Part shown: piece by piece, positions 1-64,000 of the stretch | Position numbering within the stretch: the stretch's first letter is position 1 | How the letters are laid out: every line of letters starts with the position of its first letter | Assembly: GCA_903813345.2 (NCBI GenBank) | Contig: CAIIXF020000007.1 | Span: forward strand, 28,881,564-28,945,563 | Direction of reading: 5' to 3' | Length of the DNA: 64,000 bases | Origin: Owenia fusiformis | Taxonomy: Eukaryota > Annelida > Polychaeta > Sabellida > Oweniidae | Notes under the pieces: model-generated | Told to the model about the DNA's origin: nothing | Database searches by the model: none | What the model saw: only the letters and a program-made list of their open reading frames with translations | Translations under genes and position numbers: made by a program

Positions 1-1437
1 CATCCGTCTCTTCGAGACAAAAAATATATAAACAATATCATTTCGTCACCTGATAAATTACTTAGTACTTAGCCTATCTTGCATGAAGTGATTGCATCTC
101 ACATTTAATGACCCTCAAAACGTATACGTCATAAGTGATATCTAAGTCAATATTATATGGAAATAGTAATAGTACTACACAGTCTAGCATATCAGTCCCA
201 GTGTGCCACATGGTCCAATAAAGTATTGAATCAATCATTTGTTTGATGAGTTGAATTCTGTGATACACATCTTTTACAAAACGATATTTAAAGTCAATAT
301 GTGTAGAATTTAAGCTCTACAGCTTTGATTGACAGATGTTACCTGAGTTCAATAAAAGAAATGTGAATTACTGTTGTTCTCAAAACATCGTATTGTTTCG
401 ATTTCTTTCCATGTATTCCAACAAAGGGCTGTAGTGGTCTGGGGTCTTAAGTTTAACAATATTGTATCGATCTGGTGAAATCTGAGAAAAGTTTGAATTC
501 TCAAATGTGTTCATTTGCGGTCACGGCGATCGTTCAGAATCACGCAATCCCTCGCGAGATTTAGAAAATGAAGGGTTGTAGTGATGATTGGGACCATGGG
601 GTTTCAATTATTCTAGTTGAAAGCTCATGTTGGGACTCAACATAGAATCTTCTTCTTTCGCATGGACTAGACAAAAATTGGTTGCTCAAGAATGATGATT
701 AAGCATGTTCAAATAACCAGGGGGAATTTCAAGTTAAGAGTCTTTTAAATTGATTTTATAGAGATTCGTTTTAATTCAAGATTTTCTCGGGGAAGGGGGT
801 AAATTCAACGTGTGGCACGTGAAATCTGAAATCCCGGTATGAGAGTGTGGGTTTAAAAATTTACATGTGAATGAAGACAGGAAAAAATGTTTACCCTCAA
901 TTCATCCTCAGAACGAAGGGGTGCGAGCGAACTTCATCTACTTTGTTCCTCCTTCGACCCAACAAAGTGGATGATGTTTGAACCCATACTTACGGAGGAT
1001 TCGCTCAGTTCAATGGAGAAACAGCATAGATTGATTCAATTTCAATAGGATTATAATGGTGTGGATATGTAAGAGGAAATGTTTGTTAATAAGCCTATAT
1101 GAATATGCCATTTTCAAGCAAATATAAAACTCTATGATCCCCGCATCTCGACCACCTTCAAATAAACATATGCAAACATTTTAAGTTAAGTACAAGCACA
1201 ACTCCTCCTTTTTATTTTCATAAAAACTCTGATTTCAAATTACAGTTCTGTAAAATAATGATTAAGTCCTCACTGTATTCCAATAATTTGAGCCTAAAAT
1301 GCCATCATTAGTGACATAATTTTGGCCTATAGACAGACGGTTTTCAAATAGTGGCCTGGTTCTAATATCAGAAGAAATCGTAATTGTAGCACTACAAAGA
1401 CTGGCGTGTTGAGATTCACTTTTTAAAGCACCCTTCG
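1..1437. other. gene-free stretch
   Basis: I see no supported exon, RNA gene or clear repeat boundary here. The short open frames are not backed by splice signals or recognisable protein sequence. Confidence 0.4.
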
Positions 1438-1641
1438 CAGGGGCGGATCTGGGAACCAAAAAGGGGGGGGGGGATTTCTGGTCTGAGAAAACACCTCCGC
1501 ACTTGCGCGGAAAAAATTTGGCCTAAAATTAAAAATAAGGCCTTAGAGCAATGACCAAAAAGGCCCACTTTTTGGGGCTTTTAGGTCTTTTTTGGTTCAA
1601 AATGTTTTTCTGGACCCCCCCCCCCCCCAGATCCGCCAGTG
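1438..1641. mobile_element. Small non-autonomous inverted-repeat element (hAT-like MITE)
   Basis: The 204-bp unit starts CAGGGGCGGATCTGGG and ends CCCAGATCCGCCAGTG, so the ends are inverted copies of each other. The flanking CTTCG at 1433-1437 and 1642-1646 is a 5-bp target-site duplication. The inside holds a G run near the left end and a C run near the right end, and no coding sequence. CAG/CTG-type ends with GGCGGATC resemble hAT-derived MITEs. Most hATs make 8-bp duplications, so a hAT group with short duplications or another CA-ended superfamily is possible. Confidence 0.6.
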
Positions 1642-4600
1642 CTTCGGGGGCTATATTGTTTTAAATTATTACAATTTCAAAATCCTCAGCCGTGTGTTGG
1701 AGAAGGTAATGATTAGTTTTCTCTCGACTTTTATGTAATAATTTGGTCAGGCTTTGGAATCTCTTGCGGCTATATAGTTGCATTGCTTGAGCTGATAAGT
1801 TCCAATCGAAATTCTAGAAACGAAAGTATGCACTCGGGAAATTATAAGTAACTAGCCCTGGTCATGATGGCAACATGAAAAGTTTGGAAAAACTGCAGCT
1901 GGCAAAATTAAAATGGAGAACAACGACGAATGAAGCGTAACTAAATGACAATACTCAAATCCGAACTTCGTGAAAAATATAGATGCTCCAAGATACATGG
2001 TATTTTTAACAAGAGGGAAAACGTGAATCTGAGGAAGATGACCATCGCTTTGTTAAAGATCGCACGGTGTTATAAACTGGAGAATTGCAGCAATATTGAG
2101 CCAGATGCACCGAGAATTATCAAGCATCCGTTACCATGGAAACGTAATGGAATTTATCTAATACGAGATTAATGCCAAATAATGTAGAACGATGCATGTA
2201 ATTCTTGATGCTTTGTGCTCTGGACAGATGTTCGACGCACTCGCTTCCCAATACATCTACGAGGTCATATAGAATTACAATTATAACTGAACTCGGATGT
2301 AACATTCATTTGTCAATAGAAGCGGAATGTTTCAGTAAAATCAATGAATACAGCTTAGTCGCTCGCTAATACATTATCATATAAACTATTGATTTCGTGT
2401 GTGAACCTATTTGACTACTGAAGCTGCGGGAAGAAGCTGGACAAAGAAGATGCTAAGCGTATATTCAGAGTACCCAAATCAGTCAGCTGAAGATGGACAC
2501 TAAATACGGCATTTAAACGTCATGGAGAACGAAAGCGTTCACGTGAAGGACGGGAATCGCATAGATGACGTGGCTTATGAATAGTACGAATATATGATCT
2601 GCACAGTTTCATTGAGCTTCTCGAAATGAATTTGAAGTAAACCGCCATTACATGCATTACATTGGTGATAAAGACGCTGGTGCACTCAAACGTACTGAGA
2701 TGAACTGTCCTACAGTCCCACCGACCGCCCATTTACATCATTGAGAACATAACAGAGACACTACATGCGTTCTGCTAACGACACCATTAGAGGAAGCAGC
2801 AGGTAAATATAATATTTTAGAATATTATAACATTTCCTGGAATTTCTGCCAAACTATCAAATTGTGGTTGTCAAAGTTGCGGTCTTGGTTATGGTTTCAC
2901 CAACTGCAAGTCAAAATCAAGGAAACAATATGTTCACAGGGTGAGCCACAAAAAATTAACCCAAACAAATCTTAATAATATACTGTATATAAAGGCTTAC
3001 TCTGTATGTACAGTATGTGATATCATTTGTGATATCAAATTTGACAACGCGTTGATATCAATTATCAATATCTGTATGAGTAAAGCATAGTCAACGAGTC
3101 CCTATGCTATATTGATTGCAACGAGTTGATAAAAATGATAACTAGAAATCAACCGGTGGTGATATAAACTAGTCACTAATATCACACTGATATCAATGTT
3201 GTTCTTTGGCCATTCCTTCGATGTTGGCATAATTGTACAGGTATAAGTAAAACTCTTTCATCACAAAATGCATGCATTTTAAACTAATGAAATTACCGGG
3301 AATTTACGCCAATTATAGGTGGAGCACAAGGGTCTAAGTGACGCGCCATCTATAAGTCCACTGCGTTTAACTCCATTTAGTTTGGCAACCAGAGGTCTCC
3401 ATGTTTCAATCTTAATTTTGTTCTTCAGTTTTATGGAAAATAATTTGAAGAATGAAAATCACCATAGTCCAACACACCCACAAATGTCACCCGTGGAGGG
3501 AATTTACATGCTTGCACATGCGCAATGAATGTATCTATATTTTTTAGTATTTTTATTTGCTCACTGCTCGCATTGATAGATAATATCATTAGACGTGCGT
3601 TCAAATGATAATCTCTCCTCTTTGTATCATGGAAGTGTCAGTTTTCTAATTTGTATTTATTGGTATTATCATATTACACTGGCTAATGGAAATATATATA
3701 GCCTATGCAAAAGATATAGATATGATATGATCTCTAATATTATTTTCAACCATCTGCAATATTATTGTACAGATGTGATGTAGCATTTACTGATATAGAC
3801 AGCATGCATATAAAATTGCTCGCGATCTTGCGCATTGTTACTTTTAATGGCCCCGTATGCGTATTATCATCATAAGCCGAATGGTAATGCATTGGAATCC
3901 GGGCAATGAAAATACTCAATCTTCCCTGAACGATAATATTTGATGGGCAATCATCAAGTATTTTACACCGGGTAAAGTGTAGCCTCTCATGCCTCAAGCA
4001 AGTGAAATTTCACGTCAAAGGAGTTATAATTGTTGACGAGTGTGAATGGACTATAGTCACCAATATAGTGCCCCAAAATATGTAATTAGTTTCTTCATTT
4101 AAATTCCGGATATGAAGGAAAGAGATGCGATGAATATCAGAATGATAAAAATTAGAAAATATAGAAGAGGTATGGCAAGTTCAATAAAATCTATGCTTGT
4201 TGCTTTGGACATGTGTTCACTAGAGAGAGGTGTTAATGTATTATAACAGGTTTTACTGTAATAGGTAACACTCGATCCCTCATTTCCCAAATACTACCTC
4301 AGTCAAATCTGAGTTGTTTTCTGGAGACGTTTCCTATCCAAAACATTTACGGTATTATTGAAAACTTTAAATGGTTGTTCCTAATTATTCAGAGCTACGT
4401 GTATAATCAACAATAATGAATAATGATAATGAACAATCTGCATTTGATTGGAATAATTAGAAAACAAGTGTCTGATTGATTTCCGTCACCTGCCATGCCT
4501 ACTTAGGGCCGCTGTATACCCGGTAATTAAAATTATGCGCCATTGCAAAATTCAAGATCTTGGTACATTTTTTCGTCCAGTGTTCGTCTTCCTTGTTCTC

Positions 4601-4951
4601 GCATGGCACAAACTTCGGGTTTGGAAAGTTATCGATGTGTGGTGGTGTTGGTGTACCCGTGACTAATCTTTGATTCCATTGAGTCGGTGCTTGTAATACG
4701 ATACAAACATATGTCATATTAAGCAGGTGAGTATGCCATATACCACACGTGAATATGCCATACTCACTAACCAATGAGAACGCGTTGCGGAAGTACAGAA
4801 CTCGATTGCATTGATTGAACGAACGAGCAAAAGTTTATGAATTATTATAATGAATGCAGAATCAACAATACAGTGCATTGAATATATCAACTAATTCCAT
4901 TGAAAAAACACACCAGTGGGTAACTGCATTGTTTGAAGTTGTTTTATGTAT
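1642..4951. other. gene-free stretch with GATATCA-rich patch
   Basis: No gene is supported. Around 3020-3200 the word GATATCA or its variants recurs several times in both orientations, which suggests an old, decayed repeat. The region around 4720-4780 shares short motifs with 5440-5500 in inverted orientation. Confidence 0.35.
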
Positions 4952-5103
4952 GTGTAATGCCTTGGTCACATTTGCCCCGATTTTCACTACGGCGCCCGGC
5001 CGATTGAGTATTTTGTTCAAAATTGAATACAATATTGAACAAAACACTTAATCGGCTGGGCACCGGCCGATGGATCGGAGCATATGTGACCAAGGCATAA
5101 CAC
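4952..5103. mobile_element. 152-bp MITE, copy 1
   Basis: The unit starts GTGTAATGCCTTGGTCACAT and ends with the inverted counterpart ATGTGACCAAGGCATAACAC. The interior is itself nearly palindromic, with GGCGCCCGGCCGATTG and a matching GCACCGGCCGAT block. A second copy of the same length lies at 37117-37268. There is no coding capacity. The target duplication is not clear, and the superfamily is unassigned. Confidence 0.7.
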
Positions 5104-8100
5104 TTTTCGAGGGAAAACATTACACGTGAATTACTGAATTTACGAGCCTTCGTTCGTGGATATTATGAATGACTTAACAAAATCGACAGTCGACAAAAAC
5201 CAGACACAAAACCTATAAAATCACAAGTATTAATGTATCATGGTATTGGCAATCAAGATTTATACATTTCTGATATTTTCAGAAGTACCACTGAGCAATC
5301 ACACGTAATAAACTTACTTAATCACTTTAGGATTCATATTGTGGAGCTCGAAGCGCCAACAATCCAGCATAAGTTATACAATAAGAGTAGATTCAAATCG
5401 AAGTTGTCTGTATCACGTTCTCACTTGCGATACATGTCATACTCATCTGTTGAATATGCCACATACCTCAGGTGAATATCACATAAGCCGCGGGTGAGTA
5501 TCGGGCATCCACTGAAATCAATATAAGTCATCGCATATTTCTTTCGGGATATACCCCAGTCACATCATATTCGTATGTATCGCAAATACCGCGCGACCAT
5601 AAATATATGGCATATTTCGCGTAAAATTGCTAAGGTTTTAATCAAAAATATTATATAATGAAGAGAATGGAACAAAACATCAGTTTTGGGCCTGAAAAGG
5701 GTCGTGGTGTGATCTCGATCACTTGTCTGAAATAGTTATCTTCAAAGAGGTCGCACATGTAGATATCACTGATGAGAAAGTGCGAAATCATTGAAATGCG
5801 TCTAGAGAGACATCTATAAATAGATAAGGTGTGTAAAGCTCATTGAATGATTTACGAATAATATTTATCTGGATTGTAGATTTCCACAAAAATAAAGTTA
5901 TGTTAAATGTTATTCCATATTTCGTACGAACTTATTTTAGTTTCGTTAACGAAATTCATAGGCATAAGGGGATTAACTAAGTACTTCACTTAGTTACACG
6001 ATTGTCACTCAGACGGCACAAGGGGCAACATAGAAAACCAAGAGAATCATGACTGAGAGTGTATAGATCAATCATTTTCTCACATTCCCATGGGTAGCCA
6101 GCTTTCACTATAACATGATTATAGACGTCACTGTTGATGACCCCACGAGACCGCATAGCATCGTTTAATCTCTTATAATCTACTAAAAGAAGACAATGTG
6201 AACGCGAAACACCTGTGACCAATAGGAAACTATATTATCTCCGTATTAGCAAGCATAATGCATGAATTCTGTCGGTATCTCTGGAACGATTGCAGCTATG
6301 AGACCATGGGGTCATTTCATTCCTTTTAAGCTGTCACTTACTGTTTTTGTAATTATGATAGTTCCAAAATATGAGATGAATAATGAAAGACGAATAATGG
6401 GTTCGTTATTTTATTTTTTTAATGGTTTTGTTATTTCGAGATCGGTTGATATTTATTTGGGGCTTTTGTTAAAGTCATGTTTTGCTTTCAATCTCGAGAG
6501 ATCGGTGATGTATCTGTTAATGTAACAATTTAATGTTTTCTTTATTCAATGTAGTATTATAATTGATATTATTTAAATGGCATATATTCCATGTTGAATA
6601 ACCTGTCTCGTGGCATAAATGCCATTCATATCCACATATTCATGCCGAGCCTTCAGCATTGACTTTCTTTGTAAAACAATCCTTTGAAACAGTCGAAAAT
6701 AATCACATCCTCAATACACTCAAAGGTTAAAGGTCCCGAGTTTGGCTAAGAGGGGGGGGGGGCATTCAGTGTATCTTTGACGGTGTACCCTCTCTAAGGA
6801 GTTTGGCTTTATATAGTTTAATCTAAAATTTCTAGGCTCTAGGTTTCTCGGTACAAAATACAATTCAGAAACTCAATCTAGTTCATTCGACCCGAGATAC
6901 GCTCGTGTACCTCGTAACTAACGATTCTGTAATTTGCCAATGGATTACACTGAGCCTATTTACGTGACTTGAAATATAACCAACGTGATTTTTTGGTTAA
7001 TGAAGTTGGCTATGTTTGAAAACATTATTCAGTTTATAAACCTTTTGTAAATAGAGATCAATATGTCGTTTGAATGAATGTATGTTTTCCTCTACATATG
7101 TATCACCATTGATGTATATACGTCATTGAGTTATACTTCGTGTACATGTTGCCATACGTGGGAATATATACCCCCACATCTCTGGGCCCAATCCCCATCC
7201 AAATAAAAAATGTGCAAGAATAAAGTGAAATGCTTTGAACGTTTGGAAAAATATGCATTTGAATTTTGTGTTATATATTACGGTCGCCCCCCCCCCCCCG
7301 TCGTGTAGTGAGAGATAATCAGAAATTGACCAAAATGCACCAGTAAACAGAAATATTGACATGCGAAAACTATAATCTGTCAATCAACTTATTTGTTGAG
7401 CCTAAACAAAAGAGTAATTACAGGGCAATATTTTCGGCTACACTGGAGGCCCGAGGAGTTGTAATTGCAATTAAGATGAAGCTATCTTTTTAGGCGCGAA
7501 ATCAAACTCTTAAAAGGTTAATAGGCTATTTTGACAACGTGACAGCCTTTTCTTTACATAAGAAAGTTAGAATATTGCTAGCTCGAAAAGAGAAAGATGT
7601 GATAAGTATCATAATATTATGACTGATAATTTATCTCAATGGTTGTTTTACCCACGGCATTTTACATTGACAATAATGAGAGAGTCAAATAGTCAAATAG
7701 TGGTTGACTAGCGATAAGGGAGAACATGAAAGAATATACATTTTCTTAACTTTCACAAAAATAACTGACGTATCCCGAGTGTCAGACCCCAGTACACTTA
7801 CAGGTGAAGCTATCTTTTAAAGAAGCAAAATCAAATAGTGGAGGGTAAAATATAACGAACGCCTCCATTTGAAAGTCGACGTCATTACAACATCTTCTAG
7901 TCTAGCTTCAAGACCCTGTGACCACCCCCACCCCCTCTCCCCTTCCTAGTTGACTACACACATCTCACCCTTGTGGGGAGGTATGAAGGGGGGGGGGGTA
8001 GAAGGACGTGTAGCTAGATTGAACATGTTCTTTATTTTTGTTCGGCGATTCTACTTTCTCTCAATGTCATCAATCTGGTCTTTTCTAATTGGTATTCTTC

Positions 8101-10800
8101 TCAATGGTCTCTAGAAACGTTTGTGTTATGAGGAATTCCAATGGGATGTGTATAGACATTATATCACAATGACATTTTATATACACCACAAGGACCATGG
8201 CCTGAAGGAAACTCTGGTTAGATATGCAGATTTTGAGATAACATAAGTATGTCAATACATATCATTTCCCTGTGAAACCAGGAAGAATCAGTTGAAGTCC
8301 TTTAGATCGTCAACATAACATTATTTCTTTCTATTCAGTTCTCGCGTATGATCTCTTTCTATACAGCTCTCGCGGATTTGATTTTGTACTAAAATCTGAT
8401 AATGTTAAAACTTACAAGTGACATTTTTAGCAGTTTATTATTTTGCGGAAGGCCGAGTCTCAAGTGTTTCATTTAAAAATAAGTATTTCAGTTTTTTGTT
8501 TAGGTCATTCTTTGATTTGGCCATCTCGATGATTCCAATTGTCATTTTTTAAATAGTCTTCCTAATGAGAGAGATAACGATCTATTCAACAACATGGCAA
8601 ATGTTGAAGGAACCACCATTATCAAAAAACGAAGGACAGTTTAGGGGACTATATACAGCCAATTCAGTTATAGAATACAAAGTTAATATTAACCTCACAT
8701 CAAGACCAAGTGTGAGAGATCACAGAAGAGGAAGATGTACAAGAATGATACGATAAATGTGAGTCTTCCATTCACGCTATCAAGCATTCTTCACCGGTCA
8801 GTATCAGAAGATCTGTACTTTATCGGATTGCAAAGTTTCTTTGCCATACGTATTATATACAAGCTTGATATGGTCGAAACTTCAAAGCCGAATTTCCATA
8901 GCAAATTAGTTTAATTCGTTGAAAACTAAAATATCGATAATAGACACTTACCGTCCGCCATTTTGAAAGATGGTAACGACCATTACCTTCTCCTGTTACT
9001 GACCCCTTTGATAGGGAATTAGATAATGGTGCGGGGACAAACTTGCCGATGATGCAAGAATAAACTCATTTATATTCCGACACTGCATCGCATGGATCAT
9101 TCATCGACCTACCAGTTGACTGATGGTACCCTGATGTACGCAACCCATATTCAATATTCACATAACTTTTTCGCCTATTGCTTGCGTTTTGCTTTCAATG
9201 CTAATTAACAGTTAACGCAGACCATCAGTGTCATATAGAAATTAAGCACTTTGTTCCCCGATTGGCAAACTATTTAGGAAACATTGAAAATTTGTCGTGT
9301 TGGGTGTTTTTTCTGATGTCACCCAGGGAAAATCGTTGTTTTTTTAAATTGATAACCAAATTTTATCTTCATTCTTCAGCCATTGGCACGATTAAGATTT
9401 GAAAATCAGTTTCAGTCTGGCGCATTGCTCCAAAACATGGTTAAAGGTGCAATAATTAGTGCAGGAGGGCCATAAAACGATCATCGACCAGTGTCAAAAT
9501 ATATTTAAGTTTGGATATTTCATCAAGACTAACATATATTTTTATTATATACAAAGAAACCGCCTGGATGAACATTATTTCAGCTGATATTCCTCTTGAA
9601 ACGTGGTGAATCTTAAAAATCTATAAGTGGGACTCCCTTTATAGAAGATTGAACTGAATTTACATTTCTTAATGTGAATGATTGGAGGTGTCGCCTCAAG
9701 CTGATAAGAGTTCTTGGGCGATATCACCACCATGCAGTGTTATTGAGGCAATAACGTTTCAGAATTATCCACATGTACGGAGAAGAGAGGATACCCGTTG
9801 AGATTCATTCATTGTTATTGTTAGTTCCTTCATGGGCTCTCAATTAGTTGAAAGCCCATGGTTCCTTGCCGATCTTTGGGATTCCTGTCCGTACTGTTGT
9901 TTGGATGAGGGTTAAACTGTATAGACATGATAGATGGACCTGTATTTCTAAGTTTGAGGACTTGAAAAGAATTACGGACTGGACTGAAGATTCCCATGAC
10001 CTTGACATCCAATGACCTTGACTTCTAATGACGACATTTATACGATATTCTATCAAGCACCTCCTGGTATTGACATCCTGACGTCTGATTCGGGAAGACG
10101 ATATTCTATTGCGAAATTAATTTAACCACTAAGTCCTACGGGGGCGTTAATTCTTGCATAAAATACAAATTAAATTGCATTTGGTTAATGCAATCCTATT
10201 CAAAAGATGTATAACTTCAGTTTCGTTTTACATCGATTTCTTTCACTGAAAATTTGATTTCTGACATATTTAACTGATTTCTTTCCTTTATCGCCATAAA
10301 CGCCATCGTTGATTTAAGTTACGTTACCCGCGTTTCCTTTCTTCTTTCTGAAAACACACGGGGAACTTAAGAACCAGAGAGACTTTATTCCTGGTTGAGG
10401 CAATTGGATGAGTATGGTTGACTGAGTAAGTGTGTGAGTCAGCGATATCGATTGTTCACGACTGATTGAAGTCAGTCTGAGAGGAAATCCTGTCCATTGT
10501 GCTAGGTTCTCATGCAACGATCTTGTAAGATGTGTTGTCGTGATCGGGAATTGGGATCTAGATGCTTCAAGACTGCCACTCAATTAGTTCAAATAAGATT
10601 AATTAGGGATCAACTCGGTATAAGGCACTTTTTTCCAGAATGGGCTAAGTTTGTACCGACTTGGTGATAAGCCGTCGAATCGGCCCCTGCTCTATCTAAA
10701 TCCCTTGTGAATCATTACATGGGCAAAAAAGAAGATATTTTTCCGTATGCCCAAGGTATATTAGCTCAGAATGGCTTAATTTATTCACGTTATTGGTCTG
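5104..10800. other. gene-free stretch with homopolymer runs and decayed repeats
   Basis: No gene is supported. G or C runs of about ten or more occur near 6752, 7287 and 7988. Around 7468-7510, 7803-7845 and 7898-8020 there are diverged members of the dispersed repeat seen more clearly at 14644, 17005, 37423 and 52385. A possible minus-strand first exon at 8952-8967 is treated as a finding only. Confidence 0.35.
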
Positions 10801-10810
10801 ATGTTATGCA

Positions 10811-10995
10811 GGCCGGCCCCCTAGACTTCCACCAACGCGAACATCAGTTCTGACTACGCAAACTACGTTCCTTGGACTCGAACCACGATTCTCACATCGC
10901 GAATGTGAAATCTTTAGTCGCGCACCACCATTTCCTCGCTCCCGAACATATTTCTCCACTCGCGCACAGAGATCCGTGCTCCCGAACAATTTGTA
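10811..10995 (-). repeat. tRNA-derived SINE-like unit, left copy
   Basis: Read on the minus strand, this unit contains a perfect match to the pol III B box (GGTTCGAGTCC). About 20 bases before it is a five-pair stem with a seven-base loop (TCACA-TTCGCGA-TGTGA), shaped like an anticodon arm. An A-box-like stretch lies further upstream. The acceptor stem is not convincing, so this is a tRNA-derived SINE or tRNA relic rather than a working tRNA gene. An inverted second copy lies at 11175-11362. Confidence 0.45.
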
Positions 10996-11174
10996 CATAG
11001 TGCATCTGGGTATTTGGGATTTCTTGTTATTTGGAGATGCTGTTATCTTCAATAAGTGGATATTCATGAACATGCATGAAAACTGGGAAAAATTTTCTCC
11101 CAAATAAAAACACTTCGTTGGAATTTTAGTTAAGCGTAATAATACGAATAAAATTAGACTTGTTTTCGATCAGT

Positions 11175-11362
11175 GTGTGTGGTTCGCGAGCACGGATCTC
11201 TGTCCGTGAGTGGAGAAATACATGTATGTTCGGGAGCGAGGAAATGGTAGTGCGCGACTAAAGATTTCACGTTCACGATGCGAGAATCATGGTTCGAGTG
11301 TAAGGAACCTTGTTCGCAAGGTCAGAACTGATGTTCGCGTTGGTGGAAGTCGAGGAGGTCTG
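11175..11362 (+). repeat. tRNA-derived SINE-like unit, right copy (inverted)
   Basis: This is the inverted partner of 10811-10995. The same order of motifs is present (GCACGGATCTCTGT, TTCGGGAGCGAGGAAATGGT, GCGCGACTAAAGATTTCAC, GGTTCGAGT), but the B box has lost its last bases and the anticodon-like stem has mismatches. Both copies read open for about 60 codons with similar translations. I regard that as a consequence of shared repeat ancestry, not coding. Confidence 0.45.
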
Positions 11363-14300
11363 TTATGGTATGGCAATGTCAACGTCCGTCTACAAAGGAT
11401 ATCTGGTGAGAATTAGAATGGATATGATTACGATATGATTTATTTTTGTCAAATGAGTCCAGTTTGAATAAAAGCATGGGTCAATGATCCAACGTTAGTT
11501 TTGCTTCAAGACTGTAACCTCCCTCCATCTACTTCACCAACACACTGACATAGTCTCTGATTACGATCGAGACCTTTGGGGGAGGCTCACGAGGGCTTGC
11601 AGCTAGACTAATGCAACGTTGTCATATGATGGATCTGAAAAAAGGTTAAGATTGAAAAATGTTATAACATGGCCAAGCCATTCTGATACTCAGACCATCT
11701 CTGCTATGCACGAGAATCATTCTAGAAGGAAACTGAGAGAAGGCTGTGATATCTCACGATGTGGCCAAGCAGGCCAATGACACATGTTTATAGATACTAC
11801 AATGGGTTTCTAAAAAGAACATTTTTTCATGAATAAGGTTCTAAATTTAATGTTCCTGGCGCATGTATGTAATTGTATACTCGCAAATTGCAATTCTTTA
11901 AGTTAATCAATTCATGGGAACTAAAGTGTTCCAATGGTGTGAACTATAGGAATTCATCAAAATGTCACGCAATCTCAAAACTGTAAGCCATAATGTAATT
12001 CTCCTTTTCGCAGTTCGCTCTTTGAATCAGAACGTTCGCAAATATGCACTGAAAAAGCACTCAAAAAGGACAAAATTTGATTGGTCAATATTTTCCCACT
12101 ATGCATTTCGCGTAGCTATTTGCGTGACACGAAAGTTCTAAATCAAACTAATTACTCAATTTTGTTTTTACACCCGCACGCTAAATAAAACAATGACACC
12201 ATCGTAAATATTCTTCTTTGTCATTGCTTTAATGGTCAGTATACCGAGTTTAATCAATAAAAGATTGTACAATGAACAACAAAATTCGGAAACGAGTACT
12301 ATACATTTGCTTTCGGACCACTGAACAGATTGACCTAGATAATAGCGACGCGTCTTCTTTGGTCTACTGCTCAGTTGTTTGTGGGTTTTCAACGTAACTC
12401 TATAATGTAATTTGAAGATGAATACTTTTATTCAGTTGTTGCATCGATGTCGCAGTTTGTAGTGCGGTAAGATTGGCATGAAAGTATTGAAAGTCGAATG
12501 GAATTGTTTTTTCCAATATGGCGACTAGTCTACTGATCACGTGACCTTCTCTTTCGGAATATTTTCTCACTTTTCAATCATCGTTTTCACCACGCTATGA
12601 ATTAATACAATGAAAAAAATAGCTGTTATATTAAGATTAATGAGAGATCAATCGTTTCTAATAATTTTTTCTGTACTCTCGTACGGGAATATGAACGAAT
12701 ATATCGTTTGAAAAATAGGTGTGAAAATCCCCATGTTAAACCTATGAGGGAAAATAAGGAAGTATAAATTTGTTCCTCCGCGAACTGCATCATGGGAAAT
12801 ATTTTGTCCTTATAAGGAAAGATTTTCGCGTCTTCTCTTTTGAAGAGGGAACAACGATTTCGATAATTGATGGGAACTTTTAAGTATAGTATATAAGCGT
12901 ATGCTATATAATATTCATTCAGAAGCAACCGCTTTAAACAGGGGTCTGGTGTAAAGGGGTGACAAGTCTCAAAACAAAATGTTGTATTCCAGCTACATTT
13001 AATGCCATCATGTCACACCACCCGTCATATGTTTGAGAACCAGGCCAGAAGAGCTCTTTGGGTAGGATTTAAAAGCCTGTACTTCCCACGGAGATTAATT
13101 CAACCCCCCCCCCCCTTAATATTCTCTATATCAAAAGAGTGGAATTTACGGCAAAATTGCATACCTGCCTCCGAAATGTCACCATAAAATCCGATCCAAA
13201 GCTACAATTTATTGTCATCACGTATATGCTGTTATATTCTTAAGACATTAATAAACAAATATTGCTGGAAACAAAATATGTTGGAATTGCCATGAGGAAA
13301 AACTGCATCTTTCTTGTCAACAACAGTAGATTTTTGGCTATACGCAATATCACGACCAGTAATTAAATTTTTTTTCCAAGCAGCCACCCCAGCTAATATA
13401 GGCTACAGAATATAAGGGGGGGGGGGTGACTTACAATTGTACTTCCGTTTGAATCTTATTTTTGTTCCTCAATTACAATATTCAACTGTACACCTCTCTT
13501 GAGGTTAACTGGCAAAATAGTATACTGATACTGTTGACCTTGAAAGTATTGTTGACCCAGACCGGAGGTCAACAATACATATTGTTCACTTCTAATTAAC
13601 CAATCAGAAGTTAGTATTTCAACTGATGGGGTACTAACAATATTAGAAAATAACTTCGCCTTGTTTGAACATAACCGGGGTTATAGTCTTGCTCAAAGAC
13701 TGTATCCACCCCCCCCCCCCCCCCCCTTGTCACCTTCACTCTTTTTTCCTGGCAATATTAAAGGGGGGGAGTACAGGGTCTTTTAAGCAAGATTACCGGG
13801 GTTTAACAAGTAGTTCGAAGGGGGACTCTTGATAGACAAGCTTTATGAGGGGAGTGTAAGTCAAGGCGACATTTGTAAACATCACATATTCTAACAAACC
13901 ATAGCCTAATTTTGTTTCCTATTTTTGGAAACACCCCTGGAGAAACATTAACTATTTACAAATAAATTAGATCGTATTATATTTCGTGTCATCAGAGTAA
14001 TGCCGTAGAATGCGAAATGAGCCCTCTCAAAATGCAGCCAAAAGGTTGGTAGGCAATGGACGATTCAAGCGAACGTTCCCCCCGGGACGTTCCCATTATC
14101 TAATATGAGCCCACAGTTCTGTTTCTCTGTCTGACTCCCTTTGCGAAAGAGAAGGAAAGAGAGAAAGATAAAAGTGGATGCCCCCGGGTGGATTCATCCA
14201 TGGGAGAGTTAGTCACCCCCCCCCCCCCTCCATCGGCCAATGTTCTGTCACTGTGTAAAGTGGAAACTCAAAATGTTCTCATGACAGTGTTTATTTTTGT

Positions 14301-14643
14301 TTGGCCAGCAGGATGTTTGTCACTAGGGACGTTTGTTTTTATTGTTTTAAACACTTTTCTAGCAGTAGCTTTCCTGTTGTTTCGATTCCTGTTTATTTAG
14401 TGGTTTTGTTGGGCTAAAGTTGGGTTTTCGTTATCAGGGCCGTGAAACTAGGTTACGTATTTTACACTATTGTGAGTGATCGATGAATATATGATACTGA
14501 CATAATGAATATATGTTATACATAATATTGACATCATTTATATGTTATATCATGGGTATTCTAGTTGAATACCAATGGTTATACATATTTTATATATGGT
14601 ATTGGCATACATTATATAAGTTATTGACATGTGTTATTTACCA
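11363..14643. other. gene-free stretch with poly-C/poly-G repeat members
   Basis: No gene is supported. 11500-11610 and 13684-13795 look like inverted-end repeat copies: each begins with a GCTTCAAGACTGTA or GCTCAAAGACTGTA type end, carries a C-rich and a G-rich block, and ends with the inverted counterpart. Long C runs at about 13101, 13708-13728 and 14216 and a G run at 13418 are notable. Confidence 0.35.
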
Positions 14644-14707
14644 TTTGCATTCGTTTGACGTCACTTCTTAAAAGAGAGCTTCGTCTTGAAGACTCTGCAC
14701 GCAGGGT
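14644..14707 (+). repeat. dispersed 65-75 bp repeat family member
   Basis: It contains the core CTTCTTAAAAGAGAGCTTCG preceded by TTTGCATTCGTTTGACGTCA and followed by CTCTGCACGCAGGGT. The same block occurs inverted at 37423-37495 with almost all of its length. Related, more diverged copies lie at 17005-17077 and 52385-52461, and a partial inverted one at 14846-14880. It is probably the end of a MITE or SINE-like family. Confidence 0.6.
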
Positions 14708-14880
14708 ATGTGTTATTATGGATTGAAAACTGCGTTTTAAAATTATGCTTTTCATGATCAATTTCTGTGTTTTCAGATTCTACTACAAGACCAGCCTTTT
14801 GCCCTGAAGCACGGACCCTAGTACAACTACAAACTATGTTTATGGAACTCTCTTTTAAGAAGCGAAATCAAGCTATAGCC

Positions 14881-17004
14881 GACATAATGCGACTGCATTT
14901 CATAATATATATCCTGTATATAGAAAATGTAAGTAAGTTCAAGTATTTAGTGAATCATTACCTATCTTCGATACTTACTTAAAATACATTTTGATTTTTA
15001 AAGTACAAAGGTAAAGTTTCAAAAACCAGACGATATACGGTAACGATAGTGATTTATGAATTCGGTCTCATTTGACGATAAAACCCCGAACGTTTATCTA
15101 CTTCAGATGCTACATGTACTACCAAGGATAATATAGGTATAGCAGTCTCAGTTCATAAGGATACCAATAATAGCGCTCTATAAACTAGGAAAAAAAGTAC
15201 TTTTAGTTATTGAATTCTAGCAACACTTATTTGAGGTTGCTTTACATATTTAGAATATTCATGGCTGGGTCGAAAAGGGGCAATTAGAAAACTATAATAA
15301 AGCTATAATTATAATAAGCTCATAATAATGCAATGTAGAAACAATAACCCTAAGCTCTAACATTTATTGAAACAAGAGCTTTGATGCAGCCATATTTTGC
15401 AAATGTCAATATCAGAAAAACTAATATTAGTGCAATACTTGCGCAGTTGAAGCCATATATTCAACGCCTGGTCATCGTAATCAAGCTAAATAGCTGGCTT
15501 AATGATTCCAGAGTTGCAGCTGCCGTCCGGAAGATACGACAACACAGAGCTATTTGAGGCAATCACAAAGAGACGATATCACGCAACATCAGTCAACGGG
15601 GTTCTTGGACAGAATAAGTCGTGTAAGTAAATATTTAATTCTTTCTTAGTCTAATTCTTTATAATGTATCCATGATAATGAAATTCGCTCACAAAATTAT
15701 TTTGTTAGCGAATTATTTTATTTCTTAATGTTAACTGATTTGGCGAAACATTTACAGTACTGTAAAATTATAAACAGTTTTAAAGCGCTTTGATTGGTCA
15801 AATTCGGATCACGTGACATGAAAATATGGCGAAATTAATGGACCGTGCAAAGTTGCTGGCAAGATCTCCTAAGAATTGATATCTCTCGCTCCCATTTTGA
15901 TTCACATGGTTTCAGTTGCTCTTACTTCATGTCTCGCTCCATCATGTGCGAAAATTAATAAAAGTAGTTTACACCTGTGCATTTTGACAACGTAGTTCGG
16001 GCTGCTGACCGGTGAATTATGTCCAGCGTCACCTTAATAGAATTTAAACATGTGTTTAATTACATATCTAGAATGAAGAAAGTACTTCTTCATTCTAGAT
16101 AGATATCCACCAGGAGATATTCACCCTTCAGTGTATAGTTTATAGTTTTTCTTGCTAAGTTCCATTACAACTTTTGGTCCTTTCCCTTTGGCACTAGTGC
16201 TTATATATTTATATATCCTCGATTTGAGTAAGTGTCAGTATTTCATTTTTAATATAGAAGAAGGTATTGAATAACAAATTATAGTGCAAGACAATGGGAA
16301 TGTGCGTCTGTCATACCTAAAAAGCAATCGGACCTCGCTGTAATAGTATAAGGAATTGGACACAATGTTTAATAATTTTGTAATTGTATATTTTAGTCAG
16401 TACATTATATTTGTTAGTCCTTTGAAGAAGGATGCTCAGTTTCTACGTTCTTCTATTCAAAATCAATTTGAAGCATGCCATATCGTATCCTCAAAGTCAA
16501 CAGTCAACCACGCGTGTGAAGGTCCCAGTGTTCTGGACTACCCAAGTATTCCGACTCTTGCCGAAGTATTCTAACCCGAGCCCGACCCAAGTATTTTGGG
16601 TTAACTTTTATCAAATGCACTTGATATGTTATTTCCAGGAGCAGCATTGAAGTAGGTTCAGGTTGAACCTCTATATCAAAAATGTCCCTCCTTTTGGAAA
16701 ATTGGCCGTAGCCAAAAAAGTGGGTCTCAAGTTTGAAAATTGATCATCATTTTCAAAAAGGGGCCTGCATTGCCAGCATTCTTTCCAGCATAATATTTTT
16801 GGGCAAACTCCCTTATGAATTTTCGGATCTAAAATATGTAAGTCGGAATAGTTAGGTCGTCAAAATGATGGCAAGAATCGGAACACTTGGTTAACGCAGA
16901 GCCGTTCGGCTTCCACAAGTGTGTTTCTTCCTCATCACGAAAGAAGACGGAGTGTTTTGAACTTAAAATTATAGTCCCGCCCCGCGGTCGTTTTGTCACT
17001 ACAC
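14881..17004. other. gene-free stretch with one perfect hairpin
   Basis: No gene is supported. 16070-16104 is a hairpin with arms ATCTAGAATGAAGAA and TTCTTCATTCTAGAT around a five-base centre. Confidence 0.4.
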
Positions 17005-17077
17005 TTTGAATTCGTTCAAATTCGCTTCTTAAAAGAGAGCTTCATCTTGGTAGGTTATAACTAGACTCAGCGCGCGG
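17005..17077 (+). repeat. dispersed 65-75 bp repeat family member
   Basis: It shares CGCTTCTTAAAAGAGAGCTT and the preceding TTCGTTCAAATT with 52385-52461, and a related tail with 14644-14707. Confidence 0.55.
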
Positions 17078-19198
17078 ATTATTTTGTCACCCCCTCCTGA
17101 CCCTCCTGATACCCCCGAAATAGAAAGGCATGTAGATTGGACACAATTAGTAAACGGGCCAGGAAGACAAATATTGTTCTATCGGTCATATCGTCAATAA
17201 ACATTCATTGTTATCTGGCGAATAAGGCTAATACAAGATAATATTGGCCCCTATTTCAATACTCAGTCATTTGACATACGCTGGTATCATTCAGCTGGTA
17301 TTGTCTCAGAGATAAGAACGAAAAATTTCCACCTTCCAGAGCTGGCATGAACAGTTTCGTGCACGACAACAAGAAACCGTTGTTGGGCCACTTGTGCTCA
17401 GTCCTGTCACAAGTGGACACTTCATAGTAAAGGTATTATTTCATAATTTGTCATCGAAACGCATAGTATCAGAAAGTCTACAATACAATGTTAGAGCTTA
17501 TTCTTTTTAATCTTAATTTTTCGTAAGTTACAAAATAACCGAAAAAATATGTCACGATTTTGTCGAAGAGTGAACTCGATTTAAACTACTAAAGTATACT
17601 TTTATCAGTTCATATTCAATAAGTAGTGCTTTTAATGACCTTATGTTTTACACTTAAATGTACGAGCCTTATCCAAACATAATTTACACAAGCTAATATG
17701 TCATCCTCAATATTGGCATTTGGTCTCCAAATCCCCTACAAAAAATTAAAATGATAAAAATTTGGGATACGGTTTTATAGTCTGGTAATCATTGAAATTA
17801 AATTATACTATTACTATTCCACTCTGATCGTGATTACTATAAAACTTATATAATGTATTTAAATCGAGGGAGAAATTACAAAGACATTTCGTGATTTCGG
17901 CCCGTCCATGCCGTATTTAGAGGAACCTCAAAAATGTGATAATGATGTTTTACAACTGATAAACCCTTTGAAGACGTACGAAATAAATTGTTAAACAACA
18001 TATGTGCAATCCCCTTGAAGTACTTATGGGGACATAATCCGATTTTATGAAGAAGATAAGATGGCGTTAAAACGAAAAAGAAAGTGGCTGTTAAAGCCTC
18101 CATTGAAGCATATTGCGTTCGGTTAACTAAGGCCCCGGGACTAAGGCTAGCTAGCAATATATCCCCACGAGAGCTGCTGCGAATCTATTGGGACAATTTA
18201 TTGTTATTCATAGTTGAGTCCTGTCACACCGATAACCGACACAATGACGAAGCGATTCACAGATTTCAATGCATTGGGTAAATTCAAATGATGGCTAGTT
18301 AAATAAGTATTAGATGAGCCTTTAAATAGGCTGACATATAAGTGACAGTTTATTTAGCAGCCTTGGGTGAAAATGTAACAGGCAAAGTCCGCATATCTCG
18401 AAATATAGACTTCGCTTTAGCTTCACCACTCGTACGCTGAGCTTAACCATTAGTTCACCAAAATAGATTTACGAAATGTACAAGCAGCTCTACATGAGCA
18501 TAAAATAATATACAAAAGCAAAACGGAACAAGGAAAAGTTGTAACAGGACGTGGCTTTCCTAAATTAGCTTACAGTTCGGGACATAAATAAATGACAGGT
18601 GGATTTGCTGAAGTGAGAATTTCCCATGTTAAAAATAAGAGAATTTACAAGAGGCCATACATCAGTGGATGAGATTATACAAAATGTGAAATATACAAAT
18701 TTTAAGGGATATATATCTAGACAATATTGGAAATTATGGGCTTTCAGACGACCATAATTAGGAAATGGTGATCGAAAATCGACCTGTCATTTATTTTTGT
18801 CCCCAACTGTAGTTTACTAATTTGAGATCATAAGATGTTGCGGAAGGATATCTGAAGTAAGGGCCTACGCCTTCATGGACCTTCAAAAAGGTATAAACTG
18901 GTACTCACCTTCGAAATCGAAAACTCAATACTCGTTCGGGGTGACCGCATTAGGCTGGGTGGGGTTAACGCATAGAGAAGGTAAGTGAATGTAATTACAT
19001 GTATAGTATACGGCAATGAACAAATAGGAAAGATGTTAAAGGACATCACAACAGAGTAGAACCCAATGGCCCAGAAAATCTAATGCTAACGTTCATCGAG
19101 CGAATCTAAACTTTTGAAAGGGGTAGTCCAGAGAGGCTCTCATAACGAGTCTCAAATAGGCCGTATCTCTGAATCCTCTGACCTTGAGTTATGATCTA
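17078..19198. other. gene-free stretch
   Basis: No supported exon or bounded repeat. The open frame at 17876-18157 (minus) has no recognisable protein features. Confidence 0.4.
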
Positions 19199-19288
19199 AT
19201 AGCCCGTTCATAATGTACCTCTAGCCCGTTCATAATGTACCTCTAGCCCGTTCATAATGTACCTCTAGCCCGTTTATAATGTATCTCT
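19199..19288. repeat. 22-bp tandem repeat, about 4 copies
   Basis: The unit TAGCCCGTTCATAATGTACCTC is repeated three times almost perfectly, followed by a fourth diverged copy (CCCGTTTATAATGTATCTC). It is a simple minisatellite with no evident function. Confidence 0.85.
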
Positions 19289-22200
19289 GGCCCTTTGAAA
19301 TGAACGTCAGGCGCAAAGGGGATTATCTATCACTGTTGTGTTACAGAATTATTACTCTGGAGTTACTCTGGAGCCCCGAGGCTAGTAATAATTACATTTG
19401 AATGCACATGAAACTGTCTCTTAGATGTAAAATTAATATTTTGAAAAGGGTACGGGTAACAGGGAACTAAATATTATCCCTTTCCATCAGAAAACTAAAC
19501 TCAGCAAGGTGCCTGTTATATTCCAGAAACTGTTAATTGAATTTTCTATATCTGACTCATTATGCAATTGTTTGCACATCACAGAGAATATTCCATGTAT
19601 CATCTTCGCAAGGCTCCCACTTTAATTGAACTATTTGACACGAAATTGAACCAATCAAGAGTTTGTATTTTCCAATTATATTTGCATCTGAACGCCACAT
19701 TCTCCAAAACGGAGTAATGTGTAATTACAATAAATTGGTTAATTACACTGAAACAACGGAAATGTGATAACCAGAATCGTAGACAGATGGGACGTCAAAT
19801 AGAATTAGTAATAGTGCATTGTGAGACAGCCTGATGTATCGATAGCTAGTGGCTCGCTGATTGTACTTGCTTTGTTTGTTGTGGGCCAGCTCATTATTTG
19901 TGCAATCAGAGATGGTCAGACAAGGACATCCTGTGCGATATTACACTTCCTATAGCTATGATATCTCAGAGTGGCTCATTGTATTTGTAGTGAGAGGACG
20001 CTATGACAAGGCTCGCTGGACACGGTCCATAAAGAGGCACAACCCAACACAACACGTGCACAGCGATACTTCATCCATCCACCATCGTTCATAGACGTGC
20101 GGGTCGTGAAACATGCGATTTTCTTAGATGTGATGGGATACTTGCCTCGGATGTGAGTGAAATAAACGCTCGGGACACTTGCCTTCATCGTGGACTTTCT
20201 CGAGGAGACATTTGATTGGCGAGTGTTCCCGTGGAAGGAGGGTACACACGTATAAGGTATTTGGATGTATGAATGTACAACTTATCATATCATTCTGAAG
20301 TCTGTTTTCAGGAATTTAAGACAGGAAATCCCTTCGCTTTTTGATAATTAAACAGGTGCGCCAAAAATTCTGAGATTTTAAAGTCAAGTGGTTTTTGTTC
20401 AAGTTTTGTTATCTACATCTTTAAACAGTGTTTATGGCCCTCATTATGCATGCATAGGTCTCGTCGCTAAAATTATCATACAGTCAAATCTACTATGGTT
20501 GCTAGGATATTAAATTGTGTCAATTCCCTTAGGGGGCCGGGTAAAAGAATTACTTCACACGGCCATCTTTGCCGAGAAAATCAATTTGTGGTAACAACTA
20601 AGTTAAGTACAGCAAACAGTAATTAATGGGGAGCCTTTAGAACGCTTAGAACTTTTTCAATTTAGAGCCGAGTGGATAAAAGTAAAACAAGTTTCGTGCA
20701 GACATTTAAAACGGATAACATGCACTTAAAAACTTATATTGAGCTATTTTCAACTCAACATCAATGTGGGTTAAATGTTGGGATCACGCCGCTGAAATAC
20801 ATGTCTATATTCAGATTGTCATTTTGCCCATATTGATGCACAGTCATCTGTGACAGCGCGTTACTATTCATCAAATATGGACGTACTTGTGGTGGTCTTA
20901 ATCCAGGTCAATAGGGATACAGAACTGGAAGAACTATGCTCTGATTGGTCCAAATTTGATCACGTGGTAATTGGAGGCCTCATGGGAATGCACAATCTTT
21001 AAGCTTGTATGGCTCAACAGGCGAGTAATATTGCTAAACTATTCACATGGTACAACGCCTATTGCTTTTAACCAAGGAAGGAAGGGATGAAGAGGCCAAG
21101 CACACATCATTAGAAACCGATCATACAACGTGGCGATGTATTGATGAATTAAACATCTAAAGTCCAATCGTAAGTACAGCAGTAAATTGTCATTGGATTT
21201 GTCTGTTAGCATCTACATGGGCTGTTAGTAATATGAGATGAGAGGTGTTCTTGGCATTGTGGTCGAAGTAATGATGGTTTCATATTTGAGAAATTATGAA
21301 GAGAATAAATCTTTAAAAGAGACAATCTCGAGTTACTCCCGAATGATTAGGACCTTTTTTCTCAGAATTGCAATTTACTCACCAAGTATTGTTTTCCAAG
21401 TAAGTCGTTCAAAGTCATTTGTTGGAAAGTTCTGTTATTAACAAAGTAGCTGTGATGATGTCCTCGGTAACACCCCAGGGTATACAGACATCAACGGAGT
21501 CATAATATAAATATGCTTAAGGAGAATTAATTTTGAGATGGATTCCATTTTAATATCACTCCTAAATGAGAGTATACTACAGTCTAATGTAATCCCTTTC
21601 TGGTTGATTAATATAAAAACATTGAATGCAGATTAGCCCTTTATTCTCTTTAGCGATTTCATTAAACTCTATGGGTACGTTGGAAATGTATAACTTTCAC
21701 TTATTTGATTTTGCTTCTTTGAGAGGCTACTGTACAAGGCCCTAACCCTCAGGGTATTTGTGAATATCAATATGTGGTTTAGAAACGGTATTTATCCGCA
21801 TGTATGTTACCAGTATTGGGTTGAATTCGTCAGTAACGCCACCTATATTTGCAGAAAACCAGATGTTAACGTTGACAGAAGGCACGACAGGTGGCCGAGA
21901 CCTGATTAGATCATACCAGAAAGATAGCAACAGCTAATGCCCCTTAGAATAAAACTGCCCGTGGAAAAATATATGATTTCTACACTAAAATTCCGTGTAC
22001 AAAACTTCAGTGATCAAGACTGGAAAATTCATGACATCTTTTTGCTTAAAAATAGTCATATACACGTGAGTGCACCGACATTAAAGCAATTACGTGTCAT
22101 TGGTAAGTTATGTATGCATGGTAGCAGCAGTTAGCAGCAGGTACAGCTTGTCTCTACACAGCGTGGCCACAACTAATGATTAGTGAAAATAATTATGCAA

Positions 22201-23854
22201 CTCATCATGGGGCTATAACAGATGATAAACTATCTTCAAATACAATCAGATAATTGCAGTGTACTATCTATATTACATGTATTTATAAACCATCCATGTA
22301 TTTCTATATATATCTAATGCATTCCATTTCAGCTCTGGCTCTCAATGAGCCCTTATCAATTCTTCGTCCAAATTAGTGTTTGAATGGTAATGAAAGTGAA
22401 CGACAGTTAATCTTAGATTAAGTCCCTGTCTTATCCAAATCGTTCATATCTTCGATACAGATTATGGAATGAGATGAAGGATAATGGGGAGACCGGGACT
22501 TAATACGAAAATAAACGTGGAATAAAGTTGTGGTGTTTGTAAAACGAATGTAGTATGTATGAAGAGTGTTTGGTTAGCATGCTGAAGAAACGAGTAACCG
22601 AGTGACGAATTTGTAAGATGGATTGTTTTTGAATGGAGGGATTATGACTGAATCGAATAGCGAAATGTACTTTGAATGAAGAGGGCTGATTGGATTGAAG
22701 AACTCGATTGATTGAAGAACTGTTTAAATGGATCAACTGAGTAAGATGATGTTATAGTTTGGTGATGTGATTGCGTATGTTTTTGATCTGAGAGATTTGC
22801 ATATAAATGTTGTATTTTCAGCCAAGATCAAATATAGCAACAAAAACTAGGGAAGACTGATGGTGTCTAATGTTCCAAAAGTACCAGGTATCCTGCTTTC
22901 AAGACCATCCAGACAGATGCAATACAACCCCTATTCCAAGGTAGTATAAAGGTTCCTCTTGCAGTCCTTTTGTGTGATATATAACTGGATTGAGTACGAG
23001 TAATAATTTTTAACGTCCTCGTCTTGGCTGGAAATCCATGTTAAATAACCTAGGCGAGACAGACAGCTTTAGTAAAGGGGCTATTTGGGCAGAATTGATC
23101 ACGTTTCCTTACCACTTCCCCGGCCGGTTTGATGTATAACACTGGACGGAGAACTGATAAGGGCTAGTGCTTCATGCGCCATCTTTTGTCCATTAGCCAA
23201 TCGCCTCGCACCGTACAATGCCGTATCAGAACGCTCGATGTGTGTTGTCATTACCAACGATTAACAAAGTCAGGTATATCGATTCGTCCTAGGTTTAACG
23301 AAAAAGTTCGATATTTTTCAAATCAAAGCTTCATTGTTTCACAAGTGCTGTTTGAACTGAAAACAACGATTTACCATTTCGTAAAAATCTTAATATTTTC
23401 TATTAGGCTACAATTTTGGAATTTAGAAGAAAGCTGTAATTATGACTTCTACATAAGGCGTAACAGCCCAGCTTTTGGTGTTTCTATGCCTATTTTCCAT
23501 CAAAATAAACAGGTTTTTACTTGATTCTTGAAAATGCTTTATCGCATCACGTTCTAATATTATGGCGACATTTCCGCTTATGAAATGAATCTCTTGGGTG
23601 TTTTGATTAACTTCGCTTTGACAAAAATTGCTGATAATGAAGCACTCAAAATGGCTGCCCCATATATTGTCTATAGCTGCATTCAATATAACTCTAGATT
23701 TTCATAACACATAGCATCCCTATGTAAAATGGACGTAAGACCCTTGGAAATAATGATGGGTGTTACGTGGCGTAAGGTATCAGTCTATGTTGCGAACTGA
23801 AATCATATAGTCACAGGTGAGGTAAGTGATATCCCCTAACGGCCCAATAATCAT
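19289..23854. other. gene-free stretch
   Basis: No gene is supported. Around 21700-21735 a diverged piece of the GAAGCTCTCTTTTAAGAAG repeat family may be present. The open frames of 60-116 codons lack splice context and family similarity. Confidence 0.35.
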
Positions 23855-24164
23855 CACTGGTGATCTACTCGATTACGCTGGTTACCGAAACAGTTCGTTT
23901 CGGTAACAAAATGTCGGAACATCGAAGATACGATTTTTCTTTTTTTCCTTATTTCACACGTTGTAGGCAGAATTCCCACGACATTTTTAACACAAACGTG
24001 TACAGTATCATATGTTTAAGAAAATGTATTTACGAACAAATAGTTCAGAAGACAACAGAAAAAAAGAAAAATCCTACCTTCGCCGACGTTCCGACATTTT
24101 GTTACCGAAATGTTACCGAAACGAACCGTTTCGGTAACCAGCGTAATCGAGCGGATCACCAGTG
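23855..24164. mobile_element. 310-bp inverted-repeat MITE with 6-bp target duplication
   Basis: The unit begins CACTGGTGATC and ends GATCACCAGTG, flanked by AATCAT at 23849-23854 and 24165-24170. The inverted repeats are about 90 bp and contain GGTTACCGAAAC and GTTTCGGTAAC palindromes. In the right arm, minus strand, a start codon at 24095-24097 is followed 17 bases later by AG|GTAGGA, a plausible splice donor. In the left arm the same position reads AGATACGA, so the donor is lost. This mimics the first-exon-in-TIR layout of the 31572-33754 element. No further coding is seen. The superfamily is open (hAT-type with 6-bp duplication is one option). Confidence 0.8.
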
Positions 24165-24227
24165 AATCATGGCGATTTACTAAATCTGATTTCAAGTTAA
24201 CCAACACGACAGTGGTACGATAATATA

Positions 24228-24274
24228 CACGAGGGGAAAGAGTACCCGTGTATATACAACCTACCGCCGAGCAA
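24228..24274 (-). repeat. 47-bp repeat, copy 1 (inverted relative to 26553)
   Basis: The 47-bp block including GAGGGGAAAGAGTACCCGTG and CCTACCGCCGAGCAA is present as an inverted, apparently identical copy at 26553-26599. CCGCCGAGCAA recurs once more just downstream (24289-24298). Confidence 0.7.
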
Positions 24275-24726
24275 GACACGCACATACCGCCGAGCAAATG
24301 TTTGATAATGTCATCTCGTAGGAAAATGGACAATAAAGGTAATATAATGTCACTAACAATTCCTTTGGATGGTTAGAGTTGTTACTAAGATGTTCTAGCA
24401 GGCGCAATTGGCCTAGAATTATAGTTGAAATATATTTTTATGTCCAAATTAAGAGATAAGGTAAACGTATAATGGTTTTCGATTTGTTTTTCTCATTTAT
24501 ACTCGCTTTAATTGATAATGAGCCATACATAAGAATACTTGGGTCGGTAAATGGATGTTTATGTTTATGTTTCTTTATTTCCTCCGTTTTATTGGAGAGC
24601 AAAACAATTTATACATGCATATCACATTACAAACATATATTACAGAAGAGTAAAGGGTTATTAATATTTACATATTTACAAGTTAAATGACTCTAAATAC
24701 ATTTTATCATTACAATTCAAGCGTAC

Positions 24727-25340
24727 CTATTTGAAATACATATTTATATTGTAAAATGTATTTGCACATTCGATAACGAACATTTCATAAATGGTGTCAT
24801 TTGCTACATCAAAATCTATTCTGCTACCCAGAACAGTCTGTAAGAAAATATCATCATCAAAATTGAAAAGCATAACACTATCTTGAACTGGTAAGATATC
24901 AATGAGTCGCTCAAAAAATGCGTCTCTCTCAGATAAAAATTGATTGCAATGCAGAAAATGAAATATTATACAATTACACGATGAGTTGCATTTCTAACAT
25001 GTGAATGTCTTATATGAAGGCATTGCAGAAAGCTGCACCAGGTTGGCTAATTGCCATAGATATGATGGGTATCGTTTTCCAACGACCCAGGCGAAGCTTG
25101 GTTCCAGTTTACAGTGAATGTTCCTAAAAATATGCAGATTATCATTGGCTTCCATTCTTGAAAGCCACTTATTTTCCTCTCTGTTGAAAATTTGGAAATG
25201 CGATGCTTTTTTAAACAAAACTGTTTTCATAATTGAGCCGGTAAGCAAGAAAGTTTCTGCAACACTCCGTGCAATATCACAGTCAATGCTCATGACGTCT
25301 TTAGCAAAACCAAAGTGATTGTTTCCCGGGTTTGTGAGCA
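24727..25340 (-). pseudogene. LINE ORF2 C-terminal remnant
   Basis: Reading the minus strand from about 25340 to the stop at 24727-24729 gives one continuous frame broken by a single TAG at 24994-24996. The translation ends in a cysteine/histidine cluster (KCNSSCNC then FHFLHCN) followed by an acidic and aromatic tail. This matches the C-terminal CCHC-like region found downstream of reverse transcriptase in many non-LTR retrotransposons. The RT core and endonuclease are absent, as expected for a 5'-truncated copy. The AT-rich stretch at 24660-24726 is probably its 3' UTR. It differs from the LINE at 29110-36231, so it belongs to another family. Confidence 0.55.
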
Positions 25341-26552
25341 GGGACGAGGTTATCGGACATCGGACCCGATGTGATCGACGAGTAATATTATAAAGATCCG
25401 AAAATATCTTGAGTAAAGGATCTCAGAATCCGAACATTTTGAGTAAAATCTGTTGAGATCCGATTATATCGTCGAGTTTATGACGTGCTGATGAAAAAAT
25501 AATAAACATACAATCTGCATCATTCATGTGAATCATTTTGTTGTGAACAATAAATGAAACTGAAAAAAATATAGCTATCACCAGTTACCACTGCACATCG
25601 AAACATTGTATTTCAGGTCCTCGGTACAAGCGCTTCCACTATAGTTATAAATCACACGAGACTTTGTGGTCCACTTCAGTCAGCACCATCCATTACTGAG
25701 TATTAAAGTTAATGTGCCTGAGTTAAATGGCAAAAAATGGATTTACAATGTTTTTGACTATGGTATTGTATTATCAAAGAAAGATCACGGTAATTTTCGT
25801 TTCGAGGATATGAAGCTTGTGAAGCTTGGGATTCTTCAAGTTGTGTTCTTTGAGTAGAATGGCGCTTGCAATGCAGAATTAAATGTTTTTGGGTTGCACT
25901 CTTACCATAGACACATAGGAAATTATGGTGATTCAAGTGTAAGCATGAATTCAATGTTTCAAAGAACGTTGCCGGAAACAGACGTTGACGTATAGTGCTG
26001 CGGGAATTATATCATATTATATTATATCCCGGTGCCAGGAGTATATGATAAATAAAAAGGAATATTTGTGATATCGTCATGATATTATATGCTCATTCGA
26101 AAGCTTACTCACTACCTCATCGGGTTCTACTCACGGTATAGTCGGAATAGCTCGGTGGTAGCTTCGGGTCCTATATAATCGTACTCGTGACATAATCGGG
26201 TCTTTCATTTTCAACTTTCACCGGTGATTTCAATGATATGCAACGTATGGCAGTGAAATAAATATGATACATTTACACCTATTGTATCTTTGAATCGAAT
26301 GAAGTAAAGACAGCCATGGTTGTTACTTATTCAAGATGTAAATCATCATTCAAATATTTAAAAGTTGAATTTAGCGATTGGATAGTAAACATTGCGCTAA
26401 GTACTCATTATTTTGCAAACATGAGTGCCTAGAACAATAACTTTATCAGTTACACACAATTCTGTGTTTTATCTGTTTCTCATATTGAGAAATTCAAGAT
26501 ATAAACAAAAGTTTATAACTAACCCCCTACATTTTCAGACATCTTCGGGTCT
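25341..26552. other. gene-free stretch
   Basis: No supported gene. ATATTATATTATATCCCGG and similar AT-rich words occur near 26008, with no clear repeat boundaries. Confidence 0.35.
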
Positions 26553-26599
26553 TTGCTCGGCGGTAGGTTGTATATACACGGGTACTCTTTCCCCTCGTG
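26553..26599 (+). repeat. 47-bp repeat, copy 2
   Basis: Inverted copy of 24228-24274. The two lie about 2.3 kb apart and may be the ends or fragments of one larger element. Confidence 0.7.
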
Positions 26600-27757
26600 A
26601 TATAGAGTATATCAGTTCTCTCATACCTTTTCGAAGTGCACTTAGTTGGATATTGACCAGTCTAACATAATGTCTCTGTACCCTCCCTATCTAGTTCCTC
26701 CCGATTGCCCAAGGTCATTATGAAAGGTAGGGGCGGGGGCGTCATACTGTAGTCAAACCACCTGCAATCGGTTTCTTTCGGCATACGTGATGCATGATCT
26801 GTGTAGACATTGTCATTTGCGTTGAATTTAAAGAGACAGGAGTATCCTCCGACATCATACTTTATTCAGTACTATCGCATTCTGATACTCATACCATCTT
26901 TCTATTTCACCTGAGAAGAAATGAGATGTCATGATTTATCATAATGGTGCTATCGCAGCCTAGAAAAGATATCAAATATACTTGAGCTAAAGATGGTATA
27001 AGGGTAAAGTCGGGGTAAAGGAAGATTCCATATTGACCTCTCGCCTTTCTATGATTTGTGATCCATGTAAGTATGCAAAAACGTGCATTTTAATCTATAC
27101 AAAATACATTGTAGGTGGTTATTAGATGCAAAATCTCTATCGTCTTTCACATTTGTGCTGCTTTTGGAAATAAATGTCCAGAATAGGAACACAGAAAATG
27201 CCAATAGCAGAGTTTCTTGTGATTGTCTTTCCGTGGAGTTGCGGAATCGATGGGGAAATTAAAAAGCAATTTAGCGAGATTGAGTTGTAGAAGCTGAGTG
27301 TTGAGCAAATTAAAAATGAAAAGCGGGCGCTATTCGCTCTCGGATTTCAATATTGTCATTAGGAATGGAGGAATATCAGGAATGAAAATAGTAAAAATGA
27401 TGATTTTGACTTTTTATTGTACTTTGTCACATTGAAATGAGTAGGAAGGCATTTGATTTACAAACATTTTAAGAGCCTTATTGTCATGTATGTGTTTTCC
27501 GAATGCAATTTTGACGTAAATTGAAGTCACTTGGTGACAATCGAGCAAAATTTGCATCGGCTTTTACCCTGTCGCAAATACAAACGCAAATAATACCCAT
27601 CATCTATCTATCTACTATCATCTGTTTTAATTATGTCAATGTAAATGTAATTTATTAATTAAGTAAATATGTTTTACAGGAGACTGTTGCAAAAATAAGT
27701 TTTTGAATTCCTACAACATTGGCGGATGGATTACTGTCCTCGTGTAAGAGATCGATG
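26600..27757. other. gene-free stretch
   Basis: No gene or bounded repeat is supported between the 47-bp repeat and the mariner-type element. Confidence 0.4.
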
Positions 27758-27759
27758 TA

Positions 27760-28314
27760 CAGGGTGGTAAAAAATGGAAACCCTGCATTTTCCTCATATC
27801 CTTGTCATTTTAATAAAATACTTCCTGATATTTTACACATTTGTAAAACATTCAATTTCCTACCACCCTATTATATTTCACGACCATCAGACTGATAGTC
27901 ACAATTTTACAGCACTTTGAACAACATGCTTCAGGTTTGGCCATCATCGCACTGGAGGCAAACCTGCTCAGCTGTCAATGATCCAAATGCATTCCTCAGC
28001 AGGTATGGCCTGAATGATACAGATGATTTCACTTTTGAGGTCTGCAATTGTCCTGGTGTCATTATTATACACTCTATCTCTGCCATATCCCCATAGGTAG
28101 GGACATTTTGGACGACATGTGCAGGTTTGTCTTCAGCACAATAGTGGCCACCGGGAATATTCTTTAAAGTGCTGTAACACGGTGACTATCAATCATATGG
28201 TCATGAAATATGGTAGGCTGGTAGGAAATCGAGTGATGTACAAATGTGCAAAGTTATTTCTTAAAATAATAAAGATATAAGGAAAATGGTGTACCAGTTT
28301 TTTTGACCACCCTG
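27760..28314. mobile_element. Tc1/mariner-type element, decayed
   Basis: The ends are CAGGGTGGTAAAAAA and its inverted counterpart TTTTTTTGACCACCCTG, each next to a TA (27758-27759 and 28315-28316), the target duplication typical of Tc1/mariner. The inverted repeats reach about 160 bp inward with many mismatches (for example ACCATCAGACTGATAGTCAC against GTGACTATCAATCATATGGT). The centre contains a transposase C-terminal remnant (27899-28102). Most of the transposase is deleted, so this copy is non-autonomous. Confidence 0.8.
27899..28102 (-). pseudogene. Tc1/mariner-family transposase, C-terminal remnant
   Basis: The minus-strand frame starting at 28102 reads YLWGYGRDRVYNN, then TRTIADLKSEI and IQAIPAEECI. 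The order WGY-x-x-D-x-VY, then (P/T)RTI-x-x-LK, then a short helix with IPAE, is characteristic of the end of mariner-like DDE transposases. Two in-frame stops interrupt the tail (TGA after the IDS, and another eight codons later). The DDE catalytic residues are not present in what remains. It lies inside the inverted repeats of 27760-28314, which gives the element its identity. Confidence 0.7.
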
Positions 28315-28381
28315 TACAACCTGTAGAACCAGATGAAGAGAGAATGGCAGAGTAATCCGTAATGTGTTTGAGTCACTCTGT

Positions 28382-28689
28382 CACACTACCCTACCCCCAT
28401 GCTGTAGCCTGTACAGTTTCTTAAAAGGGATACTGCAGGTTACAGTGAAGTTGCAAATGGAGCGGGTATTCTCTATCTTTTTCCATGGGGCTTTCCTGTT
28501 AATAATACAGTGGAAACTGCTCGATGAATCTATACAATTATTTAGTTGGAACACTTGGAATATATGTCACATCTAGTATACCTTCCAATTCAGAAATGTG
28601 GAAATCAACAAACGTCCTCCATTTGCAACTTCACTGTGGCATGTATCCCTTTAAAGCAATACAGGCTACAGTATGGGTAGGGTAGTGTG
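28382..28689. mobile_element. inverted-repeat MITE (family B), copy 1
   Basis: It starts CACACTACCCTACCCCCAT and ends with GGGTAGGGTAGTGTG. Further internal arms match (GTTGCAAATGGAGCG against CCTCCATTTGCAAC; CTGTAGCCTGTACAG against ACAGGCTACAGTA). A second copy lies at 56654-56921. There is no coding capacity and no clear target duplication. Confidence 0.75.
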
Positions 28690-29429
28690 TGTTGTATTGA
28701 TATGAGAAAATGTCAGGACCCCTGCTTTGATGCGACATCTTTTGAAATTTCATTGCAGATGTGAATCATTTAACTTGTCCCGTATCTAGAGAGACAGCAG
28801 TATTATTTATCATATGACAATGACGTTTGTCTAGAAAGATGCATTGCAGTTTGTCTACCAGATAACAGTATAATTGTGTCACCACTAACCAAAGTGGTGA
28901 CATATTGTTATTGTCTCAAACTTTTTTGTGGACGGTGTTCGGCAGTCGGCGTCTGTAACAAATATTTACGGCGACTGTAACAAGTTCTTACAACTTCCAA
29001 TAACTTTAGGGAAATATATGACAGTGTTAAAGGGTGACGCATAGCGTTCAGCAAATCTAACGCTCGTTTCTGGTGTTGCTCACCGTTTAGTAAAAAGGCC
29101 CGATCCTGGAATAATACTAGTTTAGTTTTAGTTTAAAATAGTTTATTTTTGTGTCACTGACATTACAATATACATATAAAATACATAATAAAAACAACAT
29201 TTTGTAACATCACCAGCCGGTGCCGACTTATGAGACACAGTATACATTATATCTGAGTGTCACCCATTACTACCCCCAATGGGCAGCTTGGGTCAACACT
29301 CATAAAGACAGAGACAAAAAATGTCCCTGGTAAAAATTCATACATGATTAATAACCAATGATATAAATTCAGTCTGATTAATCAGTTTGGCATAAATAAA
29401 TAAGCAGTTCATGGAATGATATTGTCAAT

Positions 29430-29930
29430 CATAATATTAAATACATATATTGCACTAAATGAGAGTAGCATGTTGCATATTGTCAAAAATTACAATAAAT
29501 ACAAATATCGCACTAAATGTGAATTGTATCATGCATATGGTCGAAGACTGTTATAACAATAAATTCATATATTGCACTTAATGTAAGTAGCATGTTGCAC
29601 TATGGTCAAAAATTACAATAAATATAAACATTGCACTAAATGTGAAATACACAATGCATCGGTTGAAGACAAATATTACAATAAATACATGTATTGCACT
29701 AAATGTGAGATGCATATTGCATGATAAATACATATATTGCACTAAATGTAAGTAGTATATTGCATATGGTCAAATATTACAATTAATATGAATATTGCAC
29801 TAAATGTGAAATACATAATGCATATGTTTGAAGACAAATATTACAATAAATGCATATATTGCACTAAATGTGAGATGCATATTGAGTAATAAATACATAT
29901 ATTGCACTAAATGTGATTTGCATGAGCAGT
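29430..29930. repeat. about 60-bp tandem repeats in the LINE 3' region
   Basis: The block ATATTGCACTAAATG recurs about nine times (near 29448, 29506, 29567, 29627, 29692, 29735, 29796, 29856, 29904). It is joined by AATAAATACAT and by alternating linkers, which gives a higher-order unit of roughly two repeats. It lies downstream of ORF2 on the LINE's coding strand. Repeated 3' UTRs occur in other non-LTR elements. Confidence 0.8.
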
Positions 29931-30119
29931 GAATAAATAAAAAAGAACCCCATAGATAATATACACCTCCGCAGTAGTGAATTGAGACCATCTTCCCCAA
30001 GGTTGATAGCTCGAAGCACTAAAAAGAGGCATCATAAAACCAAGGAGTTTCTGACTAGATACATTTTAAATAAATATTTTATAAAGGAAATTTAGGTGAC
30101 ATGCATACTCATTTAGTGA

Positions 30120-31571
30120 TTATAGCCTATCAATATTAAGAGATCTCTTATTGCACATATTATAAACTAAAGCTCCTAATGGTCTTTGGAGTGAAGTACA
30201 ATTCATAATGGAGACAAAAAGAAGTGTAGAATTGGCTGATGTTACATCTAAATAAGGCAATTTCTGTTTAACATTTTCATAAAAATCACATCTTAGATCA
30301 TCATAATGACTACATTCTAATAAGAAATGCTTTTCATCTTCAATACAATTCATGTCACATAATAAGCATTTCCTTTCGTGTAATGGTATACCTGTGTAGC
30401 GCCCTGTTTCAATTGCTAAGGGTAAAGTACCAGTTCTGAATCTAGCGAGTGACCTACGGTGATGCTTTGGTAGGGCCAAATACCCTTCCTTGCAAACACC
30501 ATATTTGTACAGTCTATATTGCCTCAATTTATTGCCATTAATTTCATTATTTCTATCATCCCATATGTTATGGATAAATTTATCAGAATTTCGAAGAGAG
30601 TTAGTAAACTGTTTTAAAATGTCCTTGGTATGACCAGTGAAATTTATATTACATGTATTTAACATTGAATTAACTTTAAAGTCCCAACTGCTTTTCCGTT
30701 TAATGGACCATTCATGTATTTTAAAATTCAGCCTATTCTGATTCATGGACTTCAGTTTAATGAACAATCTAGCACATTCCACCTTTTGTTTTAAATGTGG
30801 AGTGTCCCATCCGAGATCTCCTCTAACAGCCTCATTACTAGTGCGTTTGTTTACACCTAGAAAGAACTTGCCAGCTTTATTTTGAACATTGTTCAGGCAT
30901 TGATGTTGGTTGAGGCCAAATATAGATGAACCATAGTTTAGTATAGGCTGGACTAAAGAGTCATATAGCTTGTTGTAAACTGCGAACTCCATACCCCCAG
31001 TTTGCTTGTATTTGCTGATAATTACACTCAGGGCTCTATTTGCCGATTTTGCAATTTCTCTGGCAGAGTGTGTTGAGTCCACATGCTCTTGGAGCCAGAT
31101 CCCCAGATATTTATAAGTGTCTGTATAATCCAGATCAAAGTCCCCACATTTAAAAGCAAAGTCTGACCTAGGATGTGATTTTGGGCGATAATGCACTATT
31201 TTAGATTTTCGAGGGTTAATTAGAAGTCTCCATTTGCGGCACCATTCATGTAGAGTGTTTAACATCTGTTGTAAGTTATCAGCTGAGCTTGCAATAAGCG
31301 CTATGTCATCAGCATAAAGAAGGATGCCTATGTTCTCGTCCTCCATTTGTATTCCACATTGTAGACTGTTAATGTCGGACACTAGATCATTCACATACAC
31401 TGAAAATAATGTCGGGGATAGCAGACAGCCTTCCCGGCAGCCATTGCTTACGTTTACTTTTGGAGATAGTAGACCATTTATGCGAATGTTACATGTCACA
31501 TCTTCATATAGGGATTGAACTGCTTTAAAGATTTTGCCTTTGATGCCAATCTTATTGAGTTTATACCATAG
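30120..31571 (-). CDS. LINE ORF2, downstream half (reverse transcriptase palm, thumb and CCHC tail)
   Basis: This is the second part of the LINE polymerase, separated from its first half by the nested transposon. It reads from the WYKL next to motif A through LYEDV and GCREGCLLSPTLFSVYVNDL to the catalytic YADD in ILLYADDIALIA. A thumb/connection region follows, then a C-terminal CLLC with EDEKHFLLEC, a CCHC-like motif of non-LTR polymerases. The stop is at 30120. No internal stop or frameshift is seen. The 31616 ATG of the apparent open frame lies in the inserted TIR and is not a native start. In the live element this domain makes cDNA from the nicked target. Confidence 0.85.
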   Translation of the reverse strand, partial: LWYKLNKIGIKGKIFKAVQSLYEDVTCNIRINGLLSPKVNVSNGCREGCLLSPTLFSVYVNDLVSDINSLQCGIQMEDENIGILLYADDIALIASSADNLQQMLNTLHEWCRKWRLLINPRKSKIVHYRPKSHPRSDFAFKCGDFDLDYTDTYKYLGIWLQEHVDSTHSAREIAKSANRALSVIISKYKQTGGMEFAVYNKLYDSLVQPILNYGSSIFGLNQHQCLNNVQNKAGKFFLGVNKRTSNEAVRGDLGWDTPHLKQKVECARLFIKLKSMNQNRLNFKIHEWSIKRKSSWDFKVNSMLNTCNINFTGHTKDILKQFTNSLRNSDKFIHNIWDDRNNEINGNKLRQYRLYKYGVCKEGYLALPKHHRRSLARFRTGTLPLAIETGRYTGIPLHERKCLLCDMNCIEDEKHFLLECSHYDDLRCDFYENVKQKLPYLDVTSANSTLLFVSIMNCTSLQRPLGALVYNMCNKRSLNIDRL

Positions 31572-31819
31572 CACTGGGGATGAACTGGAAACGAGGGAGG
31601 TTTTGCCTCGTATCAAAATGGCGGCGCGTGAAAAAATTTCATTAGGTAAGATTTTAGATTTTTACAATTTTCGTGCTTTTATCCTTGAAATTAAAACTTA
31701 ATATTTGGCAAGTAAATAGTTTATAAGTTCCGGTTTTATAATATGATTGCAAATTAGAAATCAATACAGACATTGCTGCGATATTTACATTTCAATTCTC
31801 TCACTTAGGAAACGAGGCA
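31572..31819 (+). repeat. left terminal inverted repeat of the nested transposon
   Basis: Matches 33508-33754 in inverted orientation. It contains a mirrored copy of the gene's first exon on the plus strand (ATG at 31618-31620, 28 coding bases, then GTAAGA at 31646), pointing inward. I find no coding exon on the plus strand for it to join. Confidence 0.9.
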
Positions 31820-32583
31820 CCTGTCTACATTTTGTAACAATGAAACGAGGCAATGTTTTACTTGCAACGAGGCAACTATTCATTCTGTGATAGTGTCTAC
31901 ATTTAATGATCTTATTTCAACCGTTCTGGTCACATACGACCGATTACGTTTTACACGATATACATGATTATATATGTAAGAGTTAAAAAGAATAACCATA
32001 TTGTTAAAATAGTCACGTCTCTTTCCAAAAGTATCTTACACTATATCTTTTAAATCAAAGGGCAAAGTTTATGAAACGCGAATAAAGTTACCCATATTTG
32101 ATCATACTCATCCTGTTGTGTACATAGTACGTAGGAAGGTTAAGCTACACGTTTTTAAGAGAAGTGTACGTAAATGTGTAAAATTGCAATCTCCATGGGA
32201 TTATTTCTAGCCTTCATTCATCATTGTCTTTATTTGCCTAAATGATTACAAAGGTATCAGAAAAATTGTTTTATTAGGTCTTCGTATACCAATCCATAAG
32301 TAAACAATAGTTCCCGGGGTCACAATATTAAACGTTTATGTTCATGTTTTTTAAAATAAATATAGCTTTATAGCCACTTGATTAACAGAATAGACGTAAT
32401 CAGTATACACGATTTACATATAAGTCGACACTGTGTTGTCATGGGGAGGCGGTGTGAATGATATTTTCATGTGTTTCTTACCTAAGATAGCGACCTATAT
32501 CAAGCAGAAGATGAAGTGAGATGTTGCCCTCCAATGCTCCACTTGCAATGTTATTCAACACGGATATAAAATCTGATGATCTA

Positions 32584-32589
32584 TTTATT
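32584..32589 (-). terminator. AATAAA signal after the nested element's gene
   Basis: AATAAA on the minus strand about 45 bases after the stop codon at 32633-32635. It fits the 3' end of the small gene in the transposon. Confidence 0.5.
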
Positions 32590-32632
32590 TTCTGCATTTT
32601 TTCAACTACTCGGGGAATTATTGTTTTGGGAA

Positions 32633-33708
32633 TTATTGATCATCGTCGAGATCACCGTCTGGATCATCGTCGAGACCATCGTCATCAGGGTAATCAATTG
32701 TTGGTTCATCATGCAATTGTATAGATCCATTGGACTGCTCATTTACAAAATCAGAATTTGAGATGTTTACACCTGAAAATGAAAATAAAGAAAATGCCAT
32801 TACTATAAAGAAATATATCTGATAGCAGCTTATACTGCTTCATGTACATGTAGAGCGGGATGTAGAGGGACCCTGGTTTAGGGCACATTAATAACTCCTT
32901 ATATGCATACCTCGTACAGAGTAGTCAAAATAATTTTACATTTCTGGTAATTCATAACTGTTTGCAATCAAGTATAAAACATTTACAAGTTTTGCGACAT
33001 CAGTTAAAAGGAAATAAACGCCCATGTGCGCCTTTATAAAGGGGAACATTCGCCCAAAGGCATACCATATAGAAACTCAGTTGCTATTAACCAACAAAAC
33101 ACAATCAAACTGTTAATAATTTGAATATTTATTTACTTGATTCTCTCTCGATCCGTCGTTTAATTCTCAACTGCATATCAGAATTTATCATCACAGTATG
33201 CCCTTCCTTCTTAAGCGTTCTTAACGTTCAATGGCAACGCCAAAATGATGAGACGTGTATAATAAACCTGTTTTCTCATCTAACGTTCGTTTCCGTACAA
33301 AGAGATTACCATCATGTTGTTGCATCATATGGAATACAATATCAGCAACGTTGTCGTTTCCTGTGTTACAGAAATAGCATTTGAACAGGGACGCTTCTTT
33401 TTGTAGGCCCCGTTCTGTAATAAAAACAAAACATTTTTAATTAAATATTGTTGCCTCGTTTCATTCTTAAGAATGCTATATAGCTGCCTCGTTTCCTTGA
33501 GAAACATGCCTCGTTTCCTAAGTGAGAGAATTGATATGTAAATATCTCAGCAATGCCAGTATTGATTTCTAATTTGTAATCATATTATAAAACCGGAACT
33601 TATGAAGTATTTACTTTCCAAATATTAAGTTTTAATTTGAAGGATAAAAGCACGAAAATTGTAAAAAACAAAAATCTTACCGAATGAAATTTTTTCACGC
33701 GCCGCCAT
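32633..33708 (-). pseudogene. Small three-exon gene in the nested transposon: C2H2-like zinc finger with acidic tail (one frameshift)
   Basis: Exon 1 is 33708-33681, with the ATG inside the TIR, reading MAAREKISF and followed by the donor GTAAGA. Exon 2 is 33414-33137, after TTTTTATTACAG, with donor GTAAAT. Exon 3 is 32772-32633, after TTTTCATTTTCAG, ending in TAA. Phases agree at both junctions (1/2 and 1/2). Exon 2 contains CYFC followed by HMMQQH, spaced like a C2H2 finger, then a basic stretch (KRRIER). Exon 3 ends in an Asp-rich tail. In exon 2 the frame stops at 33223-33221 and resumes one base out of step from about 33226 in an open frame to the donor, so this copy appears to carry a 1-bp deletion. 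I do not recognise the family. It could be a DNA-binding accessory protein or the end fragment of a transposase. Exons are inferred by eye, without transcript evidence. Confidence 0.6.
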
Positions 33709-33754
33709 TTTGATACGAGGCAAAACCTCCCTCGTTTCCAGTTCATCCCCAGTG
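33508..33754 (-). repeat. right terminal inverted repeat of the nested transposon
   Basis: Inverted match of 31572-31819. It carries the presumed promoter and first exon of the element's gene: CAAAATGGCGGCG surrounds the start codon and resembles the YY1-type start-site motif known from animal promoters. Confidence 0.9.
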
Positions 33755-35853
33755 CATAGGCAGTCTCGATTAACACTCGAGAATGCCTTAGTTGCGTCAA
33801 TGTAGCAAATAAAAGTATCAAGCTTAGAAAGTTTCCTATTATTGATGATTGAGTATACACTGTGAACTTGTTCTTGACAACCACGTCCCTTGCGAAAGCC
33901 CCCTTGTTCATCATGAATAAGGTTATTGTCCTCAAGGAATTGAGTTAGGCGCTTGTTCAAAATATCAGTGTAGACCTTGCAAGGCACAGATATTAATGTA
34001 ATGGCACGATAGTTCAGAGGATTACATGGGTCTCCATCTTTATATATTGGGTGTATAATACCCTCCATCCACTGACTTGGCACAGTGCCAGAGTTAAAAC
34101 AGAGTACCATAATTCTGTGTAACATGGTTATACAAAGTGGATTTTTCAAAGCCTCGGCTGGTATAGAGTCAATTCCTACAGCTTTACGAACTTTGGCCCT
34201 ACCGACTGCCTCTACAACCTCTTTAAATGAAATATCTTTATTTATGTCTAAATTATTGTCAGTAACATTACCTTCTATATTGGCTACTTGTTGTTTTATA
34301 TATTCTAAGTGTTCAGAGTCAAACATAGGATTATTCTGAGCGGATGAATATAATTTTTCATATGTGTCAGCCCAGTGGTTCAGAACTAGCTGTTTATCAT
34401 ACACCAATTCACCAGATTGATTTTTCATTGTCCACGGAACATCTTTGGTACGCTCGTTTGCTATTCCTATTTTCCCTATGTATTTCCAAAAGTCCTGTGA
34501 ACTGGATGATTTGTACAGATCAAATAGATGGTCTTGTTCTTGCTTCTGATATCTGCGCTTAGCTTTCCTTAGACTTCTATCAAAACAACGCCTTTCAATA
34601 CAATAAGTTGCTTTGAGACATTGTCTTTTCGCTGTATCTTTGCATCGTATCCATGTTTGTTCAGCTTTTTGAACCTTATCCCATAATGATTGAAGCTCAG
34701 CACTCCAATAAGGTTTTCTACATGATTTAGAACGTTTGTGGGTTGGATTGGTTTGCTGGGGTATAGGTTCACATAAACGGTCCATTTCTGTTGACACTGT
34801 TTTAACAAATGTGTCATAAAGAGTTTTTATTTGATTGACAGATACTTCCTCATTTGTTATCCTATCTATTGTTTCCATTATTTGCCGAGAAAGTTCTTCA
34901 TTTGAAAGGAAATCACCTGTGATTCCATTTGTTTTATATCTTTTAGGTGGCTGTACTAAAGGTGTTTCTGCATCAATCATTCCATCCCAATTGTATACAG
35001 ATTCAGTGGAATCCTGCAGATATTTCAGAGTGCATGTCAAGATAGAGTGATCGGGAAGTGCTGTAGGGGCAGTGAGATTATAATTGTCAATAATGGTTGT
35101 CATCCGATGAACTTTAAAATTTTCATAATTTTCAAGAGATTCCTGTGGACAACACATATAGTCCACCACTGAGCGTCCTTTTTGAGAAATACATGTAAAA
35201 TCATTGTTTTCCTTGTTATAGCGACCATTTAGAATGCATATGTTGCTATCAGTTAAAAATGTTAGGAAGCTTGATTTGTGACCATTTTCTTGTGTGTCGA
35301 GTATATCTCTTTCACGTACATGGTCGATTCCTTCAATGTAGTCAGTATTCATTCCGATCCTAGCATTAAAATCGCCCATTATACAAAGATCATTAGCTGT
35401 ATTTTGGTAAACATAAAAACTTTCGGTGATTTTTTCAAAGAATTGTTCAGAATCAGTGTCACGTGTAGACTTCGAGACTGGGGGAAGATACCCTGAGCAA
35501 AGCACTATATTATAATCCGAGTGTTTCGAATTTAGGCGAATCCAGATTATGTCCTGAGTATTCTGATCAAGGATTTCACAGGTAAATAGCAGTAAAATAG
35601 AGTTTTTAACTAAAAATCCAACACCTCCTGATCCTCGTCTGGCTTGTGCAACAGTATTTCGATTATTTCCAAACCATGTGTAATCAGATATATCCAGGTT
35701 CTCATTTTTCCGAAGAAAAGTTTCATTGACACTTAAAATATCAATATCCATGTTGGCAATTACTGCTTTTCTAAATTGTGAATTGTCATTTTCATACCGT
35801 GAAAAGCCATTAACATTCCATGTGCCTAGGTTAAGTCGACACCGGCCGTCCCC
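33755..35853 (-). CDS. LINE ORF2, upstream half (AP endonuclease and start of reverse transcriptase)
   Basis: The frame begins right after a TAG at 35854-35856. The endonuclease starts with LGTWNVNG, upstream of the first ATG (35751), so that ATG is not a full-length start. Further EN motifs follow in order: VNETFL with the catalytic Glu, GGVGFLVKN, CSGYLPP, DFNARIG, SVVDYM and LPDHS with the catalytic Asp-His. RT motifs then appear: YRAITL, HDEQGGFRKGRG and ICYIDATKAF with the motif A Asp, ending at NRDCL where the nested element interrupts. The product nicks target DNA and primes reverse transcription. With the other half and one duplication copy it totals 1,182 codons including the stop. 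Confidence 0.85.
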
Positions 35854-36231
35854 CTATTTGTTGACATTAGGAATGGTGGACTGCAGTTTCTTTTGGAAAA
35901 CTCCATTTCGCAATACAAATTGGTTTTCTTTTCCAGCAGCAGATAATACTGTTCTCATATTATAGTTCATTTTACGTAATTCCTGGGTTTGGAAGTCCTC
36001 GAGGTAGACTTTTGCATATTTAGCACTGTTTTTAAGGGATTTTTTATTTTTCATGATTCTATGTTTATCTTGTTTACACACTTTTGCAATAATAAGGCCA
36101 GGGTATTTCGAGCCTTCACGCTTTGTTTGACGGGTAGCTGAAACAACACTTGCATCAAGCTTGAGACCATCCTTCAAAAGTTCATTTATTTTGGTTTCAC
36201 AATTTTCATTAAGTGATTCTTCAATGTTTAC
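35854..36231 (-). CDS. LINE ORF1, C-terminal part
   Basis: The frame runs from 36231 to the TAG at 35854-35856 (125 codons). It contains VSATRQTKREGSKYPGLII, RIMKNKKSLKNS, VYLEDF and MRTVLSAAGKENQFVLRNG, a basic RRM-like and C-terminal domain layout seen in ORF1 RNA-binding proteins of L1/CR1-like elements. The usual N-terminal part is missing, because an in-frame TGA lies at 36232-36234. It shares its frame with ORF2, with only the single TAG between them. Confidence 0.65.
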   Translation of the reverse strand, partial: VNIEESLNENCETKINELLKDGLKLDASVVSATRQTKREGSKYPGLIIAKVCKQDKHRIMKNKKSLKNSAKYAKVYLEDFQTQELRKMNYNMRTVLSAAGKENQFVLRNGVFQKKLQSTIPNVNK

Positions 36232-37116
36232 TCAAGAGTTCACAGGCTCGAGGTCGTTGTGTCGGGTTCTTCTATTTGTGTTTAATAAGGAAAACTGACA
36301 TCTAAATTTCGCAATAACGTAATATTACTCAGCTTGGCATATGAAATATCCCCCAGATGAAACAAAGCAGTTCTAATACAAGAATTCATATTGGCTGTTG
36401 CACAATTCGTGCATTCTTTGAACATAATGTTTTCAGAATCATAAACGGATTACGTTATCACCAAGACAATTTCAATAAACTGGATTGAACAAAGCTCCCC
36501 CTATTTCTTCAAAATGGACTGATCCAGTTGACTCGCCTGGAGCCGCCATATTGTTTTTATACAGGAAGCTTATCGGAACCCTTTAAATGTTAATTGTCAT
36601 TGTTATCTTAAGGTTTACTATCTCATATTTGAGAGAGTATAAATACATTCTTGTACCTGGTGAAACACCCGATCAGAATATGGAAGCACATGCAAGAAAA
36701 AATAGAACAAAAGAGTTAAAAAACACAGGCTCTTTTCCACAAATACTATATAAAGTTTATCTAAACTATAGTAGGATAGACATCGTTTCATCTGCACTCA
36801 CGTCAGAATAAACTTTCCAGATATGGGAAAATACACATTTTATTTCATTCATGATAGCCTATTATTTAGACAGGCAACAGACAGAGAGAAAGTGGCAGTA
36901 TTGTCACTTGCCCTATAGGGTGACTCCACATATGAAATCCACATTGGACTTTTATATTCTGGGAAATCATGTTTTCCCTATTTTATGTGAGATCTATGTT
37001 TAAACAAAAAAGTGATTTCTCAAAATGTCCGTGATGCAGTACACCACCGATTTACGCATTAACCATTCTATCTTTACAAGAAAAAATCCACTCGAACTGA
37101 AAAATTTATTCCAAGA
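36232..37116. other. gene-free stretch
   Basis: No supported gene. CTTCAAAATGGAC (36511) and GGAGCCGCCATATTG (36540) lie close together, but no splice donor follows in frame. Confidence 0.35.
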
Positions 37117-37268
37117 GTGTTATGCCTTGGTCACATTTGCTCCGATTTTCACTACGGCGCCCGGTCGATTGAGTATTTTATTAAAAATTGAATACAATAT
37201 TGATCAAAACACTCGATCGGCCGGGCGCCGGCCGATGGATCGGAGCAAATGTGACCCAGGCATTACAC
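37117..37268. mobile_element. 152-bp MITE, copy 2
   Basis: Same length, ends and interior as 4952-5103, with about ten to fifteen substitutions. GGCCGGGCGCCGGCCGATGG is better preserved here. This copy has GTGTTATGCC and GGCATTACAC ends. Confidence 0.75.
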
Positions 37269-37422
37269 TTTTTGGCTCACCCTGTGTCTGTGTATCAGCG
37301 AAAATATTCAGAATTTCTAAACTTTGACATTTCGGGCAGAAGCGTGTCGAGATGACATGTTATTACACTTAATTTTACATTTCGTGGGCTATACTCCAAT
37401 TTTAAGAGTTTGCAATTTGACT

Positions 37423-37495
37423 ACCCTGCGTGCAGAGTCTAGTTAAACGAAAGACGAAGCTCTCTTTTAAGAAGTGAAGTCAAACGAATGCAAAG
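37423..37495 (-). repeat. dispersed 65-75 bp repeat family member
   Basis: Inverted counterpart of 14644-14707, including ACCCTGCGTGCAGAGTC at one end, GACGAAGCTCTCTTTTAAGA in the core and CAAACGAATGCAAA at the other end. Confidence 0.6.
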
Positions 37496-39738
37496 GGTAC
37501 ACTTTGATTTATCATGCAGTTTTTTTAATCGAATTATTGTTGTATGTGTGTATAATCTAGCTAAAGAAGGTCGTAATAATGCACACCATCATCGAAGGTA
37601 ATTTTGTTTTTAAAGAAATGCATTTTTGTGGGAGGCATATACTGGTGAGACACAGGACCGGGACTGGATCTCATGTGGAGGTGATTCCCTAGTTTTTCTC
37701 GCATCTGCCACGATCTACTACTGACACCAGTCTTGGAATTTAAAACAAAACCTTTATCCATTTGAGTACACAAACGAAGCTAGTACGTATGAATTTGTTT
37801 GATTTACAAGAAAAAATGATTCAGAAGGACACAACGAAGTACTACAGGTTAACTTAGAAAAGATAAATTAAATAAAATACAAGAAACGAGTGCCCCTTAA
37901 ATCAAATTATATATGGCTTAAACACACTACACGATATGCCTCACTACTATAGCACTTACTTAAAATGCTTTGTTTATACGTATACCCTTATTCGAACGCA
38001 TAGGTATCGTAAGATGGGGCATTTCAATTTTAGGATTACACAATCATATTTTACAGTTAATATTTCAGGTAGTCCCATATTTTAAGGTAAGTAATATAGT
38101 CAACATTTGGTTTTAATCATGGTATAGGTAGCATAATTAGTTTTTTTGCTTTAGATAAATTATTTAGATTTATTAATGTACATGTAGTTGCACATATTTG
38201 CCCATATTGGGTATGCACATACAGTATACAGTGTATAAAAGTGCATTTGAAAAGAACGAATTAGAAACATTTTTATCGGCAGACAAAAAATAGTAAAACG
38301 CATGATACAATAATAACATTAATATATAATATAAAAATGGGGTCATAGTTAAACAAATAATAACGAATATATCTTATTTATTTTTGTTTACATATCTCCG
38401 ATTAGGTTTCGTACCTGCATTTTGGTAAAGATAAAAGGTTGAACATTGAGCTATCTTAAAGAACAGACTAAAGAGCGTATTACATGTATGGATGAGCCCA
38501 GTAAAATAGCAAAAAAGTTTGTTAGTAAAAAGTAAACCTTGAATATTTATTAAATGGAACATGTTTTATAAGCACATAAATCTATTATACTTGTCTTTTT
38601 GTATAATACAGGACGAATGCATATTGTAAATTGCATTCTTGGCATTATTGGGACATCTGCATGAACAACCAATTCATTTTTTCCATTTCAATTCAAATAA
38701 ACAGTGAATAGCAGGGGAGACACAAATAGGTGAATATATACAAAATTCCCGAGTTGGAGTATAACATACAATAGTTACAATGATAACTGTACCCGTCTAT
38801 ATAACCCTGGTGAATGCCCTCTGAAAGCAATTTCAAAAATGGAATGTCAGAAAATATAAAAACTTCAGTATCTCATATTTCGAGAGTTGTTGGTATTTGA
38901 GAGATGCTTAAATTAAAGTTAATACAATCAGAAACGAACACCCAAAGAAAAGTATTGTTAATGGACTTTTGCCTATTTTGAAAACGGTTATGTTAAAAAT
39001 TATACAAACATTACACAAATCGGATTTTATAACTTTAGGATAAGATAGCAGAATATTGAGACATAGTACCCTTTTCATATTATGGAACAAATTGAGGCTG
39101 CCACATAGCATGCGTGAATGGTAAGATCGACTCCTCGCTAACACGAGGGTAGTTATTATAATGTTAGCCTATGGGCGTCAGGGTAGATTGCACCTTCATA
39201 TTAATGAACTTTGAAATAGTTCTATTTTGCGTGACGGCTTAAATCGTGTCACTATCACGTATAAAATGTAACTGTATAAATTGAGGTAATGATCTAAGTG
39301 ACACAAATGCCAGGTATCAAGTGGGTTGATTAAGATTTCAATGTTTCGTCTCCCCTGTCTCAAATTACAAACATCCCTAATGTTTCATCCTCCAAGTGCA
39401 GGCTCAAGACACGAAGGATGGAACAGAATAGACTGGATGATGTTCCGGCAGGTCAGAGGGTTTAGAAGATGATGTTCATTGGATGGAACTGTTTGATCAT
39501 CCCCCGTTCGCAGAGCTCCAAACATCATCCGGTCTATTCCTTTCTACACGTATATGTAGTTCACCATAGTGACACTAAACTGACCTACTGCCCCAAATGT
39601 TCGTGGTTCACTGTTTTCTCCGGATGGAAAACACCTTGATCCATCAAGGTGGATGGTTTCACAGATTATGGATATGATGACACGGACTAAATGATGGACC
39701 AATTTGCTTGATTACGCTTATCTGTAATAGATGCTAAA
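37496..39738. other. gene-free stretch with one short inverted repeat
   Basis: No supported gene. 39424-39540 contains arms GAATAGACTGGATGATGTT and AACATCATCCGGTCTATTC with one mismatch, around a spacer of about 80 bases. It is probably a small inverted-repeat element. Confidence 0.4.
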
Positions 39739-40270
39739 ATGTAAAAGTTAATCAACACGGATCACTGAATTTTTTATTGTCCTCAGAATCAAAACCATCA
39801 CAAAGTTAGCTAATACTTTATTTGAAACATCATATTTGAGTAATCCCCTTTTAGCCATGCCCTCCCTACTTTAATAGTCACAAACCTTGATGAATAAATG
39901 ACATATGCATTTCCGTTATCATCCGAGGAGTTAAAGGGTAGAGAGGTCCATGGAAAATGTAAAAGCTAATCAACACAGATCACTGATTTTTTTATTGTCC
40001 TGGAAATCAAAACCATCACAAACTTAGCTAACACTATATTCAACATCATATTTGAGTAATCCCCTTTTAGCCATGCCCTCCCTACTTTAATAGTCACAAA
40101 CCTTGATGAGTAAATGACATATTCATTTCCTTTATCCTCCGAGGAGTTAAAGGGTAGAGAGGTCCATGGAAAATGTACAAAAGTTAATCAACACAGATCA
40201 CTGAATTTCTTATTGTCCTGGGAATCAAAACCATCACAAACTTAGCTAATACTATATTCAACATCATATT
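39739..40270. repeat. about 217-bp tandem repeat, roughly 2.5 copies
   Basis: CATATTTGAGTAATCCCC starts at 39831 and 40047, and a truncated CATATT at 40265, which gives a period of 216-218 bp. Each unit contains CCATGCCCTCCCTACTTTAA, GGGTAGAGAGGTCCATGGAA and TAATCAACACAGATCACTGA. Copies differ by a few bases. No coding capacity. Confidence 0.9.
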
Positions 40271-41837
40271 CACACATCTGCGATTGAACAATGAAGCGAC
40301 TTCTCGAACCATATTAAAGGTCCGACAAATGATAGCAAATTGACAATAACCTTTTTTGAATTGACATAGTTAAGACAGTACTGTTGCCCACAACAATCAA
40401 TTTCGACTTACAACAGGTGCCAATTTATACATTAGATGAAATGCTTTAGATTGAACGGAATGTCGCTAAACTTGAACTCTTTTCTAGCCACTTGAAAAAA
40501 ACATTGTTTAAACCTTACACTTCATTCAAATAGTTTTATTGTTTAAACGCAACGTGTTTAAGGCGAACACACAAGTAAAAATAAAAACTGTGAAATTGAT
40601 AAAGCGAAAATAAAATGCAAGACATGCATGCATACCTTTTCAATCTTAAACTGATAAATTAAATTTGGGTGAAACATACATTTTCAATTATAACTGGATA
40701 CCGACAAAATAAATTTCATTTACAGGGGCAGGAAAAGTGCTAGAGTATATTAATATTCTGGATCTTTTAAATTACTAAGAAACAATGTTTTATATTTTTT
40801 AAAATAAAACAAGCGCAGATACATTATTCAAATTATATATATTTAATTTCAGTCCATATCTTGAGTATCCTATACGAATATTTATTAGAATCTATGTCTT
40901 ATTTCGCGTTAATGTCAGATCAGAACTGGATTCCAACAAAATCCAACAGAAGAATGTATGATTTAGCCATTGTATAGGAGGTGTTAGAATTGGTAAAATA
41001 AATTAATCGAGAAATTCTAGATAAGTCTTAGTAAGTGGGAAAAATAAATTGTTCAAAATGTTAGCAAAGTGTCACGCACTGGCTCTTTATATTACAGTAT
41101 ATCGGCTATTCACCAAAATTAAAGCCCCTCCCTCGTATGAACCAAGAATAACAAAGAAGACGATCAACAAAGGATATAGTAAATTCAATACTACTCAACA
41201 TCCTGCTTAGTTATCTTAATACTGCAAACCCTGACTCGTCATGTATAACGCACCCTCTATGAAAATAAAGACGTGTCCAACAACATGGCCAATATGTCGA
41301 ATAATGGGGTAACATCATTTTCAAATCACGTGCCGCTTGGTACCATACGTAGATTTAAGTATTGAGTTTTTAAGCCATTATATTGTCCATGTCGAGATTA
41401 AAACTCAAGTGCAATGTCAATTCATATGTAAGCTTCACCCAATTGAGTTTACCCATCAATATTTGATTTGTTCTTTTGTAAAAGTTGTGACAAAAACTCA
41501 AGTGGTAAGAACGATTCGCAACTTGTAGCCCCTCTTAATTATGGGAATCATAACCCAAAGTAAACGTCAAAAATATGAAGAAATCTCAAAGTATTTGAAC
41601 GATTTGGAAACTACCTTTGCGTTCCTATTTTATAGATTTATTGAGTAGAGCAAGCCACACAGTCTTAATAACGAAGTAAACCGTGTCAGTTACACTATCG
41701 TTCAGTCAAAAGTTTGGCCCCAAAACTCCCCATTTGAACCCTGTGTTGGAGCCTCTTTTTGTTTTAAGGAATTTAAAAATCAAACATGAACAAAGTTCGA
41801 ATGGTAGTTAGAGTTGCCTAAGTTTTTTGGGGAGTGT
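40271..41837. other. gene-free stretch
   Basis: Strongly AT-rich, no supported exon or repeat boundary. Confidence 0.4.
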
Positions 41838-42672
41838 CACAGGCTGGTATCGAAATATTTGTCCGCTGTGACGGAGCATGCTATTTTTCGTAAAAACACT
41901 AAGAATACTTCACGATTTATTTTTTAACTCATATGTTTCGTTATACCATTATACAAAATTACTTACTCCATGCAATGGATATATCATTTGCGGGTAACTT
42001 TCACTTCTGTTTGAAGTCTAATTACGCTGGGAAGAAAAGCTATTGAAAATGGCGCCGGAGTATCATACTTCAATATGTACCATTTCTTGTTTAACTTTCT
42101 AATGGCACGATATAGTGACACGATAATATTTGCACATGGTTTCAGCATAACTATGAAGGTATAAATGAGATGTTGATGTATCTGGTCTTTTAAATTCTTT
42201 TATAAAAAATAATGTTTAATTCTTTTGTCCGCTGTGACGGAGCAGTTGCAAATGTGAACTGTGAAAATGCTCCGTCACAACGGACAAAAAATATTAATAT
42301 TATTTTTTATTAAAAAAATTAAAAAGACCCAATGCATTAATATCTCATTAATACATTCAGCGTTATGCTTAAAACATATGTTAATATTATCGTGTCACTA
42401 TATCATGCCATTAAAAAGTTTAAAAAGAAATGGTACATTTTAGAGTTTGATACTCTGGCGCCGTTTTCAATAGATTTTACTCCTTGCGTTATTGGACTTC
42501 AAACAGAAGTGAAGGTTACACGCAAATGATATATCCATTGCATAGAGTAAGTAATTATCTTTGATATAACGAAACATATGAGTTCAAAAATAAATCGTGA
42601 AGCATTCTTAGTGTTTTTATGAAAAATAGCATGCTCCGTCACAGCGGACAAATCTTTCGATACCAGCCTGTG
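41838..42672. mobile_element. 835-bp foldback element
   Basis: Nearly the whole element is palindromic: arms of about 400 bp (41838-42237 and about 42262-42672) around a spacer of about 25 bp. The ends are CACAGGCTGGTATCGAAA and its mirror image. AGTGT at 41833-41837 and 42673-42677 is a 5-bp target duplication. The motif TTGTCCGCTGTGACGGAGCA occurs at both the outer and the inner end of each arm, four times in total. Each arm also carries TTGAAAATGGCGCCGGAG or its diverged mirror. No transposase is visible. A single-stranded copy would form a very long hairpin. Confidence 0.9.
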
Positions 42673-43141
42673 AGTGTAATTCCCTTCATTTCCTCCTTCT
42701 GAGGGATTGGAACTCCTTTCCAAGCTCAGCTCAATCATCAACATTGTCCGAGTTGCCAAACTTTTGAAGGAGTGGAACTTCCTTTTTAGCACGCCACAAT
42801 CATCAACATTCGGAGGAGCCAGAGTTAGAATTATCATCCGAAAATTATAATGTGTTAATTTTTCCATAAATGCATTCTTATATTATAGAATATAGTATCA
42901 ATATAGTATACTATCAATGAATCATTGCATTTACCAAAATAATATTTTGGATGGCAGATAAAACAATGGATAGTTAATCGAAGATCTCACTAAAAACGCA
43001 TGGTTAGACTTCTTGCATGCCTGAAATAGGCCTACATGTTGATGACGGGTATCAAAACTGTCCTACTTCGTCCAAGAAACATTTACTAACAGTTAAATAC
43101 CTTTTTTGCAGAATTAAGATACCTACTGAAGTAGAAAAAGA

Positions 43142-43202
43142 ATGTCTGTCCAGCGGATTATAATGGTGCTCTGCGCCCTTTTTGGCTGTGCCATATCACA
43201 AG
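43142..43202 (+). CDS. Exon 1: start codon and signal peptide of the VWA gene
   Basis: MSVQRIIMVLCALFGCAISQ has a short basic start, a hydrophobic core and a small-residue cleavage region, a typical secretory signal. The exon ends in phase 1 at G|GTAGTAG and joins the ACGCC of exon 2, which gives Asp-Ala-Cys. No upstream in-frame ATG is used, and the ATG at 43142 is the first that gives the signal sequence. The 5' UTR and promoter are not defined. Confidence 0.8.
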
Positions 43203-46200
43203 GTAGTAGATACTTGCTTGTCACGTGTTTTATCATACAACATCATGCGTTCCTTTCAAAATAAAATATGAATGTTTAAATCAATTATTTTATAGTGAAT
43301 ATCTGAATTAAAATGATGTGTATCATTTCAAGTTTTAGACATCGCCGATTAATTCGATTGAGCCCACCACTGTCCGATTTGCTTTGTAAGTTAGATGCAT
43401 GAATTACTGACCAACTGCATATGCTGCTCTATAAACTTGATCGAGATGAATTGAACAATTGACAGATCAACGAACGAGCAACTTCTTGCCCAACTTGCCT
43501 TATAACCTAATGGAGAATTAAAGAACTGAAAACAATGCACCGAATGTAACTAACAAACACTCTATGGGGCTAGAAAATACCCGCCCCAAGTAAGCTATAA
43601 AACAGGATGATTGATCATACATTGCTTTGGTTTGATTTCAGACGCCTGTTCAGTTAGCAAGGATTTAGTATTTGTATTGGATGTCTCAACAAGTCTTGGA
43701 TCAGGAAATCATAGAAAAGTTCTAGATTTTGCTATAGGAATCGTGCGCAGTATTAAAGTTGATAAATATAACTACAGAGTGGGAGCATTGAGTTTCAGTG
43801 ACTCCGGGATTGTGCAATTTAATCTTAATAAGTATTCCAATAAACATGATGTAATGAAAGGGATTGAACGTATCGTTTTCTCAGAAGGGAGTACATTTAT
43901 GGTAGAAGCTTTGACAATGATGAAGATGATGTTTAACGAATCTTTAGGGGACAGACCTGAAGCTCCAAATATAGGTAAGTAAATATAAAATTCTCATGAT
44001 CCCTGATTCATCCTTCAGCAAAACCAGTATTATAAAATAACGTAAATATCTTAGCACAAGTGCCAAAGGGAAAATACTAAAGACTGCCAAGAAACCCAGC
44101 AAGAAAAGGCAAATTCCAAGTGCAAAACCCACCATAAGAAAAAATATATAAAATAAAAAAGATAATCTTTGGCCAAGCAAAAATGTATAGAGCACAGTTA
44201 GTGTAGAATGCACATGCGTTTGTATAGTACTCATCATGAAAACACTTGTCAAAGGGTCAGAATCTCAATGTATCTGTATTTCGTATGTGTTGTCATTAAT
44301 TTTCAGCAATAATGTTTACGGACGGATCCTCCAAAGATGGCGCTCCTGACCAGGCGGCTCAAGCAGCCAAAGATGCGGGGATCTCAATTTATTGTATCGG
44401 TTTAAACACTACTGAGCTGGGTATGGTAGTTCTCATATTTCAATTTGTCTCTGATTTGTTCTCATAGTATTTGTACTCAATAGAAGTGAATTAATTTAAA
44501 TGAGGGAGAATATAACTAATATAGATTTGGACTGTTCCCATAGATATCATACAAACCTTTGACCCCATTATAGTATATACTATATACCCATTCAGAACCA
44601 TGTGGTTATAAGAATGTAAGATCGATGGTAATATCGATTATTTCAATAAAATGCAAACGGGAAAATGTTTCTTCTTTATTAATATATATTTTTTCATTCG
44701 AGACACTGGCACTTGGTGTTCATCAGGGATCTATATTACGACCCTTATTCTTCAATAGATATTTAAAGAATGTAAGATAAAATATCACATTATACAATGT
44801 TTTCGTTCATTAGATATGGAAGATATCAAGTCTATTGCTAGTGTCCCATCGAGTAAGTATGCGTTCGTTGTTGAGGACTTCGATGAGACTCTTACTATGG
44901 TCTCAGCAAGCATCATTAAAGCAGAGGGTCCACAGCAGGGTTGTGACTCAGGACCACCAGTTATAGGTAAATACAACGGGTTACAATTACACTATTCTGT
45001 TAGAGAAATATCATATTATGCAAGCTACTACACATCTACACATTCAATTGTTTGATACATCTGTAGGCTCACGTATAAACAAAATAACAAATATATATAT
45101 TAAATGAAAAACATGCCTTAATAGATATGTAAGAACAAGAACCATAAACTGGTAAACACACGTATAAAAGGAACATTTAATAGTGCAACAAATGAACAGC
45201 ATCGTAATCAATGATTTTACGTCCAATAAAAAGTATCCAACAGCCCCTATCTTCACCATAACAATCTAAACATCAATGTATATAACATATATTATGCTCA
45301 TGTTTGTTTTTAGTTTGTGAAGGGACAAAAGCTGATGTTGTATTTGCCATTGAAGGAAGTAGCGAAGTCAGTGAGTTTAACTTCCGTCTAATGTTAGATT
45401 TTGTAAAAGATACTTTAACGCAACTCAACGTGGGAGACAATACATTGAGGGTTGGAGTAATCATCTATAGTAATGGAGCTTCAGTCTACATCCAACTTAA
45501 TGACTTTAAGACATATCAGGATGTCGCTGAAGCGCTTGATAATATCAGTCAACCCCTTGGAGGAAGAGATACCTTTTCTGCACTCTCGGTGATGGCAAAT
45601 GTCGCATTCATTGAAGCAAATGGCGATAGAAAGGACGCTCCAAATTTAGGTATCCTCATTTCAACTGGAACTTCCGACTATCCTCCTGAAACAATTCGCC
45701 AAGCAGAAGTTGTGAATCGCAAAGGAATTGAATTATTTGTGGTCGCCATTGGTGACACGAATAACGAGGAAGAAGTTGCTGCTATGGCTACCGACCCAGA
45801 CGATTTACATATCTATAGGCCTATTAACTTTGTTGAATTGCAGTCACTTGGGCCTCAACCATTCCGCGAGATGATATGTTACCTCCCAGGTTAGTATAAG
45901 CTAAATCGCTACTGTTATATCATATGATTGATATTGTAAAGCCGAGATGTACTATTACCATATTGGTATTTTTAAGGCTGCCAAAAACAAAGCCTATATC
46001 ATGCCTCTTAAGAGTACGCTCATGGCACTGAAGCACCTAGCCTTTGAGTCTTCGAATAAGTATTTTCTGATTTTTTCTGAAAATTCATATTTTAGATTGT
46101 CAGGGGAGAGATGTGGATTTAGTTTTTATCTTAGACACAAGCGGAGACTTGATTGAAGAGGATTTCCAGTTAGCCAAGGGGTTCGTATCGTCTTTAATCG

Positions 46201-49200
46201 GACGTATGCACATCAGTGACACCTATGCTAGAGTGGGACTCATTTCTTTCGGAAACTATTCTGTCGCTCATCTTGATTTGGACCGTCTCAATACCAAAGC
46301 TGATATTTTAGCGGCTGTCGATACTATGAAACACATTGGTAGGTTAATTAACAACTTGAAGCGCAAGCAACGAACAAATTTATATTGATACTCTGTGAAA
46401 TTGAATTTACGTTTACCTAGAAAAAAATTAGATATACTGTGTAGGACTGATATACGCTAAGAGTACGCTTTTTCTTGCTCGGTTCCAATATAACTTTTGG
46501 TCATTTCCCTTTGGCACTTATAAAATTGCACTAAACGCCATTAGTAAGTCGAAAACGGGGAAGACCAAAGTGTATCAAACCATAGAAAAAGTAACACGGT
46601 TTAACAACCACAAACCCCTAGTATTAAGACCAAAATCTAACTCTCAAAGAAACAATTCCAAGGCTCCTCAGAAACCCTTGCAATCCATAATCCAAAAATT
46701 GATACACATGGCTATGTATAGGTGGTCCAAGAAATACTGCATATGCAATAAGCCAGATGAGAGGTATGTTCTCATCGCTAAGAGGAGGAAGAGACAATGC
46801 CCCACAAGTGACCATACTTCTGACAACCACACCGTCAGCACAATCTAGCGTTGTACAAGAAATAGCTGAAGCTAAATCAACTGGGGTAATAATAGGCTAT
46901 TAGTACTCATTAAACTGATTAAAAATAAAATCCACTGATCTATAAATCGATCGGTCAAAAAATAGATAAATGAGACCAAAATACCACATAACGTGTATAC
47001 TATTATATACTTATAATACATGTTTATAAATATCTACATTTTTATTCATTGTTTGTGTTTCTTTTTACTTTTCTATATACTTGTATTTCAGATAACCATT
47101 ATGATTGTGACTCCCGAGGGCCAAAATAACACAGAGGAGCTACAGATGTTGGCAAGTTCTCCCGAGTATGTCTTCACCACCCAGAGTCCTCAGACAATGT
47201 ACAACTTAACCGGGGTTATCGCCCAGGACACGTGCACAATCAAGGGTGTGTACTATACACAGTATGTGCAACATATATCATATATGCCGTGTTAAACGTA
47301 GAGTATTGGCAGAAGTTCTATATGATGTTGTTGTAATAGCCATCTTTTGATTATAAAATGTCAAAAAATCACTAAGGACGCGTATAGATATTAAAAATCA
47401 GGATCATAGAAATATATTCTGCAACATACACCCGCCATGTAATCAGAAGGCTGCGGGTTCAATTCCCGCCAGGTTGGAGTGATATTTTCACATCATCCGC
47501 TTAGCATAGCATTCGATCCACTTTATTCTTCTAAAACATTTTTGATTAATCTCTTTATACAGTTTCTGTCGCAATTACTGTTTTATAGCTTGTTTACACG
47601 CCATCGATCTTGTGTTTGTGTTGGACAACTCTGGAAGCATAACAGAAACTAACTTTAACCAGATGATTGACTTTGTAGCAAGTCTGGTAAATGAACTCTA
47701 TATTGACGGCGGAACTGTGAGAGTCGCCCTTGCTACATTTGGTCCGACTGCCTCTGTGATATTTAAACTGGACAGGTGCGTGTATGAAAAAATCATTTCT
47801 TGACACATAAGTATAGTTTGTTTTGCTGAATTGTTTAACAAATGAATTATTTATTGCGTGATCGTTAGTAACTGCAGTTTGCTTTGTATAGTTGAATGCA
47901 TGACATTTCTTTGTTATGTTTAAATGATTGTTTTTGTCTTAGAATTTCTTTTGTCTTTGGGATTAACTATGTCAGATTTTATGACTTGATGCTATTTATA
48001 ACCAATAACAAAAAATGTTTTTCTTTGTTTTTAACAGCTACAAAAGGTTAGGTATCTATAAAATAGAATTTAGAACTTTAGATGATATATCTCCAGAAAA
48101 GACTGCTTTGCTATCTACAGACACTTCGCTCCCAATCTTAATCGACTCCTTTTGTTACTATGACCAGACTTCTTTTATCCCTCAACTCCTTAGATTTAGA
48201 TTCATTCCGATCTCCACTTTATTAATTAATCTTATATTTATGTTATCTCTTTGCTTGGGCATATGTCTGTTATGTAAAAAGGCGACAGTGTAGTTTGTCT
48301 ACAAACGCCACACTACAATACTTTACATAAACTTCGAAATGCATTTCAAGTTAAGTTTTTGAAATTCCTTACAAATATCTAACACATCCGTATATCCTAA
48401 AATAAAAATGTTCGTGAAAACAATGCAAGGTTCTATTGACCAAACAACAACTGTACTTTTAGTGCTACATTATCTAGTATCATCTATTTCTATGCATATC
48501 GACTGAGAGTCACAAATTATGATCAGCTTAACGACAACATACAATGAAAAACAAATGCAAACATACATGCGCCAAATACTGTTTTATCAAATTTTATAAA
48601 AAACATCCTTGATGTTGAAAATAGAGCAAATGGAGTCAAATGAAATTCAATCAACGTGCGTGGTAAGCCACAAAGGTACAAAAGAAAACGTGGCGATATA
48701 ATCATGATGCCTTGAATAATATTGCCATTGTTTGATTAAATACAGCTACTCAACCCGTCTATCATTGGTGAATGCATTCCAATCTATACTTCCAACAACA
48801 GAGGGATCCACAAATATCGAAAACGCCCTTAACCTGCTCATAAATGAAGTGTTTGTTGCTATCAATGGTGACAGAGACGATGTTCCCAATGTAGCCATAT
48901 TCATATCCGATGCCCGAGCAACGGAGAACAAAAATGGTACAAGGCCTGCTGCAGACCGTGTCAAAGCAGCTGGAATTGAAATTTTCTCCATTGGTGTAGG
49001 GAAAGAGCTTCTAAGCAGTGAAATTGAATATATAGCGAGTGAGCCAAAAGGTACTCATCTTGCCATGATTGATGACTTCGATGCACTTGGTAGCCTCGAA
49101 AAGGAACTAGTGGGTCAAGCCACGTGTGGTAATCAGTGTGATGGGATGGCTGACATATGCTTCATGGTGGATACATCTGGAAGCATTGGCATTGAAGATT

Positions 49201-52200
49201 TTGCAAAAGTTCGACAGTTCATAAATGATATAATAGAAGAGATGACCATTGATGGTGCTACAAAGGCTCGTGTAAGCGTAGTGTCATTCGGAGATGATGC
49301 CAGTGTTGTATTTTATTTGGACAATTATATGGATAAGAAATCTCTCATGAAAGCTGTAAATCTGATCCAATATCGTGGTGGAGCAACGAACACAGCTGCT
49401 GGCTTGGAACTAGCAAGAACTATGGTATTTCAACGGTCTAGAGGTGATCGAGTAGATGCTCCAAATATAGGCATACTATTCACAGATGGTTTGGCCACCC
49501 GGAGGATTGAAGACACCCCCTCGCAATCAGTGGCCGCTAGACATGCCGGTATTGAACTATTTGTAGTAGGCGCTGGACCGACAGTTGACCCCAAAGAGTT
49601 AATAGGTATTGCAAGTGAACCGAGTGAATCACATCTGTGGATTGTTCCGTCTGGTATTGCGGATCTTGCAACATTGAAGATTGCAAAGAATGTATCAAGA
49701 GCCATTTGTAATGGTAGGTAGAGGCCATAATAAATGAAAATACAAGGACAAGAGCAGTCTCCATAATTTCTAGACTTTAAATTTTCTAGTACCATATTAT
49801 AAACAAAATATTTTAAATTATGCAGATGCTTTGATTATTGTAACGTCCTATATATGGCATCTGGATTTCTAGTTTTCATTTGAGGTCCTCAATAATTGAT
49901 ATGTTTGTGAAAACATTTTAGACGTGGATGATTGTACTTCCTCCACTTGTTCCAATGGCGCTGTATGTAGAGACCTACTCCATGGAACAAGCTGTGAATG
50001 TAACCGTGGATATTCCGGTGAGACATGCTCCAGAAAGTGCACTGCCCATACTGATATTGTCTTCGTAGTGGATGTATCAGGCAGTATTGGAAAGATTAAT
50101 TTCCAAAAAGTTCGAGATTATCTGAGAGCTATTGTGATAGACTTGAGCACTGGACCGAATGCTAGTCGGGTAGGAGTTGTAACATTTGGGTCAACTGCCC
50201 TGATAGAGTTTCACCTGGATAAATATGCTACAAAATCTGAAGTCCTGGAAGCAATAGATGCCATAGAGTACAGAGGTATGTGTCCAAGTTATTTTGTGAT
50301 TATTATTGTATCATTTGAGATTAGTCTAAGTACAGGGTGTACAACAATCATTTAGGGCATTCGCAAATGCCATAAACAGTTTTTTAGATGAATCTAACTC
50401 AATCATTACAGGAGGTTCAACTGACATAGCATCAGGACTACAACTGATGAGACTATCTATGTTCAGCGCTGATAGAGCACGGAAATCAGATGAGAAAGTC
50501 CGTAAAATCGGAGTCATCATTAGCGATGGAACGCCAACAATCAATCAACTCGATGCCGTTCCACAAGCCAGACAAGCAAGAGTCGCTGACATCCATATGT
50601 TTGCTGTAGGTAAGTCATTGATGCACCAATCAGAGGAGAGGGATCCTTCGCCAATCATTGAATCAGTAAAAGTTATATTACCTCTATCTCATCTTGTCCC
50701 TTTCAGGCTGTGGCAGTGAGATAGGACTAGGCTTGCTTCGAGGTCTTGCAAGCGATCCTGATGACAAAAATGTGATGCGAGCTGACTCAGTTGATAGCCT
50801 GTTAAAACAGGCTAGGGTTAAACTGGTCGACCCGATTTGCAATGGTAAATATTTCCCTTGATAACAATTACCTTTTACTTAATCAATCCATTCTGAGATG
50901 CAAGATCCATGTGGAATTCCAAAATATAGTTTAATAGAGCTGTTTTCTTTTTATTTAAATCCATCCACTCCCTGCTGAATGTAAAATGTTTTTTTTAAAA
51001 TAGAAGTATGAGATCTGAAGTATGTATCACAATTTTTCATTTCTAGATGAAGATGAATGTGAAAGTACCCCATGTGCTAACGATGGGACATGTGTAGATA
51101 ACATTCTGGGCTATGAATGTCTATGTTCACCCATGTATGCGGGAGTTAACTGTGAAAAGGGTACGAAATAATCTTCATATTATATAGATAGATGTCTCTG
51201 GTATATAAGTTTATTGGCCCAACAAAATATATCTTACCAAGTACAAGCTAACATTTGTATGCATATAATGCAGCTGAATGTACATTATCAACAGCAGTAG
51301 GAAAATATATATGATGTATAAGTGTAGACCTTTCAAGTTGTTAATAACAAGTTTCTCTGGTAATACGCTGACTTTATATATCTATAAAGACAGTCATTAT
51401 TAAATAATTTTTGAACTTGAACTTTAAGGTTATCACTTATGTTGTTGAAGTAAGGTATTAGTATAAATAGATTTGAGCATTTCTGCTCTTTCTTTTGTTA
51501 AGGAAGCACAATTCAAAATAAAATGTGATAAGTCTTCCTCAATAGGTAAGGTTGTACAAAATGGGCATTCAGAATTGCCACCAAATTTCTAGTAAAGGCT
51601 ACCCTTCTGTTTGGATGTATCACAACGAAGATTTGATATGTATATCATTGTGAAAAGGGTACAAAATGGCCTTCATCTTGTATGGATAGATGTCTCTGGT
51701 ATATATCACTGAAAATGGTTGCCTTCGTCTCTTGTATATATCACACTATAATATGAAAGAATACGAGATTGATGTTTGACAAACAGACAAAGGCTGGTCT
51801 CGATATCAGCTGCATTACTGTAGTCTCTTTTGTTTTCGTTTTAAACTTCCCCAGAAAGCCACCATGGCTTTGTTACGGTCCAAAACTTGCTCATTGGACA
51901 CTCACAGTGCAGTAGCAGTATTGATTAGTGTAGCATCTCCCTTTACATCTGCCTTTTTTTGTTGTAGTGTGTAATAGGTCCATCGACGTTGTGTTCTTGG
52001 TAGATTCCTCTGGCAGTATTGGAGAGGATAACTTCTACACACAGCTTATGTTCATACAGGGTATTGTTAATGAACTCGAGTTCAACGGTAACACAAGGGT
52101 TGGCCTAGTGACGTTTGCTGATCGAGCAGTAGCGCATTTTAGATTGGATACATACACAACGAAAAATGAAATTCTAAATGCTATCAGTTCTGTTCCCTAT

Positions 52201-52817
52201 AGTAAAGGTGGGTGATTTAACTTAGTAGCACATATTTTTTTTAAATAGCTATCTTGAAAACTCGAGAGAGGAACAAGAATCACACTGCCTAAAATAGACA
52301 TACAGAATTCTCCCATCCTTATTTTTCCTCATACAAAAAGGCCTAGTCTGAAGTTTCAGACATTAGTCATCTAGTTTTGCACCCTTTGCATTCGTTCAAT
52401 TTCGCTTCTTAAAAGAGAGCTTTGTCTCCGATGTTTTTAACTAGCCTCTGTGCACAGAGTACTAGTTTTGGTGAACACAATACAATTTCTATTCCAGGAG
52501 CAACCAACACTGCAGATGGCTTAAAGCTCATGGGAACAACATTTCTAACATCTTCCCCACGCAGTGTATCTAAATATGCAGTTCTACTAACTGATGGTAC
52601 ACCAACTGTGCGTAAAGGGCAGGAAGGTGACGAGGCTCGAAATGCTAAATCTCGTAACATTCGAATCATCTCAATAGGAGTTGGGTCTAATATAGCCAGG
52701 AAAAAACTCGATGAACTTTCGACTGATCCTAATAAAGATGTTTTCATGACAGCAGACTTCGCTGAGTTAGATCAACTTAAATTAAAACTTGGATCTAAAT
52801 TGTGCAATGAAGAGTGA
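43142..52817 (+). CDS. Secreted multi-VWA/EGF protein, 16 coding exons, about 1,438 aa
   Basis: Exons: 43142-43202, 43642-43974, 44307-44420, 44814-44966, 45314-45889, 46096-46338, 46722-46885, 47092-47245, 47589-47775, 48746-49713, 49922-50275, 50412-50609, 50707-50844, 51047-51160, 51968-52207, 52498-52817. All have AG acceptors and GT donors, and the phases agree throughout (4,317 coding bases). The layout is signal peptide, VWA1 to VWA5, EGF1, VWA6, EGF2, VWA7. Five of the seven VWA domains keep the DxSxS metal site and a TDG or SDG-type loop, and VWA2 and VWA3 do not. Families with this content (matrilins, cochlin, collagen VI-like and other extracellular VWA proteins) build matrix or act in adhesion and defence. 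Which role applies here is not shown by the sequence. Most junctions are phase 1, as expected for shuffled extracellular modules. There is no transmembrane segment in this form. Domain boundaries are by eye. The gene symbol is left empty because no one-to-one ortholog is evident. Confidence 0.88.
43642..44966 (+). CDS. Exons 2-4: VWA1
   Basis: Residues about 21-220. DLVFVLDVSTS gives an intact DxSxS MIDAS, FNLNKY precedes the usual SEGSTF turn, and IMFTDGSS supplies the third metal-site loop. Introns split the domain after the GD-x-PEAPNIG region and after the hydrophobic strand with YCIGL, the same places as in later domains. A LINE RT fragment lies in the third intron. Confidence 0.85.
44697..44777 (+). 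pseudogene. Reverse transcriptase fragment in intron 3 of the VWA gene
   Basis: The frame reads ETLALGVHQGSILRPLFFNR and ends at TAA. GVxQGSILxPLxF is RT motif B and its surroundings in LINE polymerases. Only about 27 codons remain. Confidence 0.6.
45314..45889 (+). CDS. Exon 5: VWA2, metal site lost
   Basis: Residues about 221-412, a whole domain in one exon (phase 1 at both ends). ADVVFAIEGSSEV replaces the DxSxS motif (Glu-Gly-Ser-Ser-Glu), and the third loop reads ISTGTSD instead of TDG. Fold residues are otherwise well kept (LRVGVIIYSNGA, QLNDF, IELFVVAIGD). Metal-dependent ligand binding at this site is unlikely. Confidence 0.85.
46096..47245 (+). CDS. Exons 6-8: VWA3, metal site degenerate
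   Basis: Residues about 413-599. DLVFILDTSGD keeps the first Asp and Ser but ends in Asp instead of Ser. The TDG loop is replaced by TTTPS in exon 7. Exon 7 (46722-46885) is easy to miss: it starts after GTATAG and reads GPRNTAYAISQMRGMFSS, then APQVTILLTTTPS. It ends in phase 0, and exon 8 resumes with ITIMIVTPEG. This phase is unlike the other domains and suggests a rearranged intron. Confidence 0.75.
47436..47482 (+). repeat. tRNA-derived SINE fragment in intron 8
   Basis: GGCTGCGGGTTCAATTCCCG contains a consensus B box (GGTTCAATTCC) inside a T-arm-like stem (CGGG..CCCG). The A box and the rest of a tRNA are not recognisable. Confidence 0.4.
47589..49713 (+). CDS. Exons 9-10: VWA4 and VWA5
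   Basis: Residues about 600-984. Exon 9 (47589-47775) holds the first half of VWA4 with DLVFVLDNSGSI. It ends in phase 2, and exon 10 (48746-49713) completes VWA4 (GDRDDVPNVAIFISDARA, IEIFSIGVG). A Cys-containing linker (CGNQCDGMADIC) and all of VWA5 (CFMVDTSGSI, RVSVVSFGDD, ILFTDGLA, IELFVVGAG) follow in the same exon. This phase and the intronless VWA5 differ from the rest of the gene. Confidence 0.88.
48038..48293 (+). CDS. Possible alternative terminal exon with a transmembrane segment
   Basis: The sequence follows a good acceptor (TTTTTCTTTGTTTTTAACAG) inside the 9/10 intron. Joined to exon 9 in phase 2, it stays open for 85 codons to the TAG at 48291-48293. The C-terminal part ends with a hydrophobic stretch (LLINLIFMLSLCLGICLL) followed by CKK, like a stop-transfer segment with a short cytoplasmic tail. 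AATAAA follows at 48401-48406. The product would be a 746-aa membrane-anchored form ending within VWA4. The stretch has no similarity that I recognise, so a chance open frame remains possible. Confidence 0.35.
49922..50844 (+). CDS. Exons 11-13: EGF1 and VWA6
   Basis: Residues about 985-1214. DVDDCTSSTCSNGAVCRD, then CECNRGYSGETC, gives six cysteines with a calcium-binding EGF start (DxDxC). VWA6 follows with DIVFVVDVSGSI, RVGVVTFGST, a shortened SDEKVRKIGVIISDGTP segment and MFAVGCGSEIG. Introns fall after EYRG, as in VWA7, and after FAVG. Confidence 0.88.
51047..51160 (+). CDS. Exon 14: EGF2
   Basis: One phase 1-1 exon, residues about 1215-1252. DEDECESTPCANDGTCVD with GYECLCSPMYAGVNC gives six cysteines in EGF order and a calcium-binding start. 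It sits between VWA6 and VWA7. Confidence 0.88.
51433..51586 (-). pseudogene. LINE ORF2 C-terminal fragment in intron 14 of the VWA gene
   Basis: The minus frame reads GGNSECPFC, then EEDLSHFILNCASLTKERAE, ending in TGA at 51433-51435. The C-x2-C, H, C spacing is the CCHC-like motif after LINE reverse transcriptases. It lies antisense to the host gene. Flanking repeats of CATCTTGTATRGATAGATG around 51170 and 51670 suggest a local duplication at the insertion. Confidence 0.6.
51968..52817 (+). CDS. Exons 15-16: VWA7 and C-terminus
   Basis: Residues about 1253-1438. DVVFLVDSSGSI has a full DxSxS, RVGLVTFADRA follows, then GATNTADGLKLM, LLTDGTP and IISIGVGSN. The protein ends soon after the domain (KLCNEE, stop TGA at 52815-52817). 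A member of the 65-75 bp dispersed repeat lies in the intron at 52385-52461. Confidence 0.88.
52385..52461 (+). repeat. dispersed 65-75 bp repeat in intron 15
   Basis: TTTGCATTCGTTCAATTTCG, CTTCTTAAAAGAGAGCTTTG and CTCTGTGCACAGAG match 14644-14707 and 17005-17077. Confidence 0.55.
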
Positions 52818-52910
52818 ACACGTCCTGTTCGTCTTGATGATATCTGGCTAGAAATACTTTAGACATGTACAGTTGGTCTTGCTATTTTAGTTCGAGTCAT
52901 TTCCAGAATG

Positions 52911-52916
52911 AATAAA
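52911..52916 (+). terminator. AATAAA signal of the VWA gene
   Basis: AATAAA about 95 bases after the stop codon of exon 16. Confidence 0.5.
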
Positions 52917-54305
52917 CCTCAGGAGATATCTTTTCAATACAAAGACTTCTAATAGCTGAGAAGAAAAGGAATGTGATAGTTTATCATACCCCATGTTCAT
53001 CTTCTGATATACCTCAAATACGCTTGCTAGACATGCGTAACACATGTAGACTTGGCGAGATACATAAATATTACGGGGTCAAACCTAGTAAAAACGACCA
53101 ATAATCAATTATCGCATTAGGACATGGCCATGATGATGGCAGTCACGAAATAGAGCCAAATCTAGTCAACATGCGTAATTGAAAACACGGTACTAAAACA
53201 GATTGTCTCAATTTCAGGATTGTTGTTAGCCCATTGGTGATTATATTCAGGTTTACCTAAGATTTTTACTATAACTGTGAGTCTTATGACAACCATTGTT
53301 ATGGTCTAGACAAATATCGGATGCTACATTTATTCTGATGGTCTAGAAATTACTTTTAATATGCGAGCATGTAGAAACAGCATTAGATATTATGTTAAGT
53401 AAAATAGAAGAGGATATGAGAAATAGAGTACTTTAATTAAGGAATTAACAAATTCAATAAATATATTTAAATATAATTATTAATTCTTCATTATTATCAT
53501 TGTAGCGTTATGCTAATTTTAAGAACTACCTACAAATTTTGATTTGTAAACGTAAAATCAAGGCATAACGTTGGACACAACATTTTAATGCAGTATGACG
53601 TTATGTTTTTTAAATCGCATGGTGGTCGATAAGACACGATGACAGTTGACATACGTGTCAGAATATAGGTGATTTCTGAATGTATCTTGCATTCTCAGGG
53701 TATCTATTTTTCATAAAAAGTTTTCACTGAAAATTAAACTGGTAAATGGAAAGTGAGGATGGTCTGAATGTCCCTGACCTTATAATGTGTTACATATCTT
53801 TTCTATTATCACATGTTCATTCATGTGTTTCGGGTTGATATTGGTGAATACTAGGTTAATAATAATGTCATTCTAAGGCTTTTGTTGTTGCTTAGTTCGT
53901 TGGCGTGTTCATTTTATTTTTACAGTTCATATAACATTAAAAGTTCAAGTAGTCCTTTCATATTGTAACAAAAAATCGCGGCATACATTGATGTCAACCT
54001 CTATGTTACAAAAGTAAAAACATCATCAGATCGTTTTTAGGAAGGCTCTAAAACCTCCAGTGCGGCTCCAGTGCTGACCATGGCAAACATTCACTCACAA
54101 GCGGATTTAGGCAATACGTTCTCACCTATTAAACCACATGGTTATGTTTGGCGATCGAAATAAACTCAAATATTTATCAAAAACCGACGAAATGCAATTG
54201 AGAAAAAACCAAACACAAACAACGTATTTAAAACAGGTTATAACTATCGAATGAGGAACATGATAACCAAACCTTTGTAGTGTAGTGAATGTGGTTTGCC
54301 TAGCG
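52917..54305. other. gene-free stretch between convergent genes
   Basis: 3' flanks of the VWA gene (plus) and the ankyrin gene (minus). A minus-strand AATAAA lies at 53913-53918 and could end the ankyrin transcript. Confidence 0.4.
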
Positions 54306-56070
54306 TCAGAGGAGTCTATATGACATAGTAAATAGTGAATAAATGAGATTTCTCCAACTCAAGGAGCTGATAGATTGCAACACGTGCGCCCCCTTTTCTA
54401 TCAACAAACCAGCCATTTTATGATGACCTAACTTGGTGGCAACGTGAAGAGGCGACCAATCATGTCCTTCGCATATATTCACTGCAGCCCCATTTTCTAT
54501 GAGGATTTTAGCCATTTGTGTATGTCCATTCTGAGCTGCGACATACAGGGCTGTCCTCCCATCATTATTCTGAGCATTTACATCGACAATATCAGTGTTT
54601 TGTAGAATAACCTTTGCAGCATCGATATGTCTGCCTTGCACTGCGAGGTGTAAGGGGGTTGATCCAAGACGAGTGACGTCATAGGGGGAACGTTTATATT
54701 TCTTGAGCAACTCTGTGATAGCTTTTGTGCTACCGCAAAAAGCAGCAGTGTGCACGCACGTCCAGTTTTCATTATTTACAATGGTCACCTTGGCACGGTT
54801 TGCCAAGAGAACTTTCACTACTTTGTTACGGTTCTTAGAACATGCGGCATGAAGCGGAGTTTCCCCGTTCAAATCTTGCGAGTTTGTAATAGCTCTAGCT
54901 TGTATCAACATTTCAGCTATTTCGTCATATCCATTTAGAGCCGCGATGTGTAAAGGAGTTAGATTGTTTGTACTCCCTACGTTAACATTTGCTCCTTGTG
55001 AAATAAGGTATTTTACTGTAACAATATCACCATTGTGGACTGCGAGGTGCAACGCGGTTGTTCCCTTAAACGTACGTGCGTTTACGTCTGCGTTCCGCAT
55101 GATTAACTCTTGTAGTACGTTAACATGACCACCATATGCAGCCTTGTGTATTGCTTGGAGACCCTTTCTGTAAAAAAACATATATACCAATTTGAAAAAT
55201 AATATTAGTATTATGAATGAAGAGAACGTTTACCGGCAGCTCCACCGCGCCAATCATTTGACCGTGACACGGACTTAAAATGTGTTTATTTAAAATGTGT
55301 CCATATTCTGTACCGATAATAATAATATGCGTCGTATATGGAATCAGAGTTCAAATTTACCTGTCTATGATGCTGTTTTGGGCTCCACTATCCAGCAATA
55401 ATGTAGCAATGTCATGGAAACCGTATCTGGATGCTGCATGTAAGGCCGTACAACCGTTTTGATCTCGGTAGTTCTTTCTACAACCACTAGATAACAGGAC
55501 TTTCACCGTTTCTATATGCCCATATGCGCACGCATACCATAGAGGTCTCCTCTTCTTGCCATCATCGGGATTTAGAGGGACGCCATTGTTGATACAGAGC
55601 TTTCTAAGAAACGAAGTCCGACCCCATCTGAAAACAAGATCGTTGTGAAGGTATTTTCAAGAGGACCTAACTTGGTGTAAAAATGAAGAAGCGACCAAGA
55701 AAAAGTAATAAAACGTTCCAGATCATTATCAAAACGATGATATCGTTTGGGTGAGACAATGGAATACCTATGTTCCAATACTCTGTCTCCTGATAATTAG
55801 TTTGGAAGGGACTTCGAAGGAAGGGAATGGAAGTTTAAGAAAAGGACTAGTTTAAACTACTAACCTCGATGCGCAATGTACACAGGTCCATTCATATGAC
55901 CCAATGTTCGGCTCACAACGTTTAATTTTTGCAGTGCATAATTTCTTCAGCATGGGTTGGTTATCTTCTAAGATAGCGTTCAAGATCGTTCCACGATCTT
56001 CTATCAATGCTTTCTCCAATTCTCCTGCAATTTCCTCGATGTTCATCGAGACAAATGACCGATTTGTCAT
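54306..56070 (-). CDS. Ankyrin-repeat protein, 3 coding exons, 444 aa
   Basis: Exons on the minus strand: 56070-55865 (ATG to AG|GTTAGT), 55627-55361 (after TTTTCAG, to AG|GTAAAT) and 55167-54306 (after TTTTTTTACAG, to the stop). Both introns are phase 2, and the 1,335 bases close without a shift. The first about 68 residues are an N-terminal region (MTNRSFVSMNIEEIAGELEK) ending with EWTCVHCASR. About ten ankyrin repeats follow, with TPLHLA/TALHAA cores such as GCTALHAASRYGF, GTTALHLAVHNGD, GETPLHAACSKN, RTALYVAAQNGH and SPLHVATKLGH. The repeats make a protein-binding solenoid. No DEATH, SOCS or kinase domain is seen. The C-terminus is short (SLSWRNLIYSLFTMSYRLL). Partner and pathway cannot be inferred. 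The upstream ATG choice is the first in frame, preceded by a stop. Confidence 0.87.
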
Positions 56071-56653
56071 TTTAAACGCTCAGCTCTGTACTTGTAATAG
56101 ACGATTGCGATTCATTAATTTAATCTGAAAAAGAAACTAAATCGATTATAATTATGTTCTATTGTGGGTTTATCCAATTTAGACGACATTCAGGTGGCGT
56201 TTAAGGCATTCTAAAAGCCTGGCATAACATCAGTCAATTCAGAGGATGTTTTGACTATGAACTGTGTCCAATATTAACTTCAGAAGCATTATTGATCGTA
56301 AAAATATAAATAAATATTTGTAGTGGAATATTAAATTCCCATTTAAAACGGTATAATCTCAGTCATGATATGGCACTAAGGCATCACAATTTCTCTAAAG
56401 TGTGTATTGTTATCATACGAAAAAGGTGAATAGTTGAGTCAACACAAGGATATCAAAAAATTTAAGCTCAGGTTTTGATGATTCCTTGGTGGTTTTGGTC
56501 CATATTTGGCATACATGGCAAAATATTTTGAAGATTATTATTAACACGAATTGAATTCAACCAAAACTTTTATGTAAGGCTAATTATCTTGTCCTCAAAT
56601 CTGACTATGTGTATGTGTAAAATACGTTTTATGTCTCGCACACTAGGGTAAAT
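56071..56653. other. gene-free stretch, 5' flank of the ankyrin gene
   Basis: Presumably holds the ankyrin gene's 5' UTR and promoter. No TATA-like or other element can be singled out. Confidence 0.3.
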
Positions 56654-56921
56654 CACACTACCCTACCACGTGACCACATTTAAAAAAGGATACAGGGTAC
56701 AGTTAAGTTGCAAATGGAGCGGGTATTCTCTATATTTGTCCATTGGGCTTTTCTGCTCGATGAATCTATAAAATGTATAGTAGAACACTTGGAATATATT
56801 CAAAATCTAGTATAACTTCAGAAACTATGGAAATAAACAAACGTCCTCCATTTGCAACTTCGCTGTCGCCTGTATTTCTTTTAAAGGAATACAGGATACA
56901 GTATGGGGGTATAGTAGTGTG
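56654..56921. mobile_element. inverted-repeat MITE (family B), copy 2
   Basis: It shares ends (CACACTACCCTACC and TAGTAGTGTG) and inner blocks (GTTGCAAATGGAGCGGGTAT, AACAAACGTCCTCCATTTGC) with 28382-28689, but is about 40 bp shorter. Confidence 0.75.
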
Positions 56922-57822
56922 TAAATATCAGATGTGAATGAAAATATTTGAAAGTCTGCCATTGAATCGAAAACGATACAGTAAGAACGGGTAGAAAAAA
57001 TATTTTGTTTTTCATCCCTGTTATTCATCTGGCATGTTTTTTTTGTTTAATTATTTATGTTCGATTTTCGACAGATTCAAACTTGCATGCATTTTCAAAT
57101 ATGTAAGATACAGCTCTACATGTACCTATCTAGTGATATAATTAATACTTTAGATATACTAGTTATATTCATATATTCTATATAAATTTATCGTATGATT
57201 TGTAAAATGAAGCCTTCTGATTGGTCAGTTCTTGTGCTGTACCAATCTGTATTGCTACTGAGATTGTCCCCATTGATCATCTCCGTCGCAATACAGAAAA
57301 TATTTGTACGGAGGGGACATTCTCAGTTGCAATACAGAGGATCACACAATAAAAACGTTATAGAATGGTTTGATGTGCAATACAGGATATATTCTGCTCG
57401 AGAAATTCCGTATTGGAACGAGACGAAGTCGAGTGCCAATACAGAATATCGGGACATTCAAATCATTCAATAACTTATTGTATTGTATCGCGAAACACTT
57501 TGTACCACTCCTTTAATTCTTAAAGTTTCCAAACAACTGATGAAATCAAGCGATTGAAACACTTTTTGTTATCACATTTTCATTAAAGTGACACATACAT
57601 CTACTAACACTAAATAATCCTAACCTATTTTGAATTTAGAAAATAGGACAAATGATATTATAAATTATGTTTTTACTGTAACTACAAGGTATAGGAACAT
57701 GCATGTTAAAAATGATTAATGAAAAATATTATTAATACACATGAAGGTGACAAAAATAGAAAATAATGTATCCTTTACCTCAAATATTGTTTGTATTTAC
57801 AATGAAATAATCGAATGATAGA
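56922..57822. other. gene-free stretch with CAATACAG-rich repeat
   Basis: 57240-57440 contains GCAATACAG or its variants five times in both orientations (also as CTGTATTG), pointing to a decayed inverted repeat. The open frame at 57195-57473 crosses it and is not supported as coding. Confidence 0.35.
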
Positions 57823-57984
57823 CAGGTGTAAAAGGATAGGTGGTCCTATCAATGTTGGTCCTACTCTCTATTGATTTATATGGTGACCTAATTACAATTA
57901 TTTTCCTTATTACTTTTACACAGTCAGGGCCAGTAAGGAAAGGGGACCATAATCCCTAGGGGACCATAATTTCTTTTACACCGG
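57823..57984. mobile_element. about 160-bp MITE (family C), copy 1
   Basis: Ends CAGGTGTAAAAGGATAGG and CTTTTACACCGG are inverted. Inside are GGTCCTATCAATG, TTGATTTATATGGTGACCTA and GGGGACCATAATTTC. Copy 2 is at 61622-61781. Confidence 0.75.
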
Positions 57985-60974
57985 CCTATTCAGAAGCACT
58001 TATCTCGCAATTCTACCTCCCAAGATACCATGGATACATACCGTTTCTAATGGTTACATTCATAAAGTTCCTAATAGTTACATTCCGAAATCTCATAATG
58101 TAACGTTACGTCCATGAACCTTCACAAACTAATATTTTAAATGCATGTAAGGTGACTTTAGTCATGAATACTACATGCTCATATACATGTCCTATGTATA
58201 CTCTCTAAATTGGAATAACAGTTTGTATATATAAAGCCTATTAATAAACTATGTGACAAGCTAATCTATGAATGAATGTTAGTATTTGTTTGTTTGTTTG
58301 TTTGTTTGTTTGTTTGTTTGTTTGCTTGTTTTTTGATATATTCAAACTTGACACTGGGTCTTGATATACATGGTGTCCATATAACACTGTACACAGACTG
58401 TATCGTGATTGTAAAGAAACTTTACGGACACCATGTATATGTACTGTATTATTAATACGCATGTATTTTCAAATGTATATGAGATTCAATTACCTATCTA
58501 GTGAAATAATTATATCATTGTGTATATATACAAATTATATAATTGCATTTTCGATCTCAAAAAATTGTTTTGAAACACTTTTGTTTGAAAAATTGTGAAG
58601 TTATTGAATTTTCAAAGTTAAAAGTTTGTCCTTTAAAAGTTCATTTACTCTTACAAGGATCACAAGTCTAATGTCAATAAGATCATATAGTTATATTCCA
58701 ATGGTGTTTTAAATTGATCCAAATGGAATTACTTCTTAAATCAAGAAATTTAGTGACTCTGACAATACATTTAAATGTATTCTAGCCCTACTCTAGCCCT
58801 ACCAATACCCATGATGCCATCTATTTTCTATTTATATGGAAATGGTCAATTTGGAACAAAGAGTTTAATGTAAAAAGATTAATAGTCGAGGGTTACTAAT
58901 TTTCTGCAAAATTTGAAACTTAACAAAGTGCAAATGTGCAATGACCTACTTTAAATCGTATAAAAACGGAAGTCACTGAATTTTCTCAGTTTTCATACAT
59001 CTAGAATATTCATTAACACTTAACTAGTCAAACATCCCAATGAATTATGTTTACCTGAAAATAACACAGGACTCCAATTAACATTTCTGAACATACAGAA
59101 CTACCTTAAATGCAAGCACTTAGGCATGAGAATCATTAAAACATTGTATACACTCTAAACTGGAATAATCCGATAATAACAACAATGGATTTAAAGCCTA
59201 AAAATATACAAAATGACAGGCTAATACATGTATAGACGAAATAAATATGTTAATATCCTATATTAGATATTATTGTAGTACTTGTTCCAGATTTGGACGA
59301 TTGAATGGGACAAGTCTATTTTGATCGCGCCCTTGCCGTCAGTTTAAGTTGACAGCAGATCCACTTTAGATTTAAAAAGTCACAATGGCATAAGTACATG
59401 TGAGATATTAGATATATCTTGAAAATCATAATGAAATTGAATGTATATTAAAAATTATAATCATAGTCAAAAATTATAAGCCAGTGTGATCCGAATTTCC
59501 TATATTGGTACCAATTTCAAAACAACTGAGACACAAACCATTAACAATGCAAAATGTCACCACCTGCCATTTGTTAAAGATGCCAACCGCCGGAACACCG
59601 TCCACAAAAAGTCGGTGACATAAAAAGTGTCAAACGACGTAACGTTATGCTGTTACTCTGTCTTAGAATAACACGTCCAAAAAGGTGCATGTAGCATGAG
59701 TACCATGATTATGATAAGGAGAAGGTAGCGTGTAAATTCGGAATAATAAGTATGAATGTGATGAAGTACACGTTGAGATTTGTTTTCAAATGTCAGAATG
59801 AATATTACTAAACTACAGTTGTTGTTTACATCTATGTACATGCTGCTTTGCACGCACTTAATCTCACGTCCTGGAAACAAAAATCAGACAAAAACAAAAA
59901 AATGTATTTACCTGTAATGGGGGGCATCATCCATACATCACTTCTCACTTCAATATTGTTTCAGCCTTTTAATCCAATGTCTAACCTCAAATGGCCACGT
60001 TAACCTTGCGATAGGGGCGATCCAATAGATGGCTGAGGAAGCCCTTATAAAACATTCATAGTTCATACACAGATTAACCAACGAGCAGCTGATTGCGAGC
60101 GTACCCTTGTTCAATAGTTCGATTTAATTTCTTTTAAAAAGTGCAGTAGTAGGCCTATTTACAACTACTAAAGGCTTTTGTCTCTGGATCCTGATTGCGT
60201 ACACCGAATTAGCAAAGCAGCTGGCAAGTTTTATTCAAGTGTCACGAAAAGTGATTTTAAAAGTGCGTATCCTATTATACATAACTTTTACATAGTTTTC
60301 TTATGTCTAACCATCTTTCATTTTGTTTTTTCAGGTAGAACGGTTTATTCCCTGATAAGAGTTCGGGGGAAAATGGTTAATCTACTTACAAAAGTTCAGA
60401 GGCTAAATGGTTTATCTGCTAATAAAATTTCAGAGGATGATAGACAAGTCCATGGTGCTTTGCGGCATTGGTATTCCTTATTGTCGACATTTCAACTTTT
60501 TATTCTAATTCAAATAATGACACCTAGCTGGATAACTGAAACAGTTGATTATTAGGAAGTTATATGTAAAGTTGTTTTAGGTATAAAGTTCGAGTAAGGT
60601 TGTGAACTGTCTGTTAAAAAACAGAAAACTTTTTGAATGAAACGTGGATAGCGCGTCATAAATTAATCATATAAAAGTTTTGACGATTTTAGATGCTCCT
60701 ATGACTTATCATAGCTACAAATATCATGCATTAAACAAATATTATATTATTTTTGTATTTGGAACATTTCCACAACTTTGATCACTTTTAGGATCTAAAA
60801 CTTAAACACCGCAATGTCAGAAAAATTATTTTCGTCCAGAATCAGAAATATCTAGGTTAAGATTGATCAATCTATATGCAGCACTCCCAAATTCAATGTA
60901 CATTTTCCATGTTGGTGTCCATTCAAACTGCGTGTAGTATACGTGTATATGTAGACATCAAGGAGTATAAACAT
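57985..60974. other. gene-free stretch
   Basis: Contains a TTTG microsatellite (58286-58330), a small hairpin (58366-58443, arms ATACATGGTGTCC and GGACACCATGTAT) and a stretch at 59535-59620 that shares TTTTTGTGGACGGTGTTC-like sequence with 28915-28960 in inverted orientation. No gene is supported. Confidence 0.4.
58286..58330. repeat. (TTTG)n microsatellite
   Basis: About ten uninterrupted TTTG/GTTT units, then one unit with a C. Confidence 0.9.
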
Positions 60975-61269
60975 CACGGTGTTACAGCATTACGGTTACG
61001 CCACCTCTGAAAACAAGATTGGACGGCTACGTTCACTGATTTATCCAATAAAATGGCCGCGATGGAAGAGAAAACTAAGGGTGGTGCATTATTTTCTACT
61101 ACTGATATACGTCACCGAATGGAACAAGTTTAAAAGGAAATCTTATCTGTGAATATTGCCCACAAGCGAGAAAGAGTACATGCTGGCTTTCCCATCCGCC
61201 ATTTTTTGTTGTCGTTTCCTCAAAATTTTGCAAATCTCCTTGACGTAACCGTCATGCTATAACACCGTG
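60975..61269. mobile_element. 295-bp inverted-repeat element
   Basis: Starts CACGGTGTTACAGCATTACG and ends with the mirror of CACGGTGTTATAGCATGACG. The flanks AACAT and AACGT could be a 5-bp duplication with one change. ATGGCCGCG lies inside the left half, and on the minus strand AAAAAATGGCGG lies in the right half. No longer coding is visible. Confidence 0.65.
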
Positions 61270-61621
61270 AACGTGAACGGTCAGATTTTGCGGACGACTA
61301 AACTCGTATACACTTCAATTTTCTTTTGATAAAGGTCAAACTCATGCAACATGGCTGATTATTAATGATAAGTCAAGTACTTCACGTGGTTTGCAAAAAT
61401 CCCTGGACATGCAGTCAAAGAACATTATCGAGATTATGTAATTTATTAGAACAATTTACATTTTTGCTTTACAAATTGCTGGCAATTATGACCCTACCAC
61501 ACATTGAGCAAATTGGCAACAAGTTAGTTATGATTGTTTTCTAGACAAACATGTATGTATTTATCTTCACAGTTTGAGATTGTTACACAAGTGCACTGGT
61601 TGGCCCAATAACATCAGTGTC

Positions 61622-61781
61622 CCGGTGTAAAAGGGTAGGAGGTCCTATCAAATTATGGTCCTACTCTCCATTGATTTATATGGTGACCTATTTCCCTTAT
61701 TATCTTATACACAATCAGGGCCAGTAAGGGTCGTTAAGGGGGACCATTATCGCTGTGGGACCATAATTTCTTTCACACCGG
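61622..61781. mobile_element. about 160-bp MITE (family C), copy 2
   Basis: Ends CCGGTGTAAAAGGGTAGG and CTTTCACACCGG. The interior closely matches 57823-57984. Confidence 0.78.
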
Positions 61782-62691
61782 CACAAAATGTTTTCTGTTT
61801 GAAACTGTTTTCACTATTCTGATTTTTAGATGAGGTGATTTGGACTAGAGTTGAAAAATTTTAAGAGGGACATTTTCGAAACATTTCTTTTGCATATTTA
61901 TTTTTTTGGACTCTATTTTTTCGAGTACAAGTTTATATATTCTCATATTAACCTGTGTCCCTACATTTCCATGACCCTTGGGATGATTGGTTGGATTAAA
62001 CATTCCTCTAAATGGTAGTATATAAAGGCCTACAGAATTAAAAAAATTATTGTTGTCAAGGTCATCCATCTTAAATTAACTATACTATGAAATTATCATT
62101 TTTCATCAGAAACCTGAGTCAACCCCTTGTACATGTTGTAAAAAAGCTACATAAAATCTTTATTTTTATTTGTCCTTTTATTTCATAAATAATTCATTAA
62201 TTTGTCTTCCAGTGACACCATTTTTCATTTCTATATTTCAATCCATAATAAGGCTCTGTAACAAGATGTCTAATAGACCTATTAAATTTGTAAAATAGTG
62301 AATTTCATTAAAAAGGATAGCAATCATATAATAATTTCTTATTAGAACCCAATTTGATTTTCCATAGTCTATGGAGCTTGGGTAATGCAGTCTTTGTAAC
62401 ATATTCCATCCAATTGAGTCTCCCTTTTGCCTAATGACTGTATGATATTCAGGAATATTTTCCAGACCATATTTGGCATATTCCATCATTTATTAAGACA
62501 TTCTGGTCATCTTTAATTTAGTCTAAAGATTAAAGCTATAACCCAAATCTAGTAATTTCCCAGAGGGAAGTTTTGCTTCAAGCCCCTTTGTCCAACATTT
62601 CACCGCAAAATCAATAGTGAAGTAGACAGAAAGCTCTAGAAAATTGATTCGAGACTTATATGATATTCTGTCCTGTATCTAACAGTTACAA
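61782..62691. other. 3' flank of PAN2
   Basis: No gene. AATAAA on the minus strand at 62489-62494, about 200 bases after the PAN2 stop, may be its polyadenylation signal. Confidence 0.4.
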
Positions 62692-64000
62692 TTATGTGGA
62701 TGAGGGTGGTGTCTCAACAGCTGTAGTTGGACTATCCTCGCCCTCAGGAATCTTCCATTGGAGTGCACGTCCTTTCTCATACATGCTTTTCAAAGTCTCT
62801 TTGATGCTATCGGGACCCTGTGCCTCTATCTCCATGTAGCGCTTATAAAGCTTCAGCGCAGTCTTGGCATCTTCTATAGAGTCATGGGTTACAGATTGTA
62901 TATTTGTCTCTGAAATTCAAAATGATTTGATATTTGGGGATTGTGCACCAGAATTATGAATTACAATGGTATTAGTAACATGCTGCTTTTTAAATTTTCA
63001 AAAATTCATGAATCGTATGAAGTCTTTACACAAATAGGGATTCTAATCATATGAAACAAAGTTTAAACGATTGAATATTTTAAGTTTTAGTTTGATACTT
63101 ATTATTACTGTATTCTCAAGATGTGAATATATAAGGCCAAATGCCAAAAGGAAAGGACCAAAAACTGTACCTGTTATTGCATAGGTTACTGAATAGGTAA
63201 TTGCAAATTAATTGTAGAAACTGATCCCATTTGTCAATTGGCATAACAACTACATAAGCATACTATAAACACTAAATGAGACTATAATAAGATTAGATTA
63301 GATAGTTTATTTGGAAAATAAGTTCAATTTTATACTTACTTAAAAAGTACCAAGCAAGGAATTTCAGTGAGATCATACGCTGTCTGGGGAGTCTGAACAA
63401 GTCAACTGTGTCCACCACCTGGCCCTTGGGTACCTATTAAATGTAAGAATAACAAACAATGAATAGTTTCAGATTCAAATGTGGAATACCAGTTACCAAT
63501 AAACAGTGGCTATAGCAATATGTTATATCTTGGTTAGTGTCATAAAAATATGTCCATTACTAAATGACAGTTAACCATGAAAGTGAATAGGGTAGTATAC
63601 TGAATTAGGTAAAAAAAATTAGAAGTAGATCTCCTCATTATAGTTCATCTTCAGAATGCCCAAAAAGTAATAAGGTTTGAATGGTATAGCTAACATTTCA
63701 TTGATACTGCTATATCAGCAAGGCGACTAAAACTAAAATCTATCACCAAATGGGGTGGCGGACCAATTGAACTCCTCTTTTTAGATCAAATATAATCCCA
63801 GTTGAAGGACTTGTTACATTATATTATTACTGAGAACCCTTGGCACTATATAACTGCAAAATTTGGGGTATGTAGATTGGAAAATAAAAAAGTTATAGTG
63901 TCTTGAAAAAAAAGTGGCGTTTTTTTGGCCCACCCGGTATATGGGATAAATATATTATACATGTATATCATACCACAATGTTGATGACTCTGAAGTCCTT
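62692..64000 (-). CDS. PAN2: PAN2, catalytic subunit of the PAN2-PAN3 deadenylase, last three exons (partial)
   Basis: Visible exons on the minus strand: 64000-63974 (continues upstream of the window), 63433-63340 and 62909-62692. They read KDFRVINIV, then VPKGQVVDTVDLF, MISLKFLAWYFL, then THDSIEDAKTALKLYKRYME, and end after KIPEGEDSP with TAA at 62692-62694. This is the end of the RNase D-type exonuclease domain. HDSIEDA is the Exo III motif with the catalytic His and Asp of the DEDDh set. PAN2 with PAN3 shortens poly(A) tails in the cytoplasm. Phases agree (0, 1) and no break is seen. The WD40, linker and ubiquitin-hydrolase-like parts lie outside the window. Identification rests on strong similarity to the known animal PAN2 C-terminus. 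Confidence 0.92.

Follow-up and report, generated by a model that had tools for sequence, protein, structure and literature searches.

The window, by which we denote the whole stretch of 64,000 nucleotides of Owenia fusiformis DNA analysed here, harbours a transposon with a small spliced gene in its interior. The question raised by this locus is whether that gene is a passenger or a part of the transposon itself. The original prediction considered a cargo or accessory DNA-binding protein on the one hand and the remains of a transposase which has lost its catalytic exons on the other, and put the element forward as a candidate for an undescribed system.

The element and its insertion site

The transposon spans positions 31572-33754 (2,183 bp). 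Its ends, CACTGGGG, belong to terminal inverted repeats (TIRs) of 248 bp which are 95% identical to each other (left, 31572-31819, plus strand; right, 33507-33754, minus strand), and it is flanked on both sides by CATAG as target site duplication (TSD; 31567-31571 and 33755-33759). The sharp borders, the long TIRs and the 5-bp duplication were hence correctly predicted, apart from the TIR length, which had been given as 247 bp. The element sits in a minus-strand, reverse-transcriptase-like frame (30372-34959; YADD motif recognised by eye), which runs through the insertion site without interruption when the element and a single TSD copy are removed. Fusing the flanks with a single TSD copy yields one frame without any stop in the 800 codons examined. 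Since the frame is restored in this way, the insertion is real and precise, and it is probably recent. Without the element, this reverse-transcriptase-like stretch possibly represents a young retrotransposon. Elsewhere in the window, at 29500-29930, AT-rich imperfect direct repeats of 64-96 nt (TTGCACTAAATGTGA...) are present at a spacing of 58 to 229.

Copies of the element in the genome

A search for further copies with the same TIRs, which had been suggested as a check, was run on the genome of 498 Mb in 525 contigs. It returned 97 forward and 94 reverse occurrences of the 25-base TIR end CACTGGGGATGAACTGGAAACGAGG (at most 2 mismatches, whole genome; none in the control). The search with the whole element gave at least 121 matches, 40 of 307 candidates having been scored. 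We read 22 distinct copies, selected for the quality of their match or for their length, and found perfect 5-bp TSDs in 18 of them; the duplication agrees at four of five positions in two copies (L009 and the copy on contig C12 described below), at three in L015 and at two in L005. The copies vary in length mainly through internal deletions and nested repeats. Upon opening the long copies in search of an intact transposase, their extra length turned out to look like nested repeats, with reverse transcriptase in L009 and L019 and Gypsy-like frames in L018 and L030 recognised by eye (the Pfam match of L009 to RVT_1 stays below the cut-off). With its constant 5-bp TSD, its many copies and, in the window copy, broken frames with a weak finger in place of an intact transposase gene, the element has the properties of a non-autonomous TIR transposon.

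Copy L009 contains, within exon 2 of the gene dealt with in the following section, an insert of 563 bp (L009:5162-5725) which has inverted ends and is bordered by TTAA on either side, and a stretch 94% identical to it is found in L013. A reading in which the window copy lacks an intron present in L009 was rejected, the additional 563 bp being flanked by TTAA and absent from the corresponding exon of L027, a distant relative of the gene.

The gene inside the element

The gene is encoded on the minus strand. Its start exon (33681-33708, ATG at 33708) comprises MAAREKISF plus one nucleotide, is located inside the right TIR and is directly followed by the donor G/GTAAGA; a mirror copy of start codon and donor is present within the left TIR from 31618 onward. 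Exon 2 (33137-33414), a single exon preceded by the acceptor TTACAG, encodes a C2H2-like finger and a basic stretch. Exon 3 (32482-32772), preceded by the acceptor TTTTCAG, encodes an acidic stretch followed by one that is 55% identical to L027. The exon phases agree on those copies which are open at these places. The 3' end of exon 3 is a splice donor, and the exon following it is missing in the window copy. Of the predicted three-exon gene, start exon, donor, acceptors and phases therefore hold, while an open frame in the window does not, as both exon 2 (frameshift near 33222) and exon 3 are broken. A small change near 32636-32640 brings the Asp-rich stretch, which is present as predicted, to an early stop; of three copies compared (L009, L012 and L015) all read past this position, one of them meeting a later stop. 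The AATAAA at 32584-32589 (minus strand), presumably the one taken for a poly(A) signal just behind the gene, lies within exon 3 of these same three copies. The finger, CYFC..H..H, is recognisable as described, its Pfam support (zf-C2H2_2, E 0.0014) remaining below the cut-off. Judged from its sequence, the spliced gene does exist in outline, but the window copy of it is dead.

The right ends of 20 of the 22 copies were compared, L022 and L024 having been dropped by a length filter. The ATG is kept in 19 of the 20, and both the donor and the AG of the acceptor in every one. Such preservation might be taken as a sign of working cargo, that is, of a small expressed gene for a DNA-binding protein which is useful to the element or its host. 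Signals in or near a TIR may, however, persist because they are needed for transposition, or simply by the youth of the copies. Moreover, the frame of exon 2, disrupted in the window, can be read to the end of the exon in no more than five of the 20 copies; in the remainder the exon is truncated, interrupted or has a broken frame. The 29 distinct changes in exon 2 (20 copies, 75 to 288 bases each) comprise 19 nonsynonymous and 10 synonymous ones compared with 21.4 and 7.6 expected neutrally, the expected values being given without a significance test. This appears close to neutral, with no clear indication that selection acted while the 20 copies spread, so that maintenance of an open frame, by which the prediction was to be judged, is not borne out. 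Considering also that the TIR includes both the start codon and the first splice donor, the gene is probably not cargo, and we regard a functional passenger as highly improbable.

Full-length relatives of the gene

Using the protein encoded by exon 3 as query, 11 matches were obtained, nine of them in eight copies of the family and two in distant loci on contigs C11 and C3 (54% identity). The relative on C11, L027, has a 1,221-codon open frame followed by a further exon; the window gene is 31-42% identical to it in exon 2, in addition to the similarity in exon 3 mentioned above. The greater part of the long exon of L027 can be aligned with L038 and L039 (29-31%), both of which match the Pfam YqaJ model above the cut-off (9e-6 and 1.3e-8, respectively); YqaJ is below the cut-off in L047, and L027 is unmatched. 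In L027, L038 and L039, a nuclease motif made up of D and a subsequent ExK can be recognised by eye. All told, about seven loci carry a C2H2-YqaJ gene with open exons, besides decayed ones, of which L051-L053 were used in the motif and end searches only. In the protein of the relatives, a C2H2 finger is combined with a nuclease domain resembling YqaJ and with a C-terminal domain in which D, DxxH and E motifs occur. By eye, (F/Y)DGQ is found in six of six, DxxH in five of five and ExxF in seven of seven of the sequences which cover the respective place.

None of the relatives scanned matched a transposase model of Pfam; for the C-terminal domain of L038 and L039 there was no such match up to E 10, a threshold to be read with the fact that the HMMER filters drop most weak matches. 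PDB searches with the C-terminal domain remained empty or, in the case of the profile search, returned one irrelevant weak match and no relevant chain. A likeness to P elements can be seen by eye, as some relatives contain DxxHLLxxxR where a P-like protein of the same genome has DVPHLLKTSR. Yet, the C-terminal profile scored no better against the P elements of this genome than did the reversed control, one of the two weak, non-significant alignments lying on the DxxH motif, and the relatives that were scanned have no THAP or TNP-like Pfam match. P elements furthermore produce a TSD of 8 bp. Since there is no relevant Pfam or PDB match and the P-element comparison does no better than its reversed control, the D, D, E motifs seen by eye lead us to a motif-based proposal of a catalytic role for the C-terminal domain.

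A link between the window family and these relatives is provided by the copy on C12, which is about 41 kb long (16807113-16848111) and contains, on going from the right end to the left end, first the finger exon, then the acidic exon and finally a further exon that is 41% identical to L027. The start codon of this copy is changed and its left TIR is incomplete; the nuclease part was not found in it by tblastn, and no second instance of the further exon was found in the family of the window element. That three exons follow one another in the proper order from one end to the other argues for a native gene of the transposon.

The transposon end of L027

The start exon of L027 agrees with that of the window element in its phase and in 15 bases at the donor, and in both the distance from CACTG to the donor amounts to 74 bp. 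When the two ends are aligned in this register, 44 of 92 positions are identical, compared with at most 38 in 799 other registers. The 283 bp adjoining the CACTG of L027 gave at least 70 matches at many places, with 95-99% identity (40 of 744 candidates scored), which often form inverted pairs about 25 bp apart. Genome-wide, 217 forward and 212 reverse ends of this type were counted (none in the control), showing that the end of L027 is a TIR. Seven pairs were read and proved to be elements of about 540 bp, with a 5-bp TSD in six of them and one fitting 6 bp. These MITEs (L055-L061; compared with L027:6390-6672) consist almost entirely of two head-to-head 250-bp TIRs (CACTGCTACC), and their arms are 97-99% identical to the end of L027.

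No left TIR was found for L027 in the 11 kb examined beyond the gene (C11:19839000 to the gene), nor did we find any copy that combines both TIRs with a full-length gene. Scans for TIRs and TSDs around L027, L038, L039 and L028 were not clearly above control, the flanks of L038 and L039 measuring 0.8 to 3.4 kb. The first yielded four weak candidates for L027 (control 1), none for L038 (control 2) and one for L039 (control 0). In the second, the best scores were 13 for L027 (shuffles 12-13), 12 for L038 (11-12), 12 for L039 (10-11) and 10 for L028 (10-11). A candidate 7-bp duplication around L027 failed to extend. The L027 gene is flanked on either side by inverted arms which begin with TACAGGGTGACCGG and are about 390 bp long (L027:6752-7164 and L036:501-880); these arms (TACAGGGTGACC) were taken to be other repeats. 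Beside the gene, L054 (C11:19839000-19846499) contains several frames of repeated RFSMCCSGTIVRRSGISPGCCG units, the last array of which runs into L036.

These data bear on a further explanation, according to which a transposon that is moved by an unrelated transposase, such as a Transib- or RAG-like one, captured the 5' portion of a C2H2-YqaJ gene from the host, its TIRs having later grown to take in the captured start exon. In its favour, the full-length relatives are single-copy, have long open frames and lack a clear two-sided TIR; a 5-bp TSD and ends starting with CAC are, according to PMC7204232, common to Transib and RAG-like transposons. Against it stand two TIR families with the same start-exon design and distance, each joined to the C2H2-YqaJ gene family, so that capture would have had to take place twice in equal register. 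We therefore consider capture of a host gene unlikely. That the gene is native to the transposon is in turn suggested by the start codon and donor lying in the TIR, by the equal design of the start exon in L027, and by the CACTG of L027 being a transposon end with hundreds of occurrences and short elements of its own.

Comparison with known systems

According to PMC7204232, the TIR consensus of protostome RAGL transposons begins with CACTWMC. The window TIR matches its CACT and differs in the letters that follow, the TIRs found here continuing as CACTGGGG or CACTGCTA. The likeness to Transib and RAG-like transposons comprises the 5-bp TSD and the TIR starting with CAC; in contrast, the gene is C2H2-YqaJ and not RAG1 or Transib. 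A search of the genome with PF12940 (RAG1) gave no match; no control genome matched either, making the control uninformative.

ISL2EU of the PHIS superfamily is likewise a DNA transposon encoding a protein with a YqaJ exonuclease domain; according to PMC4482050, this protein is encoded there by a second ORF, next to that of a THAP/DDE transposase, and the duplicated target is AT. Here, by contrast, YqaJ is part of one large gene together with the finger and the C-terminal domain, it is detected in L038 and L039 and absent from the window copy, and the TSDs of both TIR families measure 5 bp instead of AT.

With MITEs and Ds-type deletion derivatives the window element shares the retained TIR and subterminal regions, the deleted interior and the large number of copies. 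It differs from them in that the start exon of the source gene lies in the TIR, and in that its source group appears undescribed: no transposon group with a C2H2-YqaJ gene was apparent among the open-licence PMC papers listed, a search that does not extend to Repbase. Within that scope, the suggestion of an undescribed family is uncontradicted.

Proposed origin and implications

The window element is in our view probably a non-autonomous deletion derivative of a group of transposons which encode a C2H2-YqaJ protein as their own gene. It would be an internally deleted TIR transposon copy with CACTG ends and a 5-bp TSD, moved by cut-and-paste with the protein supplied in trans, and the gene inside it would be the remains of the transposon's own gene rather than cargo. 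This gene starts in the right TIR with its start codon and first donor and runs leftwards via the finger exon and the acidic exon; in the full-length relatives it continues into the YqaJ (lambda-exonuclease-like) nuclease domain and the C-terminal domain, whose D, DxxH and E motifs we propose to form a DDE-type catalytic domain. The C2H2-YqaJ protein would accordingly be the transposase and its C-terminus the catalytic part. Of the two functions originally predicted, the remains of a transposon gene without catalytic exons are supported by a start codon in the TIR and by relatives that add the nuclease and C-terminal domains; the cargo or accessory protein is disfavoured for this copy by the broken window frames and the near-neutral changes. 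With regard to rank, we see about even chances that CACTG ends, 5-bp TSDs, long TIRs with start codon and donor, and a C2H2-YqaJ-DDE-like protein define an undescribed superfamily of animal cut-and-paste transposons. The YqaJ nuclease may process the ends during transposition; we know of no such end-processing nuclease role for eukaryotic transposases.

The remnant in the window may thus lead to an undescribed transposon group with a C2H2-YqaJ protein. If this holds true, about two hundred short and about ninety longer repeats of the genome would gain a likely source gene, poorly annotated animal proteins combining YqaJ and C2H2 would become candidate transposases, and the fusion of nuclease and transposase would offer a new arrangement in which to study the handling of excised ends.
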